Assembly (NCBI RefSeq): GCF_028291745.1
Contig: NZ_JAQGNQ010000101.1
Span: forward strand, 1-64,000
Source of the DNA: Ramlibacter sp.
GTDB taxonomy: Bacteria > Pseudomonadota > Gammaproteobacteria > Burkholderiales > Burkholderiaceae_C
Length of the DNA: 64,000 nt
Direction: 5' to 3'
In this document: in pieces, positions 1 to 64,000 of the stretch
How the letters are laid out: every line of letters starts with the position of its first letter
Position numbering within the stretch: position 1 is the stretch's first letter
Position numbers and translations under genes: made by a program
Notes under the pieces: model-generated
Database searches by the model: none
What the model was told of the DNA's origin: nothing
Seen by the model: only the letters and a program-made list of their open reading frames with translations

Positions 1-571
1 GCGCCTGCGTGCTCGCGTAGCCGTTGGCCTCGGTGGGCGGCAGCACGCGATTGACCAGGCCGACTTCCTGCGCCGCTTCCGCCATGAAGGGCTCGCCCAG
101 CATCAGCGCCTCGGCCGCGCGGTGGTAGCCCAGCATCTGCGGCACCAGCAGGCTGGCCGCCGCTTCCGGGCAGAGGCCGAGATTGACGAAGGGCAGCGAA
201 AAGGCCGCGTTGTCGCCGGCATAGACCAGGTCGCAGTGGAACAGCATGGTCGTGCCGATGCCCACGGCCGGCCCGCACACGGCCGCCAGCAGCGGCTTGG
301 GAAAGGTGGCGATGGCGCGCAGGAAGCGCAGGCCGGGTGCGTCCTGGCCCGAGGGCGGCGCGTTCAGGAAGTCGCCGATGTCGTTGCCGGCGCAGAAGAC
401 CGTCTCGTGGCCTTGCAGCAGCAGCACGCGCACGCTGTCGTCGTCGCGCGCCCGCTCGATCGCATCGGCCAGTGCCGCATACATCTCGGCCGTCAGCGCG
501 TTCTTGCGCGCGAGCCGGTTGAGGGTGAGGGTCATCACGCCGGATTCGGCGTGGACGAGGATGTCGCTCAT
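1..571 (-). CDS. Enoyl-CoA hydratase/isomerase family protein (3' end cut by window edge)
   Basis: My own minus-strand reading from the ATG at 571 gives an open frame to base 1, about 190 residues of a family usually near 255. It is absent from the ORF track because it has no stop in the window. It carries the crotonase oxyanion-hole region ('FCAGNDIGDF', then 'AAVCGPAVGIGTTMLFHCDL') and 'LCPEAAASLLVPQMLG', so it should hydrate enoyl-CoAs or shift their double bond in beta-oxidation. Its ATG overlaps the TGA of the preceding 32-codon relic (ATGA), so translation is probably coupled. It is the last visible gene of the fatty-acid operon. Family is clear; exact substrate is not. Confidence 0.9.
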   Translation of the reverse strand, partial: MSDILVHAESGVMTLTLNRLARKNALTAEMYAALADAIERARDDDSVRVLLLQGHETVFCAGNDIGDFLNAPPSGQDAPGLRFLRAIATFPKPLLAAVCGPAVGIGTTMLFHCDLVYAGDNAAFSLPFVNLGLCPEAAASLLVPQMLGYHRAAEALMLGEPFMAEAAQEVGLVNRVLPPTEANGYASTQA

Positions 572-666
572 TGCAATGCTTCCTTGAGGAAATCGACCAT
601 GTTGCGCCACGCGAGGTAGGCGGCGGGACTGGCCACGTCGAAGTAGAAGGCGATGGCGGGCTGCAT
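568..666 (-). pseudogene. Relic of a DsbA-like 2-hydroxychromene-2-carboxylate isomerase family gene
   Basis: This 32-codon frame starts on a TGATG overlap with the SDR and ends on an ATGA overlap with the enoyl-CoA hydratase. It begins 'FYFDVASPAAYLAW', typical of the N-terminus of HCCA isomerase/DsbA-like proteins (about 200 aa), and ends 'VDFLKEAL', typical of their C-terminus. The thioredoxin-fold centre is missing. The simplest reading is an in-frame deletion of about 170 codons that kept both translational-coupling junctions. The product cannot be a working isomerase. An assembly collapse is possible but would have to keep the frame. Confidence 0.7.
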
Positions 667-1403
667 CAGAACTTCTCCATCCACGGCCGCAGGTCCAGCT
701 CGTGGGTCCAGGCGTCGCGCGGCTGCGTGTGCAGCATCCAGTAGGTTTCGGCGATGTGGTCCGGGTTGACGATGCCGTCCTGCTCCTTCAGCGCGTAGCG
801 CTCGGGGAAGTTGTCGCGGATGAAGGCGGTGTCGATGCCGCCGTCGACCACTACATGCGCCACGTGGATGCCGCGCGGCCCCAGCTCGCGCGCCAGGCTT
901 TGCGCCAGCGCGCGCAGCGCCGCCTTCGCCCCGGCAAAAGCCGCGAAACCGGCGGAGCCGCGCAGCGAGGCGGTGGCGCCGGTGAACAGCATCGTGCCCT
1001 GGCCGCGCGGCGCCATGCAGCGGGCCGCCTTGCGCGCGTTGAGGAAGCCGGCGAAGCAGGCCATCTCCCAGATCTTGAAGTACTTCTGCGCGGTCTCTTC
1101 CAGCACCCCGGCGCGCACGTTGGCGCCGATATTGAAGACGAAGACTTCGATCGCGCCTATGCGCGCCTCGATGTCGTCGAACAGTGCGTCGACCTCGTCC
1201 TCGTTGCGGGCGTCGCAGGCAAAGCCGTGTGCCTCGCCGCCGGCCGCGCGGATCTCCTCGATCAGCGGCTGCAGCTTGTCGAGAGTGCGGCGGGTGGCGC
1301 ACACCGTGTAGCCGCCGCGCGCAAAGCGCTTTGCGATCGCGCCACCCGTGGCGTCCCCCGCGCCGACGACCAGCGCGATGCGGCGCGCGGCTGCTGCTGC
1401 CAT
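666..1403 (-). CDS. SDR family oxidoreductase with atypical active site
   Basis: The start is taken at 'MAAAAARRIALVVGAG' (ATG 1403) because the track's longer form runs into the upstream thioesterase gene; 245 aa is normal for an SDR. The N-terminus shows a variant dinucleotide loop ('VGAGDATGGAIAKRF'). The usual YxxxK is replaced by 'FAGAK', so the catalytic Tyr appears to be Phe while the Lys is kept. It lies 4 bp after the thioesterase stop and before the isomerase relic in the fatty-acid operon. A role with acyl-CoA or hydroxyacid intermediates is inferred from context; with no Tyr it may be a divergent or non-canonical SDR. Confidence 0.85.
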   Translation of the reverse strand: MAAAAARRIALVVGAGDATGGAIAKRFARGGYTVCATRRTLDKLQPLIEEIRAAGGEAHGFACDARNEDEVDALFDDIEARIGAIEVFVFNIGANVRAGVLEETAQKYFKIWEMACFAGFLNARKAARCMAPRGQGTMLFTGATASLRGSAGFAAFAGAKAALRALAQSLARELGPRGIHVAHVVVDGGIDTAFIRDNFPERYALKEQDGIVNPDHIAETYWMLHTQPRDAWTHELDLRPWMEKF

Positions 1404-1407
1404 GGGC

Positions 1408-2217
1408 TCACTCCTTGTAGTACATGACCTGGTGGGTGGTGGCCAGGAGCTCGCCGCTTTCGCTCCACGCCTGGCCGGCGTGGTCGAAGTATCCGCCCGC
1501 GAAGCCCTGCCCGCGCGCCTGCGCCAGCAGATATCCGGAGCCGGCCGCAGCCAGTTGCTGCGCGCACGCATGGAAGTAGATCGTCAGGCTGACGGTGCCG
1601 AGCGGCGTCTGCCGCGCGCGCCGCAGCCAGATGCGCGGGAAGAAGACATCGCACAGGGCCGCGAGCGAAGCGAAGTCCAGCGGCCGCGGCGGATCGTCGC
1701 GCACCCAGAGGCGGCTGGTGCTGTCATCGCTGCCCTGTCCTTCCCAGGTGCGCGGCAACACGCCGAGCACGAAGCGCATGTCGTAGCGCTCCAGCCAGGC
1801 GACGCCACGCCGCGTGGTGCGCGGCACGTCCAGCGGCCGCGGCGCCTCGGGCATGCGCAGTTCGTGCGCACCCCAGGTGGGTCGGCGTACGGCCGTCAGC
1901 GCCGTGGCCGTGGCGACGAGTTCATCCCCTTGGCGCATCTCGATGATCCAGTGCTGGGTGGACCGATTGGTGCGCACCGGGCGCGGGTGCAGGCTGAAGG
2001 CGCCGTCGGCCAGCGCCGCAGCGAAGTTGATCGTGAAGGCGACCGGGTCGCCGAGGCGCTGCGGATGCTGCAGCACGGACTGCAGGCACTGAGCGGCGGT
2101 GATGCCGCCGAAGGGGCCGATGAAGTTGGCGTAGGGGGGGCTGGTGTGGCCTTGCCACGCGCCGTCGCCTTGCGGCTGCAGGGAGATGGCGTTGTCGAAG
2201 GGGTGGGGTGCGGTCAT
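1408..2217 (-). CDS. TesB-like acyl-CoA thioesterase
   Basis: A 269-aa protein with the double-hotdog layout of TesB-like thioesterases. An N-terminal half holds 'FIGPFGGITAAQCLQSVL' and a C-terminal half ends in 'LLAQARGQGFAGGYFDHAG' and 'WSESGELLATTHQVMYYKE', the typical close of family members. It should hydrolyse acyl-CoA to free acid and CoA in the cytoplasm. It follows the thiolase in the operon, separated by a REP-like repeat, and is 4 bp from the SDR. Chain-length preference cannot be read from sequence. Confidence 0.85.
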   Translation of the reverse strand: MTAPHPFDNAISLQPQGDGAWQGHTSPPYANFIGPFGGITAAQCLQSVLQHPQRLGDPVAFTINFAAALADGAFSLHPRPVRTNRSTQHWIIEMRQGDELVATATALTAVRRPTWGAHELRMPEAPRPLDVPRTTRRGVAWLERYDMRFVLGVLPRTWEGQGSDDSTSRLWVRDDPPRPLDFASLAALCDVFFPRIWLRRARQTPLGTVSLTIYFHACAQQLAAAGSGYLLAQARGQGFAGGYFDHAGQAWSESGELLATTHQVMYYKE

Positions 2218-2244
2218 GCGGCCTCGTGAGGGGTGGACTTCACT

Positions 2245-2340
2245 CCCTCTCCCGCCGCGCGGGAGAGGGTGGGGGTGAGGGTGCGTGCAATGCCGGCGCC
2301 GCTGCCCTCACCCCTGCCCTCTCCCGCAAGCGGGAGAGGG
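2245..2340. repeat. Composite REP-like palindromic pair
   Basis: Two hairpins with 9-10 bp stems ('CCCTCTCCCG...CGGGAGAGGG') lie at 2245-2269 and 2318-2340 in opposite orientation, with complementary outer flanks, so the whole unit is itself an inverted repeat. It fills the spacer between thiolase and thioesterase genes. This is the layout of bacterial BIME/REP pairs; it may act as an mRNA processing or attenuation site inside the operon. Confidence 0.8.
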
Positions 2341-2362
2341 AGAAAGAAGGGAATGCGGCGGC

Positions 2363-3568
2363 TCAAACCCGCTCGAAAATCCCCGCCGCCCCCTGCCCCA
2401 TCCCCACGCACATCGTCACCATCCCGTACTTCAGGTTCTTGCGCCGCAGCGCATGCACCACCGTCGCGGAGCGGATCGCGCCGGTGGCGCCGAGCGGGTG
2501 GCCGAGTGCGATGGCGCCGCCCATGGGATTGACCTTGGACGCATCGAGACCCAGAGTGGCTATCACCGCCAGCGACTGCGCGGCGAACGCTTCGTTCAGT
2601 TCGATCCAGCCCATGTCGTCCTGCTTGAGGCCGGCGTTCTTCAGGGCCGCGGGAATGGCTTCGATGGGACCGATGCCCATGATCTGGGGCGGCACGCCGC
2701 GGCTGGCGTAGCTGACGAAACGCGCGAGCGGCTGCAGCCCGAAGCGCTTGACGGCCGCTTCGCTGGCCAGGATCAGCGCGCCGGCGCCGTCGGAAGTCTG
2801 CGAGCTGTTGCCCGCCGTCACGCTGCCGCGCGCCGCGAACACGGGCTTGAGTCTGGCGAGTGTTTCCACCGTCGTGTCCGGCCGCGCGCCTTCGTCGAGG
2901 TTGACCTTGCGGGTGGCGATGCTGACTTCGGCCGACGCGAGGTCGAGCGAGCGCTCGGCCACTTCGACGGCCGTGATCTCATCGCCGAACTCGCCGGCCT
3001 TCATGGCGGCGATCGCCTTCATGTGCGACCGGTAGGCGAATTCATCCTGCGCATCGCGGCTCACCTTCCATTGGCGCGCGACCTTTTCGGCGGTGAGCCC
3101 CATGCCGTAGGCGATGCCGTAGCTCTCGATGTCGTCGGGGTTGGAGAAGATGGTGGGCGACAGCGAGGGCGTGTTGCCCATCATGGGCACCATGCTCATG
3201 CTCTCGGTGCCGGCGGCGATCATCACGTCGGCCTCGCCGACGCGGATGCGGTCGGCCGCCATCTGCACGGCGGCCAGCCCGGAGGCGCAGAAGCGGTTCA
3301 CGGTGATGCCGCCGACCGACTTCGGCAGGCCCGCGAGCACGGCGCCGATGCGCGCGACGTTGAGCCCCTGCGGCCCTTCGGGAATCGCGCAGCCGCAGAC
3401 AATGTCCTCGATGGCGTGCGGGTCGAGGGTCGGGACCTGCGCGAGAGCGGACTTCAGCACGCTGGCGAGCAGTTCGTCCGGCCGCATGTTGCGAAAGAAG
3501 CCACGATGCGAGCGCCCGATGGGGGAGCGGGTGGCGGCGACGATGTAGGCGTCCTGGATTTGTTTCAC
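2363..3568 (-). CDS. Acetyl-CoA C-acyltransferase (thiolase)
   Basis: A 401-aa type-I thiolase that cleaves 3-ketoacyl-CoA, the last beta-oxidation step. The nucleophilic Cys lies in 'NRFCASGLAAVQMAADRI' (about residue 90). The C-terminal 'GHPLGATGAIRS' and 'CVGMGQGAAGIFE' supply the His and second Cys. The start is GTG at 3568, overlapping the DUF559 stop by GTGA; a TGA lies two codons upstream in frame, and AGGAG sits 8 nt before it, so this start is well fixed. Relatives from memory carry a slightly longer N-terminus, so the upstream insertion may have trimmed it. It works with the dehydrogenase/hydratase fusion encoded upstream. Confidence 0.95.
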   Translation of the reverse strand: MKQIQDAYIVAATRSPIGRSHRGFFRNMRPDELLASVLKSALAQVPTLDPHAIEDIVCGCAIPEGPQGLNVARIGAVLAGLPKSVGGITVNRFCASGLAAVQMAADRIRVGEADVMIAAGTESMSMVPMMGNTPSLSPTIFSNPDDIESYGIAYGMGLTAEKVARQWKVSRDAQDEFAYRSHMKAIAAMKAGEFGDEITAVEVAERSLDLASAEVSIATRKVNLDEGARPDTTVETLARLKPVFAARGSVTAGNSSQTSDGAGALILASEAAVKRFGLQPLARFVSYASRGVPPQIMGIGPIEAIPAALKNAGLKQDDMGWIELNEAFAAQSLAVIATLGLDASKVNPMGGAIALGHPLGATGAIRSATVVHALRRKNLKYGMVTMCVGMGQGAAGIFERV

Positions 3569-3981
3569 TGGTCAGGCTCCTGGCTGTTGGCTCCTTCCCC
3601 CTCCGGGGGAAGGCTGGGATGGGGGCGCTCGCCCACCAGCCCGAGTTGTTCGGCGATGACGCTCAGCACGCCATCCATGTTCGTCAACGGTTCGTTGGTC
3701 GCGAATCGCAGGACCGCGAAGCCGTGGGCGCGGAAGAATGCATCACGATCGGCGTCGTACTCCACCTGGTCGGCATGCTGCGAGCCATCCAGTTCCACGA
3801 TCAGTTTCGGCGCCAAGCAGGCGAAGTCCGCAACGTAGTTACCGAGCGGGTGCTGCCTGCGAAACTTCACCCCGAGTTGCTCCATGCGCAGTTTCGACCA
3901 GAGTTTCCGCTCCGAGTCGGTCATGCCCGCCCGCAATTTGCGGGCGTTGCCGTGCGTGGTGGAGAAGGCCTGGTTCCGCAT
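3565..3981 (-). CDS. DUF559 (PD-(D/E)XK/Vsr-like) domain protein
   Basis: A 138-aa protein with the DUF559 core 'LWSKLRMEQLGVKFRRQHPLG', then 'VADFACLAPKLIVELDGSQH', then 'RDAFFRAHGFAVLRF'. Its D/E-x-D residues resemble a Vsr-type endonuclease fold. No function has been firmly assigned to the family. It interrupts a fatty-acid operon where it has no metabolic role. The last codons ('GERPHPSLPPEGEG') are encoded by a 38-bp repeat whose inverted copy lies just upstream of the start codon, so the gene looks like cargo of a repeat-bounded cassette. Confidence 0.85.
   Translation of the reverse strand: MRNQAFSTTHGNARKLRAGMTDSERKLWSKLRMEQLGVKFRRQHPLGNYVADFACLAPKLIVELDGSQHADQVEYDADRDAFFRAHGFAVLRFATNEPLTNMDGVLSVIAEQLGLVGERPHPSLPPEGEGANSQEPDQ
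3593..3630 (-). repeat. 38-bp REP-like inverted repeat, copy A (inside DUF559 3' end)
   Basis: Contains an internal palindrome ('CCTTCCCCC'/'GGGGGAAGG'). Its reverse complement matches the copy at 3984-4021 at 37 of 38 positions by eye. It encodes the Pro/Glu-rich C-terminal tail of the DUF559 protein. Confidence 0.85.
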
Positions 3982-3983
3982 GG

Positions 3984-4021
3984 GAGCGCCCCCATCCCGG
4001 CCTTCCCCCGGAGGGGGAAGG
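3984..4021 (+). repeat. 38-bp REP-like inverted repeat, copy B (upstream of DUF559)
   Basis: Near-perfect inverted partner of 3593-3630, ending 2 bp before the DUF559 start codon and filling most of the spacer to the upstream fad gene. A third, more diverged copy lies at 9624-9661, so this is a dispersed family. Confidence 0.85.
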
Positions 4022-4038
4022 AGGGAGACAGGGCAGCC

Positions 4039-6495
4039 TCAATTGCGCACCGGCTTCCCCGTACTCAGCATCCCCAGGATCCGCTCCTGCGTCTTCGGGT
4101 GCTGGACCAGCGCGCAGAAGGCCTGGCGCTCCAGCGTCATCAGGTATTCCTCCGTCACCAGCGTATTGGCGTCCACATCCCCGCCCGTGACCACATTGGC
4201 AATCAGCGAAGCGATATGAAAGTCGTGCGCGCTGGCAAAGCCGCCATCGCGCAGGTTCACCAGTTGCCCCTGGATCGTCGCCTTCGCGCTGCGGCCCGCC
4301 ACCGGGAACAGGCGCTTGTGCGGCGGGCGGTAGCCCGCGTCGTACAGCGACTTCGCCTGTTGCAGCGCGATGTACAGCAGTTCGTCCTTCTGCGGCACGA
4401 CGATGTCGCTCTCCAGCAGGTAGCCTAGCTTGCGCGACTCGATCGCGCTCGTGCCCACCTTGGCCATCGCGGCGGCCGTGAACCCCTCGGTCAGGAACTT
4501 CAACAGGTCGCGGTCGGTGCTGCTCGCCGCGTTCTCCGCGGCGCGGCGCGCGATGTACGTGAGGCCGCCGGCCCCCGGCACCAGGCCGACGCCCACTTCC
4601 ACGAGGCCCATGTAGCTTTCCATCGCCACCACGCGCCTGGCCGAATACAGCCCCAGCTCGCAGCCACCGCCCAGGGCCAGCCCGCGAATCGCGGACACCA
4701 CCGGCACGCTCGCATAGCGCAGACGCAGCATCGTCTGCTGCATGAAGCCTTCCGCGTCTTCGATGGCCGCCACGCCCACGGCAATGAAGGCCGGCAGCGT
4801 CGACTCGAGGTCGGCGCCGGCGCTGAAGGGTTCATCGCCAGACCAGATCACCATGCCCTGGAAGTCCTTCTCGGCCATCTCCACCGCCTGCTGCAGGCCC
4901 TCGCACACCTCGGGGCTGATGGTGTGCATCTTGGTCTTGAGGCTGACGATCAGCACCTCGTGGTCCAGCGTCCACAAGCGGATGTTCCGGTCCTCGTGCA
5001 GCGTCGTGCCCGCAGCCTCGAAGCGGGGACCCGCCTCGCCGCGCAGCAGCTCGAGGAACAGCTGGCGCTGGTACACCGGCAGCACGCGACGCGGCGCGAA
5101 CTTGCCGCTGGTGGGATTGAACGATCCCTGCTCGGTGTGCACGCCGCCCGCGTCGGCGACCGGGCCCTTGAACACCCACTCGGGCAGCGGCGCGTTCGAG
5201 AGCGTCTTGCCGGCCGCGATGTCCTCCTGGATCCACTGCGCCACCTGCAGCCAGCCCGCCTCCTGCCACAGCTCGAACGGGCCCTGCTTCATGCCGAAGC
5301 CCCAGCGCATCGCCTGATCGACGTCACGCGCGGTTTCGGCGATCGTGGCCAGATGCACGGCGGCGTAGTGGAAGCTGTTGCGCAGAATGGCCCACAGGAA
5401 CTGGCCCTGCGGTCCGGTCGCATTGCGCAGCAGCTTCAGGCGCTCGGCAGCCGGCTTCTTCAGCATGCGGCCATAGACCTCGTCGGCCTTCTGGCCGCCG
5501 GGAATGTACTCCTCGCTTTCCAGCTCGAAGCGCAGGATGTCGCGGCCCACCTTCTTGTAGAAGCCGGCCTTGGTCTTCTGGCCGAGGTTGCCGAGTGCGA
5601 TCAGCTTGGCCAGCACCGGCGGCGTGCCGAAGCTGCCATAGAAGGGATCGGTCTCGGGCGACAGCGTGTCCTGCAGCGTCTTGACGACGTGCGCCATCGT
5701 GTCCAGGCCCACGACGTCCGCCGTGCGGAAGGTGCCGCTGGAAGCGCGACCCAGCTTCTTGCCGGTGAGGTCGTCGACCACGTCGAACGACAGGCCAAAT
5801 TTCTCCACCTCGCGCATCGTGCCCAGCATGCCGGCGATGCCGACGCGGTTCGCGATGAAGTTGGGCGTGTCCTTGGCGCGCACCACGCCCTTGCCCAGCG
5901 CACTGGTGACGAAGGTCTCCAGCTGGTCGAGGATCCCGGGCCGCGTGGTCGGCGTGGCGATCAGTTCCACCAGCAGCATATAGCGCGGCGGGTTGAAGAA
6001 GTGGATGCCGCAAAAGCGCGGCTTGAGCGCATCGGGCAGCGCCTCGGACAGCTTCGTGATCGACAGGCCCGAGGTGTTGGACGCGACGATCGCATGCTTG
6101 GCGATGTGCGGCGCGATCTTCCGGTACAGATCGAGCTTCCAGTCCATGCGCTCGGCGATCGCCTCGATCACCAGGTCGCATTCGCCCAGCAGCGCCATGT
6201 GCTCTTCGTAGTTCGCGGGCTGGATCAGACCAGCGTCTTCCGGCACCCCCAGCGGCGAGGGCTTGAGCTTCTTCAGGTTCTCGACGGCCCGGGTCACGAT
6301 GCCGTTCTTCGCACCGTCCTTGGCCGGCAGATCGAACAGCACCACCGGCACCTTCACGTTCACCAGGTGCGCCGCGATCTGCGCGCCCATCACGCCGGCG
6401 CCCAGCACGGCCACCTTCCTCACCAGGAAGCGGTTGGCCATCGCCCTGGCAGCCGCGGCCTGCACGGCGGCTTGTTCGTCTTGGTCCTTGTTCAT
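4039..6495 (-). CDS. 3-hydroxyacyl-CoA dehydrogenase/enoyl-CoA hydratase fusion
   Basis: An 818-aa beta-oxidation enzyme with domain order dehydrogenase then hydratase, the reverse of E. coli FadB. An NAD-binding fold comes first ('VAVLGAGVMGAQIAAHL', residues ~28-44), with 'NTSGLSITKLSEALP' and 'GIHFFNPPRYMLLVELI' near 165, then the helical dehydrogenase C-domains. The C-terminal crotonase domain (from about 510) has 'FSAGADLESTL' and 'GLALGGGCELGLYSARRVV'. It should hydrate enoyl-CoA and oxidise the 3-hydroxyacyl-CoA for the thiolase. ATG 6495 is preceded by GGGAG. A repeat and the DUF559 cassette now separate it from its thiolase partner. Confidence 0.93.
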   Translation of the reverse strand: MNKDQDEQAAVQAAAARAMANRFLVRKVAVLGAGVMGAQIAAHLVNVKVPVVLFDLPAKDGAKNGIVTRAVENLKKLKPSPLGVPEDAGLIQPANYEEHMALLGECDLVIEAIAERMDWKLDLYRKIAPHIAKHAIVASNTSGLSITKLSEALPDALKPRFCGIHFFNPPRYMLLVELIATPTTRPGILDQLETFVTSALGKGVVRAKDTPNFIANRVGIAGMLGTMREVEKFGLSFDVVDDLTGKKLGRASSGTFRTADVVGLDTMAHVVKTLQDTLSPETDPFYGSFGTPPVLAKLIALGNLGQKTKAGFYKKVGRDILRFELESEEYIPGGQKADEVYGRMLKKPAAERLKLLRNATGPQGQFLWAILRNSFHYAAVHLATIAETARDVDQAMRWGFGMKQGPFELWQEAGWLQVAQWIQEDIAAGKTLSNAPLPEWVFKGPVADAGGVHTEQGSFNPTSGKFAPRRVLPVYQRQLFLELLRGEAGPRFEAAGTTLHEDRNIRLWTLDHEVLIVSLKTKMHTISPEVCEGLQQAVEMAEKDFQGMVIWSGDEPFSAGADLESTLPAFIAVGVAAIEDAEGFMQQTMLRLRYASVPVVSAIRGLALGGGCELGLYSARRVVAMESYMGLVEVGVGLVPGAGGLTYIARRAAENAASSTDRDLLKFLTEGFTAAAMAKVGTSAIESRKLGYLLESDIVVPQKDELLYIALQQAKSLYDAGYRPPHKRLFPVAGRSAKATIQGQLVNLRDGGFASAHDFHIASLIANVVTGGDVDANTLVTEEYLMTLERQAFCALVQHPKTQERILGMLSTGKPVRN

Positions 6496-6510
6496 GTCGA
6501 TGGCTCCCGG

Positions 6511-7041
6511 TTACTGCACGCGCACCCAGGTCTGCGTGCGGTAGAACGGGCCGAGGTAGCCCCGCACCTGCAGCTTCTGGCCGTTGTCGACCGGCGCGAG
6601 CTTGAGCGTGTATTCCTTGCCGTTCTCGGGGTCGAGGATCTTGCCGTTCTCCCACACGTCCTGCCCATCGGCCTTGCGGGCCCCGCGGATGATCTCCAGC
6701 CCCTGGATGGCCTGGCCCTTGCGTTCGTCCTTGCACTCCTCGCAGGTGGGCTTGGCGTCCTTCTTCAGGGTCTTCTCGATGCGGCCGGTGAGCACGCCGC
6801 CGGATTCGCTGATGCGGATCTCCGCCTTCGCTTCGCCGCTCTTGTCGTCGATGCTGCGCCAGAGGCCGACGGGTGAGACCTGGGCGAACACGCCGCCAGC
6901 TACCAGGAGGAGCCCCAGGAATGTCATTGCGGGCTTGACCCGCAATCCACGCGCGACACGAGCGCCGCTTGGATCCCGGGTCAAGCCCGGGATGACATCC
7001 ATTTTCGGCCGTTGTTCGCAGTGGGTCTTCATGCTGTTCAT
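6511..7041 (-). CDS. DUF2147 secreted protein with repeat-disrupted signal peptide
   Basis: The mature part from 'VSPVGLWRSIDDKSGEAKAEI' to 'YLGPFYRTQTWVRVQ' is a DUF2147 domain (~110 aa), usually periplasmic and of unknown function, with a CxxC ('CEEC'). The hydrophobic segment 'FLGLLLVAGGVFAQ' is a normal signal-peptide core. Between the natural start ('MNSMKTHCEQ', ATGA overlap with the acyl-CoA dehydrogenase) and that core lies 'GLTRDPSGARVARGLRVKP', encoded by a REP-like repeat. Export may fail, or translation may restart at an ATG inside the repeat (6927). Coordinates use the longest form. Confidence 0.8.
   Translation of the reverse strand: MNSMKTHCEQRPKMDVIPGLTRDPSGARVARGLRVKPAMTFLGLLLVAGGVFAQVSPVGLWRSIDDKSGEAKAEIRISESGGVLTGRIEKTLKKDAKPTCEECKDERKGQAIQGLEIIRGARKADGQDVWENGKILDPENGKEYTLKLAPVDNGQKLQVRGYLGPFYRTQTWVRVQ
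6921..7000. repeat. Composite REP-like element (family B) within the DUF2147 gene
   Basis: Two palindromic halves in opposite orientation: 'TGCGGGCTTGACCCGCA' and 'TCCCGGGTCAAGCCCGGGA', each ending in a GTCAT/ATGAC edge. The same composite recurs at 11845, 16005 and 17189. Here it is translated in frame as part of the N-terminus. Confidence 0.85.
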
Positions 7042-8834
7042 GCCAGTGCCAGGTCGGTGTCCATGAGATTCTTCACGCCAGCGCGCGCGGTGCGCATCAG
7101 CGTGGCCGTTTCGGGGAACAGGCGCGCGAAGTAGAAGCGCGCCGTCTGCAGCTTCGCCTGGTAGAAGGGATCGGTGTCGCCGGACTCGATCTTCTTCAAG
7201 GCCACCTGCGCCATCCGCGCCCAGAAATAGCCAAACACCAGGTGGCCGAGCACGCGCAGGTAGTCGACGGCCGCGCCGCCCACTTCATCCGGGTTCTGGT
7301 AGGCCTTGAATCCAAGCTCGGTGGTGAACTTCGTCATCTGCTCGCCGAGGTAGGCCACCGGGTTGATGAACTCCGCCATCTTCTCGTTGACGCCTTCTTC
7401 CTCCACCAGCTGCGCCACCAGCTTGCCCAGCTTCTTGAGCGTGGCGCCGTTGTTGCCCAGGATCTTGCGTCCCAGCAGGTCGAGCGACTGCACGGTGTTC
7501 GTGCCTTCGTAGATCATGTTGATGCGGTTGTCCCGCACGAACTGCTCCATCCCCCATTCCTTGATGTAGCCATGGCCGCCGAACACCTGCATGCAGGCAT
7601 TGGTGGCGATGTGCCCGTTGTCGGTGAGGAAGGCCTTGACGATGGGCGTGAGCAGCGCGACCAGTTCCGCGCTGTCCTTGCGCACCTTCTCGTCGGGGTG
7701 GTACAGCTCCTTGTCGATCAGCATCGTGCAGAAGATCGCCAGCGCGCGGCCGCCTTCCGCATACGCCTTGGCGGTGAGCAGCATCTTGCGCACGTCGGGG
7801 TGCACGATGATCGGGTCGGCCGGCTTGTCCTTGGCCTTCACGCCCGAGAGCGAGCGCATCTGCAGGCGCTCCTTGGCATACGCCAGCGCGTTCTGGAAAG
7901 CGGCTTCGGTCAGGCCCAGCGACTGGTTGCCCACGCCCAGGCGCGCCGCGTTCATCATCACGAACATCGCGGGCAGGCCCTTGTTCGGCTCGCCCACCAG
8001 CGTGCCGACGGCACCATCGAGCACGAGCTGCGCGGTGGCGTTGCCGTGGATGCCCATCTTGTGTTCCAGGCCGCCGCAGAAGATCGGATTGCGCGCGCCC
8101 AGCGAGCCGTCGGCATTGACCATGAACTTGGGCACCAGGAACAGCGAGATGCCCTTGCTGCCCTGCGGCGCATCCGGCAGGCGCGCCAGCACCAGGTGCA
8201 GGATGTTCTGCGTCATGTCGTGCTCGCCGGCGGAGATGAAGATCTTGTTGCCGGTGATCCTGTAGGTGCCGTCCGCCTTCGGTTCGGCCTTGGTGCGCAG
8301 CAGGCCCAGGTCGGTGCCGCAATGCGGCTCGGTGAGGCACATGGTGCCGGTCCACTCGCCCGAGACCAGCTTGGGCAGGTACATCTTCTTCTGGTCGTCG
8401 GTGCCGTGCTGGTGCAGCGCCTCGTACGCGCCGTGCGACAGGCCCGGGTACATCGTCCACGCCTGGTTGGCGCTATTGAGCATCTCGTAGAGGCACTGGT
8501 TCAGCACCAGCGGCAGGCCCTGGCCGCCGTACTCGGGGTCGGCGGACAGCGCCGGCCAGCCGCCTTCGATGAACTTCGCGTACGCATCCTTGAAGCCGGT
8601 CGGAGTCTTGACCTCGTGCGTCTGCTGGTCGAGCACGCAACCTTCGGTGTCGCCGCCGATGTTCAGCGGGAAGGTCACTTCGGCGGCGAACTTGCCGCCC
8701 TCTTCCAGCACCGCGTTGATGGTGTCCGCGTCGATGTCGGCATGGCGCTGGCACGGCTTGAGCTCGTTGGCCACGTCGAACAGCTCGTGGATCAGGAACT
8801 GCATGTCGCGCAGCGGCGGGGTGTACGTGGGCAT
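7038..8834 (-). CDS. Acyl-CoA dehydrogenase (long, ~600-aa type)
   Basis: A 598-aa flavoprotein that makes the first double bond in beta-oxidation. The acyl-CoA dehydrogenase core is clear: 'MCLTEPHCGTDLGLLRTKA' (about 165-185), 'HKMGIHGNATAQLVLDG', and the catalytic-base region 'VRDNRINMIYEGTNTVQSLD'. The extra C-terminal ~120 aa match the DmdC/FadE-type extended subfamily. The start follows AAGGAG, which is encoded in the last codons of the TetR gene 6 bp upstream. The stop overlaps the DUF2147 start (ATGA). It passes electrons to ETF by family rule. Confidence 0.93.
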   Translation of the reverse strand: MPTYTPPLRDMQFLIHELFDVANELKPCQRHADIDADTINAVLEEGGKFAAEVTFPLNIGGDTEGCVLDQQTHEVKTPTGFKDAYAKFIEGGWPALSADPEYGGQGLPLVLNQCLYEMLNSANQAWTMYPGLSHGAYEALHQHGTDDQKKMYLPKLVSGEWTGTMCLTEPHCGTDLGLLRTKAEPKADGTYRITGNKIFISAGEHDMTQNILHLVLARLPDAPQGSKGISLFLVPKFMVNADGSLGARNPIFCGGLEHKMGIHGNATAQLVLDGAVGTLVGEPNKGLPAMFVMMNAARLGVGNQSLGLTEAAFQNALAYAKERLQMRSLSGVKAKDKPADPIIVHPDVRKMLLTAKAYAEGGRALAIFCTMLIDKELYHPDEKVRKDSAELVALLTPIVKAFLTDNGHIATNACMQVFGGHGYIKEWGMEQFVRDNRINMIYEGTNTVQSLDLLGRKILGNNGATLKKLGKLVAQLVEEEGVNEKMAEFINPVAYLGEQMTKFTTELGFKAYQNPDEVGGAAVDYLRVLGHLVFGYFWARMAQVALKKIESGDTDPFYQAKLQTARFYFARLFPETATLMRTARAGVKNLMDTDLALA

Positions 8835-8840
8835 GGGTTC

Positions 8841-9539
8841 TTACTCCTTGGCGCTCTTGGCGGGTCGGGCGGGTTTGATCGGGGACGGGGGGGAAGCCGC
8901 GGCGCCGCAGCGCTGCAGGATGTTCTCGAAGCCCGCGCTGGCGCGGGCGATGGAGCCGGGGTTCTTGAGGAAGCGCGCCTCGTAGTGCAGCGCGAGGATC
9001 AGGCCGTGGATCTCGAACAGCATCTGCTCCTCGTCGGTGGAGGCATCGAGGTGGCCCTCCTGCTTGGCCAGCGCAATGGCGCGCTTCATGCCGGCATGCC
9101 AGGTCTGCACCGACCCGGCCAGCGCATCGCGCACCGGCCCGGGACGGTCGTCGAATTCGACCGCGCCCGAGATGTAGATGCAGCCCGAGTCGAGTTCGAC
9201 CGAAGTGCGCTGCATCCAGTTGGCGAACAGGGCGCGCAGGCGCGGCAGGCCGCGCGCCTGGCTCAATGCCGGATAGAACACCTCCTGCTCGAAGCGCTGG
9301 TGGTATTCGCGGATGACGGAGATCTGCAGTTCCTCGCGCGAGCCGAAGTGGGCGAACACGCCGGACTTGCTCATTTGCGTGACCTCGGCCAGCGCGCCGA
9401 TGGACAGGCCTTCCAGCCCGATCTGCGTGGCCAGGCCCAGGGCTGCATCGACGATCGCCGCCTTGGTCTGCTGCCCCTTCTGCAGGGCCTTGCCTTCGCG
9501 CGCACGGGTGCGCTTGACGGGCAGGTGGGTGACGGACAT
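8841..9539 (-). CDS. TetR family transcriptional regulator of the fatty-acid operon
   Basis: A 232-aa protein with a TetR N-terminal helix-turn-helix (about 27-75: 'KAAIVDAALGLATQIGLEGL', then 'MSKSGVFAHFGSREELQISV') and a TetR C-terminal ligand domain. The tail 'SPPSPIKPARPAKSAKE' is low complexity. It is the first gene of the operon, 6 bp before acyl-CoA dehydrogenase, with an imperfectly centred palindrome 22 bp upstream of its start. This suggests autorepression relieved by an acyl-CoA or fatty acid, as in FadR/PsrA-type systems; the ligand is inferred. Confidence 0.9.
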   Translation of the reverse strand: MSVTHLPVKRTRAREGKALQKGQQTKAAIVDAALGLATQIGLEGLSIGALAEVTQMSKSGVFAHFGSREELQISVIREYHQRFEQEVFYPALSQARGLPRLRALFANWMQRTSVELDSGCIYISGAVEFDDRPGPVRDALAGSVQTWHAGMKRAIALAKQEGHLDASTDEEQMLFEIHGLILALHYEARFLKNPGSIARASAGFENILQRCGAAASPPSPIKPARPAKSAKE

Positions 9540-9560
9540 GGCAGGCTGGATGAATAAAAC

Positions 9561-9572
9561 GAACGGTCGTTC
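9561..9572. promoter_or_regulatory. Probable TetR operator
   Basis: 'GAACGGTCGTTC' has 5-bp inverted arms (GAACG/CGTTC) around GT in an AT-rich patch, 22 bp upstream of the TetR gene start. Similar 'GAACGnnCGTTC'-type sites are common for autoregulated TetR proteins of lipid metabolism. No convincing -35/-10 pair could be fixed by eye. Confidence 0.6.
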
Positions 9573-9623
9573 TATTTTGCAGCATTTCGGGCGGATGCGG
9601 AAGAAGAGAAAGCGCCAAGGCCG

Positions 9624-9661
9624 GAGCGCCCCCGCCCCAGCCCTCCCCCGGAAGGGGAGGG
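9624..9661 (+). repeat. Third copy of the 38-bp DUF559-flanking repeat
   Basis: Starts 'GAGCGCCCCCGCCCCAGC' and ends in a CCCTCCCC...GGGGAGGG palindrome. It aligns over 38 bp with 3984-4021 with a few differences and has no DUF559 gene next to it. It lies in the spacer upstream of the TetR gene. Confidence 0.75.
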
Positions 9662-9679
9662 AGCAAGACCGAACCGGGC

Positions 9680-9935
9680 TCAGGCGCCGAAGCGCGCGGC
9701 GATCGCTGCCAGCAGCTGCTCGGGGGCGGCTGCCGAGACTCGCCGGGTGCTTCTTGCCCAGGATCTCCGCATAACCGTCCCTTGTAGAGCATCTCGAGAT
9801 TCGGGCCCCAGGCCACGAACATGGGAAAGCCGGAGCCGAGCATGAGGTGCACCACCGAGCGAAGCGACTGCGGCCAGCCCTCGACCGGGCCGACGCCCGT
9901 GCCTGACCAGTCCCTGGCGCGCCCCTGCGTACGTG
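9680..9935 (-). pseudogene. Decayed fragment of a PAS-type sensor histidine kinase joined to foreign tail
   Basis: Minus frame reads 'DWSGTGVGPVEGWPQSLRSV' and 'GSGFPMFVAWGPNLEMLY', the hallmark N-terminal start of PAS histidine kinases. After a one-base frameshift at 'YKG' the neighbouring frame continues 'DGYAEILGKKHPASLG', the expected next segment. Kinase homology then stops and the sequence ends 'EQLLAAIAARFGA', like the C-terminus of an unrelated gene. There is no start codon or kinase core. With the repeat at 9624 it makes up most of the ~470-bp gap between the TetR and Bug genes; 9936-10011 shows nothing further. Confidence 0.65.
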
Positions 9936-10011
9936 GTGTCCCCGAGGCGACCGCAGCAGGCGCGACGGCTAAGATGCTGCGGCACATCCGTAGGCACTGG
10001 AAGGAAACTCC

Positions 10012-10992
10012 ATGACCCATGCATCGCGTCGCCGCCTGCTGGCCGCCACCGGCGCCCTGGTGGCCGCACCCATGCTCGCGCGAGCGCAGGAGACCATTGC
10101 CGGCGGACGCACCATCACGCTGGTGGTGTCCTATGCGGCGGGCGGAGGCGCCGACCTGATGGCGCGGCTGATCGCACCGCCGATGTCGCGGGCCCTGGGC
10201 CAGACCGTGGTCGTCGACAACAAGCCGGGCGGCGGCGGGCAGATCGCCGCGGGCATGGTGGCGCGCGCCACGCCGGACGGCACGCAGCTGCTGCTGGACG
10301 CATCGTCGTTCGCGGTCAACCCGGCGCTCTATGCCAAGCTGCCTTACGACACCGATACGGCCTTCGCGCCGCTGGCGGTGCTGGCGCTCTTTCCCAACGT
10401 GCTGGTGTGCAACCCCGCCTTCCCGGCGAAGACCGTCGCCGACGTGGTGCGTGCGGCCAAGGCCAGGCCGGGCGCGATCGCCTATGCCTCCTCGGGCAAC
10501 GGCTCGGCGCAGCATCTCGCCGGAGCGCTGTTCGAAGACCGCGCGGGCGTCACCCTGCAGCACGTGCCGTATAAGGGCGGCGGCCCGGCGATGAACGACG
10601 TGATCGGCGGCCAGGTGCCGCTGTTCTTCGCCAACGTGGCTTCGTCCCTCGGCCACATCCAGGCCGGCAAGCTGCGGCCGCTGGCCGTCACCAGCCGGCA
10701 GCGCGCCCGCGCCCTGCCGGACATCCCGACGATGCAGGAAGCAGGCGTGCCGGGCTATGAGGTGCTGGAATGGAATCCGGTGCTCGCACCCGCTGCCACT
10801 CCGCCCGCGGTGCGTGCGCGCCTCGCTGCGGCGATCGCCAGGGCCATGGCCGACCCCGAGGTGCTGGCCCGCGTGCGCGCCCTGAGTGGCGAGGTCTTCG
10901 GCGGGGGCCCGGCACAGGCGGCCGACTTCCTGAACAAGCAGCGCGCGCTGTGGGCGGGCGTGGTGCGCGAGCGCAAGATCACCATCGGTTGA
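10012..10992 (+). CDS. Bug/TctC family tripartite tricarboxylate transporter substrate-binding protein
   Basis: A 326-aa periplasmic binding protein. The N-terminus 'MTHASRRRLLAATGALVAAP' is a twin-arginine-like signal followed by an 'ARA' cleavage site. Family motifs include 'VVSYAAGGGADLMARLIAPP', 'VVDNKPGGGGQIAAGMVA', 'VPYKGGGPAMNDVIGGQVP' and 'LADIP'-like 'RALPDIPTMQEAG'. It should capture a carboxylate for TctAB-type permeases encoded elsewhere, as is usual for Bug orphans. It starts the plus-strand end of the sugar-acid cluster and is 5 bp from the lactonase gene, so a sugar acid is a plausible ligand. Confidence 0.93.
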   Translation: MTHASRRRLLAATGALVAAPMLARAQETIAGGRTITLVVSYAAGGGADLMARLIAPPMSRALGQTVVVDNKPGGGGQIAAGMVARATPDGTQLLLDASSFAVNPALYAKLPYDTDTAFAPLAVLALFPNVLVCNPAFPAKTVADVVRAAKARPGAIAYASSGNGSAQHLAGALFEDRAGVTLQHVPYKGGGPAMNDVIGGQVPLFFANVASSLGHIQAGKLRPLAVTSRQRARALPDIPTMQEAGVPGYEVLEWNPVLAPAATPPAVRARLAAAIARAMADPEVLARVRALSGEVFGGGPAQAADFLNKQRALWAGVVRERKITIG

Positions 10993-10997
10993 ACGCG

Positions 10998-11810
10998 ATG
11001 GCCAACCCTGTCACATTGCCTGCCGGCTGGGACTGTCATGTGCATGTCTTCGACGGCGCCGGCACCGCGCCCGGCGCTCACTACACGCCGGTGCCCCGGC
11101 CGCTGGCGCAGATCGAATCGGTGGCGCAGGCGCACGGCTGCGGCCACCTGGTGCTGGTGCAACCCAGCGTCTACGGCAGCGACAACTCGCTGATGCTGCA
11201 GGCCCTGCGCGCAGCCACGGGGCGGCATCGCGGCGTCGTGGTTTTGCATGGCGAGGAAAGCGACGCGGACCTCGACGCTATGCATGCGGCGGGCGTGCGC
11301 GGCGCGCGCTTCAATCTGGTCTCGCCCGTGGGCAGCACGCTCGAGGCCGTGCCCGAATTGCTCGAGCGGCTGGTGCCGATCGTGCAGGCGCGTGGCTGGC
11401 ACCTGCAGTGGTATGCGCAGCCCGCGCAGCTGCCGCAGATCGAGGCCTGGCAGAAAGCATGCGGGCTGCCCTTCGTGCTCGATCACCTTTCCGGACTGAC
11501 CGCGGCCCACGTGGACGACACCGCGGCCTGGGATTCGCTGCGCGCATTGGCGGATGCGGGCGCGTGGATCAAGCTTTCGGGCTGGTATCGCCTGCAGGCC
11601 ACCGCGCCCTATGGCGCGCTGCAGCCACTGGTACGCCGCATCGCCCAATGTTTTGGCGAGCGCATCGTGTGGGGTTCCGACTGGCCGCACACCAGCTTCG
11701 CGCCGCAGGCCCTGCCGGCGTATGCAAGCTTGTGGCAACCGGTGGTGCGGGCGCTGGGGGATGCGCAGGCGCAGCGGGTGCGCGAGGCGGGGGCGCGGCT
11801 GTATGCGTGA
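10998..11810 (+). CDS. Amidohydrolase 2 / COG3618-type lactonase
   Basis: A 270-aa TIM-barrel hydrolase starting 'MANPVTLPAGWDCHVHVF', with the metal-binding HxH near residue 14, a central 'VLDHLSG' and 'VWGSDWPHTSF' with the late Asp. The family covers L-fuconolactonase, L-rhamnonolactonase and 2-pyrone-4,6-dicarboxylate hydrolase. It follows the Bug gene by 5 bp and probably shares its transcript. Next to an FAH hydrolase, SDRs and a UxaA dehydratase, an aldonolactone is the best-guess substrate; pyrone dicarboxylate hydrolysis is the alternative. Confidence 0.85.
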   Translation: MANPVTLPAGWDCHVHVFDGAGTAPGAHYTPVPRPLAQIESVAQAHGCGHLVLVQPSVYGSDNSLMLQALRAATGRHRGVVVLHGEESDADLDAMHAAGVRGARFNLVSPVGSTLEAVPELLERLVPIVQARGWHLQWYAQPAQLPQIEAWQKACGLPFVLDHLSGLTAAHVDDTAAWDSLRALADAGAWIKLSGWYRLQATAPYGALQPLVRRIAQCFGERIVWGSDWPHTSFAPQALPAYASLWQPVVRALGDAQAQRVREAGARLYA

Positions 11811-11844
11811 GGGTGTTGGTCACGCAGGATGGGATGCGTGTATT

Positions 11845-11966
11845 GGATGTCATCCCGGGCTTGACCCGGGATCCACGACGGCCTGTGCCCGAGCGCCGTC
11901 GTGGATTGCGGGTCAAGCCCGCAATGACATCCGGGTGGATTGCGGGTCCAACCCGCAATGACATCC
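11845..11966. repeat. REP-like family B cluster (three half units)
   Basis: Halves 'CATCCCGGGCTTGACCCGGG', its inverted partner with TTGCGGGTCAAGCCCGCAA, and a third, slightly changed half (GGTCCAACC) lie between the convergent lactonase and FAH genes. Placed there they could serve as a bidirectional transcription end. Confidence 0.85.
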
Positions 11967-11973
11967 GGGAGCG

Positions 11974-12825
11974 TCAACTCGCCTTGTACGCCACCACCAT
12001 CTGCCGCTGCTCGCCGAGGCCCTCGATCCCCAGCGTCATCACTTCGCCCTTCTTCAAATACCTGGGCGGCTTCATGCCCAGGCCGACGCCGGGTGGGGTG
12101 CCGGTGGTGATCACGTCGCCCGGCTCCAGCGTCATGAAGTGGCTGCAGTAGCTCACCAGCTTGGCGCAGTTGAAGATCATCGTGCGCGTGTTGCCGGTCT
12201 GCATGCGCTGGCCGTTCACGTCCAGCCACATGCCCAGGCGCTGCACGTTCGGGATCTCGTCGGCCGTCACCAGCCACGGGCCGATCGGGCCGAAGGTGTC
12301 GCAGCCCTTGCCCTTGTCCCACTGCGAACCGCGCTCCAGCTGGTATTCGCGCTCGCTCACGTCGTTGACGATCGTGTAGCCCGCGACGTACGCCAGCGCC
12401 TTGCTCATGGGAACGTACTGCGCGCGCGTGCCGATCACGATGCCCAGCTCCACCTCCCAGTCAGTCTTGACCGATCCGCGCGGCAGCATCACCGGATCGT
12501 TCGGTCCCTGGATGCAGCTGGTCGCCTTCATGAAGACGATCGGCTCGGACGGGATCGGCATGCCGCCTTCCGCGGCGTGGTCGGCATAGTTCAGGCCGAT
12601 GGCGATGAACTTCGGCACCTTGGCGATCGGGCAACCGAAGCGCGGATTGCCGCGCACCGCCGGCAACTTGGCCGCATTGGCCTTGCGAATGCGCGTGAGG
12701 CCCACCTGCCCCAGTTGCTCCGGCCCGATGTCGGGCACGATGCTGCTCAGGTCGCGCAGCTTGCCTTCGTCGTCGATCAGGCCGGGCTTTTCGCGGCCGG
12801 GGTTGCCGTAGCGTACGAGTTTCAT
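11974..12825 (-). CDS. Fumarylacetoacetate hydrolase family protein
   Basis: A 283-aa FAH-fold enzyme. Start at 'MKLVRYGNPGREKPGLIDDE' is chosen over the longer frame because AGGAAAGAAAC precedes it and the family starts here. Metal site and core: 'IGLNYADHAAEGGMPIPSEP', 'DWEVELGIVIG', 'GYTIVNDVSEREYQLERG', and 'ITTGTPPGVGLGMKPPRYLK'. In sugar-acid clusters this family cleaves 2,4-diketo-3-deoxy acids (for example diketo-deoxyfuconate) to pyruvate and a hydroxyacid. It is transcribed after the two SDRs, 19 bp from the nearer one. Confidence 0.92.
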   Translation of the reverse strand: MKLVRYGNPGREKPGLIDDEGKLRDLSSIVPDIGPEQLGQVGLTRIRKANAAKLPAVRGNPRFGCPIAKVPKFIAIGLNYADHAAEGGMPIPSEPIVFMKATSCIQGPNDPVMLPRGSVKTDWEVELGIVIGTRAQYVPMSKALAYVAGYTIVNDVSEREYQLERGSQWDKGKGCDTFGPIGPWLVTADEIPNVQRLGMWLDVNGQRMQTGNTRTMIFNCAKLVSYCSHFMTLEPGDVITTGTPPGVGLGMKPPRYLKKGEVMTLGIEGLGEQRQMVVAYKAS

Positions 12826-12844
12826 TGTTTCTTTCCTGTTGTTA

Positions 12845-13585
12845 TCAATAGGTCGAACGGCCACCGGAGAGGTCGAACACCGCGCCGGTGGAGAACGAGC
12901 ACTCCTCGGTGCACAGCCAGCCCACCAGCGCCGCGATTTCCTCGGGCGTGCCGAAGCGGCCCATGGGAATCTTCGAGAGCATGAACTGGATATGCGCCTC
13001 GCTCATCTGGTCGAAGATCGCCGTCTTCACCGCCGCCGGCGTCACGCAGTTGACGCGCACGCCAGTATCCGCGAGTTCCTTGCCGAGCGATTTGGTCAGC
13101 GCGATCACCGCCGCCTTGCTGGCACTGTAGGCGCTGGCATTGGGATTGCCATCCTTGCCCGCCACCGAAGCGATGTTGACGATGCGCCCGTAATCGGCGG
13201 CGCGCATCGCCGGCACAACTTCGCGGCAGCACAGGAACAGGCCCGTGAGATTGACCTCCATCACCTGCCGCCAGGCATCGACCGGGTAGTCCCACACCTT
13301 GGTGTTGGGGCCGGTGATGCCCGCGCTGTTGACCAGCGCATCGATCCTGGCCTCGCGCGCCAGCGTGGCCTGCACCGCGGCGCGCACGGAGTGCTCGCTT
13401 GCCACGTCGACCGGCACGAACGCACCACCGAGTTCCTGCGCGGCCCGCTGGCCTGCGGCCTCGTCGCGGTCCCACACCGTGACGCGGCCGCCCGAGGCGA
13501 CCAGGCGCTGCGCGATGGCGAAGCCCAGGCCGGTCGCGCCGCCCGTGACCACCGCGTGGCGGCCTGCGAAATCGAGCCGGTTCAT
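12845..13585 (-). CDS. SDR dehydrogenase, candidate 2-keto-3-deoxy-sugar-acid 4-dehydrogenase
   Basis: A 246-aa classical SDR: 'VVTGGATGLGFAIAQRL' cofactor loop, 'NSAG', Ser in 'NIASVAGKDG', and active 'YSASK'. ATG 13585 overlaps the stop of the upstream SDR by ATGA. Ending 'TGAVFDLSGGRSTY' matches the sugar-dehydrogenase side of the family. By position before an FAH hydrolase it is the best candidate to oxidise the 4-OH of a 2-keto-3-deoxy acid to the diketo substrate; FabG-like activity cannot be excluded from sequence. Confidence 0.88.
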   Translation of the reverse strand: MNRLDFAGRHAVVTGGATGLGFAIAQRLVASGGRVTVWDRDEAAGQRAAQELGGAFVPVDVASEHSVRAAVQATLAREARIDALVNSAGITGPNTKVWDYPVDAWRQVMEVNLTGLFLCCREVVPAMRAADYGRIVNIASVAGKDGNPNASAYSASKAAVIALTKSLGKELADTGVRVNCVTPAAVKTAIFDQMSEAHIQFMLSKIPMGRFGTPEEIAALVGWLCTEECSFSTGAVFDLSGGRSTY

Positions 13586-14328
13586 AGCGTGATCCCGCCA
13601 TCGACCGGATAGGCCTGGCCGGTGACGAACTGCGATTCGTCGCTGGCGAGATACACCACCAGCGGCGCGATCTCCTCCGGCGTGGCGAGGCGTCCCATCG
13701 GCTGGCGCGCGACGAACGCGGCGCGCGCCGCCACCGGATCGGCATTGGCGTTGATGCGCTCCTGCAGCGAGGGCGTGTCCACAGTGCCCGGGCAGATCGC
13801 ATTGCAGCGGATGCCGTTGGCCACGTAGTCGGCGGCCACGCTCTTGGTCAGGCCGATGACGGCCGCCTTGGTGGTGCCGTAGATGAAGCGATTGGGCAGG
13901 CCCTTGATGCTGCTGCACACGCTGGCCATGTTGATGATGCTGCCGGCGCCCTGCCCTTCGTGGTTCTGCAGCATGCGGGGCAGCGCCGCCTGGATGGCCC
14001 AGAACTGCGCCCGCACGTTGAGGTTCAAGGCGAAGTTCCATTCCTCGTCGCTGGCCTGCAGCACGCTGCCGCTGTGCACGAAGCCGGCGCAGTTGAACAG
14101 CACGTCGAGCGCCGGCATCGCCGCGATCACCCGCGCGATCGCCTGCTTGTCCAGCACATCGAGCTGCACGCAGCGCACGTTGGCGATGCGCGCGTAGTTG
14201 TCCAGGAGTTTCGGGTTCACGTCGGTGGCCCACACCTGCGCGCCCTCGGCGGCGAGGGCCAGCGCGCTGGCACGGCCTATGCCCTGGCCGGCGGCGGTCA
14301 CCAGGGCGGTCTTGTTCTTCAGTCGCAC
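13582..14328 (-). CDS. SDR dehydrogenase, candidate sugar 1-dehydrogenase
   Basis: A 248-aa classical SDR with 'LVTAAGQGIGRASALALAAE', 'FNCAG', 'NMASVCSSIKG' and active 'YGTTK', ending 'TGQAYPVDGGITL'. The start is GTG 14328 ('VRLKNKTALV') with AAGGAG 7 nt upstream, which decides against the longer frame. It is first in the three-gene minus operon and divergent from the UxaA gene, with a 146-bp shared control region. It may oxidise the free sugar to its lactone for the COG3618 hydrolase, or be a second keto-acid dehydrogenase. Confidence 0.87.
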   Translation of the reverse strand: MRLKNKTALVTAAGQGIGRASALALAAEGAQVWATDVNPKLLDNYARIANVRCVQLDVLDKQAIARVIAAMPALDVLFNCAGFVHSGSVLQASDEEWNFALNLNVRAQFWAIQAALPRMLQNHEGQGAGSIINMASVCSSIKGLPNRFIYGTTKAAVIGLTKSVAADYVANGIRCNAICPGTVDTPSLQERINANADPVAARAAFVARQPMGRLATPEEIAPLVVYLASDESQFVTGQAYPVDGGITL

Positions 14329-14474
14329 GTTCGTGCTCCTTCCCAGGGGCTGGGGTGCGGGCGATTGTCGCCGTGCGCACCGGTCGTGGACGCTCGGGAC
14401 TTCCAGAAAGGCGCCCGGTGCGCGCTTGGTGTAGGCTGGCGTCGAGCATCGCGCAGCCCAGCCCACGGAGCCCC

Positions 14475-16001
14475 ATGACCCCCTTCATCCGCCTCCATCC
14501 CGCCGACGACGTTCTGATTGCCCGCTCGCAACTGGTGGGCGGCGCGACCGTCGAAAACGTCACTGTCCGCGGCTTGATCCCGCCGGGCCACAAGATCGCC
14601 GTGCGCGACATCGCGGCCGGCCAGCCGGTGCGCCGCTACAACCAGATCATCGGCTTTGCCAGCAAGCCGATCGCTGCTGGCGAGCACGTGCACACGCACA
14701 ACCTCTGGATGGGCCCCGAGGCGGGCGCGTTCGAACGCGATTACGCTTTCGGCGCCGACGTGAAGCCGCAGCCCCCAGCGCGCGAAGCCACCTTCATGGG
14801 CATCCAGCGCGCGGATGGTCGCGTCGCCACGCGCAACTACATCGGCATTCTCTCCAGCGTCAACTGCTCGGCGACCGCGGCCCGCGCCATCGCCGACCAC
14901 TTTTCGCGCCAGACCAATCCGAAGGCATTGGAGGCTTATCGCAACGTCGACGGCGTGGTGGCGCTCACGCACGGCACCGGCTGCGGCATGGACACGCAGG
15001 GCCTGGGCATGCAGATCCTCGAGCGCACGCTGGCCGGCTACGCGACGCACGCCAACTTCGCGGCGGTGATCGTGGTCGGCCTGGGCTGCGAGGCCAACCA
15101 GATCAACGCCTGGCTCGCGCACAGCAGCCTGCGCGAAGGCGAGACGCTGCAAGTGTTCAACATCCAGGACACCGGCGGCACGCGCAAGACCGTGGAGAAG
15201 GGCATCGGGCTGGTCAAGGACATGCTGCCCGCGGCCAACCGCGCGACGCGCGAGCCCTGCAGCGCGGCGCACATCACGATCGGCCTGCAATGCGGCGGCT
15301 CCGATGGCTATTCGGGCATCAGCGCCAATCCGGCGCTCGGGGCAGCGGTGGACTTGCTGGTGGCGCATGGCGGCACCGCGATCCTCTCCGAGACCCCGGA
15401 GATCTATGGCGCCGAACACCTGCTGACGCGGCGCGCGGTGCGCCGCGAGGTCGGCGAGAAGCTGGTCGAGCGCATCCACTGGTGGGAGCACTACACGCAG
15501 GTGAACGAAGGCGAGATGAACAACAACCCGTCGCCCGGCAACAAGGCAGGCGGGCTCACGACCATCCTGGAGAAGTCGCTGGGCGCGGTCGCCAAGGGCG
15601 GCACCAGCAACCTCGAGGCGGTGTACGAATACGCCGAGCCGGTCGCCGCGCACGGCTTCGTCTACATGGACACGCCGGGCTACGACCCCGTCAGCGCCAC
15701 CGGCCAGGTGGCAGGCGGCGCCAACATGATCTGCTTCACCACCGGCCGCGGCTCGGCCTACGGCTGCGCGCCCTCGCCTTCGCTGAAGATCGCCACCAAC
15801 ACGGCGCTCTGGCAGCGGCAGGAAGAGGACATGGACATCAACTGCGGCGAGATCATCGACGGCCAGGCCTCGATCGCCGAAATGGGCGAACGCATCTTTC
15901 GCCTCGTGCTGGCCACTGCCTCGGGCGAGGCCAGCAAGAGCGAGCGGCACGGCTATGGCCAGAATGAATTCGTGCCGTGGCAGGTGGGCGCGGTGATGTG
16001 A
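14475..16001 (+). CDS. UxaA-family (altronate/galactarate dehydratase type) sugar-acid dehydratase
   Basis: A 508-aa protein with an N-terminal SAF domain (about 1-95) fused to the dehydratase domain. Landmarks: 'MGIQRADGRVATRNYIGIL', 'VNCSATAARAI', 'HGTGCGMDTQG', 'GLGCEANQINAW', 'LQCGGSDGYSGISANPALG', 'LSETPEIYGAEHLL' and 'CFTTGRGSAYGCAPSPSLKI', whose cysteines fit a metal centre. It should dehydrate an aldonate to a 2-keto-3-deoxy acid. The start at 14475 has ACGGAG upstream. No UxaB/UxaC genes are near; FAH and SDR neighbours point to L-fuconate, D-arabinonate or L-xylonate rather than altronate. Confidence 0.92.
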   Translation: MTPFIRLHPADDVLIARSQLVGGATVENVTVRGLIPPGHKIAVRDIAAGQPVRRYNQIIGFASKPIAAGEHVHTHNLWMGPEAGAFERDYAFGADVKPQPPAREATFMGIQRADGRVATRNYIGILSSVNCSATAARAIADHFSRQTNPKALEAYRNVDGVVALTHGTGCGMDTQGLGMQILERTLAGYATHANFAAVIVVGLGCEANQINAWLAHSSLREGETLQVFNIQDTGGTRKTVEKGIGLVKDMLPAANRATREPCSAAHITIGLQCGGSDGYSGISANPALGAAVDLLVAHGGTAILSETPEIYGAEHLLTRRAVRREVGEKLVERIHWWEHYTQVNEGEMNNNPSPGNKAGGLTTILEKSLGAVAKGGTSNLEAVYEYAEPVAAHGFVYMDTPGYDPVSATGQVAGGANMICFTTGRGSAYGCAPSPSLKIATNTALWQRQEEDMDINCGEIIDGQASIAEMGERIFRLVLATASGEASKSERHGYGQNEFVPWQVGAVM

Positions 16002-16004
16002 CGA

Positions 16005-16090
16005 GGATGTCATCCCGGGCTTGACCCGGGATCCATGCTGCGCCGGGACATGCGCCGTCGTGGCTTGCGGGTCAAGCCCGCAATGACATC
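16005..16090. repeat. Composite REP-like family B element
   Basis: Opposed halves 'CATCCCGGGCTTGACCCGGG' and 'TTGCGGGTCAAGCCCGCAA' in the 127-bp spacer between the UxaA and Ldh genes. Both genes point the same way, so the element probably lies inside a transcript. Confidence 0.85.
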
Positions 16091-16128
16091 CGGACATCCG
16101 AACAAATATCAAAACTCGAAGGAGACCC

Positions 16129-17187
16129 ATGAGCAAGACCCTCCCCGCCGCGCACCTGCGCACCACCGTCACCGACATCCTCACCGCCGCTGGCAGCACG
16201 CGCGAAGAAGCGCAGGCGGTCGCCGCCAACCTGGTGCTGGCCAACCTGAGCGGCCACGACTCGCATGGCGTCGGCATGGTGCCGCGCTACATCGATGCGG
16301 TGCTCGAAGGCGGCCTGAAGCCGAACACCGGCATCGCGGTGAAGCTGGAGGCGCCCAGCCTGCTCGCCATTGACGGCCAGCGCGGCTACGGGCAGATCGT
16401 CGGCGAGCAGGCGATGGCCCGCGCCATTGCGAAAGCGCAGGAGACCGGCAGTTGCGTGATGGCGCTGGCCAACGCGCATCACCTCGGGCGCATCGGCCAT
16501 TTCGCCGAAATGGCGGTGCAGCGCGGGCTGGTGTCCATCCACTTCGTGAACGTGCAGTCGCGCCCGGTGGTGGCGCCCTGGGGCGGCGGCGACGGGCGCT
16601 ACGGCACCAATCCCTTCTGCGTCGGCGTGCCGCTGCCGGGCCAGCCGCCGTTCGTGCTGGACTTCGCGACCAGCCGCGTCGCGCAGGGAAAGATGCGCGT
16701 GGCGTACAACGAGGGCCGGCAGGTCGAGCCGGGCACGCTGATCGACGAGAAGGGCCGGCCGACGACCAACCCCGGCGTCGTGGTGGTGCCGCAACCGGGT
16801 GGCATGTTCGGCGCGCTGCTGGCCTTCGGCGAACACAAGGGCTACGGCATGGCCATTGCCTGCGAGTTGCTGGGCGGCGCCCTCACCGGCAGCGGCACCT
16901 GGCACCGGCCGGCAGACAGCCTGCGGGCGGTGATCAACGGAATGTTCACCATCGTCGTCGATCCGGCCAGGCTGGGGACGCAGAGCGAATTCGAGCGCGA
17001 GGCACTGGCCTTCGTCGAGTGGCTCAAGCAAAGTCCGCCGGCGCCCGACAGCGAAGGCGTGATGCTGGCCGGCGAACCGGAGCGCAAGGCGCGGCGCGAA
17101 CGCGAAGCGGCCGGCATCGAGGTCGACGACCAGACCTGGCGCGAGATCGTCGCGGCGGGGAAGAAGGTCGGGGCGACGGTGGAATAA
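16129..17187 (+). CDS. Ldh (malate/L-lactate dehydrogenase) family oxidoreductase
   Basis: A 352-aa member of the NAD(P)-dependent Ldh family, unrelated in fold to classical lactate dehydrogenases. Family marks are 'SGHDSHGVGMVPRYIDAVL' (catalytic His ~46), 'NAHHLGRIGHFAEMA', 'VAPWGGGDGRYGTNPF' and 'EHKGYGMAIACELLGGALTG'. It reduces or oxidises 2-keto/2-hydroxy acids. AAGGAG lies 8 nt before the ATG. It follows the UxaA dehydratase and probably acts on a keto-acid or hydroxyacid product of the same pathway; which one is not readable. Confidence 0.9.
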   Translation: MSKTLPAAHLRTTVTDILTAAGSTREEAQAVAANLVLANLSGHDSHGVGMVPRYIDAVLEGGLKPNTGIAVKLEAPSLLAIDGQRGYGQIVGEQAMARAIAKAQETGSCVMALANAHHLGRIGHFAEMAVQRGLVSIHFVNVQSRPVVAPWGGGDGRYGTNPFCVGVPLPGQPPFVLDFATSRVAQGKMRVAYNEGRQVEPGTLIDEKGRPTTNPGVVVVPQPGGMFGALLAFGEHKGYGMAIACELLGGALTGSGTWHRPADSLRAVINGMFTIVVDPARLGTQSEFEREALAFVEWLKQSPPAPDSEGVMLAGEPERKARREREAAGIEVDDQTWREIVAAGKKVGATVE

Positions 17188-17188
17188 A

Positions 17189-17314
17189 GGATGTCATCCC
17201 GGGCTTGACCCGGGATCCATGCTGCGCCCGTGCCAGCGCCGCCCTGGCTTGCGGGTCAAGCCCGCAATGACATCCCACTGCGACACATTGCGGGTCAAGC
17301 CCGCAACGACATCC
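17189..17314. repeat. REP-like family B cluster (three half units)
   Basis: Same halves as at 11845, with the third unit reduced to 'ATTGCGGGTCAAGCCCGCAA'. It starts 1 bp after the Ldh stop and lies between convergent genes, a likely transcription end. Confidence 0.85.
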
Positions 17315-17327
17315 CTGCCCGACGCGC

Positions 17328-17681
17328 TTACCTCAAGCTCTGCCAGCGGCGGAAGTCGGTGCGGTGCTCGGCGCTCGGGGGTACGTTGACCCAGTAGTCG
17401 GTGACGATGCTCTGGCTGCCGCTCACGTCGCCGGCCGGGCCGCCGAGCACGGTGGTGGAATTGCGTTGCACCATCGCGCCGCCGGGCATCAGGCGGGCAC
17501 TGGGAATCGCGGACGCCGTCGACGGCATGACGGTCACCGAGGCAGTGGCCGGTTGCACGGCCAGGCCGGTGCCCGAGCTCACCATGCCACCGGTGCCGGT
17601 GCTGACGCCTTCGGCCAGGACGGGAAGGGAGAGGAACGCAGCGACGGCGACGACGGCAAGGCCAGCACGTTGCACTTTCAT
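17328..17681 (-). CDS. Small secreted protein of unknown function
   Basis: A 117-aa protein I do not recognise. 'MKVQRAGLAVVAVAAFLSLP' plus 'VLAEG' is a Sec signal peptide. The middle is Ser/Thr/Gly/Val-rich ('TGTGGMVSSGTG'), low complexity and probably unstructured. The C-terminus 'VTDYWVNVPPSAEHRTDFR' looks more ordered. AAGGAG lies 7 nt before ATG 17681 and is partly buried in a perfect 9-bp hairpin, hinting at post-transcriptional control. It is a single gene between a repeat cluster and pdeM. Confidence 0.75.
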   Translation of the reverse strand: MKVQRAGLAVVAVAAFLSLPVLAEGVSTGTGGMVSSGTGLAVQPATASVTVMPSTASAIPSARLMPGGAMVQRNSTTVLGGPAGDVSGSQSIVTDYWVNVPPSAEHRTDFRRWQSLR

Positions 17682-17720
17682 GTGTGAACTCCTTGGAATG
17701 ATTACCGCCCTATTCCAAGG
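17682..17720 (-). promoter_or_regulatory. Hairpin covering the Shine-Dalgarno of the small secreted protein gene
   Basis: On the minus-strand mRNA, CCUUGGAAU pairs perfectly with AUUCCAAGG around a 12-nt loop (17691-17720). The last four bases of the 3' arm are the first four of the AAGGAG Shine-Dalgarno, 7 nt before the AUG. Folding would hide the ribosome site, as in RNA thermometers or other riboregulators. It could also be a protein-binding palindrome in DNA. Confidence 0.6.
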
Positions 17721-17786
17721 CGCAGCCGTGGTGCCGCTCGCCAGCGCGCACCGATAGCCGATGTCGGCGGCCCACCGACACGCGCC

Positions 17787-18473
17787 CTACGGCACAGGCA
17801 GCACGGGCAGCGCGCGCACCAGCTCACCGGCGATCGGAAAGATGCGATCGCCCGCGCGCGGCTCGATCCGGTGCATGCCCGTGAAGTTGCCGAAGGCCGG
17901 CAGCACGCCGATGGCCTGGCCCGGCAGTTGGCCACTGTCGTCGCCCAGCCAGAAGCAGGGCAGCCGCAGGCGCTCGAACGCACGGCCCGTGACGCTGATG
18001 CAGGGATGCCAGTGGCCCGCCAGCACGTACGCGTCGGCCACCGGCCGCGGGTGATGGCACAGCGCGAAGGGGCCGAGCCGCAGCGGCTCGTCGACCACGG
18101 TGAAGCGCAGGGCGGCCGGCGGATCGCCCGCGCGGTCATCGTGGTTGCCGCGCACCAGGGTCAGCCCAAGATCGGGATGGCGCTCACGCCACGCGTGCAG
18201 CACGCCCTGCGTGCCGGCCGCATGCGAGCGCACCGAATGCAGGAAGTCGCCGAGGAACACGATGTGGCTTGCACCCGTATCCGCGAGCGCGCCATCCAGT
18301 TTGTCGAGCGTGCCGGCGGTGGTGCCGCGCGGTACGGGCACGCCCAGCTTGCGAAAGCTCACGGCCTTGCCGAAGTGCGCATCGGCGACCAGCAGCGTGC
18401 GCCAGGCGGAAAGGAACAGGGTGCCGCTGGGATGCAGCAGGGCATCCTGGCCGGCGAGGCGGATTCTGAGCAT
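17787..18473 (-). CDS. pdeM: Ligase-associated DNA damage response endonuclease PdeM
   Basis: A 228-aa calcineurin-like metallophosphoesterase. Motifs: 'LLVADAHFGKAVSFRKLG' (D-x-H), 'IVFLGDFLHS' (GD), 'LVRGNHDDRAGDPP' (GNHD), 'FALCHHPRP' and 'LAGHWHP' (GHxH). The set matches PdeM. ATG 18473 is used rather than the longer frame because homology begins here. PdeM usually sits with an Lhr-type helicase and a DNA ligase; none is next to it here, so it looks orphaned in this window. Confidence 0.85.
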   Translation of the reverse strand: MLRIRLAGQDALLHPSGTLFLSAWRTLLVADAHFGKAVSFRKLGVPVPRGTTAGTLDKLDGALADTGASHIVFLGDFLHSVRSHAAGTQGVLHAWRERHPDLGLTLVRGNHDDRAGDPPAALRFTVVDEPLRLGPFALCHHPRPVADAYVLAGHWHPCISVTGRAFERLRLPCFWLGDDSGQLPGQAIGVLPAFGNFTGMHRIEPRAGDRIFPIAGELVRALPVLPVP

Positions 18474-18506
18474 GGAATGAGGCAAGCGATGCCGGCTCTT
18501 GCTCGC

Positions 18507-18570
18507 AGGCTGGGCTTGCCGGAGGCGACCCCAGCGCTGCCGCTGGGGTGCGCTGCGCGCAGCCCAGCCT
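18507..18570. repeat. Nested inverted repeat between slmA and pdeM
   Basis: An outer 10-bp pair (AGGCTGGGCT/AGCCCAGCCT) encloses a perfect 8-bp hairpin (CCCCAGCG-CTGC-CGCTGGGG, 18529-18548). It lies downstream of slmA without a U-tract. It could stop or stabilise the slmA transcript; the outer arms resemble a dispersed REP-type sequence. Confidence 0.6.
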
Positions 18571-18600
18571 ACCGCAGCGGGGCCGAACGCAAATGACAGG

Positions 18601-19239
18601 CTACAACATCCGCGCCAGCGATGCGTCCAGATGCTCCGACGGCAGCCGCTTGAACCCGGAGCGCGCAAAGCGCTGCAGCCGCCCGACGGTAAAGGCCGTC
18701 AGCACCGAGGCGCGCACGGCCGCATCCACCGTCGGCGTGGCCGCGTCGGCGCTCGCGCGCAGGCACTGCTTCAGCGAGGCCTCGACCTTGTCGAAGAACT
18801 GGTTCATGCGCTGCTGCAGGCGGTCGTTCTCGAACACCAGCGCATCGCCCACCATCACCCGCGTCATGCCCGGGTTCTTCTCGGCAAACTGGATCAGCAT
18901 CGCCACGATGCGCCCGGCCTGGCCCGCGCCGGCCGGCTCGCGTTCGGCGATCTGGTTGATCAGGGTGAACACGCTCTGCTCGATGAACTCGATCAGCCCT
19001 TCGAACATCTGCGCCTTGCTGGCGAAGTGCCGGTACAGGGCCGCCTCGCTCACCTCCAGCCGCGCGGCCAGGGCCGCGGTGGTGATGCGCTCGGCACCCG
19101 GCTGCTCCAGCATGGTGGCCAGCGCCTCCAGGATCTGCACCCGGCGCTCGCCCGGCTTGGGACGTTTGCGCACCACGGCCACCGGGGCGGACTCGCCTTC
19201 GGGGGTGGGTACGGGGGAGTCGAGCTCGGCGTGGGACAT
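18601..19239 (-). CDS. slmA: Nucleoid occlusion factor SlmA (TetR family)
   Basis: A 212-aa TetR-fold protein. HTH region 'ERITTAALAARLEVSEAALY' then 'RHFASKAQMFEGLIEFIEQS' matches SlmA rather than metabolic TetR proteins, as do 'LINQIAERE' and the C-terminal 'RASVLTAFTVGRLQRFARSG'. SlmA binds chromosomal sites and blocks FtsZ assembly over the nucleoid. The Pro-rich ~25-residue N-terminal lead is usual in Burkholderiales. It sits near argB, a linkage known to me in this order. Confidence 0.88.
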   Translation of the reverse strand: MSHAELDSPVPTPEGESAPVAVVRKRPKPGERRVQILEALATMLEQPGAERITTAALAARLEVSEAALYRHFASKAQMFEGLIEFIEQSVFTLINQIAEREPAGAGQAGRIVAMLIQFAEKNPGMTRVMVGDALVFENDRLQQRMNQFFDKVEASLKQCLRASADAATPTVDAAVRASVLTAFTVGRLQRFARSGFKRLPSEHLDASLARML

Positions 19240-19338
19240 GGATTGGGGCAGGTCAGCGATTGCCGAATGATTCTCGCATACCCGACCATGGGATCCACCC
19301 AGCCCATCCGGAGGACGGCCAGCAGCCACGCGCCACCG

Positions 19339-20772
19339 TCACTCAGGGAACGGGAGTGTCACTTTCAAGCCACGCGCGGCGGCGCCGGCCTGCAATTGCA
19401 GGTGGCTGTGGTGCACCCGCGCGATTTCCTCGGCGATCGCCAGGCCGAGGCCGTTGCCTTCACCCAGCGTGCCCTGCACCCGATAGAAACGCTCCAGGAT
19501 GCGCGGGCGCTCGGCGGCCGCGACACCGGGGCCGTCGTCCTCCACTTCCAGGAAGGCCTGGCTGCCGCGGCGCCCACAGCGGATGGTCACGCAGCCGCCC
19601 TCGTGGCTGTACTTCACGGCGTTGTCGACCAGATTCGACAGCAGTTCGCGCAGCAGCCACTCGTGGCCCATCACCTGCACCGGCTCGGCATCCAGGCCGA
19701 GGTCGATGTGCCGCGCCGTGGCGGCGTCGAGGTGGCTTTCCAGCGTGTCTTCGGCCAGCGCCTTGAGGTCCACACGCAGTTGCGGCTGCGATTGCATCGC
19801 GCGGGCGTCGGCGCGGGACAGCGCGAGCAACTGGTTGGCCAGCTGCGAGGTGCGGCGGGTGGCGGAGCGCAGGCGGTAGACCTGGTCGGTGGGCAGCGCC
19901 AGCGTGTCTTGCACCGGCCGTGCGCTGGCGGCCTGGGCCCAGGCCTCCACCTGCGCCTGCAGGCCCGCGATGGGCGTGCGCAGCTGGTGCGCAGCGTCGG
20001 CGACGAAGCGGCGCTGGCTCTCGGCCTGCGCGTTCACCAGCCCGAACAGGCGATTGAGCGATTCGACCAGCGGCCGCACCTCCTCGGGCGAGGCGCCTTC
20101 GTCGATGGCGCTCAGGTCGCGCGGCGAGCGCCGCTCCACGGCCTCCTTCAGGGCGAGCAGCGGCCGCAGCGCCCGCCGCACCGCCCAGCCCACGGCGAAG
20201 GCGGCGGCGGCGATCAGCACCAGGTTGGGCAGCAGCACGCGCAGCACGATGGAACGCACCCATTGCTGGCGCGGATCCGAGCCATCGGCCACCGCGATCA
20301 CCACGTCGCCCAGCACCGTCGGCTGGCGCTGGCGCACGATGCGCCAGGTGGCGCCCTCGTGCTCCTCGCTGTGCACTTCGGGCTCGCTGTTCGGCGGTGG
20401 CAGGCCGGCCAGCCAGCTCTCGCCCAGCAGCGTCTTGCCGTCGAGATCCAGGATGGCATAGGCGGCCGAGCCGGGGCGCTCCTTCAGGAACTCCTCCACC
20501 GGCGGCGCCAGCATCAACAGCGGTTGTTCGTCGTTGCTGCCGATCACGGAGTCGGCCAGCAGGGGCAGCAATGCGAGCAGGCGCTGGTCCTGCTGCGTGG
20601 CCACGTTGTCGGCGGAGCGGAATTCCAGCCAGGCGTTGGCCACGGCCAGCAGCACCAGCGGTGCGATCAGCATGATCAGCAGGCGCCGCCGCAGCCCCGA
20701 AGTGACGCCCAGCACCTCGGACGTGCGCGGCCCCGCGCGGCGCGCGCCCGGGGGCTGGAAGTAGAGCTTCAC
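19339..20772 (-). CDS. TctE-type sensor histidine kinase
   Basis: A 477-aa membrane kinase. First TM 'LLIMLIAPLVLLAVANAWLE' (~25-45), a periplasmic sensor of ~115 aa, second TM 'VLLPNLVLIAAAAFAVGWAV', then the H-box 'FVADAAHQLRTPIAGLQAQ', N-box 'LLSNLVDNAVKYSHEGG' and G-boxes 'VEDDGPGVAA' and 'GNGLGLAIAEEIARVH'. The start is GTG 20772, overlapping the response-regulator stop by GTGA. The sensor resembles the 2CSK_N/TctE type, which often responds to carboxylates. It pairs with the regulator upstream. Confidence 0.92.
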   Translation of the reverse strand: MKLYFQPPGARRAGPRTSEVLGVTSGLRRRLLIMLIAPLVLLAVANAWLEFRSADNVATQQDQRLLALLPLLADSVIGSNDEQPLLMLAPPVEEFLKERPGSAAYAILDLDGKTLLGESWLAGLPPPNSEPEVHSEEHEGATWRIVRQRQPTVLGDVVIAVADGSDPRQQWVRSIVLRVLLPNLVLIAAAAFAVGWAVRRALRPLLALKEAVERRSPRDLSAIDEGASPEEVRPLVESLNRLFGLVNAQAESQRRFVADAAHQLRTPIAGLQAQVEAWAQAASARPVQDTLALPTDQVYRLRSATRRTSQLANQLLALSRADARAMQSQPQLRVDLKALAEDTLESHLDAATARHIDLGLDAEPVQVMGHEWLLRELLSNLVDNAVKYSHEGGCVTIRCGRRGSQAFLEVEDDGPGVAAAERPRILERFYRVQGTLGEGNGLGLAIAEEIARVHHSHLQLQAGAAARGLKVTLPFPE

Positions 20773-21470
20773 TCGCTCTCGGCCGGGCGCAGCTCCAGCC
20801 GGTAGCCAAAGCCGCGGATCGAGCGCAGTGCCACGCCATAGGGCTCGAGCTTGCCGCGCAGGCGCGAGATGTAGACCTCCACCGCGTTCGGCGTGATCTC
20901 CTTGTCCCACCCCGTCAGCGCCTGCAGCAGCTTGTCCTTGCTGGCCGGCTTGGGGGCGTTGATCAGGAGGTACTCCATCACCGTCCATTCGCGCGGGCCC
21001 AGCTCGATGGCCACCGACTGGCCATTGCGCTGCGCGGTGGCGCGCCGGTTGGCGGTATCGAGCTCGATCGGCCCGAACGAGAGCACCGCCGAAGTCGCCG
21101 CCTGCGATCGGCGCAGCAGCGCGCGCAGGCGCGCCAGCAACTCGGGCAGCTCGAAGGGCTTGATCATGTAGTCGTCCGCGCCCAGGTCCAGCCCCTGCAC
21201 GCGATCGTGCAAGGCGTCGCGCGCGGTGAGGATCAGCACGGGCGTGTTCTGGCTGGCCATCTCCGGGCGGCGCAGGCGGCGCGTGAGCTCCAGGCCGTCC
21301 ATGTTGGGCAGGCCGATGTCGATGATGGCGGCATCGAACAGCTCGCTGCGCAGCACCTCCTCGGCCCGCTCGCCGCTACCCACCCAGTCGACCGCATAAC
21401 CGGCGTTGGCCAGCCCCAGCTTGATGCCGCTGGCCACCATCACGTCGTCTTCGACCAGGAGGAGTCGCAT
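20769..21470 (-). CDS. OmpR-family response regulator (TctD-like)
   Basis: A 233-aa regulator. The receiver domain has 'LLVEDDVMVASGIKLGL', phospho-acceptor Asp in 'AAIIDIGLPNMDGLELTRRL' (~52), 'LILTARDA' and 'LGADDYMIKPFELPELLARL'. The winged-helix DNA-binding domain ends 'VEVYISRLRGKLEPYGVALR' and 'IRGFGYRLE'. It is translationally coupled to the sensor kinase. It lies just after argB (3 bp), so it may be read from the argB promoter. Targets are unknown; Bug/Tct transport is a guess from family. Confidence 0.93.
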   Translation of the reverse strand: MRLLLVEDDVMVASGIKLGLANAGYAVDWVGSGERAEEVLRSELFDAAIIDIGLPNMDGLELTRRLRRPEMASQNTPVLILTARDALHDRVQGLDLGADDYMIKPFELPELLARLRALLRRSQAATSAVLSFGPIELDTANRRATAQRNGQSVAIELGPREWTVMEYLLINAPKPASKDKLLQALTGWDKEITPNAVEVYISRLRGKLEPYGVALRSIRGFGYRLELRPAESE

Positions 21471-21473
21471 GCT

Positions 21474-22364
21474 CTATTCGGCCCGGATCATGGTGCCGTA
21501 GGCCTGATCCGTGAGGATCTCGAGCAGCAGCGCGTGCGGCACGCGGCCGTCGATGATGTGCACCGCATTCACCCCCGCCTTGGCCGCATGGAGCGCGCCG
21601 CTGATCTTGGGCAGCATGCCGCCGGAAATCGTGCCGTCGGCGAACAGCGCGTCGATCTCCTTGGCGGAGAGCTCGACCAGCAGCTTGCCGGACTTGTCCA
21701 GGACGCCCGGCGTGTTGGTCAGGAGCACCAGCTTCTCGGCGCGCAGCACCTCGGCCAGCTTGCTCGCCACCACGTCGGCGTTGATGTTGTAGCTCTCGTT
21801 CTCGTCGCCGAAGCCGATCGGGCTGACCACGGGGATGAAGTCGTCTTCCAGCAGCGCGGTCAGCACGCCGGGGTTGATCTCCACGATGTCGCCGACCTGA
21901 CCGACGTCGTGTTCCTTGGACGGGTCCTTCTGGTCGACCATCTTCAGCTTGCGGGCGCGGATCATGCCGCCGTCGCGGCCGGTGAGGCCGACCGCCTGGC
22001 CACCCGCCTTGTGGATGAAGCCGACGATGTCCTGCTGCACCTCGCCGGCCAGCACCCATTCGACCACTTCCATGGTCTCGGCATCGGTCACGCGCATGCC
22101 CTGGACGAACTCGCCCTTCTTGCCCAGGCGATTCAGGGCCTGCTCGATCTGCGGCCCGCCGCCGTGGACCACCACGGGGTTGATGCCCACCAGCTTGAGC
22201 AGCACGACGTCCTCGGCGAAGTCGGCCTGCAGCTCGGGGTCGGTCATCGCATTGCCCCCGTACTTGATCACCATGGTCTTGCCATGAAAGTTGCGGATAT
22301 ACGGCAGCGCCTGGGCGAGGATCTCGGCCTTGTCGCGGGGGGCGATATGGGTGACGTCGTTCAT
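21474..22364 (-). CDS. argB: Acetylglutamate kinase
   Basis: A 296-aa kinase for step two of arginine synthesis. Start '[20 protein letters not shown]' is chosen because the longer frame adds only a low-quality lead. Motifs: '[10 protein letters not shown]', '[18 protein letters not shown]', '[15 protein letters not shown]', '[20 protein letters not shown]', '[17 protein letters not shown]' and '[18 protein letters not shown]'. Length fits the family. It marks the border between housekeeping DNA and the glycan locus, being the first gene past the WecA-like transferase. Confidence 0.97.
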
Positions 22365-22416
22365 GGGCGGGGGGGTGGAGGCCTGCAAATTGTGCCGCAA
22401 GCCGGGCCCCGGCACC

Positions 22417-23529
22417 TCAGCGGCGCGGGATCCAGCGCTGCATGCGGAAACGCACGATGCTGTGATAGGCCCACAGATAGGTCACCACGAACAGCAGCGT
22501 GAAGGCGATCAGCGCTGGCGTGCTGGCCCAGAACAGGCAGGCCGGGGCCGCGGACAACAGCGTGAAAGCCCACAGGTAAGGCGAGGTGCGGTTGTTGCGC
22601 ATCAGCATGCGCCGGGCCGCGTCGTCGTGGAACACCTGGCGCACGATGCGCCGGAAGATCAGGTGGTGGAAGTGCAAGCCGTCGGCCAGCCCCGGCGACT
22701 GGCCGCGGGTGGACTTGCGCCAGATCGAGAACAGCGTCTCCCAGATCGGATAGGCCAGCAGCAGCACCGGGAACCAGGGCGAGACCTCCGGGTGGCGCTG
22801 CACCAGCTGCAGGGTGGTGATGGAGATCACCACGCCCCACAGGTAGGCGCCACCGTCGCCGGCGAAGATCAATCCGCGCGGGTAGTTCCACATCAGGAAG
22901 CCGGCGGTCGCCCCGCCCAGGACCACGACGATGCCAGCGAGCTCGCGATCGCCCACCGCCAGCGCCACGTAGGCAATCGCCATGCAGCAGATCAGGGAGA
23001 CGAGCCCGGCGATGCCGTTGTAGCCATCGATGATGTTGATGGCGTGCGGCAGGCCCGACACGGCGATCACCGCCAGCAGGACGCCCGGCCAGGGCGTCAT
23101 GGTCCAGAGCGAGTCGATGCCCGGCAGGTCCAGCCGCGGCAGCGTCAGCCCGAACACGATCACGGCCAGCAAGGCCGCCAGGGTGGTCGAAACCAGCCGC
23201 CAGCGCGCCTTGAGCTGGTGGGTCATGTCCTCGACGACGCCCGACACCACGCCCAGCAGCGCGATCACGCACCAGGTCAACGCCGCGTCGAGCCGGAACA
23301 CGATGCTGTTGGGAATGTGCAGATACGGCTCGGACACGGACATCCACAGCCAGCCCACGATGCACGACAGCAGCATGGCGGCGCCACCCAGCCGCGACAC
23401 GTGGCCGACGTGGAACTGTTGCGGCGCGGCCAGCGCCAGGTAGCGGCGGGACGCCTCCTGGCCGGCGCGCAGCAGCACGCCGCAGCCCAGCAGCGAGACA
23501 AAACCGGCCAACATCAGCAGGATCAGCAT
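22417..23529 (-). CDS. WecA/MraY-type polyprenyl-phosphate sugar-1-phosphate transferase
   Basis: A 370-aa polytopic protein (about 11 TM). Family marks: '[16 protein letters not shown]' (Asp pair), '[14 protein letters not shown]', '[12 protein letters not shown]' and the His-rich loop '[13 protein letters not shown]'. It moves a HexNAc-1-phosphate or similar sugar phosphate from its UDP form to undecaprenyl phosphate, starting glycan assembly on the inner membrane. It is the last gene of the long minus-strand glycan locus, 61 bp after the GT2. Sugar specificity cannot be told; WecA-like GlcNAc or QuiNAc/FucNAc-P transfer are all possible. Confidence 0.9.
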
Positions 23530-23590
23530 GCAGTCATCGTGGTCGGAAGGGAACGCGGCATTGTGGCATCACTGCCGGGCACGGCACTCA

Positions 23591-24550
23591 TCACATCCGC
23601 CGAAGCAGGCACGCAAGCCACAGCATCAGCTGCTCGCCGGGCTTTTGCCGGAACACGCCGCTGCGCCGCAGCCACACCGCCCGCTGCCAGGGCAGCAGCG
23701 CCTCGCGCGCGCGGGCAAAGGCCTGCAGCACCTCGCGGCTGTCGGCGGTGAGGGCGGCCGCGCGGTCGGCCATCGCTTTCACATGCAGCCAGTTCCATTC
23801 GCGGTAATCGCCGCGCAACAGGCGCCGCAGTCGCAGCATGCGGGCGCGCCAGCCGAGGTTGCTGCCCACCGCGTTGTTGCCATGCTGGCGATAGCGCACG
23901 AAAGCTTGCCGGTCGTAGTGCACGAAGCCGCCGGCGCCGCTCACCAGCTGGTAAGTCCACCAGTCGTGCGAGACCACCTCGGGCAGCGGGCCGTCGGTCA
24001 GCAACCTCGCAGTCGCGCGATTCAGGACCATCGTGTTGCCGCCCATGATGCTCTGGGCCATGGCGTTGCGAAAGGTGGGCGGCCGCTCGAACAGGGGCGA
24101 GAGGCCGGCCTCGCGATCCTCCTCGTCGACGGCGACGGTCCGGCCGCCATAGAGAGCCGGGCGGGCATCGTGCTCGTAGGGGGCGAGCACGGCCACGGCG
24201 GCCTGCAGCTTGCCCGGCAGCCAGACGTCGTCCTGGTCGCAGAAGGCGAACCAGGCCGCATCCGGGCAGCGCTGCACCGCATCGGCCAGCAGCACCAGGA
24301 AATTGCGCGCGGCGGAGCGCCGCGGCGGCGCCTGCAGCCAGTGCACTTGCGCGATCGCACCGGTGGCTTCGGCGGCCAGCGCGCGCAGGATCTCCAGCGT
24401 GCGATCGGTCGAGCCGTCATCGCCGACGTGCAGCACCACGCGCACGCCTTGCTGCGCGGCGATGCTGTGCCACTGCCGGGAAAGGAAGCGCTCGCCGTTG
24501 TAGGTGGCGAGCAGGACATGGACGATCGGAAGGCGCACCAGTTCAGGCAT
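23591..24550 (-). CDS. Glycosyltransferase family 2 (rhamnosyltransferase-like)
   Basis: A 319-aa GT-A enzyme: 'VHVLLATYNGERFLSRQWHS', 'VGDDGSTDRTLEILRAL', the DxD-like 'WFAFCDQDDVWLPGKLQ', and 'SHDWWTYQLVSGAGG' for the acceptor base region. The layout matches dTDP-rhamnose transferases of O-antigen loci, and the locus makes dTDP-L-rhamnose. It starts 3 bp after the dprE2-like stop. Substrate assignment is inference. Confidence 0.88.
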   Translation of the reverse strand: MPELVRLPIVHVLLATYNGERFLSRQWHSIAAQQGVRVVLHVGDDGSTDRTLEILRALAAEATGAIAQVHWLQAPPRRSAARNFLVLLADAVQRCPDAAWFAFCDQDDVWLPGKLQAAVAVLAPYEHDARPALYGGRTVAVDEEDREAGLSPLFERPPTFRNAMAQSIMGGNTMVLNRATARLLTDGPLPEVVSHDWWTYQLVSGAGGFVHYDRQAFVRYRQHGNNAVGSNLGWRARMLRLRRLLRGDYREWNWLHVKAMADRAAALTADSREVLQAFARAREALLPWQRAVWLRRSGVFRQKPGEQLMLWLACLLRRM

Positions 24551-24553
24551 TTC

Positions 24554-25294
24554 TCACAGTTTCAGGCGCACGAACGCGCTTTCGGGGATCCAGCGGATCA
24601 CGGTCATGATCCAGCGCCAGATGCCCGGGGTATAGACGACGCTCTGCCGGCGCGCGATGGCGCGCACGATCGCGCGCGCCACGTCGCGCGGATCGGCCAG
24701 CCGACCCGGGCGCGCCAGCTGCCGCGCCATCGGGGTGTCCGTCGGGCCGGGCTTGAGCAGCACCACGGCCACGCCGGCCGCATGCAGCCGGTTGCGCAGC
24801 CCCTGGCAATAGCGTTCGACGAAGCCCTTGCTGGCGCCGTACACGTAGTTGGACTGGCGCCCGCGATCGCCCGCCACCGAGCCGATCACCGCGATCGTGC
24901 CGCGCTGGCGCGCCTCGAACAGGGCCGCCGCCGCCTCGCACAGCTGCGCCACCGACAGCGCATTGATCTCGATAGCCGCGCGCAGCACCGCGGGATCGCG
25001 CTGCGCCGCCGCCTGGTCCGGCAGCCAGCCGTGCGCCACCAGCAGCAGGTCGAAGCCACCGGCGCGCGCGTCCTCGTCGGCGATGGTCTGGCGCGCGGCG
25101 AGGTCGTCGGCGAGGTCCAGCACCACGGTGCGCACCCGCTCGGGCGCATCCGCCAGCACGCGCAGGTCGGCGGCCACCGGTTCGAGTCGGTCGGCGCTGC
25201 GGCCGCACAGCACCAGGGCATGGCCATCGCGTGCCCACAGGCGGGCACATTCGTGGGCGATGCGCGAGCTCGCGCCGTAGATCAGGATCTTCAT
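24554..25294 (-). CDS. dprE2: DprE2-like polyprenylphosphoryl-2-keto-pentose reductase (SDR)
   Basis: A 246-aa SDR: cofactor loop 'ILIYGASSRIAHECARLWA', 'VLDLADD', Ser in 'VIGSVAGDRGRQSNYVYG' and active 'YGASK'. The 'SVAG-R-RQSNYVYG' block is the part most like mycobacterial DprE2. The C-terminus 'WRWIMTVIRWIPESAFVRLK' is an amphipathic membrane-associating tail. It overlaps the dprE1-like stop by ATGA, so the two subunits should be made together. It would reduce the keto intermediate to polyprenyl-phosphoryl-arabinose. Confidence 0.85.
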   Translation of the reverse strand: MKILIYGASSRIAHECARLWARDGHALVLCGRSADRLEPVAADLRVLADAPERVRTVVLDLADDLAARQTIADEDARAGGFDLLLVAHGWLPDQAAAQRDPAVLRAAIEINALSVAQLCEAAAALFEARQRGTIAVIGSVAGDRGRQSNYVYGASKGFVERYCQGLRNRLHAAGVAVVLLKPGPTDTPMARQLARPGRLADPRDVARAIVRAIARRQSVVYTPGIWRWIMTVIRWIPESAFVRLKL

Positions 25295-26601
25295 GCAGCT
25301 TCCATGCGGCGGGCAAAGCCCGAGGACACCCCGGCGTCGCGCCAGCGCTGGAACTCGCCCCAGCGCGGATAGGCCGAGCGAAACAACGCTGGCGAGCCGA
25401 CCGCATCCTTGGCCGGATAGAGCGCGCCGCCGGCTGCCGCCACGCAGGCATCGAGTTGCGTGAACAGCGAGCGCACGCGTGGCGTGTCGGGGAAATCGAG
25501 GGCCAGCGTCAGGCCGGCGCGGGCGAAGGACAGCAGGCCGCGGGGCGGGCGCGCGCCAAAGGTCTTGAGCACCGCGAGGAAGGAGCCGGAGCCCGCCGCG
25601 CGCAGCAGCCGCAGCAGCTCGCGCACGCCCGTCTCGGCGGACTGCGGCGGCAGCACGCACTGGTACTGCAACAGCCCGCGCGGCCCGTAGATGCGGTTCC
25701 AGTTGGCGAGCCGGTCGAGCGGCCAGAAGTAGTCCCACACGGACTGCAGCAGCTCGGCACGGTCCGGCGCCCGGTGGAAGTAGGCGCTGTTGAAGGCGCG
25801 CAGGCTGAGCGGATTGACCAGCGAGAACGGCGGTGTCAGTGGCACGCCCGCGCGACGCGGCGGCGGCGGGAAGCGCGGCGCCGCGTCGGGTGCCGCATCG
25901 GCGTGGTCGCCCGCCAGCAGCACGCCACGCAAGGCATCGGCACCGGAAAGGCAATCGATCCAGGCGACGGCGTATTCGTGCTTCGCTTCCGCCTGCGCGT
26001 TGAGCGCGAAGAAGGCATCGAGGCCGCGAAAGCGCTGCACGGCCACGCGCATCCAGCCGCTCGCCACCGGGCGCAGTTGCAGCCGCACGCGCGTGATCAA
26101 TCCGGTGAGGCCGAGGCCGCCGACGGTCGCCTCGAACCACTGCGGGTTCTCGTCGGGGGAACATTCGAGCGCGCTGCCATCGCTGCGCTTGAGCGTGAGT
26201 CCCAGCACGTGATCGCCGAAGCTTCCCATGGCGTGATGGTTCTTGCCATGCACGTCGTTGGCAACCGCGCCACCGACAGTCACCTGCAGCGTCCCGGGAA
26301 CGACGGCCGGAAACCAGCCGCGCGGCAGCAGGTCTTCGACGAGGCGCGCGAGCGGCAGGCCGGCCTCGCATTCGAGCACGCCGGTGGCGGCGTCGAAAGC
26401 AAGGTAGCGATCCAGCCAGCGCGTGCACACCAGCGTATGGCCCGCGTTCAGGGCGACGTCGCCATAGCTGCGCCCGAGGCCATGCGCGAGCCAGCTGTCG
26501 TCCGCCGGCAAGCGCACTTCGGCCAGCGAAGCGGGCTGCAGCACGCGATGCGCAAAGGGACCCGGCAAGCCCCAGGAACGCACCGGCGTGTGCGCGGTCA
26601 C
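25291..26601 (-). CDS. dprE1: DprE1-like polyprenylphosphoryl-ribose 2'-oxidase (FAD)
   Basis: A 436-aa VAO-fold flavoenzyme. FAD region: 'WLAHGLGRSYGDVALNAGHT', 'VPGTLQVTVGGAVANDVHGK' and 'NHHAMGSFGDHV', nearly as in M. tuberculosis DprE1. The C-terminus aligns too: 'LSFARAGLTLALDFPD' against the Mtb LSFPIPGWNICVDFPI, 'PAKDAV' and 'SGFARRME'. The benzothiazinone-reactive Cys387 is Ala here (~residue 367). The start is GTG 26601, overlapping the UbiA stop by GTGA; ATG 26613 is an alternative. With DprE2 it epimerises polyprenyl-P-ribose to arabinose. Confidence 0.87.
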   Translation of the reverse strand: MTAHTPVRSWGLPGPFAHRVLQPASLAEVRLPADDSWLAHGLGRSYGDVALNAGHTLVCTRWLDRYLAFDAATGVLECEAGLPLARLVEDLLPRGWFPAVVPGTLQVTVGGAVANDVHGKNHHAMGSFGDHVLGLTLKRSDGSALECSPDENPQWFEATVGGLGLTGLITRVRLQLRPVASGWMRVAVQRFRGLDAFFALNAQAEAKHEYAVAWIDCLSGADALRGVLLAGDHADAAPDAAPRFPPPPRRAGVPLTPPFSLVNPLSLRAFNSAYFHRAPDRAELLQSVWDYFWPLDRLANWNRIYGPRGLLQYQCVLPPQSAETGVRELLRLLRAAGSGSFLAVLKTFGARPPRGLLSFARAGLTLALDFPDTPRVRSLFTQLDACVAAAGGALYPAKDAVGSPALFRSAYPRWGEFQRWRDAGVSSGFARRMEAA

Positions 26602-28058
26602 AGCGCCGCCCATGCGAGGATCGCCGCCATCGCCACCAGCAACAGCGATGCGCGATCGCGCGCCACGAACACGATGGGGTCGTCGTGCATCGCGCCGCGG
26701 CCGGCGACGAGCCACAGGCGGCCGAGGCCGACGATGATCAGCGGTGACAGGCCCCACAGGAATTCGGGATGGGCATAGCGCATGCGCCCCGCCTCGCTGT
26801 CCACATAGAGCGCCATCACCAGCGACGCCAGCAGGCCGGCGCCGCAGCCCAGCGCCATCACGACCGGCATGTCCTCGACCCGGTAGGCGCGGCCGGACAG
26901 CGCGGTGCGCTGCTCCTGCCGCATCGCGCTCAGTTCGGCGAAGCGCTTGACCAGCGCGAGCGAGAGGAAGCCATAGGCGCACAGCGACAGCAGCCAGGAG
27001 GACAGGGGCAGCGACGAGGCCACGGCCCCGCCGACCACCCGCACCGAATACAGGCCGGCCAGCGCCACCACGTCGAGAAAGAGCTTCTGCTTCAGCCACA
27101 GCGAATAGAGGGTCGTCAGCGCCGCGTACGACAGCAGCACCAGGGCGAAGCCCTGGCCCAGCGAGAGCGCCAGAGCAAGCCCGGCCGCCATCAGCAGCGG
27201 CGAGGCCAGCAGGGCCTGGGTCACGGGCAGCCGGCCGGCCGCAAACGCGCGCAGGCGCTTGCGCGGATGCGCCCGGTCGGCGTCGAGGTCGACGACGTCG
27301 TTGAACACGTAGACCGCCGAGGCGGCGAGGCCGAAACTCACCAGCGCGCCCAGCGTGCGCAGCAGCGAATCCGGGTCGTCGAGCGTGTGCGCTGCCAGCG
27401 GCGCCACGAAGACCAGCAGATTCTTGACCCACTGGTACAGGCGCAGCGCCCGGAGCCACAGCAACAGGCGCTGCCAGGGCGTCGGGGCCGGATCGAACTG
27501 CGCCAGCACGGGCGCCAGCCGTGCAGCCGCGCGCGCCACTCGCGCGCTGGCGCCGACCACCACGATGCCGCCGCTCGCGCTCCAGACCGGCAGGTCGGCA
27601 TGGTCGTTGCCCGCATAGTCGAAGCCGTGCTCCCCGAAGGCGGCGCTCAGCGCCCGCGCCTTCGCCCTGGCCGAAAGATTCACGTCGCCGGTGGCGAACA
27701 CGCCGGCGAACAGGCCCAGGTGCGCCGCCACCGCGTCGGCGATCGAGCGGTGCGCCGCAGTGGCGAGGTACAGCGGTCGGTGGCCGGCCTGCACCCGCAG
27801 CCACGCGAGGAAGTCCTGCCGATACGGCAGCCGGGCCGCATCGAGCGGCTGGCGCGCGGCGATCTCGCGCTTCAGCCGCGCCTTGCCTCCGAGCAGCCAC
27901 CACAGCGTCGCCAGCAGCAGCCAGGGCGCGCGCTTGAGCAGCGCAATCGCGCCTTCGACCAGCGTATCGCCGCACACGAGCGTGCCGTCCAGGTCGACGC
28001 AGAGCGGCGTGGTGCGCAGTGCCAGGTCGGCCGGTGCGAGTCCCTGCGCCCTATCCAT
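26598..28058 (-). CDS. HAD phosphatase-UbiA prenyltransferase fusion (DPPR synthase-like)
   Basis: A 486-aa two-domain protein. Residues ~1-200 are a HAD hydrolase ('CVDLDGTLVCGDTLVEGAI' motif I, 'GNDHADLPVW' late motif). Residues ~210-486 are a UbiA membrane transferase with 'VYVFNDVVDLDADRAHPRKR' (NDxxDxxxD) and 'LAGLYSVRVVGG', close to mycobacterial Rv3806c. The UbiA part would join PRPP to polyprenyl phosphate; the HAD part would remove the 5'-phosphate, giving polyprenyl-P-ribose for DprE1/E2. It overlaps the downstream dprE1 and, by 8 bp, the upstream membrane gene. Confidence 0.88.
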   Translation of the reverse strand: MDRAQGLAPADLALRTTPLCVDLDGTLVCGDTLVEGAIALLKRAPWLLLATLWWLLGGKARLKREIAARQPLDAARLPYRQDFLAWLRVQAGHRPLYLATAAHRSIADAVAAHLGLFAGVFATGDVNLSARAKARALSAAFGEHGFDYAGNDHADLPVWSASGGIVVVGASARVARAAARLAPVLAQFDPAPTPWQRLLLWLRALRLYQWVKNLLVFVAPLAAHTLDDPDSLLRTLGALVSFGLAASAVYVFNDVVDLDADRAHPRKRLRAFAAGRLPVTQALLASPLLMAAGLALALSLGQGFALVLLSYAALTTLYSLWLKQKLFLDVVALAGLYSVRVVGGAVASSLPLSSWLLSLCAYGFLSLALVKRFAELSAMRQEQRTALSGRAYRVEDMPVVMALGCGAGLLASLVMALYVDSEAGRMRYAHPEFLWGLSPLIIVGLGRLWLVAGRGAMHDDPIVFVARDRASLLLVAMAAILAWAAL

Positions 28059-29046
28059 GACGCACCCTTCCGGCCACGGCCAGGCCACCCGCGCCCAGCA
28101 GCAGGCCGAACCAGAAGGTGACGGCGCGCAAGCACAATGCCGCGGCCAGGGCACTGGCCGTTGGCACGTCATGGCTGCCCAGCATCACGACCAGCGCGAT
28201 CTCCATCGCGCCGATCCCGCCGGGAATGAAGCTCGCTGCACCGGCCAGCGTCGCCGAGGCGAAGATCGAAGCGGCGACCCAGGGGCTGAGGCCGGGCGCC
28301 ACCTGGGCCACCATGCCGGCAAAGGTCGCGGCCTGCAGGCCGTAGGCCAGCAGCGACAGCACGATCGAGGGCAGTGCGATCGCCGGACGCCACAGCCGCG
28401 GGAAGTCGCCGCCGGCCCGGGACAACCAGTCGGCCACGCGCTGCAGTCGCTGCCGCCGCGCGAGCAGGGCGATCAGGCGCGGCCACAACGGGCTGCGCGC
28501 CAGCAGGCTCAGTGCAATGGGAGCAAGCGCCACGGCCAGCAGCAGCCAACCCCAGCGCAGGACCGCCGGGTCGCGCCAGCCGAGGTAGCCCGCCGTGGCG
28601 AACAGCGCGATAAGCACCACGGCATGCACGTCCGAGATCCGGTCGACCACGAAGGCCGCGAGGCTGGTGCCCACCGCCACGCCGTGCCGGACCAGGAACG
28701 CGCTGCGCACCGTCTCGCCGAGCTTGCCCGGCGTGAGGCTCAGGCCGATGCCGGCCAGGTAGATCGCACTGCCGGCCAGTGCTGGCACCACCGCCCCGGT
28801 GGCGCGCAGCACGAAGTGCCAGCGCAAGGCCCGCAGCGCGAAGTTGAGGGTGGTGAGCGCCGCACCCAGCAGCATCCAGCGCGCGCCGATGCGGCGGGCC
28901 GAGGCCAGCGTGTCCTGCCCGCCGACCGCCCATGCGATGGCCAGGTAGACGCCAACCACCAGCAGCAGCCACAGCGCCAGGCGGGCGCCGCGCGGCGCGC
29001 CGGTGGCGGCGAGCGGCTGGTTGCGGGGCGGGGCGGCAGCGGTCAT
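28051..29046 (-). CDS. LPG-synthase-TM/UPF0104 family membrane protein
   Basis: A 331-aa polytopic protein (8-9 TM). Family signature 'IYLAGIGLSLTPGKLGETVR' and 'AFVVDRISDVHAVVLIALF', then 'LAGAASFIPGGIGAMEIALV'. This is the YbhN/MprF-transmembrane type linked to lipid or polyprenyl-sugar movement. The start 'MTAAAPPRNQPL' lies 1 bp beyond the GtrA stop. In this context it may flip or pass on a polyprenyl-linked sugar, but direct evidence is absent. Confidence 0.85.
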   Translation of the reverse strand: MTAAAPPRNQPLAATGAPRGARLALWLLLVVGVYLAIAWAVGGQDTLASARRIGARWMLLGAALTTLNFALRALRWHFVLRATGAVVPALAGSAIYLAGIGLSLTPGKLGETVRSAFLVRHGVAVGTSLAAFVVDRISDVHAVVLIALFATAGYLGWRDPAVLRWGWLLLAVALAPIALSLLARSPLWPRLIALLARRQRLQRVADWLSRAGGDFPRLWRPAIALPSIVLSLLAYGLQAATFAGMVAQVAPGLSPWVAASIFASATLAGAASFIPGGIGAMEIALVVMLGSHDVPTASALAAALCLRAVTFWFGLLLGAGGLAVAGRVRHG

Positions 29047-29047
29047 T

Positions 29048-29446
29048 TCAGGAACGGAAGGTGGCGTGGCGGTGGCCAAGGAAACTGGTGAAGACGGGCA
29101 CGGCCACGCCCGCGAGGTGGGCCAGGGCTTCGGCGCGATCTGCATCCACGAGCGAGAGCAGCCAACGCGCGAGCAGCAGGCTGACCAGCAAGGTTTGCAG
29201 CAGCGCCAGGGCATTCACGGCCAGGAAGCGCGCGATTTGCGGCGCCATCGGCTGGCCGCCGGCGAAGAACACATAGCGCCGCATCAGCGCGAACGCCACG
29301 ATCATGCCCACTGCATAAGCGCAGGCGATGGCCGCCGGATAAGGCAGCCAGGCACTGAAGACGAAGCGCGAGCCGTAGTTGGCCGCGGCCGCGACCCCGC
29401 CAGCCAGCAGGAAACGAAAGAACTGGGCACCGGGCATGGCCATCAT
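29048..29446 (-). CDS. GtrA family membrane protein (copy 1)
   Basis: A 132-aa, four-TM GtrA protein: 'FFRFLLAGGVAAAANYGSRF', then 'VGMIVAFALMRRYVFFAGG', then 'SFLGHRHATFRS'. GtrA proteins are linked to polyprenyl-phosphate-sugar flipping or recruitment; the mycobacterial member Rv3789 sits next to dprE1. Here too it lies three genes before the dprE pair. ATG 29446 overlaps the FAD-oxidoreductase stop (ATGA); two later in-frame ATGs exist. Confidence 0.85.
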   Translation of the reverse strand: MMAMPGAQFFRFLLAGGVAAAANYGSRFVFSAWLPYPAAIACAYAVGMIVAFALMRRYVFFAGGQPMAPQIARFLAVNALALLQTLLVSLLLARWLLSLVDADRAEALAHLAGVAVPVFTSFLGHRHATFRS

Positions 29447-30768
29447 TCCTGCAGTGTCCGCGCAGCGCGCGCCAGGCCGGCGAGTTGCTGGCCGAGGCGC
29501 ATGCTTTCGTTGATCGACCGGTCCTCCGGGTAGTAGTGCGAAGTGTCGGCCAGGAACAGGCCAGGCAGCGCGCTGCGCATCGGCGGCAGCGCCTCGTGGA
29601 AGCCGGGCGAGCAGACCGTCTGCGCGAACTCGTAGCGGGAAGCCATGCTGTCCACCACCTCGGAGGGATCCCAGTCGGGGCGCATCACCTGCATCGCGGC
29701 GATGGTCTCCTGCACGAACTCGGGGAAGGGACGCTGGTACTTGGGATGACCCTGCGGCATGTAGAAGGGCGCGTAGACGATGGTCGCGCCCAGCGGATTG
29801 AGGTTGCTGTACTCGATCAGGCCCGGGATCTCGATGCGGGGGTCGTTGATGTTGGTCCAGAAGTTGCGCGTGAACGGGCGCTTCAGTTTCAGCAGCACGC
29901 AGACGACACCGACGTTGCGGATCGCCTCGATCTGCTGCCGCTCGCGCGCGGGCAGGGCCGGCACCAGCCGCGCGACGTAAGGCAGCGGAATGGTGGAGAC
30001 CACCTGGTCGAAGGGCTGCAGCTCGCCGGCCACGCGCACGCCGCTGACGCGCTCCCGGCCCTGCGCATCCGGAGTCGAGACGATCTCCTGCACCGCTGCA
30101 GCCAGTGCGATGCGGCCACCGAGTTCGCCGATGCGCCGGGCCACTGCGGCGATCAGGACCTCGGAGCCGCCCTCGAGGTAGCCCAGGCGCTCCTGGAAAA
30201 TGCTCTTGCGCGAGCGCGCCACCCGCTGGATGCGCGTGCCCAGCCAGGCCGCCGAGAGGCTGTCCTGGTGTTCGTAGAACTTGTAGTGAAAGAGCGGCTT
30301 CCACATCACATCGTAGGCGTGCTGGCCGATCGAGCGCTGCAGCCATTCGGTGGCGGAAAAGGCGTCGTAGGGGCGCCAGTCGCGCACGCCCTTGGCGCGC
30401 ATGACGTGCAGCGCGTAGCGCGCCTTCTCGACCAGGTTCAGGCCGGGGAAACGCAGCAGCGCGAGTGGGTGGCCCCAGTCGTACAGCTGGCCGCGAAAGT
30501 AGAAGCCCATGTGGGTGTCGACCCACTTCAGCCGGTCCGCCAGGCCGAAGTCGCGCAGCCAGGCAAAGGTGGTCTCGTCCGGGCCGCACACGAAATGGTA
30601 GTAGCGCTCGATCTGCACGCCGCCGAAATCGACGGCCGCCGTCATGCCGCCGATGCGCGCATCGCGCTCGAACACGGTGACGCTGTCGCCGGAGCGCGCC
30701 AGCTCGTAGGCGACCGCCAGGCCCATGGGCCCGGCGCCGATCACGGCGACTTTGCGCGGGCTGCTCAT
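29443..30768 (-). CDS. FAD-dependent oxidoreductase, amine-oxidase/UGM-like (copy 1)
   Basis: A 441-aa protein with the N-terminal dinucleotide motif 'VAVIGAGPMGLAVAYELARS', 'VFERDARIGGMTAAVDFGG' and 'QIERYYHFVCGPDETTF'. It belongs to the protoporphyrinogen-oxidase-like group found in many O-antigen loci and distantly like UDP-galactopyranose mutase. It may isomerise or oxidise a sugar substrate. It overlaps both neighbours by ATGA. A paralogue is at 41005-42378 with the matching phrase 'IEKFYHHWFNND'. Reaction unknown. Confidence 0.82.
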   Translation of the reverse strand: MSSPRKVAVIGAGPMGLAVAYELARSGDSVTVFERDARIGGMTAAVDFGGVQIERYYHFVCGPDETTFAWLRDFGLADRLKWVDTHMGFYFRGQLYDWGHPLALLRFPGLNLVEKARYALHVMRAKGVRDWRPYDAFSATEWLQRSIGQHAYDVMWKPLFHYKFYEHQDSLSAAWLGTRIQRVARSRKSIFQERLGYLEGGSEVLIAAVARRIGELGGRIALAAAVQEIVSTPDAQGRERVSGVRVAGELQPFDQVVSTIPLPYVARLVPALPARERQQIEAIRNVGVVCVLLKLKRPFTRNFWTNINDPRIEIPGLIEYSNLNPLGATIVYAPFYMPQGHPKYQRPFPEFVQETIAAMQVMRPDWDPSEVVDSMASRYEFAQTVCSPGFHEALPPMRSALPGLFLADTSHYYPEDRSINESMRLGQQLAGLARAARTLQE

Positions 30769-31703
30769 GTCCGCTCCACCGCGTACTGCGCGTACACGGG
30801 ATCGGTGAAGGTCTCGCGCAGGCCCGCCGCCACCGGCGTCGGCTCGAAGCCGAAGGTGCTGCGCATGTCAACCCCGCGGAAGTCGTCGCCCGCGGTCAAG
30901 GCCTTCAGCTGCGCCGCGGTGAAGGGCGGCTGGCGGGTGAACAGACCGTAGGCGCGCAGCAGCGCCGCGAACACCGGCCGCGGCAGGTGCACGATCGGCG
31001 TGCGCAGGCCCTTCACGTGGCGGATGGTGCGGATGATGTCGACGTAGTCGATGCGGTCCTGGCCCACCAGGTCGTACACCGCGCCGCGCGGGCGCTCGCG
31101 CAGGCACCATTCGATCGCGCGGCAGAAGTCGCGGTTGTACAGCGGCTGGCGCATGTAGCGGCCGTGGCCCGGGATGGGGAACACGGGCACGCGCTCCATG
31201 AAGCGCGCCAGCCAGCCGAAGTGCTTGGGGTCGAACCAGCCGTACATCAGCGTGGGCCGCAGGATGCAGCCGGCCACGCCACTGGCGACGAAGTCCGCCT
31301 CCTGCTGGCGCTTGGTGCGCGTGTAGTCGTCGTCGGCCAGCGAATTCACCACCGAGGAACTGACGTGCACGACCCACGGCACGCCGTACCGCTGCACCGC
31401 ATCGAGCACGCGCTGCGTGGCCGTCACGTTGTTGCGCACGAAGGCCTGCGGCTCGAGGCCGCCGATCTGCGCATGCAGCATCACGACCGCGCTGGCACCC
31501 GCGAACTCCTGCTGCCAGTCGCCCGCTTCCGCCAGGTCCGCCAGCACCGTGCGCACGTCCGGATGCAGCCGTGCCAGCAGTGCGAGGTTGTTCTTCTGCT
31601 TGTCGATGGCCACCAGCTCGCGGTAACCCAGCTCGCGCAGCAGGATCGTGAGGTTCTGGCCGACCAGGCCGGCCGCGCCCGTGAGGATCACCTTGCCTTG
31701 CAT
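30765..31703 (-). CDS. NAD-dependent epimerase/dehydratase (extended SDR)
   Basis: A 312-aa extended SDR: 'VILTGAAGLVGQNLTILLRE' cofactor loop, 'VVHVSSSVVNSLADDDYTRT' and a YTRTK motif ('YTRTK', fitting YxxxK), then 'CILRPTLMYGWFDPK'. It acts on nucleotide- or lipid-linked sugars in this locus. It overlaps the stop of the 776-aa membrane gene and the start of the FAD gene by ATGA. A shorter relative is at 43753-44445. Substrate is not evident. Confidence 0.87.
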   Translation of the reverse strand: MQGKVILTGAAGLVGQNLTILLRELGYRELVAIDKQKNNLALLARLHPDVRTVLADLAEAGDWQQEFAGASAVVMLHAQIGGLEPQAFVRNNVTATQRVLDAVQRYGVPWVVHVSSSVVNSLADDDYTRTKRQQEADFVASGVAGCILRPTLMYGWFDPKHFGWLARFMERVPVFPIPGHGRYMRQPLYNRDFCRAIEWCLRERPRGAVYDLVGQDRIDYVDIIRTIRHVKGLRTPIVHLPRPVFAALLRAYGLFTRQPPFTAAQLKALTAGDDFRGVDMRSTFGFEPTPVAAGLRETFTDPVYAQYAVERT

Positions 31704-34033
31704 CACTGCGCTCCGCTCAGCACGCCGGGCACGTCGATGCGCGGGCAGGTCTTGATGTGCCCCTGGTCCTCGTAGCCGAGGGTGAGGTGGAAGGCGCCGC
31801 GCAGGGCCGCCACGCTGCCGCTGGCCTCGAAGCCCGAGCCTGCCAGCGCCGGATTGCCGAAATGCCCGGCGACATCGGGGCGTTGCGTGCGCTGCGCCGG
31901 GATCAGGAAGTGCCGGCCCGCCGCATCGGTCAGCACGAGGAAGACCTGAGCCGGCGACTGGCCCTGCGCCGTCGCCAGCCAGCCGTGCGCCATGATCATG
32001 CGGCCGGCGGAGAAGGGCTGGTCGGCGCCCACGCCATTGAGGATGTCCATGCTGGCCATGCAGCCGGGGGCCGGCTGCACCACGCCCTCGGCGGCCGCGC
32101 GCGCGGGTTCCTGCTGCGCGTACAGGCGCAGCGCGGTCGGATCGGGCGGCAGCCGCAGCCCGCGAAATTCGATGGTGTAGCTGGCGTTCCACATCGACGG
32201 GTTGCGCGCGGTGACGGCCAGCGACCGCACGCCCTTGTAATTCAGTTGCTCCGGACCGGCATAGAGTAATCCGAAGTCGGCTGCGTTCTCCACCAGCGGG
32301 GACAGCAGCAGGCCCGCGCGCGCCATGCCGGCAATCAGCCGATATTTGCGTCGCGTGCCGTCCGCCATTTGCAGCTGCACGTCCAGCTGGGAAGGCTTGT
32401 AGAAGAGGCCCGAAACGGCGCCAAGCGTGCTTGGACGCAGGTCGAAGCGCACGAAAGCGGCGCAATCCCCGGCAGGCAGGTTCACGGTCTCGCCCAGCGC
32501 ATGCCGCAAACGCTGCGTGCCGCAGTCGGCCAGCGTGCGCGGCGCCGCGCGCTTGCGCAGCAGCAGGGCGTCGCCCTTCAGGTCCGCGGGCTCGTAGCGC
32601 GCCAGCAGCTCGGGCCAGCTCGGGCCGTCTTCCAGGGGCGGCAGGCGGCCGTCGATGGCCTCCACCCGGAATACCACCTGGTCGGGCGCCCGCGGGCCTG
32701 CCAGGTGCTGGCGATCGCGTTCGGCCAGGTCGGGCGTGTAGGCCGAATAGCTCTGGAGCACCGGCCGCGGGCTCCACTGGTTGCCGGGGGCGATCACTTC
32801 GATCTGCTGGTGCGAATAGACGTCGGTGCTGCCCGCCAGCCGGCCGAAGGCGGAGCGCGCGGCCAGGCGCTGCAGCGTGGCCTGGTAGTCGGCGGCCAGG
32901 CTGTCGGGGGCGGTCATGCGCCGGTGCAGGCCCTGCCAGGCCTCAGCGTAGGTGCGCCACGCCTGCGCCGCAAAGCGGGCGGGGGTGGTGTCGAAGTAAC
33001 GGTGGTCGATCTCACCCGAGGCCAGCAGCACCAGCGCGAGGGTCACGGTGTTGCCGACGCGGTGCACGGGCCAGGGCAGGATGCAGCACGCCAGCAGCAG
33101 GAACAGGCCGGCCATGCCGGCATGCGCATCGTGCCGCACGAAGCCGGACTTGAATGCGAGGAACAGGCCGGCCGCGAACATCAGCAGCAGGAGTGCGCGT
33201 TCGGCGCGGGGGGCGTCGCGCCGGGCCAGGGTCCACACCATCGCACCGGCGGCGAGCAGGAACAGGAGGATCTCCACGGGCTTGCCGGTGGAACTCATGG
33301 CCTCGGTGTAGCCGGCCACGATCGGCAGCATCGCGGCCAGGTAATCGCGCAAGCCGCTCCAGGGCTGGGCGGCCAGGTGCCAGGCGATCGCCCCGCCCAC
33401 CACCGGCCCGAGCACGACGGCCAGCGCCGCCCACCATTGACGACGCACGCCGCACAGCGCGCAGGCCAGCGCAGCGATCAAGGCGGCGGGCGCCAGCATC
33501 GACCCCTTGACCAGCGGCAGCAGTCCCAGCGGCGCGAACAGCAGGAACAACGTGACGGCGATGGCGCCCTGGCCTTCCGGTGCAGCGCCCTCGTCGCTGC
33601 GACCCAGCTGCTCGCACAAGGCGCCCGCCGCGACCATGTAGAACATGTACAGCGCGTCCCGCGAATACATCAGGCCGGACAGGATCAGCAGCAGTGCCAC
33701 CCGCGCGCGCCAGCCTCTGCGCAGCAGCAGCGACAGCACTGCGGCCAGTGCGACGGCAAGCACGACCGAGGCCCACACCATCCGCGCATCGGTGGCCGGA
33801 TGGAACATGTGCGAGTACACGGCCGCATAGGGGCCGAAGGTGAAGACCAGGTCGCGACCGAACACCAGGCCCTGTGCTACCGCCTGGTTCATGGCCAGTT
33901 CCCAGGACAGGTCCAGGCCCTCGCCCGGCATGCCGGGCAAGAAGGGAACCAGCGCGCAAAGCGAGGCCAGCAGGAAGGCAAGCGCCCAGGGGAGCGAGAC
34001 CCGCAGGCGACGCGGGGACAGCCGTTCGCTCAT
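31703..34033 (-). CDS. Large GT-C-like polytopic membrane protein
   Basis: A 776-aa protein not assigned to a named family. The first ~370 aa hold about 10 TM segments, starting 'LPWALAFLLASLCALVPFLP'. An acidic first periplasmic loop ('GEGLDLSWELAMNQAV') is typical of lipid-sugar-using GT-C enzymes. The last ~400 aa are a soluble, presumably periplasmic part ending in a beta-rich block ('RTQRPDVAGHFGNPALAGSG'). It lies 4 bp from the 1177-aa glycosyltransferase. A role in adding a sugar from a polyprenyl carrier at the periplasmic face is inferred. Confidence 0.75.
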   Translation of the reverse strand: MSERLSPRRLRVSLPWALAFLLASLCALVPFLPGMPGEGLDLSWELAMNQAVAQGLVFGRDLVFTFGPYAAVYSHMFHPATDARMVWASVVLAVALAAVLSLLLRRGWRARVALLLILSGLMYSRDALYMFYMVAAGALCEQLGRSDEGAAPEGQGAIAVTLFLLFAPLGLLPLVKGSMLAPAALIAALACALCGVRRQWWAALAVVLGPVVGGAIAWHLAAQPWSGLRDYLAAMLPIVAGYTEAMSSTGKPVEILLFLLAAGAMVWTLARRDAPRAERALLLLMFAAGLFLAFKSGFVRHDAHAGMAGLFLLLACCILPWPVHRVGNTVTLALVLLASGEIDHRYFDTTPARFAAQAWRTYAEAWQGLHRRMTAPDSLAADYQATLQRLAARSAFGRLAGSTDVYSHQQIEVIAPGNQWSPRPVLQSYSAYTPDLAERDRQHLAGPRAPDQVVFRVEAIDGRLPPLEDGPSWPELLARYEPADLKGDALLLRKRAAPRTLADCGTQRLRHALGETVNLPAGDCAAFVRFDLRPSTLGAVSGLFYKPSQLDVQLQMADGTRRKYRLIAGMARAGLLLSPLVENAADFGLLYAGPEQLNYKGVRSLAVTARNPSMWNASYTIEFRGLRLPPDPTALRLYAQQEPARAAAEGVVQPAPGCMASMDILNGVGADQPFSAGRMIMAHGWLATAQGQSPAQVFLVLTDAAGRHFLIPAQRTQRPDVAGHFGNPALAGSGFEASGSVAALRGAFHLTLGYEDQGHIKTCPRIDVPGVLSGAQ

Positions 34034-34037
34034 GGCC

Positions 34038-37000
34038 TCACCCGTTCTGCGGCGCCATCTGCGCGGGCGGCTCGCTGGCTGCAGCCACGGATGTAGTGAG
34101 CGCCGGCGGCAGCCGCGGGGGCCAGGCGAAGCTGAAGTCCTCGAACGAGAGCGTGAGGTTCGGGCTGTAGGCCGGGTCGTTCCGCAGCTGCTCGCCCCAG
34201 CGCTCGTTCATCGTCTGCACCTCGTGGGCGAAGCGGGCCTGCTTTTGCGGCGTGTCGTCCAGGCCGCGCGTGGCCGACTCGTGGTGATACAGCTCCGCGA
34301 ACGGCGTCCACACGTTGCGCAAGCCGGCGGCGCGCACGCGCAGGCAGAAGTCGACGTCGTTGAAGGCAACGGCCAGTTGCTCTTCGTCGAGCCCGCCGAC
34401 CTGCTGGTAGATGGCCTTGCGCACCACCAGGCAGGCGGCAGTCACCGCCGAAAAGGATTGCAGCGAGCACGCCCGCCCGAAGTAGCCATAGGCCTTGCGC
34501 GGCAGGTTCTTGTGCGCGTGGCCGGCAATGCCGCCCACGCCCAGCACCACGCCCGCATGCTGCAGCGTGCCGTTGGGATAGAGCAGGCGCGCGCCCACGA
34601 CACCCACATCGGGTTGCACTGCCAGCGCCACCATCTCGGACAGCCAGTCGGGCGAGATCACTTCCAGGTCGTTGTTCAACAGGCCCACCAGCTCGCCGCC
34701 GGCCAGCTGCACGGCCGCATTGTTCAAGGCCGAATAGTTGAACGGACGGTCGTCGCGCAGCACGCGCACCTTGGCTTGCGAGCGCAACTTTTCCAGGTAC
34801 TTCAGGGTGGCCGGATCGTCGGAGCCGTTGTCCACCACGATGATCTCGTAGTGCGCGTAGGCCGTCTTGCGCAGGATGCTCTCGACGCACCGCCGCAGCA
34901 GGCGCACGCCGTTGCGGGTCGGGATCACCAGGCTCACCAGCGGCGGCTGCGCCGGCAGGGCGTACTGCACGCGCAAGCCGGATGGCAGCTGGCTCACGGT
35001 GGCGTCCACCCCGCGCCGTTGCAGGTGCTGCTGCAGCGCGCGCAAGCCGGCCGCAGCGGCATAGGGCTTGGCCGCGGGCGACTGCGCCGTGCTCTCGCCG
35101 TGCATGCGCCAGTGGTACAGGATGCGCGGAATGTGGTGCACCTGGTCGGGCGCGATGTGCTCGACGCAGCGCAACGCCAGGTCGTAGTCCTGCGCGCCTT
35201 CGAGTCCGACCGTGAAGCCGCCCACCTGCCGCACCAGGTCCGCGTGGTACACGCCCAGGTGCGTGACCAGGTTGTGCGTGTAGAACAGGTCGAGGTTCCA
35301 GTCGCACTTGAAGTAGGGCGTGACGCGCTGGCCCTCGGCGCTGACCTTGTCCTCGTCGGAGTAGATCAGCCGCGCACGCGGGTTTCGGGCGATGGCATCG
35401 GCCACCCAGAACAGGGTGCCTTCCGCCAGCAGGTCGTCGTGGTCGAGCAGCGCGATCCATTCGCCGCTGGCGATCTCCAGTGCCGCATTCGAGGCCACCG
35501 AGATGTGGCCGTTGCGCTCCAGCAGGCGCAGCTTGATTCGCGGGTCGGCCGCTGCTTCGCGCTGCAGGATCTCGCGCACTTCGGGCCGGGTCGAGGCATC
35601 GTCGGCGATGCACAGCTCCCAGTGCTCGTACACCTGCGCCCGCACCGAGGCGATCGCCTCCCGCAGCCAGCCCGGCTGCGAGTTGTACGTCGGCATCACG
35701 ATGGAGATGAGGGGCCGCACGGGCAGCGCCGCGGCCTGTGCCCGCAGGCGGGCGCGGCTCTCGGGCGTCGGCTGGTCGTAGCGCCGCACCCACTCCTGGT
35801 AGTCGTTGCGGTCGGGCGGCGTCTCGGGGTCGAGGCGGGCCGTGGCCGTGCGATGGGGCGCATAGAGCCAGGCAGTGCGGCGGCGCACGCCGCCCCAGCC
35901 TTCGTTGGCCGCAATGCGCCAGGCTGCGGCGGCAAAGCCCCGGGCGCCCCCCTTTTGCCGCACCAGGGTCTGCACGCGCCTGGCCATGCCCATGGCCTGC
36001 CGGGCGCGGACCGACGCAACCCGCAGCAGGCGGGGAGTGCCGCTGGCGACGCTTTCGTCGACACGGCCAAGCGCCTGCGCGTACTGCTCGGCGACGTGCT
36101 CCAGCCGCAGCACGGCCGCGTCGCGTTCGCGCAGCGTGGCGTGCAGCGACTGCGCCTCGCGTTCGAGTTCCTCGTTGCGTTCGCGCACGGCCCGCAGCTC
36201 GCGGGCAGTGGCGCCGGATTGCAGCGCCTCGAGACGACGCTGGGCCTGTGCGCAGAGCTGCTGGTGCGCCTGCAGCAGGGCGCGCGCATCCATCGCCAAC
36301 GGCAACGCCGGTGCGGCGGCGAGCTGCCCCAATCGTTGCGCCAGCAAGGATGCCGGTGGGGTCTCCTGCGTGGCGGATCCCCAGAGGCGTTGCGCGGCCT
36401 GCGGGTCGAAGCCGCGCACCGCTTGCTCGTACACGGCCAGCAGCTTGGCGGCTTGCGCCTGCGGATCGAAGGCCGATTGCGCGAAGCGGCGGGCGCCCTC
36501 ACCCAGCCTGCGTGCGAGCGCCGGATCGGCGAAGACCTGGCTGCATTTGCGCGCGATTTCCTCGGCCGTGCCCGTGTGCGTCAGCAGCACGTTCTCGCCG
36601 TCGGCCAGCAGGTGGGCGACGTTGGCATCGGGCAGCACCACCGGCTTGCCCATGGCCAGAAACTCGGGGAGCTTGCCCGGCAGCCGCAGGTCTTCGAAGG
36701 GATCGAGCTTGCCGGGTTGCACCAGCACGTCGGCCAGGGCCAGCAGGTCGGGCAAATCGGCACGGGGCAGCACGCCCAGGTCGGACACGGCCTCGCGCGC
36801 CTCGGGCGGCAGGTCGGGGAGGAAGTCCAGCGGGAACGGCCCGCTGCGCAGCAGCCGGCAGCGCTGGCCCTGCGCATTGAGCAGGCCCACCGCGCGGCAG
36901 AGCGTCTCGATGCCGGCGCGCGTATGGTCGTTCAGGCCACCGGGATAGACGATCACGCGCTCACGCGCGCCCACGCCGTACTGCCGGCGCAGGGCCGGGG

Positions 37001-37571
37001 ATGCGGGGTGCGGCGCGAACGCCTGCAGGTCGACGCCCGGCAGCACCGTATGGCACGGCACCCAGGGCGGCACGTCGACCGCGAGCTTGTCCTGCAGCAC
37101 CACCGCAGCGTCGGCCAGGCCGATGAAGTCGTGGAAGCGCAAGGGATGCGACAGCGCTGCGGGCAGGCGCGCGGCGATCTCGTCGTCGTGCAGCGGCAGC
37201 AGCGCCTCGGTGTCGCTCACGCCAAGCACCTGCTGTGCGATCCAGCCCTCGTTGTCTTCCAGGTACATCACGAGCGGCGCGGGATGGCGTGCGAGCCAGG
37301 CAGTGACGAAGCGGCGCACGTTCTCGCGCGGGGTCCAGGCGTGCACGACGTCCGCGGGGCGGCCGTCGGGGAAGAGTTGCTGCGGCGCGTCCAGCGCCTC
37401 CTGGTGCGAGACAACGCGGCCATGAAACGGGGCCGCTTCGGGCTGCTGGCCGTGCTGCGCCACGGCCACTGCGCACCGGTGCCCCGCGGCCGTGAGCTCG
37501 CGCGAGTGCAGCCCCAGCGGGACCGCACTGTTGCTCGCGAGATCGCCATAGAACGCGAACAGCACGTTCAT
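34038..37571 (-). CDS. Three-domain glycosyltransferase (GT4-like, coiled coil, GT2, GT2)
   Basis: A 1177-aa fusion. Residues ~1-380 look like a GT-B/GT4 enzyme ('RERVIVYPGGLNDHTRAGIE', 'VLPDANVAHLLADGENVLLT'). About 430-510 is a coiled coil ('ERNEELEREAQSLHATLRER'). The first GT2 starts near 620 ('ISIVMPTYNSQPGWLREAIA', 'ALLDHDDLLAEGTLFWV'). The second starts near 880 ('VSLVIPTRNGVRLLRRCVES', 'VDNGSDDP', 'GLLNNDLEVISPDWL', and 'FNDVDFCLRVRAAG'). It could add several residues of a repeat in the cytoplasm. Sugars are unknown; dTDP-rhamnose is one candidate donor. Confidence 0.88.
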   Translation of the reverse strand: MNVLFAFYGDLASNSAVPLGLHSRELTAAGHRCAVAVAQHGQQPEAAPFHGRVVSHQEALDAPQQLFPDGRPADVVHAWTPRENVRRFVTAWLARHPAPLVMYLEDNEGWIAQQVLGVSDTEALLPLHDDEIAARLPAALSHPLRFHDFIGLADAAVVLQDKLAVDVPPWVPCHTVLPGVDLQAFAPHPASPALRRQYGVGARERVIVYPGGLNDHTRAGIETLCRAVGLLNAQGQRCRLLRSGPFPLDFLPDLPPEAREAVSDLGVLPRADLPDLLALADVLVQPGKLDPFEDLRLPGKLPEFLAMGKPVVLPDANVAHLLADGENVLLTHTGTAEEIARKCSQVFADPALARRLGEGARRFAQSAFDPQAQAAKLLAVYEQAVRGFDPQAAQRLWGSATQETPPASLLAQRLGQLAAAPALPLAMDARALLQAHQQLCAQAQRRLEALQSGATARELRAVRERNEELEREAQSLHATLRERDAAVLRLEHVAEQYAQALGRVDESVASGTPRLLRVASVRARQAMGMARRVQTLVRQKGGARGFAAAAWRIAANEGWGGVRRRTAWLYAPHRTATARLDPETPPDRNDYQEWVRRYDQPTPESRARLRAQAAALPVRPLISIVMPTYNSQPGWLREAIASVRAQVYEHWELCIADDASTRPEVREILQREAAADPRIKLRLLERNGHISVASNAALEIASGEWIALLDHDDLLAEGTLFWVADAIARNPRARLIYSDEDKVSAEGQRVTPYFKCDWNLDLFYTHNLVTHLGVYHADLVRQVGGFTVGLEGAQDYDLALRCVEHIAPDQVHHIPRILYHWRMHGESTAQSPAAKPYAAAAGLRALQQHLQRRGVDATVSQLPSGLRVQYALPAQPPLVSLVIPTRNGVRLLRRCVESILRKTAYAHYEIIVVDNGSDDPATLKYLEKLRSQAKVRVLRDDRPFNYSALNNAAVQLAGGELVGLLNNDLEVISPDWLSEMVALAVQPDVGVVGARLLYPNGTLQHAGVVLGVGGIAGHAHKNLPRKAYGYFGRACSLQSFSAVTAACLVVRKAIYQQVGGLDEEQLAVAFNDVDFCLRVRAAGLRNVWTPFAELYHHESATRGLDDTPQKQARFAHEVQTMNERWGEQLRNDPAYSPNLTLSFEDFSFAWPPRLPPALTTSVAAASEPPAQMAPQNG

Positions 37572-37578
37572 GGGCGCA

Positions 37579-39264
37579 TCACTTCCGGTTGTCGTTGCGG
37601 TACACCGACACGCGCTCCATCCCGGACACGCGAACCGGACCGGCGATGCGAGTGAAGCCGCCGCGCGCCAGAATCTGGTCGCGGTAGGCGATTGCGTACG
37701 GATTGATCGGGTGGTGCTCGATCAGCGTGTTGCCGTCTTCCGGGAAGATCAGGTAATCGACATTGCGCACCGCGTCGGAGACCAGGCCCGCCACCTTGTC
37801 TTGGTCGCTCGCACCCGGCAGCGCCTTCCAGTCGTAGGGGTTGGCGAAGCTGACACCGAGGTCGGCCGTCTTCAGGTGCACCCGGCCCTTGATGGCGTTC
37901 GAGCCGTTCAGCGGCACGAAGCCCCGATCGAAGATCAGCGAATTGAAGACCACCGTGGAATCGAGCGTGCCCACGTACGTCACCTCGAAGGACGCCTCGC
38001 GTTTGCCGCGCGCCGCCAGGTCGGCGTCGATCGCGCCGGTGATGTTCTGCAAGGCGGGCGCCAGCGGTCGCCACGGGTCGGCGTTGGTCGTGTGGGTCCG
38101 CACGCCGCCCCAGGCGGTGATGACCACCACGGCGCAGGTGGCCAGCACCGCAGCGCCCACGAGGTGCACATTGGCCGCAGAGCCCGGCCGCCCGGCATAC
38201 GGTGCCAGCGCGAACATCAGCAGGCCAGGCACCGACGTCATCGAGACGTAGGGATTGCCGAGACTGGTGCCCAAGGCGATGAGGAAGCCCACCGGCAGCA
38301 GGCCCGTCAGCAGCATGGCCCAGTTCAGCCCGCGCGCGAGGGGCTGCCGACTCGCCACGCGCTGGCAGACGGCCCCGAGGAACACCGCGCCTGCCAGCAC
38401 GGCCACCGGCAGGCCCATGTGGGTCGCAAACACCAGGCGCAGGTGCCCGATGCTTTGCGGCAGCGGCAGCCGCGCGAGCGCGTCGTAATTGCGCGCCGTG
38501 TAGTACTCGTATAGCAGCTGGAAATTCAGCACGTAGAACCAGCCCGCCAGGACGGCGGCCGTGACGCCGGCTGCCAGGTAGTCGAGCAGGCGGCGACGGC
38601 GATCGACTCGGGCGACGACCAGGTCGGTGACGCCGGCAATGACCAGCAGCAGGACGACGTAGACGGCGCTGGTCGCGCGAAACAGCAGCGCGGCGGCGAG
38701 TGCAACGCCCAGCAGAAACCAATGCCGGCGCGCTCCGGTCGCCCGCGCCACCGCCAGCACGGCGCCGGCCGTGCCGAGTGCAAGCGCCTGCGCGAGGTCC
38801 ATCCGAAGGTCGGACAGTCCGCCGTTGAAAAAGAACACCGCCGCGTACGTGACGGTGAGCATCGCGAACGCCGCCGCCATCGGGCGTTCGTAGCAGGCAA
38901 CGCGGCGGAAGAACAGATAGGCGGCGGCGACCTGCGCCCCGACCAGCGGCAGTTGCAACAGCACCGCGTCGGCGCGGGCAGGCTGGAGCAGCGGCCCCAG
39001 CAAGGCCGATTCCACCCAGGGCAGGAACACGGTCGAATTGACGCTGCCCAGGCGCACGGCGGAGAGCACGCCTTCGCTGCGAGCGCGCACCATCAATTCG
39101 GCCATGAAGTTCATGTACGACAGCGAGTCGTAGAAGGGGCCGTAGGAGCGGTAGTAGAGCCCGTTGAGATAGATGGCGAAAGCGGCCAGCGCTACCACGG
39201 CCAGGCCCATGGCGAGCACGGTCGTGCGGGCGGAGACCGGCAGCGCTGCCTGCGGCACGGACAT
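37579..39264 (-). CDS. GT-C-like membrane protein, tandem paralogue B
   Basis: A 561-aa polytopic protein. Start 'MSVPQAALPVSARTTVLAMG' is used; earlier frame has no homology to its paralogue. About 10 TM, first loop 'YRSYGPFYDSLSYMNFMAEL' with the acidic residue expected in GT-C enzymes, then 'FFNGGLSDLRMDLAQALALG'. The C-terminal ~170 aa end 'VRVSGMERVSVYRNDN'. It is a full-length paralogue of the adjacent 574-aa protein. It probably uses a polyprenyl-phosphate sugar in the periplasm. No named family was recognised. Confidence 0.8.
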   Translation of the reverse strand: MSVPQAALPVSARTTVLAMGLAVVALAAFAIYLNGLYYRSYGPFYDSLSYMNFMAELMVRARSEGVLSAVRLGSVNSTVFLPWVESALLGPLLQPARADAVLLQLPLVGAQVAAAYLFFRRVACYERPMAAAFAMLTVTYAAVFFFNGGLSDLRMDLAQALALGTAGAVLAVARATGARRHWFLLGVALAAALLFRATSAVYVVLLLVIAGVTDLVVARVDRRRRLLDYLAAGVTAAVLAGWFYVLNFQLLYEYYTARNYDALARLPLPQSIGHLRLVFATHMGLPVAVLAGAVFLGAVCQRVASRQPLARGLNWAMLLTGLLPVGFLIALGTSLGNPYVSMTSVPGLLMFALAPYAGRPGSAANVHLVGAAVLATCAVVVITAWGGVRTHTTNADPWRPLAPALQNITGAIDADLAARGKREASFEVTYVGTLDSTVVFNSLIFDRGFVPLNGSNAIKGRVHLKTADLGVSFANPYDWKALPGASDQDKVAGLVSDAVRNVDYLIFPEDGNTLIEHHPINPYAIAYRDQILARGGFTRIAGPVRVSGMERVSVYRNDNRK

Positions 39265-39275
39265 GGGGCTGGTGG

Positions 39276-41000
39276 TCAATGGGCGTGCTCGTTCCAGTAC
39301 ACCGATACCGACTCCATGGGCGAGATGCGGATGGGCCCGACCACGCGGGTGACGCCGGGGCTCGACGTCAGCAAGTCGCGGTACGCGAAGGCATAGGGCG
39401 TGCTGGGCAGGCCAGGCTGCAAGTGGGTGCTGTTCTCCGGGACGATCAGGTAATCGGCATCCTTGAGCGTGCCGGCGGCCAGCGTGTGGATCTTGTCCTG
39501 GCCCGTCGCGCCGGGAAGCGCGTTCCACTGGATCGGGTTCGCCAGCAGACCCGGGCCGCGCATCTCGCTCGCCATGATGGCCAGCCCGTCGCGGGTGGAA
39601 CGGGTGGTGATGTCATAGACGTAGCCCTGCTCGAACACCAGCGAGTTGACGACCGCGACCGAGTCCAGGCCACCGGCATACGCGACGTCGAACTTGACGA
39701 GATCCCTGTTGCGCATCTGCAGGTCGTGGTGGATCGCGTTGGTGAGCTGCGTCAGGCCGTCCATGGTCGGCGTGTACGGCGACGCTGCGCGCGAGTGTGT
39801 GTCGATGGCCACGGGCACCGCCACGAGCACCGCCACCGCGCCGGCCACGACGTAGCTCACGGTCCGCCGGCGGCTCCACACGGTCTCGGTGCTCGCCGCG
39901 TACGGAGCCAGCCCGAACAGCAAGGCGCCGGGAACCGCCACCATCGACACATAGGGATTCAGCGCCGCGCCGAACAGCACCAGGAAGCAGAGCGGCAGCA
40001 GGCCGGCCAGCATCGGCAGCCAGTTCAGCCCGCTGCGGAACGACTGGCGGGACGCATGGCGGGAGTACAACTGCGTGAGGAACACGAACACCATCAGCAG
40101 GCAGATCGGCTTGCCCAGGTGCTGGCTCACCAGGAAGCGCAGGTGGTAGACGCTCTGGCTCAGCGGCAATCTCGCGTTGGCGTCGTAGTTCCACACGAGG
40201 TAGTAGTAACGCAGGTAGGCAAAATTGACGACGTAGAACCATCCCGAAATGGCGAGCGCCACGCCGCCGCCGACGAAGTAGCGCGCCAGCCGCGGCTTGA
40301 ACTCGCTGCGGTACAGGATGAAGTCGATGACGGCGGCTACGCCGCACAGCAGCACTGCGTACACCGGGGTGGTGGCGCGGAACAGGAAGGCCACGCCGAG
40401 GATTACGCCGAAGATGAGCCAGTCGCGCAGCCGCTGCGTGACGCGCGCCACCGACAGGAAGGCGACAGCGGCACCGAAGGCCAGCGCCTGCGAAAGGTCC
40501 AGGCGCAGGTCGGACAGTCCTCCGTTCACCCGGAACACCGCGAGGAAGGACACCGTCACCATCGCGAAGCACACGCACACCGCCTGCGGATAGCGCGCGA
40601 TGCGGCGGAAGAAATAGTACGAACCGAGGGCCTGCGCCAGCACCAGCGGCAACTGGATCAGCACCGATTGCTCGCGCACGGGGTTGACGAACAGCGCGAG
40701 CAGCGCCCCTTCGAGCCAGGGAAAGAAGACGGTTTGGCCGCCAATCGCCACCCGCAGCGCGGCCTTCATGTCCTGCGCGCGCACGGTGCCCATCACCTTG
40801 GCGAGCTGCGTGGTGTACGACATCGAGTCGTAGAAGGGCCCCTGCCGTGAGTAGTAAACCTGGTTCAGGTAGGTTGCATAGAGGGCCAGCAATGCGATCA
40901 GGGCCAGCAGCACCAGGACCGGTTTCGTGATCCAGGTCCCGGCGGTATTGGTCGGTTCCGTTGCCACCCAGTTGGTCGCTTGTTGTGACGCGTCCATCAT
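39276..41000 (-). CDS. GT-C-like membrane protein, tandem paralogue A
   Basis: A 574-aa polytopic protein, colinear with its downstream neighbour: 'YSRQGPFYDSMSYTTQLAKV', 'VNGGLSDLRLDLSQALAFGA', 'WNYDANARLPLSQSVYHLRF', 'NPYVSMVAVPGALLFGLAPY' and the ending 'IRISPMESVSVYWNEHAH' all have counterparts there. First TM 'VLVLLALIALLALYATYLNQ'. A tandem duplication followed by divergence is clear from the order of shared blocks. A lipid-linked sugar transferase role is inferred from topology only. Confidence 0.8.
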   Translation of the reverse strand: MMDASQQATNWVATEPTNTAGTWITKPVLVLLALIALLALYATYLNQVYYSRQGPFYDSMSYTTQLAKVMGTVRAQDMKAALRVAIGGQTVFFPWLEGALLALFVNPVREQSVLIQLPLVLAQALGSYYFFRRIARYPQAVCVCFAMVTVSFLAVFRVNGGLSDLRLDLSQALAFGAAVAFLSVARVTQRLRDWLIFGVILGVAFLFRATTPVYAVLLCGVAAVIDFILYRSEFKPRLARYFVGGGVALAISGWFYVVNFAYLRYYYLVWNYDANARLPLSQSVYHLRFLVSQHLGKPICLLMVFVFLTQLYSRHASRQSFRSGLNWLPMLAGLLPLCFLVLFGAALNPYVSMVAVPGALLFGLAPYAASTETVWSRRRTVSYVVAGAVAVLVAVPVAIDTHSRAASPYTPTMDGLTQLTNAIHHDLQMRNRDLVKFDVAYAGGLDSVAVVNSLVFEQGYVYDITTRSTRDGLAIMASEMRGPGLLANPIQWNALPGATGQDKIHTLAAGTLKDADYLIVPENSTHLQPGLPSTPYAFAYRDLLTSSPGVTRVVGPIRISPMESVSVYWNEHAH

Positions 41001-41004
41001 CGCC

Positions 41005-42378
41005 TCAGGTTGTCACCGGTGCCGGCAGGGCGGCGCCGCTGCGGTCCCTGAGCGGCTGCGCCAGCCGCTCGGCCACCAGGGCTGCCATTGCCCTGCCCTC
41101 GCGGATCGCGTAGTTGGTGCCGCGGTCCTCGGGATAGATCTGCGCCATGGTGGTGACGTGGCCATTGGCGAATGGTGTCTCCACCCCGGGCACGTAACTG
41201 GAGTAGTCGCGCTCGGTCACCGGCTGCGCGTACTCGGAACGCCACACGCGGAAGTCCTGCACCCACGAGCGATCGAGCTTGGGGAACATGCGCTTGAGGT
41301 GCGACAGCGCGAACTCCAGGTACTGCTCGTCGCTGTATTGCCAGACCGGATCTTGCACCGCGAGATAGCGCGAGAGAAAGGCGATGTGCGAGCCCTTGTA
41401 GTTCTCGGGCAGGTCGAAGTTGGTGTGCTCGATCACTCCCACAAACGGGAAGCCGGCATCGTTGACATTGAGCCAGTAGGTGTCCGAGAGGCTGCGGTCC
41501 AGGCGCAGCACCAGGCACATGTTGCCCAGGTACTTCACGCGCCGCAGCTTCTGCAGCCATGGCGCGGGCGCGCTGCCTTCGAAGATGTCGGCGATGATCG
41601 GAAAGGCGGGCGTGAAGACGAACTCACGCCCCTGCACCTCGCCGCCGTTCGTGCCAAGCGCGACGATCCGGCCGCCCTCGCTGCGCACTCCGGTCACGGC
41701 CTGCCCCAGGCTCACCTCGCCACCCAGGCGCCGGATCTCGGCCACCATGGCTTCGGCGAGCCGGCCGAAGCCGCCCTTGAAATAGGCCAGCTCCTCGCCG
41801 CCCTTGGCGTTGCGGGTGCTGCCGCGCAGCACCAGCTTCTTCCACATCCATACCGCGTTCACGGCTTCGGCGAACACCGAGAACTTGGACTCGATCAGCG
41901 GCTGCCACACCACGCGGTACACGCCCTTGCCGCACAGCGGCTCCAGCCATTCGCGGATGCTCAGGTGCTCGATCGTCTTCCAGTCCTTGATACGGCGCAC
42001 CTGCAGCACGAGCAGGCCGAGGCGGAAGCGGTCGACCAGCGACAAGGCGGTGAAACGCAGCAGGTCCAGCGGCGTGGAGAGCTTCCACATGCGGCCGTTG
42101 AAGTACATCCCGGTGCGGCTCGGAAGGGTGACGATGTTGCCCTCCATCCCCAGCTCCTTCACCAGCTCCGGCACGAACACGTCGTTGTTGAACCAGTGGT
42201 GGTAGAACTTCTCGATGCGCACGCCGTCGGAAAATTCGAAGGTGCCTGCCAGCCCGCCGACGGAATCGTCCGCCTCGATCACCCGCACGCTGCGGCCCTG
42301 CCTGGCCAGCGCGTAAGCGGTGGTGAGTCCGGCGAAGCCGCCGCCGACGATCACCGCGTCGTATTTCTTTTCGGTCAT
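41005..42378 (-). CDS. FAD-dependent oxidoreductase, amine-oxidase/UGM-like (copy 2)
   Basis: A 457-aa protein: 'DAVIVGGGFAGLTTAYALAR', 'VIEADDSVGGLAGTFEFSDG', 'RIEKFYHHWFNNDVFVPELV' and a C-terminal FAD-contact block 'MAQIYPEDRGTNYAIREGRA'. It is a paralogue of 29443-30768 and of the same protoporphyrinogen-oxidase-like group seen in glycan loci. It lies 4 bp before the 574-aa membrane gene and 36 bp after the second GtrA gene. Reaction unknown. Confidence 0.83.
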   Translation of the reverse strand: MTEKKYDAVIVGGGFAGLTTAYALARQGRSVRVIEADDSVGGLAGTFEFSDGVRIEKFYHHWFNNDVFVPELVKELGMEGNIVTLPSRTGMYFNGRMWKLSTPLDLLRFTALSLVDRFRLGLLVLQVRRIKDWKTIEHLSIREWLEPLCGKGVYRVVWQPLIESKFSVFAEAVNAVWMWKKLVLRGSTRNAKGGEELAYFKGGFGRLAEAMVAEIRRLGGEVSLGQAVTGVRSEGGRIVALGTNGGEVQGREFVFTPAFPIIADIFEGSAPAPWLQKLRRVKYLGNMCLVLRLDRSLSDTYWLNVNDAGFPFVGVIEHTNFDLPENYKGSHIAFLSRYLAVQDPVWQYSDEQYLEFALSHLKRMFPKLDRSWVQDFRVWRSEYAQPVTERDYSSYVPGVETPFANGHVTTMAQIYPEDRGTNYAIREGRAMAALVAERLAQPLRDRSGAALPAPVTT

Positions 42379-42414
42379 TGTCTGTCTGGTCTGCTGGGGG
42401 GCGCCCGCGTGGTC

Positions 42415-42801
42415 TCACGCGGGCGATTGCTGCGGTGTCTCGTTGAACGTGATGCGGCGATTGAGGGAGAACTGGATCAGCACCACGAAGGGCAGCGTGA
42501 GCAGCTTGGCGATGCGCGCGTCCATGCGCAGGTGGTCGACCAGCACCCACAGCATGGCCGCCGAGGCCGTGAAGCCGACCGCCGCCACGCCGAAGAAGAT
42601 CGCCATCCGCCGCAGCACCTTGCTCTTGACGCCGAACGTGATGCGCCGGTTGAGAAAGAAACTCAGGAGCGTGCCGGCCAGGTAGCCCGCCACGTTGGCG
42701 ACCTGGTAGCCGACGCCCGCCGTGACCAGCAGGTAGTAGGTGGCGTAGTCCGTGCCGACGCCGAGGCCGCCGCAGATGCAATACAGGAGAAGCTGGCTCA
42801 C
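42415..42801 (-). CDS. GtrA family membrane protein (copy 2)
   Basis: A 128-aa, four-TM protein: 'LLYCICGGLGVGTDYATYYL', 'GYLAGTLLSFFLNRRITFGV' and the closing 'VVLIQFSLNRRITFNE'. The paired 'FxLNRRITF' phrases are typical of GtrA. The start is GTG 42801, overlapping the stop of the ArnC/DPM1-like GT2 (GTGA). Together the pair resembles GtrA-GtrB modules that make a polyprenyl-phosphate sugar and move it across the membrane. Confidence 0.87.
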   Translation of the reverse strand: MSQLLLYCICGGLGVGTDYATYYLLVTAGVGYQVANVAGYLAGTLLSFFLNRRITFGVKSKVLRRMAIFFGVAAVGFTASAAMLWVLVDHLRMDARIAKLLTLPFVVLIQFSLNRRITFNETPQQSPA

Positions 42802-43772
42802 CGGGTTCCTTCCGTGCTGGTGGTGTGCGCGAGGCCCACCGTCTGGTCGATCACGTACTGCGGCCGGCCGTTGATGGTCAGGAGCACGCGTCCGAGGTAT
42901 TCGCCGATCATTCCCAGCGCGAGCAGTTGCGCGCCGCCCAGGATCAGCAGCGTGACGATCAGCGAAGACCAGCCCACCGGCATGATGTTGATGGTGAAGC
43001 GCTGGAGCACGAAGAACAGCGCCAGCAGGAAGCCCAGGCCGGAGAAGATCATCCCGAGCAGGGACGTGAGCCGCAGCGGCACGATCGAGAAGTTGGTGGC
43101 CATCTTCAGCCACAGCGACACCGACTTGCGCATGCCGTACCGGCTGGTGCCGGCGAAGCGCCCGTGGTGGTCGACGTCCACCGTCGCGATGTTGCGGGTC
43201 GCCTGCAGGATCAGGCCATCGATGTACACGTAAGGGCCGCGGTACTTGAGGATCTCGTCGCGGATCTCCGACTTCATCGCCCGGAACGGCGACAGGTAAA
43301 GATCGTGCGGCTTCTGCAGCAGGTAGTCGGCAACCGCGTTGTTCAGGCGGCTGCCCATCACCTTCCACGCCTTGTGTTGCCGGTTCTTGAAGCGCGCATA
43401 GGCGATGTCGTGGCCGGCGTCGAGCTGCCGCACCAGCGCCGGGATGTCGCGGGGCGAATGCTGCAGGTCGTCGTCCATCGTGACGATCACGCGGCCGCGC
43501 GCGCGGCCGAAGCCCGCCATCAGCGCATTGTGCTGGCCGGCGTTCATGCGCAGCAGGATACCGTTCACCGTGGGATAGCGCGCGCTCAGGGACTGGATCA
43601 CGCGCCAGCTGTCGTCGGGCGAGCGGTCACACACGAAGATGATCTCGTGGCTGGGGGCGACGTCCGGCGCGGCGGAGAGCTCCTTCTCGATCTGCGCAAC
43701 GAGCTCGGGCAGTACGGCCTCGCTGCCGTAGACCGGCACGACGATGGACAGCTCAGGACGCGTCGGAACCAT
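42798..43772 (-). CDS. GtrB/ArnC/DPM1-type polyprenyl-phosphate glycosyltransferase
   Basis: A 324-aa membrane-anchored GT2. Catalytic part: 'LSIVVPVYGSEAVLPELVAQ', 'NAGQHNALMAGFGRARGRVI', 'VTMDDDLQHSPRDIPALVRQ' (DDD), and 'RYGMRKSVSLWLKMATNFS'. Two C-terminal TMs follow: 'LLGMIFSGLGFLLALFFVLQ' and 'IVTLLILGGAQLLALGMIGE'. It should load undecaprenyl phosphate with a sugar for the GT-C enzymes. ATG 43772 lies 20 bp inside the upstream epimerase gene. Confidence 0.92.
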   Translation of the reverse strand: MVPTRPELSIVVPVYGSEAVLPELVAQIEKELSAAPDVAPSHEIIFVCDRSPDDSWRVIQSLSARYPTVNGILLRMNAGQHNALMAGFGRARGRVIVTMDDDLQHSPRDIPALVRQLDAGHDIAYARFKNRQHKAWKVMGSRLNNAVADYLLQKPHDLYLSPFRAMKSEIRDEILKYRGPYVYIDGLILQATRNIATVDVDHHGRFAGTSRYGMRKSVSLWLKMATNFSIVPLRLTSLLGMIFSGLGFLLALFFVLQRFTINIMPVGWSSLIVTLLILGGAQLLALGMIGEYLGRVLLTINGRPQYVIDQTVGLAHTTSTEGTR

Positions 43773-44445
43773 AGTACTTCTCAATGACCCGGCGAACGTA
43801 GGTGCTGTCGAATCGGACGCCGCACGCCGCGGCGACCGCGACGGCGATGCTGGTGTCGATCGGATAGCTGCCTCCGGCCTCTCGCCTGGTGTAGCACGCC
43901 CCGCGACCGAGCACGGCCTCGAACACGCGCACCAGTTCGGGGATCGAGGTGTAGAAGGGCGAAGCGATCTCGGTGATCCTGCCCTCCCCGCCGCCGTCCT
44001 GCAGCAGCTTGCGCACGATGCAGGCAACGTCGTCGACGTCGATCAGGTTGCGGCGCGCCTGCGTCCACGCCTCGAACGGCTCCCCCGTGGAGACCTTGCC
44101 GTACAGATAATTGGTCAGCGTGTTGGGATTGCGGGTGCGGCCCACCACCTGCGGCAGGCGGAAGATGGCGAACCGGGGCGACCCGCGCACAAGTTCCTCC
44201 ATCGCCTTCTTGTGCGTGACGTAGGGAGTGCCGGCGAGCTCCTCGTCGTTGATGCTGCAGGTGCTGAAGTAAAGCAGCAGCGCGGGGCGGTCGACGAATT
44301 GCTCCAGCAGCCGGCGCTCGCGCAGGAATTCCTCACCTCGCATCTCGCGCGAGTTCGACACGCCGGAGGCGTAGACGACCACGTCCTCCGCTTCCTCGTA
44401 AAACCGACGAAACGCATTCGCCAGGAGACCGTTGCCGACGATCAT
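43753..44445 (-). CDS. Small NAD-dependent epimerase-like protein
   Basis: A 230-aa atypical extended SDR. The N-terminus 'MIVGNGLLANAFRRFYEEAE' replaces the usual GxxGxxG by GNGLLA. The central 'LLYFSTCSINDEELAGTPYV' and 'THKKAMEELV' take the place of the Ser and YxxxK region ('YVTHK' fits). 'FRLPQVVGRTRNPNTLTNYL' and 'ARRNLIDVDDVACIV' follow. It is shorter than the ~310-aa norm. A 191-bp spacer with a G9 tract lies upstream. It probably modifies a nucleotide sugar for the GtrB-like enzyme; this is inference. Confidence 0.78.
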   Translation of the reverse strand: MIVGNGLLANAFRRFYEEAEDVVVYASGVSNSREMRGEEFLRERRLLEQFVDRPALLLYFSTCSINDEELAGTPYVTHKKAMEELVRGSPRFAIFRLPQVVGRTRNPNTLTNYLYGKVSTGEPFEAWTQARRNLIDVDDVACIVRKLLQDGGGEGRITEIASPFYTSIPELVRVFEAVLGRGACYTRREAGGSYPIDTSIAVAVAAACGVRFDSTYVRRVIEKYYGSDAS

Positions 44446-44636
44446 GGCGCACCCACCCGCGCACTCGGCATCGGCAAGTCACCACGGCGCAGCCCCCCCC
44501 CTGTGTGCGACGCCAGCACTCGAACACACGCGACGATCATCAAACTTCTACTCCCTCCACCATGCGCGGCGAGCCCCGGCCGGGCTGCCGCATTTCACCG
44601 AGCATCTCTGGTGCGCGAACGCGGGTCCTGCCGTCC

Positions 44637-46379
44637 TCAATACGGCGATGGTCGCATGTTCAGGTAAGCCGCGTCACAGAAGCCCTTGCCGTCGCCGGAG
44701 AAGGCCATGCGAAACCAGCCGTCCGCGGCAAATGCCGCATCCAGTTCGTGGCAGTCCTTGACCCTGGTCTTGCCGCGCAGAAAAACGTTATCCAAGATGA
44801 CCGCGTGTACATGGCGCCGCTGCAACTCCGCGACGATGGACCCGGAGTTCATGGTGTTCATTGCAGGAATGGATTCCAGGGGCAGCGCCGTCACGCTGGC
44901 CGAACCGCAGATGTAGTTGCGCAGTTCGGAGGTGTACTCGCCGATCGCAAGTTCATGTCCGTTGCGACACAGCAGGTACTTGTGGTCCTTGAGCAGCGTG
45001 TAAAGCTCGTTCAGCCGGCCCGTCATGCTGGGAAGGTTCAATGACGCATAGCTGGGAACCGCGAGGACGGCGGCGATGGCCGCCACCACGAACAGCTTGT
45101 CAAGGGCCACCGTCGCCCGCGGCCACGCAGTCCGCAACAGGCGGCAGAGTGCCACGAGCAGGATGAAGCCAAAGCCAAGCAGGTAGGATGGGCGGGGCCG
45201 CTGTGTCAGGACAACGGCCAGCGCCACCGCGATGTTTGCCACCAGCAGGACGAGAAAATCCACGTCGCGTGCGCTCAAGGGGGTCGGCGTCGCGCGGCGC
45301 CGGCGCCAGGCAAAGACCGCTGCCGCGACGGCGAGAGCGACGACCGCCATCGCCAGGACCGTGGGGTAGACGTCGTTCTTCATGACCGGCGCGTAGTCCG
45401 GATTGCCGCTGAACGAGGTCGCGTTGAATGCCAGGACCTGCAGGCCGGCTGGCAGCAGCGAGAGATTCCATGCGAAGTGTTCCAGCGTCGCGCCGGGGTT
45501 GGCCAGCAACATCTCGGTGATCGAGGGGCTTTCGTCGCCGAAATCCCTTTTCATCAGCGTCTGGCATTCCGTCCAGGGGCTCTGCGTCCAGTCGGAGTAG
45601 CGTTGCTGGTAGCCGAACGCGTAGACTTGGCACATGTTGAGCCGGTGCTTGGGCGCCGAAGCCTCGTTGATCTGCCGCCATCCCTGGAGGGTGGAGATCT
45701 GGTAGAAGTAGGCCACTACGAGCAGCGTGAAGACCGCGACCACGCCCCCGCGCCAGGCATACCGGCGCACTCCGGCCCGGTCACCGACACGCACACGCTG
45801 GTACACGCGAAACAGGAAGTACAGGCCCAGCATGCCGAAGCAGATGATGTTCTCGTTGCGCAGGAGAACCGTGGCGAGGGCATAGAGCGCGACCAGCAGT
45901 GGCAGACGCCAGTCCGACTCCGAACTGCAGATCCCCACGGCACAGAACGCGACGACCGCCCCGAACAGGTGTACTTCGTAGAGCGTGTCGTAGTGGATGG
46001 GAAGCGCCACCCACCAGAGGGCCACCAGGAAGCCGAGCAGCGGGCCGAGGTAGCGTTTGCCAGCCCAGGCTGCGAGCAGCGTGGTAGCGACAACCAGGGC
46101 AACGCGATGCACCAGCACGGCCGCACGGGCATCCTGGAACAGGCTTTCCATCCAGCCGAAATAAGCAGTGTAAAGCGGCGACCAGAGGATGTTCACCTGC
46201 CCGGACCTCACCCAGCTGGAGGCGTCCAGGAAGTACGCCGACGTATCTCCATAGGTGGTGTCCCGCCACCAGATGCCCCAAAGCACCTTGGACATGACGA
46301 GGATGACCGCAGCCCAGTACCAAACAAGGTGACGCCCCGAAAGGGGCGCCACGGTCTGGAGAAAATCCCTTGCCTTCAT
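44637..46379 (-). CDS. GT-C-like polytopic membrane protein (580 aa)
   Basis: Start 'MKARDFLQTVAPLSGRHLVW' at 46379 overlaps the stop of the GT2-methyltransferase (ATGA); the track's longer form is rejected. About 10 TM. The first loop 'WRDTTYGDTSAYFLDASSWV' has the acidic pattern of GT-C enzymes. The C-terminal ~100 aa are soluble ('VHAVILDNVFLRGKTRVKDC'). Unlike the paralogue pair at 37579-41000 it shows no strong block identity with them. Likely a lipid-linked sugar transferase; not firmly classified. Confidence 0.77.
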   Translation of the reverse strand: MKARDFLQTVAPLSGRHLVWYWAAVILVMSKVLWGIWWRDTTYGDTSAYFLDASSWVRSGQVNILWSPLYTAYFGWMESLFQDARAAVLVHRVALVVATTLLAAWAGKRYLGPLLGFLVALWWVALPIHYDTLYEVHLFGAVVAFCAVGICSSESDWRLPLLVALYALATVLLRNENIICFGMLGLYFLFRVYQRVRVGDRAGVRRYAWRGGVVAVFTLLVVAYFYQISTLQGWRQINEASAPKHRLNMCQVYAFGYQQRYSDWTQSPWTECQTLMKRDFGDESPSITEMLLANPGATLEHFAWNLSLLPAGLQVLAFNATSFSGNPDYAPVMKNDVYPTVLAMAVVALAVAAAVFAWRRRRATPTPLSARDVDFLVLLVANIAVALAVVLTQRPRPSYLLGFGFILLVALCRLLRTAWPRATVALDKLFVVAAIAAVLAVPSYASLNLPSMTGRLNELYTLLKDHKYLLCRNGHELAIGEYTSELRNYICGSASVTALPLESIPAMNTMNSGSIVAELQRRHVHAVILDNVFLRGKTRVKDCHELDAAFAADGWFRMAFSGDGKGFCDAAYLNMRPSPY

Positions 46380-47914
46380 GGAGCCGAATGCATGGCGTCG
46401 CTCTCGCGTTGCGGCGCCGTGCGGCCCGCCGCCGGCCGGATTGCGTGTTGCAGCAGATATTCCGGCGTCGGCCGCGGCCGTGCCACGATCAACGTCTGGT
46501 AGGCGAACAGCCCCGGCAGGATTCGTGCAAGCCATGAATTGACCGTAAGAAGAGTACGAGAAAGGCGATTGAGTCCGACCGCCAAGGGATAGGGAGCGGG
46601 AACGACCCGCTTGGCTTCGATCTGGTAGCCCGCATAACGCAGGATGCGTTCCAGGGAAGCCACCGTGAACAGGCGGGTATGGGTGATGTCCAGGATGCCG
46701 CGCTTGCCGTAGTTGAACTGCCCCATCAACATCATGAGGCGGGTGACGAAGAAGCAGACATTGCCCGAACTCATGATGACCCGCGCGCGGGCGTTGCCAT
46801 TGAGCGCTGCGCGCAGGCGCCGGAGAAACTCTTCCGGTTCGGCCAGGTGCTCGATCACGTCCAGCATCACGACTTCGTCCAGCGACTTCCAGTCCACCGC
46901 CGGCAGTTCGCTATTCAGGTTGCAGCGCTGGTACTCGCAGCCGGAGATAGCGCGTTCTGGCTCGAGGTCAGTGCCGACCACGGTGCATTGCTTCTGTGCA
47001 TGCAGCGCCTCGGACAGGTAGCCGTCGGCGCACCCGAGATCGAGCACGCGGCTGCCCGGAGCGACCAGGCCAAATGCCAGCGAATGGGTGCTGGAGAAAC
47101 TCAGCTTGCTGACGTACTTGCGGATCCAGGGCGGCGCCACGTCAAACTTCGGGTCGTAGAAGATCCCGAGGGAGATCAGCCGGGCCTTCACCGAGGCGCG
47201 GACCACATCACCCGCGTACTTCAGCCCGTTGACGTGGCACACCTCGTCGCCATAAAAGGTCGGGATCGCGATTTCCTCGATCGGGGCCCGCGAGAAGAGC
47301 AACTGGACGATGATCTCGGTGTCGAAGTGGAAATCGTTGGTGTTGTATTCGAATGGAACACCGGCGAGCACGGCGGTGGAGTACGCCCGGTAGCCGGTGT
47401 GGAACTCGGAAAGCCTGGAACCGAGCAGCCGGTTTTGGAACCACGTGAGCACCTGGTTGCCTACGAATTTGTACAAAGGCATCCCGCCGCGCAGTGCGTT
47501 TGCCTTGGTCAACATGCGGGAGCCGAACACAGCACCCAGGCCCGGCTTCAACGTGAACGGAAGCACCAGATCGGGGATCTTCTCAGGCGCGTACTGACCG
47601 TCACCGTGCAGAAGCACCACGACGTCAAAGCGATGATTGATGGCGTAACGGTAGCCGATCTTCTGGTTGCCGCCATAGCCCTGGTTGACCGGATTGCGCA
47701 GGACGGTCACCGGGTAAGGGTATCCGGCATCGACGTGCTGCTGCGCCACCTCGGCCGTGCTGTCCTTGCTGCAGTCGTCGATCACCAGCACCTCGGCGTC
47801 GTACGAGGCCGATAGCGTCTTCGGGATGCGGTCAAGGACGCCCCGGATCGTGCTCTCGGCGTCGTATGCCACGATGAAGATCAAGACCTTGAGGCGGAGC
47901 TCTGGACTGTTCAT
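46376..47914 (-). CDS. Bifunctional GT2 glycosyltransferase / SAM methyltransferase
   Basis: A 512-aa fusion. Residues ~1-240 are a DPM1-like GT2: 'VLIFIVAYDAESTIRGVLDR', 'VLVIDDCSKDSTAEVAQQHV', 'NQGYGGNQKIGYRYAI', 'VVVLLHGDGQYAPEKI'. Residues ~275-430 are a class-I methyltransferase with motif I 'GSRVLDLGCADGYLSEALHA' and 'DEVVMLDVIEHLAEPEEFLR'. The start at 47914 has GGAG-like sequence upstream. It may add a sugar and methylate it, for instance as a chain-end cap, but the two parts could act separately. Confidence 0.88.
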   Translation of the reverse strand: MNSPELRLKVLIFIVAYDAESTIRGVLDRIPKTLSASYDAEVLVIDDCSKDSTAEVAQQHVDAGYPYPVTVLRNPVNQGYGGNQKIGYRYAINHRFDVVVLLHGDGQYAPEKIPDLVLPFTLKPGLGAVFGSRMLTKANALRGGMPLYKFVGNQVLTWFQNRLLGSRLSEFHTGYRAYSTAVLAGVPFEYNTNDFHFDTEIIVQLLFSRAPIEEIAIPTFYGDEVCHVNGLKYAGDVVRASVKARLISLGIFYDPKFDVAPPWIRKYVSKLSFSSTHSLAFGLVAPGSRVLDLGCADGYLSEALHAQKQCTVVGTDLEPERAISGCEYQRCNLNSELPAVDWKSLDEVVMLDVIEHLAEPEEFLRRLRAALNGNARARVIMSSGNVCFFVTRLMMLMGQFNYGKRGILDITHTRLFTVASLERILRYAGYQIEAKRVVPAPYPLAVGLNRLSRTLLTVNSWLARILPGLFAYQTLIVARPRPTPEYLLQHAIRPAAGRTAPQRESDAMHSAP

Positions 47915-47937
47915 GGAGAAGCCTTTTTGAGAAGACG

Positions 47938-48294
47938 TCAGCGGCCGATCAAGGCCACGCCAGCGAGGATCAGGAACATGCCGAGATAGTGACTGCTCTG
48001 CAGTTTCTCGTCGAACACGAATTGCGAGATGAGGGGAACGAGCACATAGGTGACGGCAAGCACCGGGTACGCGACGCTCAAGGGCGTCTTGGAGAGAACC
48101 TCCAGCCACATGAGCAGGGCCAGTCCGTAGATCAGCAGTGCGACGGGCAGGAACGGCTGGCGAAAGGCCCGGAGCAACACTTCAGGAGAGAAGTTCAGCG
48201 GCCCGACCTGCGTCATGGCGTACTTGAGCAGGATCTGTCCGCAGGCAGAGATCGACGCTGCGAACAGCGGCAGCCAGATGGACGTGGCTTTCAT
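47938..48294 (-). CDS. SMR/ArnE-like small transporter
   Basis: A 118-aa four-TM protein: 'IWLPLFAASISACGQILLKY', then 'LPVALLIYGLALLMWLEVLS', 'TPLSVAYPVLAVTYVLVPLI' and 'GMFLILAGVALIGR'. The pattern matches EamA/SMR half-transporters such as ArnE/ArnF, which flip undecaprenyl-phosphate-linked sugars. It lies 23 bp before the GT2-methyltransferase. A dedicated polyprenyl-sugar flippase is the likely role; it might need a partner protein, and the GtrA proteins are candidates. Confidence 0.85.
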   Translation of the reverse strand: MKATSIWLPLFAASISACGQILLKYAMTQVGPLNFSPEVLLRAFRQPFLPVALLIYGLALLMWLEVLSKTPLSVAYPVLAVTYVLVPLISQFVFDEKLQSSHYLGMFLILAGVALIGR

Positions 48295-48403
48295 GAGCGG
48301 GGCATCTCTTTTGTGATGTTGGGTTGGAAGCGCCGGGCGCCGATCGTAGCAGTTGGGCTGGTTCGCCCTTCGCGCTTCGCCATGGGGGTTCGCGCCTCCT
48401 CGC

Positions 48404-49360
48404 TTAGGTGGGCACCCGCAAGGTCCTGCGGATCCTCCAGACCAGGTCGGTAAACACGTGCCGCCGCAGGTAGGGGCGTACCGCGGACCACACCTCCGCG
48501 TCGCCCGGAACGCGCCCGAGCATGCGTTCGCGCAAGCGTGTCATCTCCTGGATGCCGGTGCTGCCGATTTCGGCGGAGGTCTTCTGCGCGGTGTGGATGC
48601 GAAACGCGCCAAGGAAGCGCGGCAAGCGCGCGAAGCGCGCGCCCGCCTGGCGAAAGCGCAGGATCAGGTCCCAGTCCATCGCGAAGCGGAAGGACTCGTC
48701 GACCTGCCCGCCTGCCTTCTCCCAGATGCTCCGGCGCCAGAACATGGTTTCCTGCGGGATGTAGTCGGCCCAGGACAGCACCTCGTCGTCGTGCGGCGGC
48801 ATCATCCAGCGGCCGATCTGCCGGTCCTGCTCGTCGATCAGGATCCGGTGCCCGTAGACCACGTCGACTTCGGGATGCCGGCTGAAGTAGCGCGCCACGT
48901 AGGCCAGCGTGCCGGGCAGCAGGAGGTCGTCGGAATTGAGCCAGCCCATGATCTCGCCCGAGGTCTTGGCGAAAGCGAGATTGATGGCGTGCGACTGGCC
49001 GCGGTCCGGCCGCGATTCCCAGGAGGCGAGGCGGTCCGCGTAGCGTTCCAGGACAGGCACGGTGCCATCCTGCGAGCCCCCGTCCTGCACGATGTATTCG
49101 AGGTTGGGGTAGTTCTGGTCGAGCACGCTGCTCAGCGTCCGCTCGATGTAGGAGGCCTGCCCGAACGAGGGCGTCACCAGCGAGATCTTCGACGCCTTGC
49201 CCAGCCGAACCGGGCGGTAGTAGTGCGCCGGCAACTTCATCACCTGGGGCTGGAACTGCACCAGGCGTCCCAGCCGGAACGCGAAGATGGCGCGCAGTCG
49301 CGCGCGCGCGCCCTGGCCGGCGCTGCGGAAATATCGCAACGGATGCTTGAGATCTTGCAT
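48404..49360 (-). CDS. Glycosyltransferase family 2
   Basis: A 318-aa GT-A enzyme with ~55 basic residues-rich leading amino acids before 'ISLVTPSFGQASYIERTLSS'. Then come 'YIVQDGGSQDGTVPVLERYA', 'NLAFAKTSGEIMGWLNSDDL' (SDD metal motif) and 'FRFAMDWDLILRFRQAGARF'. This is the WcaA/WbbL-like group acting on nucleotide sugars in the cytoplasm. It lies 1 bp after the carbamoyltransferase stop, then a 109-bp spacer separates it from the SMR gene. Confidence 0.9.
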   Translation of the reverse strand: MQDLKHPLRYFRSAGQGARARLRAIFAFRLGRLVQFQPQVMKLPAHYYRPVRLGKASKISLVTPSFGQASYIERTLSSVLDQNYPNLEYIVQDGGSQDGTVPVLERYADRLASWESRPDRGQSHAINLAFAKTSGEIMGWLNSDDLLLPGTLAYVARYFSRHPEVDVVYGHRILIDEQDRQIGRWMMPPHDDEVLSWADYIPQETMFWRRSIWEKAGGQVDESFRFAMDWDLILRFRQAGARFARLPRFLGAFRIHTAQKTSAEIGSTGIQEMTRLRERMLGRVPGDAEVWSAVRPYLRRHVFTDLVWRIRRTLRVPT

Positions 49361-49361
49361 G

Positions 49362-51587
49362 TCAGATGCTCCCGGAACGCTCCGCGGCCAAGGCGTGCTG
49401 CAGCTGCCGGATCACGGCCTCCTTTTCCTGCAGGCTGCCAGTCAGGTCCATGAGGGCCCGGTGCTTTTCCTGCAGGTCCCCTTCCTTCTCCTGCAGGTGA
49501 AACTCCTTCTCCTGCAGGCTGCCCGTCAGCACCTGCATCTCGGCGTGCAGGCGCAACAGCGCATCTTCCTTTTCGTGCAGGCTGGCGGTCAAACCCTGCA
49601 GGTCGCCACTGAGTCCGAGCAGCGCGTCCTCCTTGTCGAGGAGGCTACCGGTGAGCACCTGCAGGTCGTCGGTCAGCCTCTCGAGCGCTGCTTGCTTTTC
49701 ATGGATGACAGCCTCCTTCTCGTGGATGACGCTCTCCTTCTCGTGGATCTCGGTTTCCTTCACTTCCAGCTCCGCCTGCAGTGCGGCCATACGGCGCGAC
49801 TGCAGGCCAAGCAGCAGCGCGCCGGTTTTCGCCTTGGGCGCCGGCTGGCGCACGCGCTCCTGCAGGTAACGCAGGGCCAGCGTCTGATTGTCTTCGAAGG
49901 CCACCAGGATGCCGTCGTCCAGGTAGAGGTAGTCCAGGCCGGACTCGAAGAAGCCGCGCAGCGCATCCTGTGGCGAGCACACGATCGGCTCCTCGTGGAT
50001 GTTGAACGAGGTGTTGACGATCGCCGGCACGCCGGTGCGCTGCACGTATTCCGTCAGCACGGCGTGGATCAGCGGATGGTGTTCGGCGGTGACGATCTGC
50101 GGCCGCGCGGTGCCGTCCACGTGCACGACCGCCGGACACGCGGCGCGCATGGCCTCGGTGCAGTCGACGGTGACAGTCATGAATTCCATCGCGTGCGCCA
50201 CGCGCTCCGAATCGACATAGCAGCGCGCCACATCCTCGGCGCGTGTCATCGGCGCGAACGGCATGAACTCGGTGCGGTTCAGGCGCGCATTGAGCTGCTG
50301 GTTGATGTCGGCCTGGGTGGCCTGCGCCAGGATCGAGCGGTTGCCGAGGGCGCGCGGACCGAACTCCGAGGCGCCCTGGAACACCGCCACCACCGCGCCG
50401 GCCTCGAGCAGCGCCGCGATCTCACGCGCCGGCTGCTCCACCTGGCGGAAGCGCACGCCTTCGCTGCGCAGCGCCTCGCGCACCTGCCCGGCGCCATAGG
50501 CCGGCCCCAGGAACATGGTGTGGGTGGCTGCGGGCGCGAAGCCCGGCTCGCGCGACTGCACATGCCAGGCGGCGCCTAGCGCCGTGCCGTCGTCCGTCAT
50601 CGGCGGCGCCACGAACAGCCTCTCGAAACCGCTCTCCACCGCCCGCTGGTTGATCCTGACGTTGGCGAACAAGCCGCCCGCCAGGCACAGGTTGGGACTG
50701 CGCCAGCCCAGGTCGCGCGCCTGCCCCAGCAGGCCCACGATGTGGTCCTCGGCCACGGCCTGCACGGTGGCGGCCAGCTCCTCGCGGCTGAAACCAGCGG
50801 CCTCGGCGCGGTAGCTCTCGATCCGGCCCTCGCTGGTCACCAGCATCGGCACCTGCTGGTCGTCGTACGCGAACACCCATTCCATCACCGCTTCAATGCC
50901 GAAGAAGTCGTCCTCGAACCAGTGCCGCAGCAGTTGGCGGCAAGCCTCCGTGGGACGGCCGTAGGCGGCCAGGCCGGTGATCTTGCCTTCGTGCTTGTTC
51001 GGCGTGAAGCCGAGCAGCGCCGTGACAAAGGTATAGAGCGACGTGATCTTGGCGTAGTGCAGCGCGCTGAACTGGTCCAGCACGCGCAGGCCTTCCGCGC
51101 GAGTGGCCTGGAACAGGCCACCGAACCACGGGCTGTTGCACATGCCGCCGTCATAGGTCAGGCACAGCGCCTCGTCGAAGCCGCTGCCCCAGAACACCGA
51201 AGCCGCGTGCGCGACCTGGTGGGGCACGAACTCCTTCGCGCAGGGCAGGCGCTCGAGGAAGTCGTAGAAGGCGGGCGGATGCCGCAGGCCGTCGGTACGC
51301 GCCTGGGGCAGGCGCGCCTTGAGCAGCCGGCTTTCTTCCGGCTGCGGCCAGGCAAACGCGGCTTCGGTCGACACCGCAACCTTGCCAATGCGGTCCCAGG
51401 GCAGCCCGTCCAGCAGGGCCCAAGGCGGGCGGCCGTCCTGCTTGACCCGGCTCAAGCGCTCAAGGGAAGCAGCGAAGACCGGGCGGCCGCCGGGCGCCAC
51501 GATGGCGATGGCGCTGTCGTGCATGCCGCTGTAGTTCAGCCCGAGCGTGCAGTTCGCCGGCAGGGAAGGCAGTTCGAAAGATCGCAT
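49362..51587 (-). CDS. NodU/CmcH-type carbamoyltransferase with C-terminal coiled-coil tail
   Basis: A 741-aa protein. Residues ~1-600 are a NodU-family O-carbamoyltransferase: 'LGLNYSGMHDSAIAIVAPGG', 'VPHQVAHAASVFWGSGFDEA' (HxxxH metal site), 'LCLTYDGGMCNSPWF', 'GASEFGPRALGNRSILAQAT' and 'VNTSFNIHEEPIVCSPQDAL'. It would transfer carbamoyl from carbamoyl phosphate to a sugar hydroxyl. Residues ~605-735 are an added heptad-rich tail of repeats such as 'HEKEAVIHEKQAALERL' and 'DLTGSLQEKEAVIRQL'. It overlaps the acetyltransferase stop (TGATG). Confidence 0.92.
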   Translation of the reverse strand: MRSFELPSLPANCTLGLNYSGMHDSAIAIVAPGGRPVFAASLERLSRVKQDGRPPWALLDGLPWDRIGKVAVSTEAAFAWPQPEESRLLKARLPQARTDGLRHPPAFYDFLERLPCAKEFVPHQVAHAASVFWGSGFDEALCLTYDGGMCNSPWFGGLFQATRAEGLRVLDQFSALHYAKITSLYTFVTALLGFTPNKHEGKITGLAAYGRPTEACRQLLRHWFEDDFFGIEAVMEWVFAYDDQQVPMLVTSEGRIESYRAEAAGFSREELAATVQAVAEDHIVGLLGQARDLGWRSPNLCLAGGLFANVRINQRAVESGFERLFVAPPMTDDGTALGAAWHVQSREPGFAPAATHTMFLGPAYGAGQVREALRSEGVRFRQVEQPAREIAALLEAGAVVAVFQGASEFGPRALGNRSILAQATQADINQQLNARLNRTEFMPFAPMTRAEDVARCYVDSERVAHAMEFMTVTVDCTEAMRAACPAVVHVDGTARPQIVTAEHHPLIHAVLTEYVQRTGVPAIVNTSFNIHEEPIVCSPQDALRGFFESGLDYLYLDDGILVAFEDNQTLALRYLQERVRQPAPKAKTGALLLGLQSRRMAALQAELEVKETEIHEKESVIHEKEAVIHEKQAALERLTDDLQVLTGSLLDKEDALLGLSGDLQGLTASLHEKEDALLRLHAEMQVLTGSLQEKEFHLQEKEGDLQEKHRALMDLTGSLQEKEAVIRQLQHALAAERSGSI
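49390..49770. repeat. Degenerate tandem repeat encoding the coiled-coil tail
   Basis: Short imperfect repeats ('TCCTTCTCGTGGATGAC', 'TTCTCCTGCAGG', 'GTCAGCACCTGCAGGTC'-like units) recur with multiples of 21 bases, encoding HEKE/QEKE heptads in the carbamoyltransferase C-terminus. Such tracts can vary in copy number. Confidence 0.7.
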
Positions 51588-52174
51588 CAGGAGTCCAGCG
51601 GTTCAAACGTATGAGGGCAGAACCAGGTATTGCCCAGGTGCCAGACTTTGTCGGGCAAGTTGCGGTAGCCGATGACCTTGGCGGGGACGCCCGCCACGAT
51701 CGCACCGGGCGGGACGTCGTCAATCACCAGCGCACCGGCGCCGACGATCGCGTTGTCGCCGACCACCAGGTTGGCGCCCGAGATCGTCGCACCGACGCCG
51801 ATCCACACGCCCCGGCCAATCGTGAGCGGCCCGGAGAAGGGAACGAAGCTGTCCTTGTCGTGGCCGCCGTTGGAGATCACGATGTCGGCGGCGAACATCG
51901 CGAACCGGCCGATCGTGACGTCGGAAAAATTGTAGACGTGCACGTTCTTGCCGATCACCGCGTAGTCCTCCAGGACCAGGCGGCCCGCAGCCAGCAGCCA
52001 CTCGAAGCCTTCGTCGACGGCGACCCCGCGGCCCACCGTCGCCCCGAGCTTGCGCAGGAACCGGTTCTTCAGCTCCCACCGGTGCGGCACGTGCGCGCGT
52101 GGCGTCAGCCGGTCGGCGAGGTACCGATACAGCGCGGTCATGAGCGAGGGTGGCGTGATCAGGTGCTGGGCCAT
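51587..52174 (-). CDS. Left-handed beta-helix O-acetyltransferase
   Basis: A 195-aa hexapeptide-repeat acyltransferase of the WbbJ/CatB type. Repeats run from 'VIGKNVHVYNFSDVTIGRFA' to 'VVGDNAIVGAGALVIDDVPP', with the catalytic His in 'VISNGGHDKDSF' and the closing 'GAIVAGVPAKVIGYR'. It should acetylate a sugar of the glycan using acetyl-CoA. Its start overlaps the ABC ATPase stop (ATGA) and its stop overlaps the carbamoyltransferase start (TGATG). Its place beside the exporter suggests decoration before export. Confidence 0.9.
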   Translation of the reverse strand: MAQHLITPPSLMTALYRYLADRLTPRAHVPHRWELKNRFLRKLGATVGRGVAVDEGFEWLLAAGRLVLEDYAVIGKNVHVYNFSDVTIGRFAMFAADIVISNGGHDKDSFVPFSGPLTIGRGVWIGVGATISGANLVVGDNAIVGAGALVIDDVPPGAIVAGVPAKVIGYRNLPDKVWHLGNTWFCPHTFEPLDS

Positions 52175-53598
52175 CAGGACACCTCGGGCTCGAAGCGCGC
52201 GGCGACCGGCAGGCCCGCCTGACCGAGGAAGGGCGCGGGCTCGTTCTCGTAATCCCAGCGTACCTGCATCGGCCCGAACCAACCGGTACTCTCCAGCACG
52301 CGCCCCTGGTTGGGGCCGGCGGGCAGGCCGAAGCTCACGTCCATGGAATACAGGCCGGCCTCGATGGTGCAGTCCAGGCTCATCTCGAACATCGCCCATT
52401 GGCCCGGGGCGGCGCGCAGCGCCTCCAGGCCCAGGAAATAGGACCCGGTGCAGGTGACGATCTGGTCGAACTTGTTGCGCAGGATCAGCGAGACATGGCC
52501 CGCCTCGGTAGCCGGGGTGCGGAAGAAGACCTGCACCGCCAGCTTCTGTCCCATGCGCACGCTGGTGCAGGGCTGGCCATTGCCGTCCCGCAGCACCACC
52601 GCCAGCAGCCGCGAGGTGTCGGGTTCGGGGCTGCGCCAGACCGCCGATGCCAGCGCGGCCTCGATCGGCTCGCTGCCGCGGCCACCACGCCGCGCCCCGG
52701 CGTCGCGCGCCACCGGCTCGCCCTCGCTGCGGCCGGCGTCCGTCTCCGAGAGGTAGCGGCGCACGGCTTCCTGCGTGTCGCCGATGAACACGGCCTGCCC
52801 CTGGCGCAGGTAGACGGAGCGCGGACAGAGGTCCCGCACGGTGCCCATGTCGTGCGAGACGTACAGCAGCGTGAGCCCGTCCTCGCGCATGCGGCGGATG
52901 CGAGCGAAGCACTTTTGCTGGAAGAAGAAATCGCCCACGCTCAACGCCTCGTCGACGATCAGGATCTCGGGATTCACGTGCACCTGGATCGCGAAGGCGA
53001 GACGCACGTACATCCCGCTGGAATAGGTCTTCACCGGCTGGTCGATGAAGGCACCGATGTCGGCGAAGGCCAGGATGTCGTCCAGGCGCTGCTCGATCTC
53101 CCGCACGGTCATGCCCAGGATCACGCCATTGAGGAAGACGTTCTCGCGGCCGGTGAATTCCAGGTTGAACCCGGAGCCCAGTTCCAGCAGCGCCGCGATG
53201 CGGCCCTGCGTCTGCACCGTGCCGTCGGTGGGGCTGAGGGTGCCGCTGATCATCTGCAGCAGCGTCGACTTGCCCGAACCGTTGCGGCCGATGATGGCCA
53301 CCGACTCGCCGCGCGCCACCTCGAACGAAACGTCGCGCAGCGCCCAGAACTCGCGGAAGTAGTGCCTGCATGGCTGGCCCAGCAGGTTGCGCAGCGGCGG
53401 CAGCAGGAACTGCTTGAGCCGGTCGCGCGGCTGCTGGTAGATCGAATGGCACTTGCTCAGGTGCTGTACGCGCAGGGCAAAGCCGGGCGCGGCCGGCGCG
53501 TCCAGGCGCGCGCCGGCCGCGCCTTGGCGGCCCGCGGATTGCGGTTGCGACCGGCCGGCGCCAGTGGCCGGCGTCGCTGGCTCAAAGGACGTCTGCAA
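52174..53598 (-). CDS. wzt: Wzt-type polysaccharide ABC transporter ATPase with C-terminal sugar-binding domain
   Basis: A ~474-aa protein. The ATPase (about 50-290) has Walker A 'IIGRNGSGKSTLLQMISGTL', the signature 'KTYSSGMYVRLAFAIQVHV', Walker B 'ILIVDEALSVGDFFFQQKCF' and the H-loop 'LYVSHDMG'. The C-terminal ~170 aa match the Wzt_C beta-sandwich that recognises the glycan end. No ATG precedes the homology; TTG 53598 with AGGA 6-7 nt upstream, overlapping the permease end by 17 bp, is my best start. It leaves a ~45-aa Ala/Pro-rich lead. Confidence 0.88.
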   Translation of the reverse strand: MQTSFEPATPATGAGRSQPQSAGRQGAAGARLDAPAAPGFALRVQHLSKCHSIYQQPRDRLKQFLLPPLRNLLGQPCRHYFREFWALRDVSFEVARGESVAIIGRNGSGKSTLLQMISGTLSPTDGTVQTQGRIAALLELGSGFNLEFTGRENVFLNGVILGMTVREIEQRLDDILAFADIGAFIDQPVKTYSSGMYVRLAFAIQVHVNPEILIVDEALSVGDFFFQQKCFARIRRMREDGLTLLYVSHDMGTVRDLCPRSVYLRQGQAVFIGDTQEAVRRYLSETDAGRSEGEPVARDAGARRGGRGSEPIEAALASAVWRSPEPDTSRLLAVVLRDGNGQPCTSVRMGQKLAVQVFFRTPATEAGHVSLILRNKFDQIVTCTGSYFLGLEALRAAPGQWAMFEMSLDCTIEAGLYSMDVSFGLPAGPNQGRVLESTGWFGPMQVRWDYENEPAPFLGQAGLPVAARFEPEVS

Positions 53599-54454
53599 AG
53601 CCCTTCCTCGTCTTCTGGAACCAGGCAAACCCCAGCCACGCGACCAGCAGCGCGCCTGCCATGTAGCGCGCCAGCCCCGCCCAGTCGGGCGCATGGCCCC
53701 ACACCAGTACCGCGCGCGATTGCTCGATGATGAAGGTGAGCGGATTGGCCTCGATCACGACCCGGAAGCGGGGAGGCACGGCCGTCACCGGATAGAACAC
53801 CGGCGACAGGAACATGAGCACCATGGTCACGATCGAGATGGTCTGGCCCACGTCGCGCAGGAACACGCCCAGCGACGCCAGCAGCCAGGCCAGCCCGGTG
53901 GCCAGCACCACCAGCGGCAGCAGCACCAGCGGCAACAGCAGCGCCGTCCAGTGCAGCGTGCCGCCAGGCACCAGAGCCTGCGCGAGCAGCAGCACGACCA
54001 GGCTCACCAGCGCGTGGAACAGGGCCGCGCCCACGGCGACCACCGGCAGCACCTCCAGCGGGAACACCACCTTCTTCACATAGTTGGCGTTGTGCAGGAC
54101 CAGCGTGGGCGCGCGATTCAGCACCTCGGTGAACAGGCCGAGCACGATCATGCCCACGAACAGCACGATGGCGAACACCGCCTTCCCGTCCTCTGCCCCG
54201 GCAGTGTTCCAGCGCGCCTTGAACACCTCGGAAAACACGAAGGTGTACACGGCGAGCATCAGCACCGGATTGAAGAAGGACCACACCAGCCCCATCGCCG
54301 AACCCTTGTAGCGGCCCACGACTTCCCGCCGCACCATCTGGACGATCAGTTCCCGCTGGCGCAGGAGGCTGCGCGCCAGGAAGGCGGGCGAGGTCGGGGG
54401 CGCGGCGTGCGGATCCAGGGCCTGCCCGCCCGGAAAGGGAAGCGGCGCGCTCAT
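53582..54454 (-). CDS. wzm: Wzm-type polysaccharide ABC transporter permease
   Basis: A 290-aa ABC-2 permease with six TM segments. Family marks: 'LIVQMVRREVVGRYKGSAMG' just before TM1, 'FFNPVLMLAVYTFVFSEVF', 'NANYVKKVVFPLEVLPVVAV' and 'VFLRDVGQTISIVTMVLMFL' with 'SPVFYPV'. With Wzt it exports an undecaprenyl-PP-linked polysaccharide to the periplasm. ATG 54454 overlaps the rfbC stop (ATGA), tying exporter and dTDP-rhamnose production together. Confidence 0.93.
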   Translation of the reverse strand: MSAPLPFPGGQALDPHAAPPTSPAFLARSLLRQRELIVQMVRREVVGRYKGSAMGLVWSFFNPVLMLAVYTFVFSEVFKARWNTAGAEDGKAVFAIVLFVGMIVLGLFTEVLNRAPTLVLHNANYVKKVVFPLEVLPVVAVGAALFHALVSLVVLLLAQALVPGGTLHWTALLLPLVLLPLVVLATGLAWLLASLGVFLRDVGQTISIVTMVLMFLSPVFYPVTAVPPRFRVVIEANPLTFIIEQSRAVLVWGHAPDWAGLARYMAGALLVAWLGFAWFQKTRKGFADVL

Positions 54455-54999
54455 GGAAAGAGCTCCGCCTGCGCCAGCGGCTTGCCGTCTCGGTCCTTGG
54501 GCGACAGGGTCGGCTCGGCCCCGGCCAGCCCCCAGTCGACGGCGAGATCGCGATCGTCCCAGGCGATGGTGCGTTCGTGCTCGGGCGCCCAGTAGTCGGT
54601 GGTCTTGTAGAGCACCTCGGCGGTCTCGGAGCGCACCACGAAGCCGTGGGCAAAGCCTTCGGGCACCCAGAGCTGGCGCTTGTTGTCCGCCGACAGCACT
54701 TCGCCGATCCAGCGGCCGAAGGTGGGCGAGGTCCGCCGCAGGTCGACCGCCACGTCGAAGATTTCGCCGCGGGTGACTCGCACCAGCTTGCCCTGCGGCT
54801 GCCGGATCTGGTAGTGCAGCCCGCGCAGCACGTGCCGGGCCGAGCAGGAATGGTTGTCCTGCACGAACTGCACGCTGCGGCCGGTGGCGGCCTCGAAGCG
54901 GGCCTGGTTGAAGCTCTCGAAAAAGAAGCCGCGCGCATCCCCGAACACCTGGGGCTCGAGCAGCAGGACGGCGGGAATGGCGAGCGGCGTGGCTTTCAT
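54451..54999 (-). CDS. rfbC: dTDP-4-dehydrorhamnose 3,5-epimerase
   Basis: A 182-aa cupin epimerase, third enzyme of dTDP-L-rhamnose synthesis: 'PQVFGDARGFFFESFNQARF', 'VLRGLHYQIRQPQGKLVRVT' with the active His, 'GEIFDVAVDLRRTSPTFGRW' and 'WVPEGFAHGFVVRSETAEVL'. ATG 54999 is used; the longer frame runs into rfbA. It is the last of the rfbBDAC set and overlaps wzm. Confidence 0.96.
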   Translation of the reverse strand: MKATPLAIPAVLLLEPQVFGDARGFFFESFNQARFEAATGRSVQFVQDNHSCSARHVLRGLHYQIRQPQGKLVRVTRGEIFDVAVDLRRTSPTFGRWIGEVLSADNKRQLWVPEGFAHGFVVRSETAEVLYKTTDYWAPEHERTIAWDDRDLAVDWGLAGAEPTLSPKDRDGKPLAQAELFP

Positions 55000-55045
55000 C
55001 GGACAAGGCAGGGCGGACGGGAGGGCACGGGCAGAGCCGCGCCCT

Positions 55046-55933
55046 TCAGAGGGGCTGCTTCTCCCCGAGCAGGCGCAGCATGTACTGGCCGTAGCCATTC
55101 TTCGCCAGGGGCTGGGCGAGACGCTCGAACTGCTCATCGTTGATAAAGCCGTTGCGCCACGCGATCTCCTCGGGGCAGGCGATCTTCAGGCCCTGCCGCC
55201 TCTCGAGCGTCGCGATGAACTGGCCGGCTTCGAGCATGCTCTCGTGCGTGCCGGTGTCCAGCCACGCATACCCTCGTTTCAGGACCTGCACGTCGAGCTC
55301 GCGATGCGCGAGATAGACCTGGTTGACGCTGGTGATCTCCAGCTCGCCGCGCGCACTGGGCTTCACGGCCTTGGCGATCTCCACCACCTGCGAGTCGTAG
55401 AAGTAGAGGCCGGTCACGGCGTAGTTGCTCCTGGGCTCGGCGGGCTTCTCCTCGATGCTGCTGGCCTTGCCGCCGCGTTCGAAGGCGACCACGCCGTAGC
55501 GCTCGGGATCCTGCACGTGATAGGCGAACACCGTAGCCCCGCGCTGCTGGCCATCGGCCTGTTGCAGCATCGGCTGGAAGTCGTGGCCGTAGAAGATGTT
55601 GTCGCCCAGCACCAGGGCGCTCGGATTGCCGGCGATGAACTGCTCGCCGATCAGGAAGGCCTGCGCCAGCCCGTCGGGCGAGGGCTGCACCGCGTACTGC
55701 AGGTTCAGGCCCCACTGCGAGCCGTCGCCCAGCAGTTGCTCGAAGCGCGGCGTGTCCTGCGGCGTGCTGATCACCAGGATGTCCTGGATGCCGCCGAGCA
55801 TCAGCGTGCTGAGCGGGTAGTACACCATCGGCTTGTCGTAAACCGGCAGCAACTGCTTGCTCACCGCGAGAGTGGCCGGATGCAGCCGCGTGCCGGAGCC
55901 TCCGGCGAGGATGATGCCTTTGCGACGGGTCAT
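55046..55933 (-). CDS. rfbA: Glucose-1-phosphate thymidylyltransferase
   Basis: A 295-aa nucleotidyltransferase, first enzyme of dTDP-L-rhamnose synthesis: '[20 protein letters not shown]', '[20 protein letters not shown]', '[10 protein letters not shown]', '[20 protein letters not shown]' and '[20 protein letters not shown]'. Its ATG overlaps the rfbD stop (ATGA). It makes dTDP-glucose from dTTP and glucose-1-phosphate. Length is standard. Confidence 0.97.
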
Positions 55934-56835
55934 GAACTTCTGTTGAGGCTTTGTTGCAGCATTCGTGCCACGCCCTGCTGCCAGGGCGGCATGCGGAGAC
56001 CGAGGGCCTCGGCGAGACGGGTCGTGTCCAGCCGCGAATTATGGGGTCGCCGCGCGGCCGTCGGAAACGCCGAGGATGGCACGGCCAGCACCTGTTCAGC
56101 ACCGGCTTGCAGTATTTCGCCCATCTGGTGTGCCTGCCCCACAACAAACCGGGCGTAGCCGTGCCAGCTGGTTTCGCCAGCGGCCGCGGCGTGGTAGATG
56201 CCGGCCTTGGCGGGATCGCGCTGCAGCGCGCGCAGCGCGTGGGCGGTGATGTCGGCCAGCAGGTCGGCCCCCGTCGGGGCGCCGACCTGGTCGTCGATGA
56301 CCGTCAGGCTGTCCCGCTCGCGTGCAAGGCGCAACATGGTCTTGGCAAAGTTGCCGCCACGCACGCCATACACCCAGCTGGTGCGCAGGATCAGGTGACG
56401 CGGCAGCGACGCGGCAATGCGCCGCTCGCCTTCGAGCTTGCTGCGGCCGTAGGCATTCAGGGGGCCGGTGGCATCGTCCTCGCGCCAGGGCCGCGTGCCG
56501 CTGCCGTCGAAGACGTAGTCCGTGGAGTAATGGACCATGCATGCCCCGACATCTGCGGCGGCGGCGGCGATGGCGCCGGGGGCGATCGCGTTGACCTGCA
56601 GCGCGAGATCGGGCTCGCTTTCGGCGCGGTCCACTGCCGTGTACGCGGCGGCATTCACGATGGCATCGGGCCGCAGCGCACGCACCGTCGCCACCACGCC
56701 GGCGGTGTCGGTGAAATTGCCGCGGAAACGCTCGTTGCCGGCCGAGCCGAGCGCGGTCAGCTCGCCCAGCGGCGCCAGACTGCGCTGCAGTTCCCAGCCG
56801 ACCTGGCCCTCGCACCCGAACAGCAGGACGCGCAC
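55930..56835 (-). CDS. rfbD: dTDP-4-dehydrorhamnose reductase
   Basis: A 301-aa SDR, last enzyme of dTDP-L-rhamnose synthesis: '[20 protein letters not shown]', '[20 protein letters not shown]', '[19 protein letters not shown]', '[16 protein letters not shown]' (YGRSK) and '[20 protein letters not shown]'. The start is GTG 56835, one base after the rfbB TGA; the longer frame in the track would overlap rfbB heavily and lacks homology. Confidence 0.95.
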
Positions 56836-56836
56836 G

Positions 56837-57901
56837 TCACGCCGCCTGCGCGTATTGCGTGGTGATCCACTCGCGGTAGGCGCCGCTCTGGACGCGTTGC
56901 ACCCAGTCGCCGTGCGCCAGGTACCACTGCACGGTCTTGCGGATGCCGCTGGCGAAGGTCTCGGCCGGCTTCCATCCCAGCTCGCGCTCGATCTTGCGGG
57001 CATCGATCGCGTAGCGGCGGTCGTGGCCGGGACGGTCCTTCACGTACGTGATCAAGGTCTCGTAGCGGCTGCCGTCGCCGCGCGGGCGCAATTCGTCGAG
57101 CAGCCGGCACACGGTGTGCACGATGTCGATGTTGGGCTGCTCGTTCCAGCCGCCCACGTTGTAGGTCTCGCCCAGGCGGCCGGCCGCGAGCACGCGCCGA
57201 ATCGCGCTGCAGTGGTCGCCCACGTACAGCCAGTCGCGGATCTGCTGGCCGTCGCCGTACACGGGCAAGGGCTTGCCGGCGAGCGCGTTGACGATGATCA
57301 GCGGGATGAGCTTCTCGGGGAAGTGATACGGCCCGTAATTGTTGGAGCAATTGGTCGTCACGACCGGCAGGCCGTAGGTGTGGTGGTACGCCCGCACCAG
57401 GTGATCGCTGGCCGCCTTGCTGGCGGAATAGGGGCTGTTCGGCTCGTACCGGTGCTGCTCGCTGAAGGCCGGATCCTGCGGCGCGAGCGATCCATAGACC
57501 TCGTCGGTGGAGACGTGCAGGAAGCGGAACTGCTCGCGTGCCGGGCCGGCCAGCGCCGCCCAATAGCCGCGCACGGCCTCGAGCAGGCGAAACGTGCCGA
57601 GCACGTTGGTCTCGATGAAGGTGCCGGGCGCGTGGATGGAACGGTCGACGTGCGACTCGGCCGCGAAGTTCAGCACCGCCCGCGGCTGGTAGCGGGCCAG
57701 CAGGCTCTCGACCAGGGGCTGGTCGCCGATGTCGCCCTGCACGAACACGTGGCGCGCGTCGTCGTCGAGCGAACGCAGGTTTTCCAGGTTGCCCGCGTAC
57801 GTGAGCTTGTCCAGGTTCACCACCGGCTCGCCACCCGCGGCCAGCCAGTCCAGGACGAAGTTGGAGCCGATGAATCCGGCCCCGCCCGTGACGACGATCA
57901 T
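56837..57901 (-). CDS. rfbB: dTDP-glucose 4,6-dehydratase
   Basis: A 354-aa extended SDR: '[20 protein letters not shown]', '[17 protein letters not shown]', '[20 protein letters not shown]', '[15 protein letters not shown]', '[20 protein letters not shown]' (YSASK) and '[20 protein letters not shown]'. ATG 57901 is preferred over GTG 57910 because AAGGGAG then lies 9 nt upstream. It is the first gene of the glycan locus, so its upstream region probably holds the main promoter. Confidence 0.96.
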
Positions 57902-57960
57902 TGATCCCACTCCCTTGTGCCCCGCACTGCGGGCAGGCCCGAATTATGTCATCCGCTTGG

Positions 57961-57979
57961 GCGTGGCCCGCGGCCACGC
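57961..57979. promoter_or_regulatory. GC-rich palindrome in the divergent rfbB/TPR promoter region
   Basis: GCGTGGCC-CGC-GGCCACGC has perfect 8-bp arms, 60 bp upstream of rfbB and 56 bp upstream of the divergent TPR gene. It may be an operator or a transcript-5'-end hairpin; GC content makes chance possible. Confidence 0.35.
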
Positions 57980-58034
57980 ACCGCGCCCATCTGCTGGTAC
58001 CCTCGCTGAACTCCATCCGCGGAGAACAGGCACG

Positions 58035-58808
58035 ATGGTCCAGTGGACGGCTTTCCCGCACGCGGGAACCTACCAGCACGACGCCGAGGGCATCCGGCGC
58101 GCCTGGACCCGTTTGCATGCTGGCGACGCGGAACCCCTGCCCGTCGACCCCGAGGTGCTGCGCGCCTGGGTGCTCTTCCACAACGGCGAATTCCAGCAGG
58201 CCCACGAAGTGGGGCTGCGCGCCGGCGGCGCCGGCATCACGGTGGCGAACAAGGCCGCGTGCATCTACGCCAACTACCTGGAGAAAAGGGAAAAGGCCCG
58301 CTTCGAGCTGCTGCTGCAGGCGGCCGAGCGCGCCGAGGTGCAGGCGCGCAAGGAGCCGGCCAATCCCAACGCGTGGTACTGGCAGGCCTATGCGCTCGGC
58401 CGCTACAGCCAGCGCATCAGCGTGGCCAAGGCGCTGGCGCAGGGCCTGGGCGGCAAGGTGAAAGAGGCGCTGGAACGCGCCATCGCCCTGCAGCCGCGCC
58501 ACGCCGACGCGCACGTGGCGCTGGGGGCCTTCCACTCCGAGGTGATCGACAAGGTGGGATCGCTGATCGGCAACATGACCTATGGCGCGAAGAAGGACAC
58601 CGGCCTGCGGATGTTCGAGGTGGCGCTGCAGATCCACCCGCAGTCGCCGATCGCGCTGATCGAATACGCCAACGGCCTGGTCATGCTGGAAGGCGAGAAG
58701 AAGCTGCGCGAGGCGGCGCGGCTCTATGCACAGGCGGCCGCGCTGCAGCCGGCAGACGCGATGGAGCGCCTCGACGTCGAGCTGGCCCGTACGGAGCTGG
58801 CTGCCTGA
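58035..58808 (+). CDS. TPR-repeat protein of unknown function
   Basis: A 257-aa soluble protein starting 'MVQWTAFPHAGTYQHDAEGI'; the track's longer frame overlaps rfbB and is rejected. Helical-pair repeats typical of TPR are visible ('RAWVLFHNGEFQQAHEVGLR', 'PRHADAHVALGAFHSEVIDK', 'HPQSPIALIEYANGLVMLEG', 'KLREAARLYAQAAALQPADA'). There is no signal peptide or TM. It is probably a protein-binding scaffold; partner unknown. It diverges from rfbB and leads a short plus-strand group with the hemerythrin-like and ACBP genes. Confidence 0.85.
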   Translation: MVQWTAFPHAGTYQHDAEGIRRAWTRLHAGDAEPLPVDPEVLRAWVLFHNGEFQQAHEVGLRAGGAGITVANKAACIYANYLEKREKARFELLLQAAERAEVQARKEPANPNAWYWQAYALGRYSQRISVAKALAQGLGGKVKEALERAIALQPRHADAHVALGAFHSEVIDKVGSLIGNMTYGAKKDTGLRMFEVALQIHPQSPIALIEYANGLVMLEGEKKLREAARLYAQAAALQPADAMERLDVELARTELAA

Positions 58809-58867
58809 CGGGCGCATGCGCCGGCAGACTACAGGGTGCGGCTCAGCCGGACCGCAGAATGCCGGGC

Positions 58868-59329
58868 ATGGATCAACCGATGAACATCTTCCAGGCGCTC
58901 CTGGTGAGCCACCGCACGCAGCGCGAGCTGTCGGCGCGCCTGCTCGAAGCCAAGCCCGCTACCGATGAGTGCCAGCGCGTCTTCGAGGAACTGAAGGCCG
59001 AACTCGCGGCGCACGAGACGGCGGAGGAGCGCTGCTTCTACGTGCCGCTGATGCAGCACGACGAGGCGATGGACCTGTCGCGCCACGGCATCGCCGAACA
59101 TCACGAGATGGACGAGATGGTGGAACACTTGGAAGAGGTCGACCCGCATGCGGCCGAGTGGCAGGAGTGCTGCCGCAAGCTGTGCGCCAAGATCGAGCAC
59201 CACCTGACCGAGGAGGAGCAGAAGTTCTTCCCGCAGGCCGGCGAGGTGCTGACGGAGGAACAGAAGCTGTCGCTGGCCAGGGACTACGAGGCGGAATTCA
59301 CGACCTTGCGAATCAAGCAGGAGGCTTGA
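58868..59329 (+). CDS. Hemerythrin-like (HHE) domain protein
   Basis: A 153-aa protein. Spaced metal-type residues of the HHE fold are present: 'LLVSHRTQRELSARLLEAKP', 'LAAHETAEERCFYVPLMQH', 'IAEHHEMDEMVEHLEEVDPH' and 'IEHHLTEEEQKFFPQAGEVL', giving a di-iron site in a four-helix bundle. Likely roles are oxygen, NO or iron handling. Starts at 58859, 58868 or 58880 are all possible, none with a strong Shine-Dalgarno; 58868 is used. It lies 59 bp after the TPR gene. Confidence 0.88.
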   Translation: MDQPMNIFQALLVSHRTQRELSARLLEAKPATDECQRVFEELKAELAAHETAEERCFYVPLMQHDEAMDLSRHGIAEHHEMDEMVEHLEEVDPHAAEWQECCRKLCAKIEHHLTEEEQKFFPQAGEVLTEEQKLSLARDYEAEFTTLRIKQEA

Positions 59330-59408
59330 AGCCGGATTCGCTGCGGACTGCCCTTCGGAGCTTGCCGCCGCAGAAACTAAGATCACCGGCTTCACAACAG
59401 GAGCCCCC

Positions 59409-59663
59409 ATGGCCGATCTCAACGCGGACTTCGAAGCCGCTGTCGCTGATTCCAAGAAACTTTCCGAGCGTCCCGACAACACCACGCTGCTGAAGATCTA
59501 CGGTCTCTACAAACAGGCCACGGTCGGCGACGTCACCGAGAAGAAGCCCGGCTTCGGCGACATGATCGGCCGCGCGAAATGGGACGCGTGGAACGGCTGC
59601 AAGGGCACGGAAAGCGACGAGGCCAAGCGCCAGTACGTCGCGCTGATCCAGTCCCTCGGCTGA
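59409..59663 (+). CDS. Acyl-CoA-binding protein (ACBP)
   Basis: An 84-aa single-domain ACBP: 'DFEAAVADSKKLSERPDNTT', 'LLKIYGLYKQATVGDV' with the YxLYKQA-type motif, 'KPGFGDMIGRAKWDAWNG' and 'SDEAKRQYVALIQSLG'. It binds medium/long acyl-CoA in the cytoplasm. The family is widespread in eukaryotes and patchy in bacteria, but common in some Burkholderiales. AGGAG lies 6 nt before the ATG. Its 3' half is overlapped on the other strand by the long form of the PHA-system ORF. Confidence 0.95.
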   Translation: MADLNADFEAAVADSKKLSERPDNTTLLKIYGLYKQATVGDVTEKKPGFGDMIGRAKWDAWNGCKGTESDEAKRQYVALIQSLG

Positions 59664-60094
59664 AAAGGCAAGCTCAGTCGGCCTTGCCCCGCCGCGGGCA
59701 GCTTGGCCGGCGTCCGCCCGGGCTCGGCGTGCGGCCTGCCGTGCCGGGCCGCGTGCTTTGCCTCGTGCCGCGCGAGGCCCTGCTCGAAAGCCTGCAGCGG
59801 ATCGCCGCTGGCCAGCAGCTGGTCGAGGTTCTTCACGATCTCGCCCTCGATGCGATGCCGGAACACGCCCAGCAACAGGCCCAGGCGCGTGACCAGCTCG
59901 AAGCGCGCCTCGTTCACCCGCAACTCGCCGCTGGCTCCCGCGCGCCGGAAGCGCACCACGTCCCCGGTCTCGCCCTGCACGTAGTTGCATTCCATCTGCA
60001 GCTTCTTCTGCGCCACTTCGACCCAGCGCAAGGCCAGCCGGCGCGCCTGCGCGAGTCCCATTGCATGCTCGCGCACGATGCGAATATCAGCCAC
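59507..60094 (-). CDS. Polyhydroxyalkanoic acid system family protein, C-terminally extended
   Basis: Residues ~1-105 match the PHA-granule-region family: 'ADIRIVREHAMGLAQARRLA', 'MECNYVQGETGDVVRFRRAG', 'NEARFELVTRLGLLLGVFRH' and 'EIVKNLDQLLASG'. Members are usually ~90-115 aa. The ORF here is 195 aa; its last ~55 codons are exactly antisense to the ACBP gene and look non-homologous, so the native stop was probably lost. The start is GTG 60094 with a perfect AAGGAGG 6 nt upstream. It overlaps the aminopeptidase stop by 8 bp. Function of the family is unclear, near PHA storage. Confidence 0.8.
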   Translation of the reverse strand: MADIRIVREHAMGLAQARRLALRWVEVAQKKLQMECNYVQGETGDVVRFRRAGASGELRVNEARFELVTRLGLLLGVFRHRIEGEIVKNLDQLLASGDPLQAFEQGLARHEAKHAARHGRPHAEPGRTPAKLPAAGQGRLSLPFQPRDWISATYWRLASSLSVPLQPFHASHFARPIMSPKPGFFSVTSPTVACL

Positions 60095-61184
60095 CGGCTG
60101 CCTCCTTCAGTTGTCGGTGTCGTTCTTCCTTGGGCAGCTCCGCGAGCTTCTTCACCGCGGCGTAGAAGCGCGGGAAGTCATCGCCCTGCGCGTGAAACAG
60201 CGCTTCGAAGCCCGGCACGAGTTCGTCGTACGCCGCCTGCGCGCCGAAGAAGGCGTTGTTCGCCTCCCGCACCCAGCGGTCGTAGCCCCGCCAGACCGCC
60301 GGTTCACCGCCGGCCTTCGCCTTCATCTGCGCGTACTCGGTGCGGAACTCCTCCATCACCTTGCGCTTGCCCTCTTCCTTGGCCTGCGGCGTCATGCCAG
60401 GGGTGTCGTACAGCGCCTGCAGCCGCTCCCGCGTGACGCGCGACAGCTCGCGGAACAGGCGCCGGCGCTCGTCGTAGGCGGCGTACTCCTGGCGTGCGGC
60501 CTCGCCGGCCTGCGTCTGCAGCCAGCGCGTGCCGCCCAGGCGTTCCACCGCGGTGGCGAAGGACTCGTTGAACGTGGTGTCGTCCTTGGCATAGACCACC
60601 TGGTGGCCCAGCTCGTGGAAGATCAGCCGCGCGAGCTCGCCTTCCGGATAGCCGAGAAAGGTGTTGAGCAGCGGATCGCCGCCCGCCCAGTTCATGTAGC
60701 CCAGCGTGGAATACGCCGTGACCGGATAGACGCTGACCTCGTAGCCTTGCTGCGCGAGCTGGTCGCCCTCGGCGCGGGCCTTCGCTTCGCTGTAGTAGCC
60801 GCGGTAGCCCACGCAACCGGTCACCGGGAAGCACCAGGTCTTGAGCTCCAGCGAATAGGCCGGCGCGGCGGTCACGTTGTAGATCGCCGCGCTGCGATGC
60901 AGGTCGGCATAGCGCCGGTAGCTCGGGTTGTCGGGCAGGTGCAGCTCGCGCACCGCGTAATCGCGGATGCGTTGCGACAGCACGAGCCGCTGGCGCAGCC
61001 GGTCGGAGATCTGCGGCTCCTGCAGCAGGTCGCGCACCGGGCGCGCGGCCTGCATGATGCTCAGGTGCCCCTCGACCGACTGCCAGTAATAGCCCAGGTT
61101 CGCACATCCCGAGAGGCACAGCGTCGCCGCCCATGCCGCCCCTGCCACTGCCGCCGCACCCATGAACAGGACCTTCTTTCTCAC
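60087..61184 (-). CDS. Lipoprotein aminopeptidase (HExxH metallopeptidase, Aminopep family)
   Basis: A 365-aa protein. GTG 61184 overlaps the oxidoreductase stop by GTGA and gives 'MRKKVLFMGAAAVAGAAWAA' followed by lipobox LSGC (Cys ~27), so it is a lipoprotein. The zinc site is 'LARLIFHELGHQVVYAKDDT' with the downstream Glu in 'FNESFATAVERLGG'. 'YSTLGYMNWAGGDPLLNTFL' is typical of the putative-aminopeptidase family. It likely acts in the periplasm; substrate is not known. ATG 61163 would lose the positive N-region. Confidence 0.87.
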   Translation of the reverse strand: MRKKVLFMGAAAVAGAAWAATLCLSGCANLGYYWQSVEGHLSIMQAARPVRDLLQEPQISDRLRQRLVLSQRIRDYAVRELHLPDNPSYRRYADLHRSAAIYNVTAAPAYSLELKTWCFPVTGCVGYRGYYSEAKARAEGDQLAQQGYEVSVYPVTAYSTLGYMNWAGGDPLLNTFLGYPEGELARLIFHELGHQVVYAKDDTTFNESFATAVERLGGTRWLQTQAGEAARQEYAAYDERRRLFRELSRVTRERLQALYDTPGMTPQAKEEGKRKVMEEFRTEYAQMKAKAGGEPAVWRGYDRWVREANNAFFGAQAAYDELVPGFEALFHAQGDDFPRFYAAVKKLAELPKEERHRQLKEAAGG

Positions 61185-63244
61185 GCGGGACGGACTTCGA
61201 CCAGGCAGTCGTAGAACACGGGCGCGCGGCCCAGGTCCGTCAGTTTCTGGCTGGTGAGTTCGTTGACGTTGGTGCCGGCGATCCCCAGCTTGCGCCACCA
61301 GATCCCCAGCCCGTTGACCACTCCCGGGCGGGCGCGCGGCGAGATGCTTGCCTTGCACACGTACTCGCCCCGGTCGTTGAAGACGCGCACCACCTGTGCG
61401 TCCCGGATGCCGCGCGCCGCGGCATCGTCGGCATGCAGCTCCAGCACCGGCTCCCCCTCGATGTCGCGCAGGCTCTGCACATTCACGAAGGTGGAATTGA
61501 GGAAGTTGCGCGCCGGTGGCGAGATCATCGCCAGCGGATAGCGCGCCGAACTGCCGGCCACCTCGTGATTGGGCACGTGATCGGGCAGGCCATCGAGCCC
61601 CTGGCGCGCCAGCCGCTCGCTGAAGAATTCGCAGCGTCCCGACGGCGTGGGAAAGCCGCCGGCCGCGAACGGCGCGTCCGGCAGCGCGAGGCTGGCGAAG
61701 CCCTGTTGCAGCAGCAGCTCGAAATCGACGCGATCGCCGAAGGCGAGGCGGCACAGGCTCTCGTCGCTCTCGGCAAAGCAGGGATCGGTGAAACCCATGC
61801 GCGCCGCCAGGGCGCGGAACACGTCGGTGTTGCTGCGGGCCTGTCCCACCGGCGCGATCGCCGGCCGGTTCAACAGCACGTCGGTGTGGCCATAGGACGG
61901 GTGGATGTCCCAGTGTTCCAGCTGCGTGGTGGCCGGCAGCAGGTAGTCCGCATAGTCCGCGGAGTCGGTGCGGAACTGCTCGATCACCACCGTGAACAGG
62001 TCCTCCCGCGCAAAGCCGCGCACCACCTTGCCCGACTCCGGCGCCACGGCCACCGGATTGCTGTTGTAGACAAGCACGGCCTCGATGGCCGGCCCGAACG
62101 CGGGCGACGCGGGGCGCAGCAGGTCATCGCCGATGGTCACCATGTTGATGGTGCGCGGCCGCTGGCCCGCCAGCAGGTCGGGCCGCTGCAGCGCGGCCCG
62201 GTCGGCCGGATAGAAGCCGCTGCTGGAAAGCAGCACGCCGCCGGCGCGATGCCGCCACGCCCCGGTCAGCGCCGGCAGGCTGGCCACGGCACGGGTCGCA
62301 TTGCCACCGCCGCGCACGCGCTGCATGCCGTAATTCAGGCGAATGGCCGCCGGTCTGGTCGTGCCGTAGGCGCGCGCGAGCTCGCGGATCTGCTGCGCCG
62401 GAATGCCGCAGACCGCCGCCGCGCGCTCGGGCGTCCAGCGCAGCGCGCGCTCGCGCAGGCCCTCCCAGCCCACCGTGTGCTGCGCGATGTAGTCGTGATC
62501 CAGCCAGTCGTGCGCGATCAGTTCGTGCATCAGCGCAAGCGCCAGGGCGGCATCGGTGCCGGGCAGCAGTTGCACGTGGTCGTGGCACTTCTCCGCGGTC
62601 TCGCTGCGGCGCGGATCGATGCACACCAGCCGCGCGCCATTGCGCTTGGCTTCCTGCGCAATGCGCCAGAAGTGCAGGTTGCTGGTGATCGAGTTGCTGC
62701 CCCAGATGATGATCAGCTTGGCCTCGGCGAAGAACTCCACCTTCATGCCGACCTTGCCGCCGAGCGTCTGCACGAGACCTTCGCCGCCCGCCGACGAACA
62801 GATGGTGCGATCGAGCAGCGAGGCGCCGAGGCGGTGGAAGAAGCGCCCCGCCATGCTCTCGCCCTGCACCAGGCCCATGGTGCCGCAGTAGCTGTAGGGA
62901 AGGATCGCCTGCGGGGCGCGCGCGGCGATGGCGCCCAGGCGGGCGGCGATGGCGTCCAGCGCTTCGTCCCAGGAGACGGGCGTGAATTGGCCCGAGCCCT
63001 TGGGTCCCACGCGGCGCATCGGCTGCAGCAGCCGCTCGGGATGGTAGGTGCGCTCCGCGTAGTGCGCGACCTTGTTGCACAGCACGCCTGCCGTGGGCCC
63101 ATGCGCCGGATTGCCCTGGACGCGCAGGGCAACGCCGTCCTGCACGGTGGTCAGCAGCGCGCACGTGTCGGGGCAGTCGTGCGGGCAGGCGCCGCGCACC
63201 TGCCGGACAGGCGCGGAAGAGCCGGAAACGGGGGGAGACGCCAT
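61181..63244 (-). CDS. Molybdopterin oxidoreductase (DMSO reductase superfamily)
   Basis: A 687-aa Mo-bisPGD enzyme. The N-terminal [4Fe-4S] motif is 'GACPHDCPDTCALL' plus 'GVLCNKVAHYAERT'. Core blocks: 'PILPYSY'-like 'AILPYSYCGTMGLVQGE', 'DRTICSSAGGEGL', 'IIIWGSNSITSNLHFWRIAQ' and 'VVIEQFRTDSADYADYLLPA'. The C-terminal cofactor domain includes 'LELHADDAAARGI'. No twin-arginine signal is visible, so it appears cytoplasmic, like formate-dehydrogenase-H-type relatives. No partner subunits adjoin. Substrate unknown. The lipoprotein gene follows on a 4-bp overlap. Confidence 0.9.
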   Translation of the reverse strand: MASPPVSGSSAPVRQVRGACPHDCPDTCALLTTVQDGVALRVQGNPAHGPTAGVLCNKVAHYAERTYHPERLLQPMRRVGPKGSGQFTPVSWDEALDAIAARLGAIAARAPQAILPYSYCGTMGLVQGESMAGRFFHRLGASLLDRTICSSAGGEGLVQTLGGKVGMKVEFFAEAKLIIIWGSNSITSNLHFWRIAQEAKRNGARLVCIDPRRSETAEKCHDHVQLLPGTDAALALALMHELIAHDWLDHDYIAQHTVGWEGLRERALRWTPERAAAVCGIPAQQIRELARAYGTTRPAAIRLNYGMQRVRGGGNATRAVASLPALTGAWRHRAGGVLLSSSGFYPADRAALQRPDLLAGQRPRTINMVTIGDDLLRPASPAFGPAIEAVLVYNSNPVAVAPESGKVVRGFAREDLFTVVIEQFRTDSADYADYLLPATTQLEHWDIHPSYGHTDVLLNRPAIAPVGQARSNTDVFRALAARMGFTDPCFAESDESLCRLAFGDRVDFELLLQQGFASLALPDAPFAAGGFPTPSGRCEFFSERLARQGLDGLPDHVPNHEVAGSSARYPLAMISPPARNFLNSTFVNVQSLRDIEGEPVLELHADDAAARGIRDAQVVRVFNDRGEYVCKASISPRARPGVVNGLGIWWRKLGIAGTNVNELTSQKLTDLGRAPVFYDCLVEVRPA

Positions 63245-63381
63245 GCGTTGATTGTCGTGCAGCCGGGGAGGACCCGCCTTCCGGATGGTATTCAGACCCG
63301 CGTGGGCTTAGGAAAATGACCGCAAGCCCGCTGGCCTCCCGGACAGCGAAACGACAGCCCGGACACGACAATTCCAACATC

Positions 63382-64000
63382 ATGCTCAACCGCCGTACTT
63401 TCACCCGTGCCGCCGGGGCCGCCGTCGCCCTGCTGGGCGCTCCCGCCCTGCGTGCGCAAACCGAGCGCATCCTCTTTGCGCAGTCCGCGCCGTTCACCGG
63501 CCCAGCCGCCCAGCTGGGAATTCAGTTCCACCAGGGCGCCCGGCTGTACTTCGAGCAGGTCAACGCCCAGGGCGGCGTCCATCGCCGCCCGATCGAGCTG
63601 GCCAAGCTCGACGACGGCTACGAGCCCGATCGTTGCGCCGACAACACCCGCAAGCTGATCGCCGAGGATCCGCTTGCGCTGTTCGGCTATATCGGCACGC
63701 CGACGAGCCTCGTCGCGCTGCCGCTGGCCACCGCCGCGAAAGTGCCGTTCTGCGCGCCCTTCAGCGGCGCGATGGCGCTGCGCCAGCCCTTCAACCGCTA
63801 TGCCTTCCACATCCGTGCCTCGTACAACGACGAGACCGAGGTGATCGTCAAGCAGCTCACCTCGCTGGGGCTGCAGAAGATCGCGGTCTTCTACCAGAAC
63901 GATGCCTACGGCAAGGCCGGGCTCGACGGCGTGCTGCTGGCGCTGAAGACGCGCAACATGACGCCGGTTGCCACCGCGACGGTGGAGCGCAACTCGGTGA
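63382..64000 (+). CDS. LivK-type ABC transporter substrate-binding protein (3' end cut by window edge)
   Basis: My reading from ATG 63382 stays open to base 64000, ~206 residues of a family near 380. 'MLNRRTFTRAAGAAVALLGA' is a twin-arginine-like signal ending 'ALRAQ'. Periplasmic-binding type-1 marks follow: 'RILFAQSAPFTGPAAQLGIQ', 'FEQVNAQGGVHRRPIELAKL', 'GYIGTPTSLVALPLATAAKV' and 'IAVFYQNDAYGKAGLDGVL'. Branched-chain amino acids or aromatic acids are usual ligands. It is divergent from the molybdopterin gene across a 137-bp spacer in which I see no clear operator. Confidence 0.9.
   Translation, partial: MLNRRTFTRAAGAAVALLGAPALRAQTERILFAQSAPFTGPAAQLGIQFHQGARLYFEQVNAQGGVHRRPIELAKLDDGYEPDRCADNTRKLIAEDPLALFGYIGTPTSLVALPLATAAKVPFCAPFSGAMALRQPFNRYAFHIRASYNDETEVIVKQLTSLGLQKIAVFYQNDAYGKAGLDGVLLALKTRNMTPVATATVERNSV

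What the first reader, a model, noticed from the sequence alone, without database searches (positions are those of the whole stretch)
3565..4021. DUF559 gene as cargo of a 38-bp inverted-repeat cassette inside a fatty-acid operon
Repeats at 3593-3630 and 3984-4021 are inverted copies differing at about one base in 38. One encodes the protein's C-terminal tail, the other abuts the start codon. The gene splits the dehydrogenase/hydratase from its thiolase. A third copy without DUF559 lies at 9624. Transposase-REP (RAYT) pairs are known; a DUF559 nuclease in that position suggests an analogous mobile or repeat-spreading unit.
Basis: partly seen in the sequence, partly recalled or inferred. Interest (0 to 1): 0.66.

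Follow-up and report, generated by a model that had tools for sequence, protein, structure and literature searches.

The report
Nuclease gene paired with scattered hairpin repeats
A small DNA-cutting-enzyme gene (DUF559) sits between two mirror-image copies of a hairpin repeat that is scattered through the same genome; across many bacteria gene and repeat tend to come and go together, which suggests, but does not prove, that the enzyme spreads or maintains the repeat.

Summary
In detail: a single DUF559 nuclease gene (3565-3981, -) lies between 40-nt inverted repeats (39/40) in a fadB-thiolase operon. In 53 same-genus genomes that junction holds a full gene (24), a remnant (4), nothing (17; gap 1-31 nt), or a longer gene-less gap or contig end (8). 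All 28 genes and remnants have the repeat beside them, 25 on both sides. Full-gene genomes carry 2-146 repeat copies (median 34); empty-site genomes 0 in 13 of 17, at most 9. Two gene types at this site carry two matching repeat types (24/24 full genes). Across Pseudomonadota, 65 of 103 DUF559 loci have inverted-repeat flanks (shifted controls 1/206) and repeat-rich genomes are enriched for DUF559 (odds ratio 25). Gene-less copies are often REPIN-like doublets of the same geometry. Y1 (RAYT-family) genes do not track the repeats. The gene is not a recent insert here: it is old at this site, often lost, and cassettes get swapped. Best reading: a REPIN/RAYT-like pairing in which a Vsr-fold nuclease stands where the Y1 transposase would. 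The association is well supported; mobilisation by DUF559 is inferred. No held paper describes it.

The parts
3565..3981 (-). DUF559 (PF04480) gene, 138 aa, PD-(D/E)XK/Vsr-like nuclease; only full copy in the genome
   Evidence: Pfam E 2.7e-37; one genome-wide match; fold match to 3HRL, I-Bth0305I and Vsr
3591..3630 (.). Type A repeat arm, overlapping the 3' end of DUF559; G-rich tail faces the gene
   Evidence: Inverted pair I2, 98% complementary
3984..4023 (.). Type A repeat arm, inverted, ending 2 nt before the DUF559 start codon
   Evidence: Inverted pair I2; sequence
2363..3568 (-). Thiolase gene, downstream neighbour; GTG overlaps the DUF559 stop by 4 nt
   Evidence: Thiolase_N and Thiolase_C
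4039..6495 (-). fadB-like dehydrogenase/hydratase gene, upstream neighbour
   Evidence: 3HCDH_N, 3HCDH, ECH_1
2243..2342 (.). Type B repeat doublet (REPIN-like, tails inward) downstream of the thiolase; absent at this place in several relatives
9624..9667 (.).

Best explanation
DUF559 is the dedicated partner enzyme of a palindromic repeat family, arranged like REPIN-RAYT but with an unrelated nuclease fold. Shown here: usually one gene per genome in this genus, lying between two inward-facing repeat units; many gene-less copies, often doublets with the same inward geometry; gene and repeats present or absent together; gene type matching flank type; gene and flanks replaced together at a fixed site. 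Inferred: the protein recognises its repeat (perhaps the hairpin a doublet can form in single-stranded or cruciform DNA), cuts at or near it, and host repair then copies or reinserts the doublet elsewhere. The gene itself mostly stays put and is probably transcribed with the host operon.
For: 17 empty, 24 filled, 4 remnant sites in the genus; repeat counts 2-146 with the gene, 0-9 at empty sites, Mann-Whitney p 1.2e-7, and about 6 of 7 independent pairs concordant, none discordant. Type match 24/24 full genes; type B share of repeats higher with a type B gene, p 0.0025. 65/103 phylum loci flanked against 1/206 controls; odds ratio 25 for repeat-rich genomes. Doublet geometry and long hairpin. 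Cassette swap between 92-95% identical flanks. dN/dS about 0.1 in the closest pairs. Nuclease fold. Y1 genes do not track the repeats.
Against: No movement, binding or cutting was observed. 37% of phylum loci did not pass the flank test. Type B repeats persist in genomes with only a type A gene. About ten repeat-bearing genomes had no DUF559 match even at a loose cut-off. Arm and protein similarity did not correlate across the phylum. Other transposase families were not surveyed.
Confidence: 0.55

Rival explanations
1. Passenger model: the repeats are moved in trans by some other transposase that treats them as ends, and DUF559 is cargo caught between two units.
For: The cassette has the shape of a composite element; two genomes hold recent duplicate cassettes.
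Against: DUF559 presence predicts repeats within the genus and across the phylum, with matched types; cargo need not. The obvious candidate, Y1/RAYT, is present in 57 of 59 genomes whatever the repeat count, is not found in the genome with most repeats, and none of 18 Y1 loci is flanked by the repeat.
Confidence: 0.2
2. Housekeeping model: DUF559 is a repair or hairpin-processing nuclease that a repeat-bearing genome needs; it follows the repeats rather than spreading them, and the flanking copies are sites it protects or is regulated by.
For: Vsr fold; purifying selection; a Caulobacter DUF559 protein, VsrA, has a DNA-damage phenotype linked to a methyltransferase (PMC12907096); in some genomes repeats are many but DUF559 is not flanked.
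Against: Does not by itself explain why the gene is bracketed by its own repeat type in inward orientation, nor cassette swaps.
Confidence: 0.17
3. Homing-like model: the nuclease mainly drives copying of its own cassette into matching sites (allelic or repeat-containing), and gene-less doublets are by-products.
For: Second-best fold match is the catalytic domain of homing endonuclease I-Bth0305I; cassette exchange at one site.
Against: Gene copies are few while doublets are many; empty sites are common; the protein is a single small domain with no added DNA-binding domain.
Confidence: 0.06
4. Coincidence: repeats fill intergenic gaps and happen to lie beside DUF559.
For: Repeat units also occur in other gaps of the same operon.
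Against: Shifted windows in the same loci give 1/206 against 65/103; genome-level association p 2e-30; type match.
Confidence: 0.02

Closest known systems
REPIN-RAYT systems (REP doublets with a Y1/HUH tyrosine transposase; PMC3116915, PMC8266576)
   Same: Short palindromes in inverted doublets, scattered in intergenic DNA, beside a gene that is usually single copy; gene types with their own repeat types
   Different: Partner gene is a Vsr-fold nuclease, not a Y1 transposase; no GTAG tag in the repeat; movement not shown here
CGTC-tagged and untagged REP-like repeats (PMC3733652)
   Same: REP-like repeats without an associated tyrosine transposase; the paper says untagged repeats still need study
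   Different: The DUF559-linked repeat here has no CGTC tag; a candidate enzyme is proposed. The window also holds CGTC-like repeats that are a separate family
Vsr endonuclease and DUF559/VsrA of Caulobacter (1VSR, 3HRL, PMC12907096)
   Same: Same family or fold; VsrA carries a DUF559 domain
   Different: No repeat partner reported in the passages read; Vsr acts on T:G mismatches (own knowledge), activity not tested here
MITEs and composite elements
   Same: Inverted ends around a gene, with gene-less short copies of the same ends
   Different: No transposase between the ends; the gene-bearing copy is not multi-copy in most genomes; target duplications not examined

Membership tests
REPIN-RAYT | Partner gene is a Y1/HUH tyrosine transposase | tested here: not met
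   Gene matches PF04480; Y1 genes lie elsewhere and 0 of 18 are flanked by the repeat
REPIN-RAYT | GTAG tag beside the palindrome | tested here: not met
   No GTAG in the 40-nt arms
REPIN-RAYT | Palindromes arranged as inverted doublets | tested here: met
   13 of 21 close pairs sampled face inward, 1 outward; loci were picked by core match, so not a random sample
REPIN-RAYT | Excision or transposition of doublets observed | not testable with these tools
   No population sequencing; presence/absence between species only
CGTC REP superfamily | CGTC (or TGTC/CCTC) tag and CCA tail | tested here: not met
   No CGTC in the arms and no CCA tail; stem ends differ (definition)
DUF559 (PF04480), PD-(D/E)XK fold | Profile match above cut-off and fold | tested here: met
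   127.4 bits against 20.6; 3HRL E 1.5e-7
Vsr repair endonuclease | Nicks T:G mismatches; partner of a cytosine methyltransferase | not tested
   Only fold similarity (1VSR E 4.5e-3); methyltransferase linkage was not examined
MITE/composite transposon | Target-site duplication at the ends | not tested
   Relatives are too diverged at the junctions to align ends exactly; not measured

The most novel reading that the evidence does not exclude
A large, undescribed class of bacterial repeats whose spread depends on a stand-alone Vsr-fold nuclease: an independent origin of the REPIN/RAYT arrangement, and the missing partner of many untagged palindromic repeats in Pseudomonadota and perhaps Deinococcus.
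Probability: 0.45. Interest if true: 0.92.

Novelty: new variant of a known kind. Interest (0 to 1): 0.8.

Why it matters
REP-like repeats are common, and a 2013 survey (PMC3733652) states that one superfamily has no dedicated transposase and that untagged repeats need study. A gene that predicts where one such class occurs, with matched gene and repeat types, gives a candidate enzyme to test and a possible role for DUF559, a Pfam family still named 'unknown function'. If true, unrelated enzymes have arrived at the same repeat-keeping arrangement.

Tried and rejected
Mantel test of arm against protein similarity across the phylum: nothing (rho 0.03, p 0.30). Automatic count of tail direction in phylum loci was crude (14 toward the gene, 2 away, 49 undecided); I do not lean on it, and one Deinococcus case points away. 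A G-quadruplex-like motif was found in 23 of 65 left arms against 1 of 390 control segments but not pursued, as C/G-run palindromes produce it easily. Independent-pairs test was run with three codings: remnants as absent gave median p 0.06, remnants left out or counted as present 0.03. Phages (3 of 50,697 records) and plasmids (39 of 72,556) hold few relatives, against a phage or plasmid cargo reading. A first alignment failed on a stop codon (redone). Literature searches on DUF559, COG2852, Vsr with REP, and REPIN with nuclease found no description of the pairing; the library is open access only.

Full report
What is there. The DUF559 gene (3565-3981, minus strand, 138 aa) matches PF04480 and is the only full DUF559 gene found in the 5.49 Mb genome. 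It lies between fadB (4039-6495) and a thiolase (2363-3568); its stop overlaps the thiolase GTG. Its flanks are 40-nt inverted repeats, 39/40 complementary. Each arm is a palindrome (CTTCCCCCTCCGGGGGAAG) on the outside with a G-rich tail toward the gene. One arm is read through as the protein's C-terminal tail. The window holds 7 exact 18-mer inverted pairs within 600 nt; 20 simulated sequences hold none.

The repeat in this genome. The core has 53 forward and 48 reverse matches at up to 3 mismatches (palindromes can count on both strands) against 1 and 1 for the reversed pattern. Many copies are doublets: palindrome, G-tail, spacer, C-tail, palindrome. Of 21 close pairs in the loci I held, 13 face inward and 1 outward; these loci were picked by core match and are not a random sample. 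A doublet has the geometry of the DUF559 cassette without the gene and can fold into one long hairpin (-47 kcal/mol, z -8.8). A second type (type B, CCCTCTCCCGCNNGCGGGAGAGGG) has 30 copies, including the doublet at 2243-2342.

The same place in relatives. I read the fadB-thiolase junction in 53 same-genus genomes: 24 full genes, 4 remnants, 17 empty (gap 1-31 nt), 7 longer gene-less gaps, 1 contig end. Two gene-less gaps (G002, G004) keep a lone type B unit. All 28 genes and remnants have repeat units beside them; in 25 they straddle the gene. The exceptions are remnants G009 and G022 and the full gene of G063, whose two units both lie upstream. The junction is also occupied in other genera of the family and in records named Variovorax and Polaromonas. 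The gene is therefore old at this place and has been lost, or exchanged, many times; on a thiolase tree, which is weakly resolved in places, the labels need 13-14 changes.

Gene and repeat go together. Over three repeat patterns, full-gene genomes have 2-146 copies (median 34) and empty-site genomes 0 in 13 of 17, at most 9; Mann-Whitney p 1.2e-7. The cassette itself supplies up to two of those copies. Because relatedness inflates such tests I also used independent pairs on well-supported branches: with remnants left out, about 6 of 7 pairs agree and none disagrees (median p 0.03); with remnants counted as absent the median p is 0.06. Draft assemblies tend to break at repeats, which would lower counts.

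Types match. The DUF559 proteins at this site fall into two types, the second 51-59% identical to the window protein. All 17 full type A genes have type A units and all 7 full type B genes type B units. The four remnants are consistent but partly typed by their arms, so I do not count them. The type B share of genomic repeats is higher with a type B gene (p 0.0025). Type B repeats also persist in several type A genomes, including this one; a past cassette replacement would explain that but is not shown.

Cassettes are replaced as units. In two genomes of a distant genus (G117/L205, G372/L227) the DNA on both sides is 92-95% identical while the DUF559 proteins are 46% identical and the arms differ. 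In G390 two cassettes on different contigs are 97% identical over 619 nt, within arrays of repeats, and in G237 two cassettes 5.7 kb apart are 86% identical, so duplication of the cassette does happen.

Across the phylum. In 348 Pseudomonadota genomes 100 have DUF559 at E<=1e-20. I took 103 loci, mostly the best-scoring, some genomes giving more than one. An inverted repeat of score 15 or more joins the flanks in 65 and in 1 of 206 shifted windows of the same loci; other cut-offs give the same picture (13: 68 and 4; 20: 51 and 1). Four or more copies of CCCTCNCCCN{2,6}GGGNGAGGG occur in 69 of 100 DUF559+ and 20 of 248 other genomes (odds ratio 25). The pattern was designed after seeing DUF559 flanks in this sample, so the comparison is not blind, and species within a genus are not independent. 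Re-examining the 20 exceptions at a looser cut-off found some DUF559 match in 10, a few clearly fragments, others weak and uncertain; only that side was re-examined. Many DUF559+ genomes with few copies are in one family (f71) whose cassettes have other palindromes. Two Deinococcus plasmids and a Sphingomonas plasmid carry DUF559 with inverted flanks in hpa and suf operons. E. coli ycjD and three other records looked at (Azospirillum, Sinorhizobium, Neisseria) did not pass the flank test.

Not RAYT. Y1_Tnp genes occur in 57 of 59 genus genomes, usually once, including every empty-site genome; G063, with most repeats, has none found. None of 18 Y1 loci holds the palindromes within about 1.5 kb. 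Other transposase families were not surveyed.

The protein. The model (mean pLDDT 75, termini poor) matches the DUF559 structure 3HRL (E 1.5e-7), the catalytic domain of homing endonuclease I-Bth0305I (7e-5) and, weakly, Vsr (4.5e-3). D52, E63, D65 and H69 are invariant in seven relatives; that they are catalytic is inferred from the fold. dN/dS is 0.07-0.15 in the closest pairs and 0.22 at the median, so the protein is kept for a function.

Mechanism. The anatomy is that of REPIN-RAYT: usually one partner gene, many gene-less doublets, matched types. The most likely reading is that DUF559 recognises and cuts its repeat, perhaps as a hairpin, and host repair copies or inserts the doublet elsewhere. 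Recognition, cutting and insertion are all inferred; correlation cannot tell an enzyme that spreads the repeats from one that is kept because they are there. A passenger gene moved by another transposase and a repair nuclease are the main alternatives.

Known or new. By enzyme and by tag this is not a RAYT system and not the CGTC superfamily. No held paper links DUF559 or COG2852 to such repeats, but the library is open access only, so an earlier description elsewhere cannot be excluded.

Noticed in passing
window 6918-7003, 11844-11968, 16004-16093, 17186-17317: A separate family of palindromic repeats (e.g. TGTCATCCCGGGCTTGACCCGGGATCCA) that resembles the CGTC/TGTC-tagged REPs of PMC3733652.
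   Followed up: partly
window 2243-2342: Type B doublet after the thiolase; relatives have type A, type B or nothing in the corresponding gap.
   Followed up: partly
L014 (G000 contig 53, about 2923-3033): A type B unit lies inside the spacer of a type A doublet, a nested arrangement.
   Followed up: no
L108, L109 (genomes G019, G066): Fad junctions without DUF559 hold another short repeat (GGGACAGA...AATTTTGCTCTG), twice in G066.
   Followed up: no
L313 and L314 (Deinococcus plasmids): DUF559 lies at different positions within the hpa operon in the two species, on the opposite strand to the operon.
   Followed up: no
G290, G407, G355 (L161, L158, L170): 97-219 repeat copies but no inverted repeat joining the flanks of their DUF559 gene.
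   Followed up: no
window 38282-38333 and 39982-40033; 39114-39141 and 40814-40841: Two direct repeats with the same 1700-nt spacing, suggesting tandem paralogous genes.
   Followed up: no
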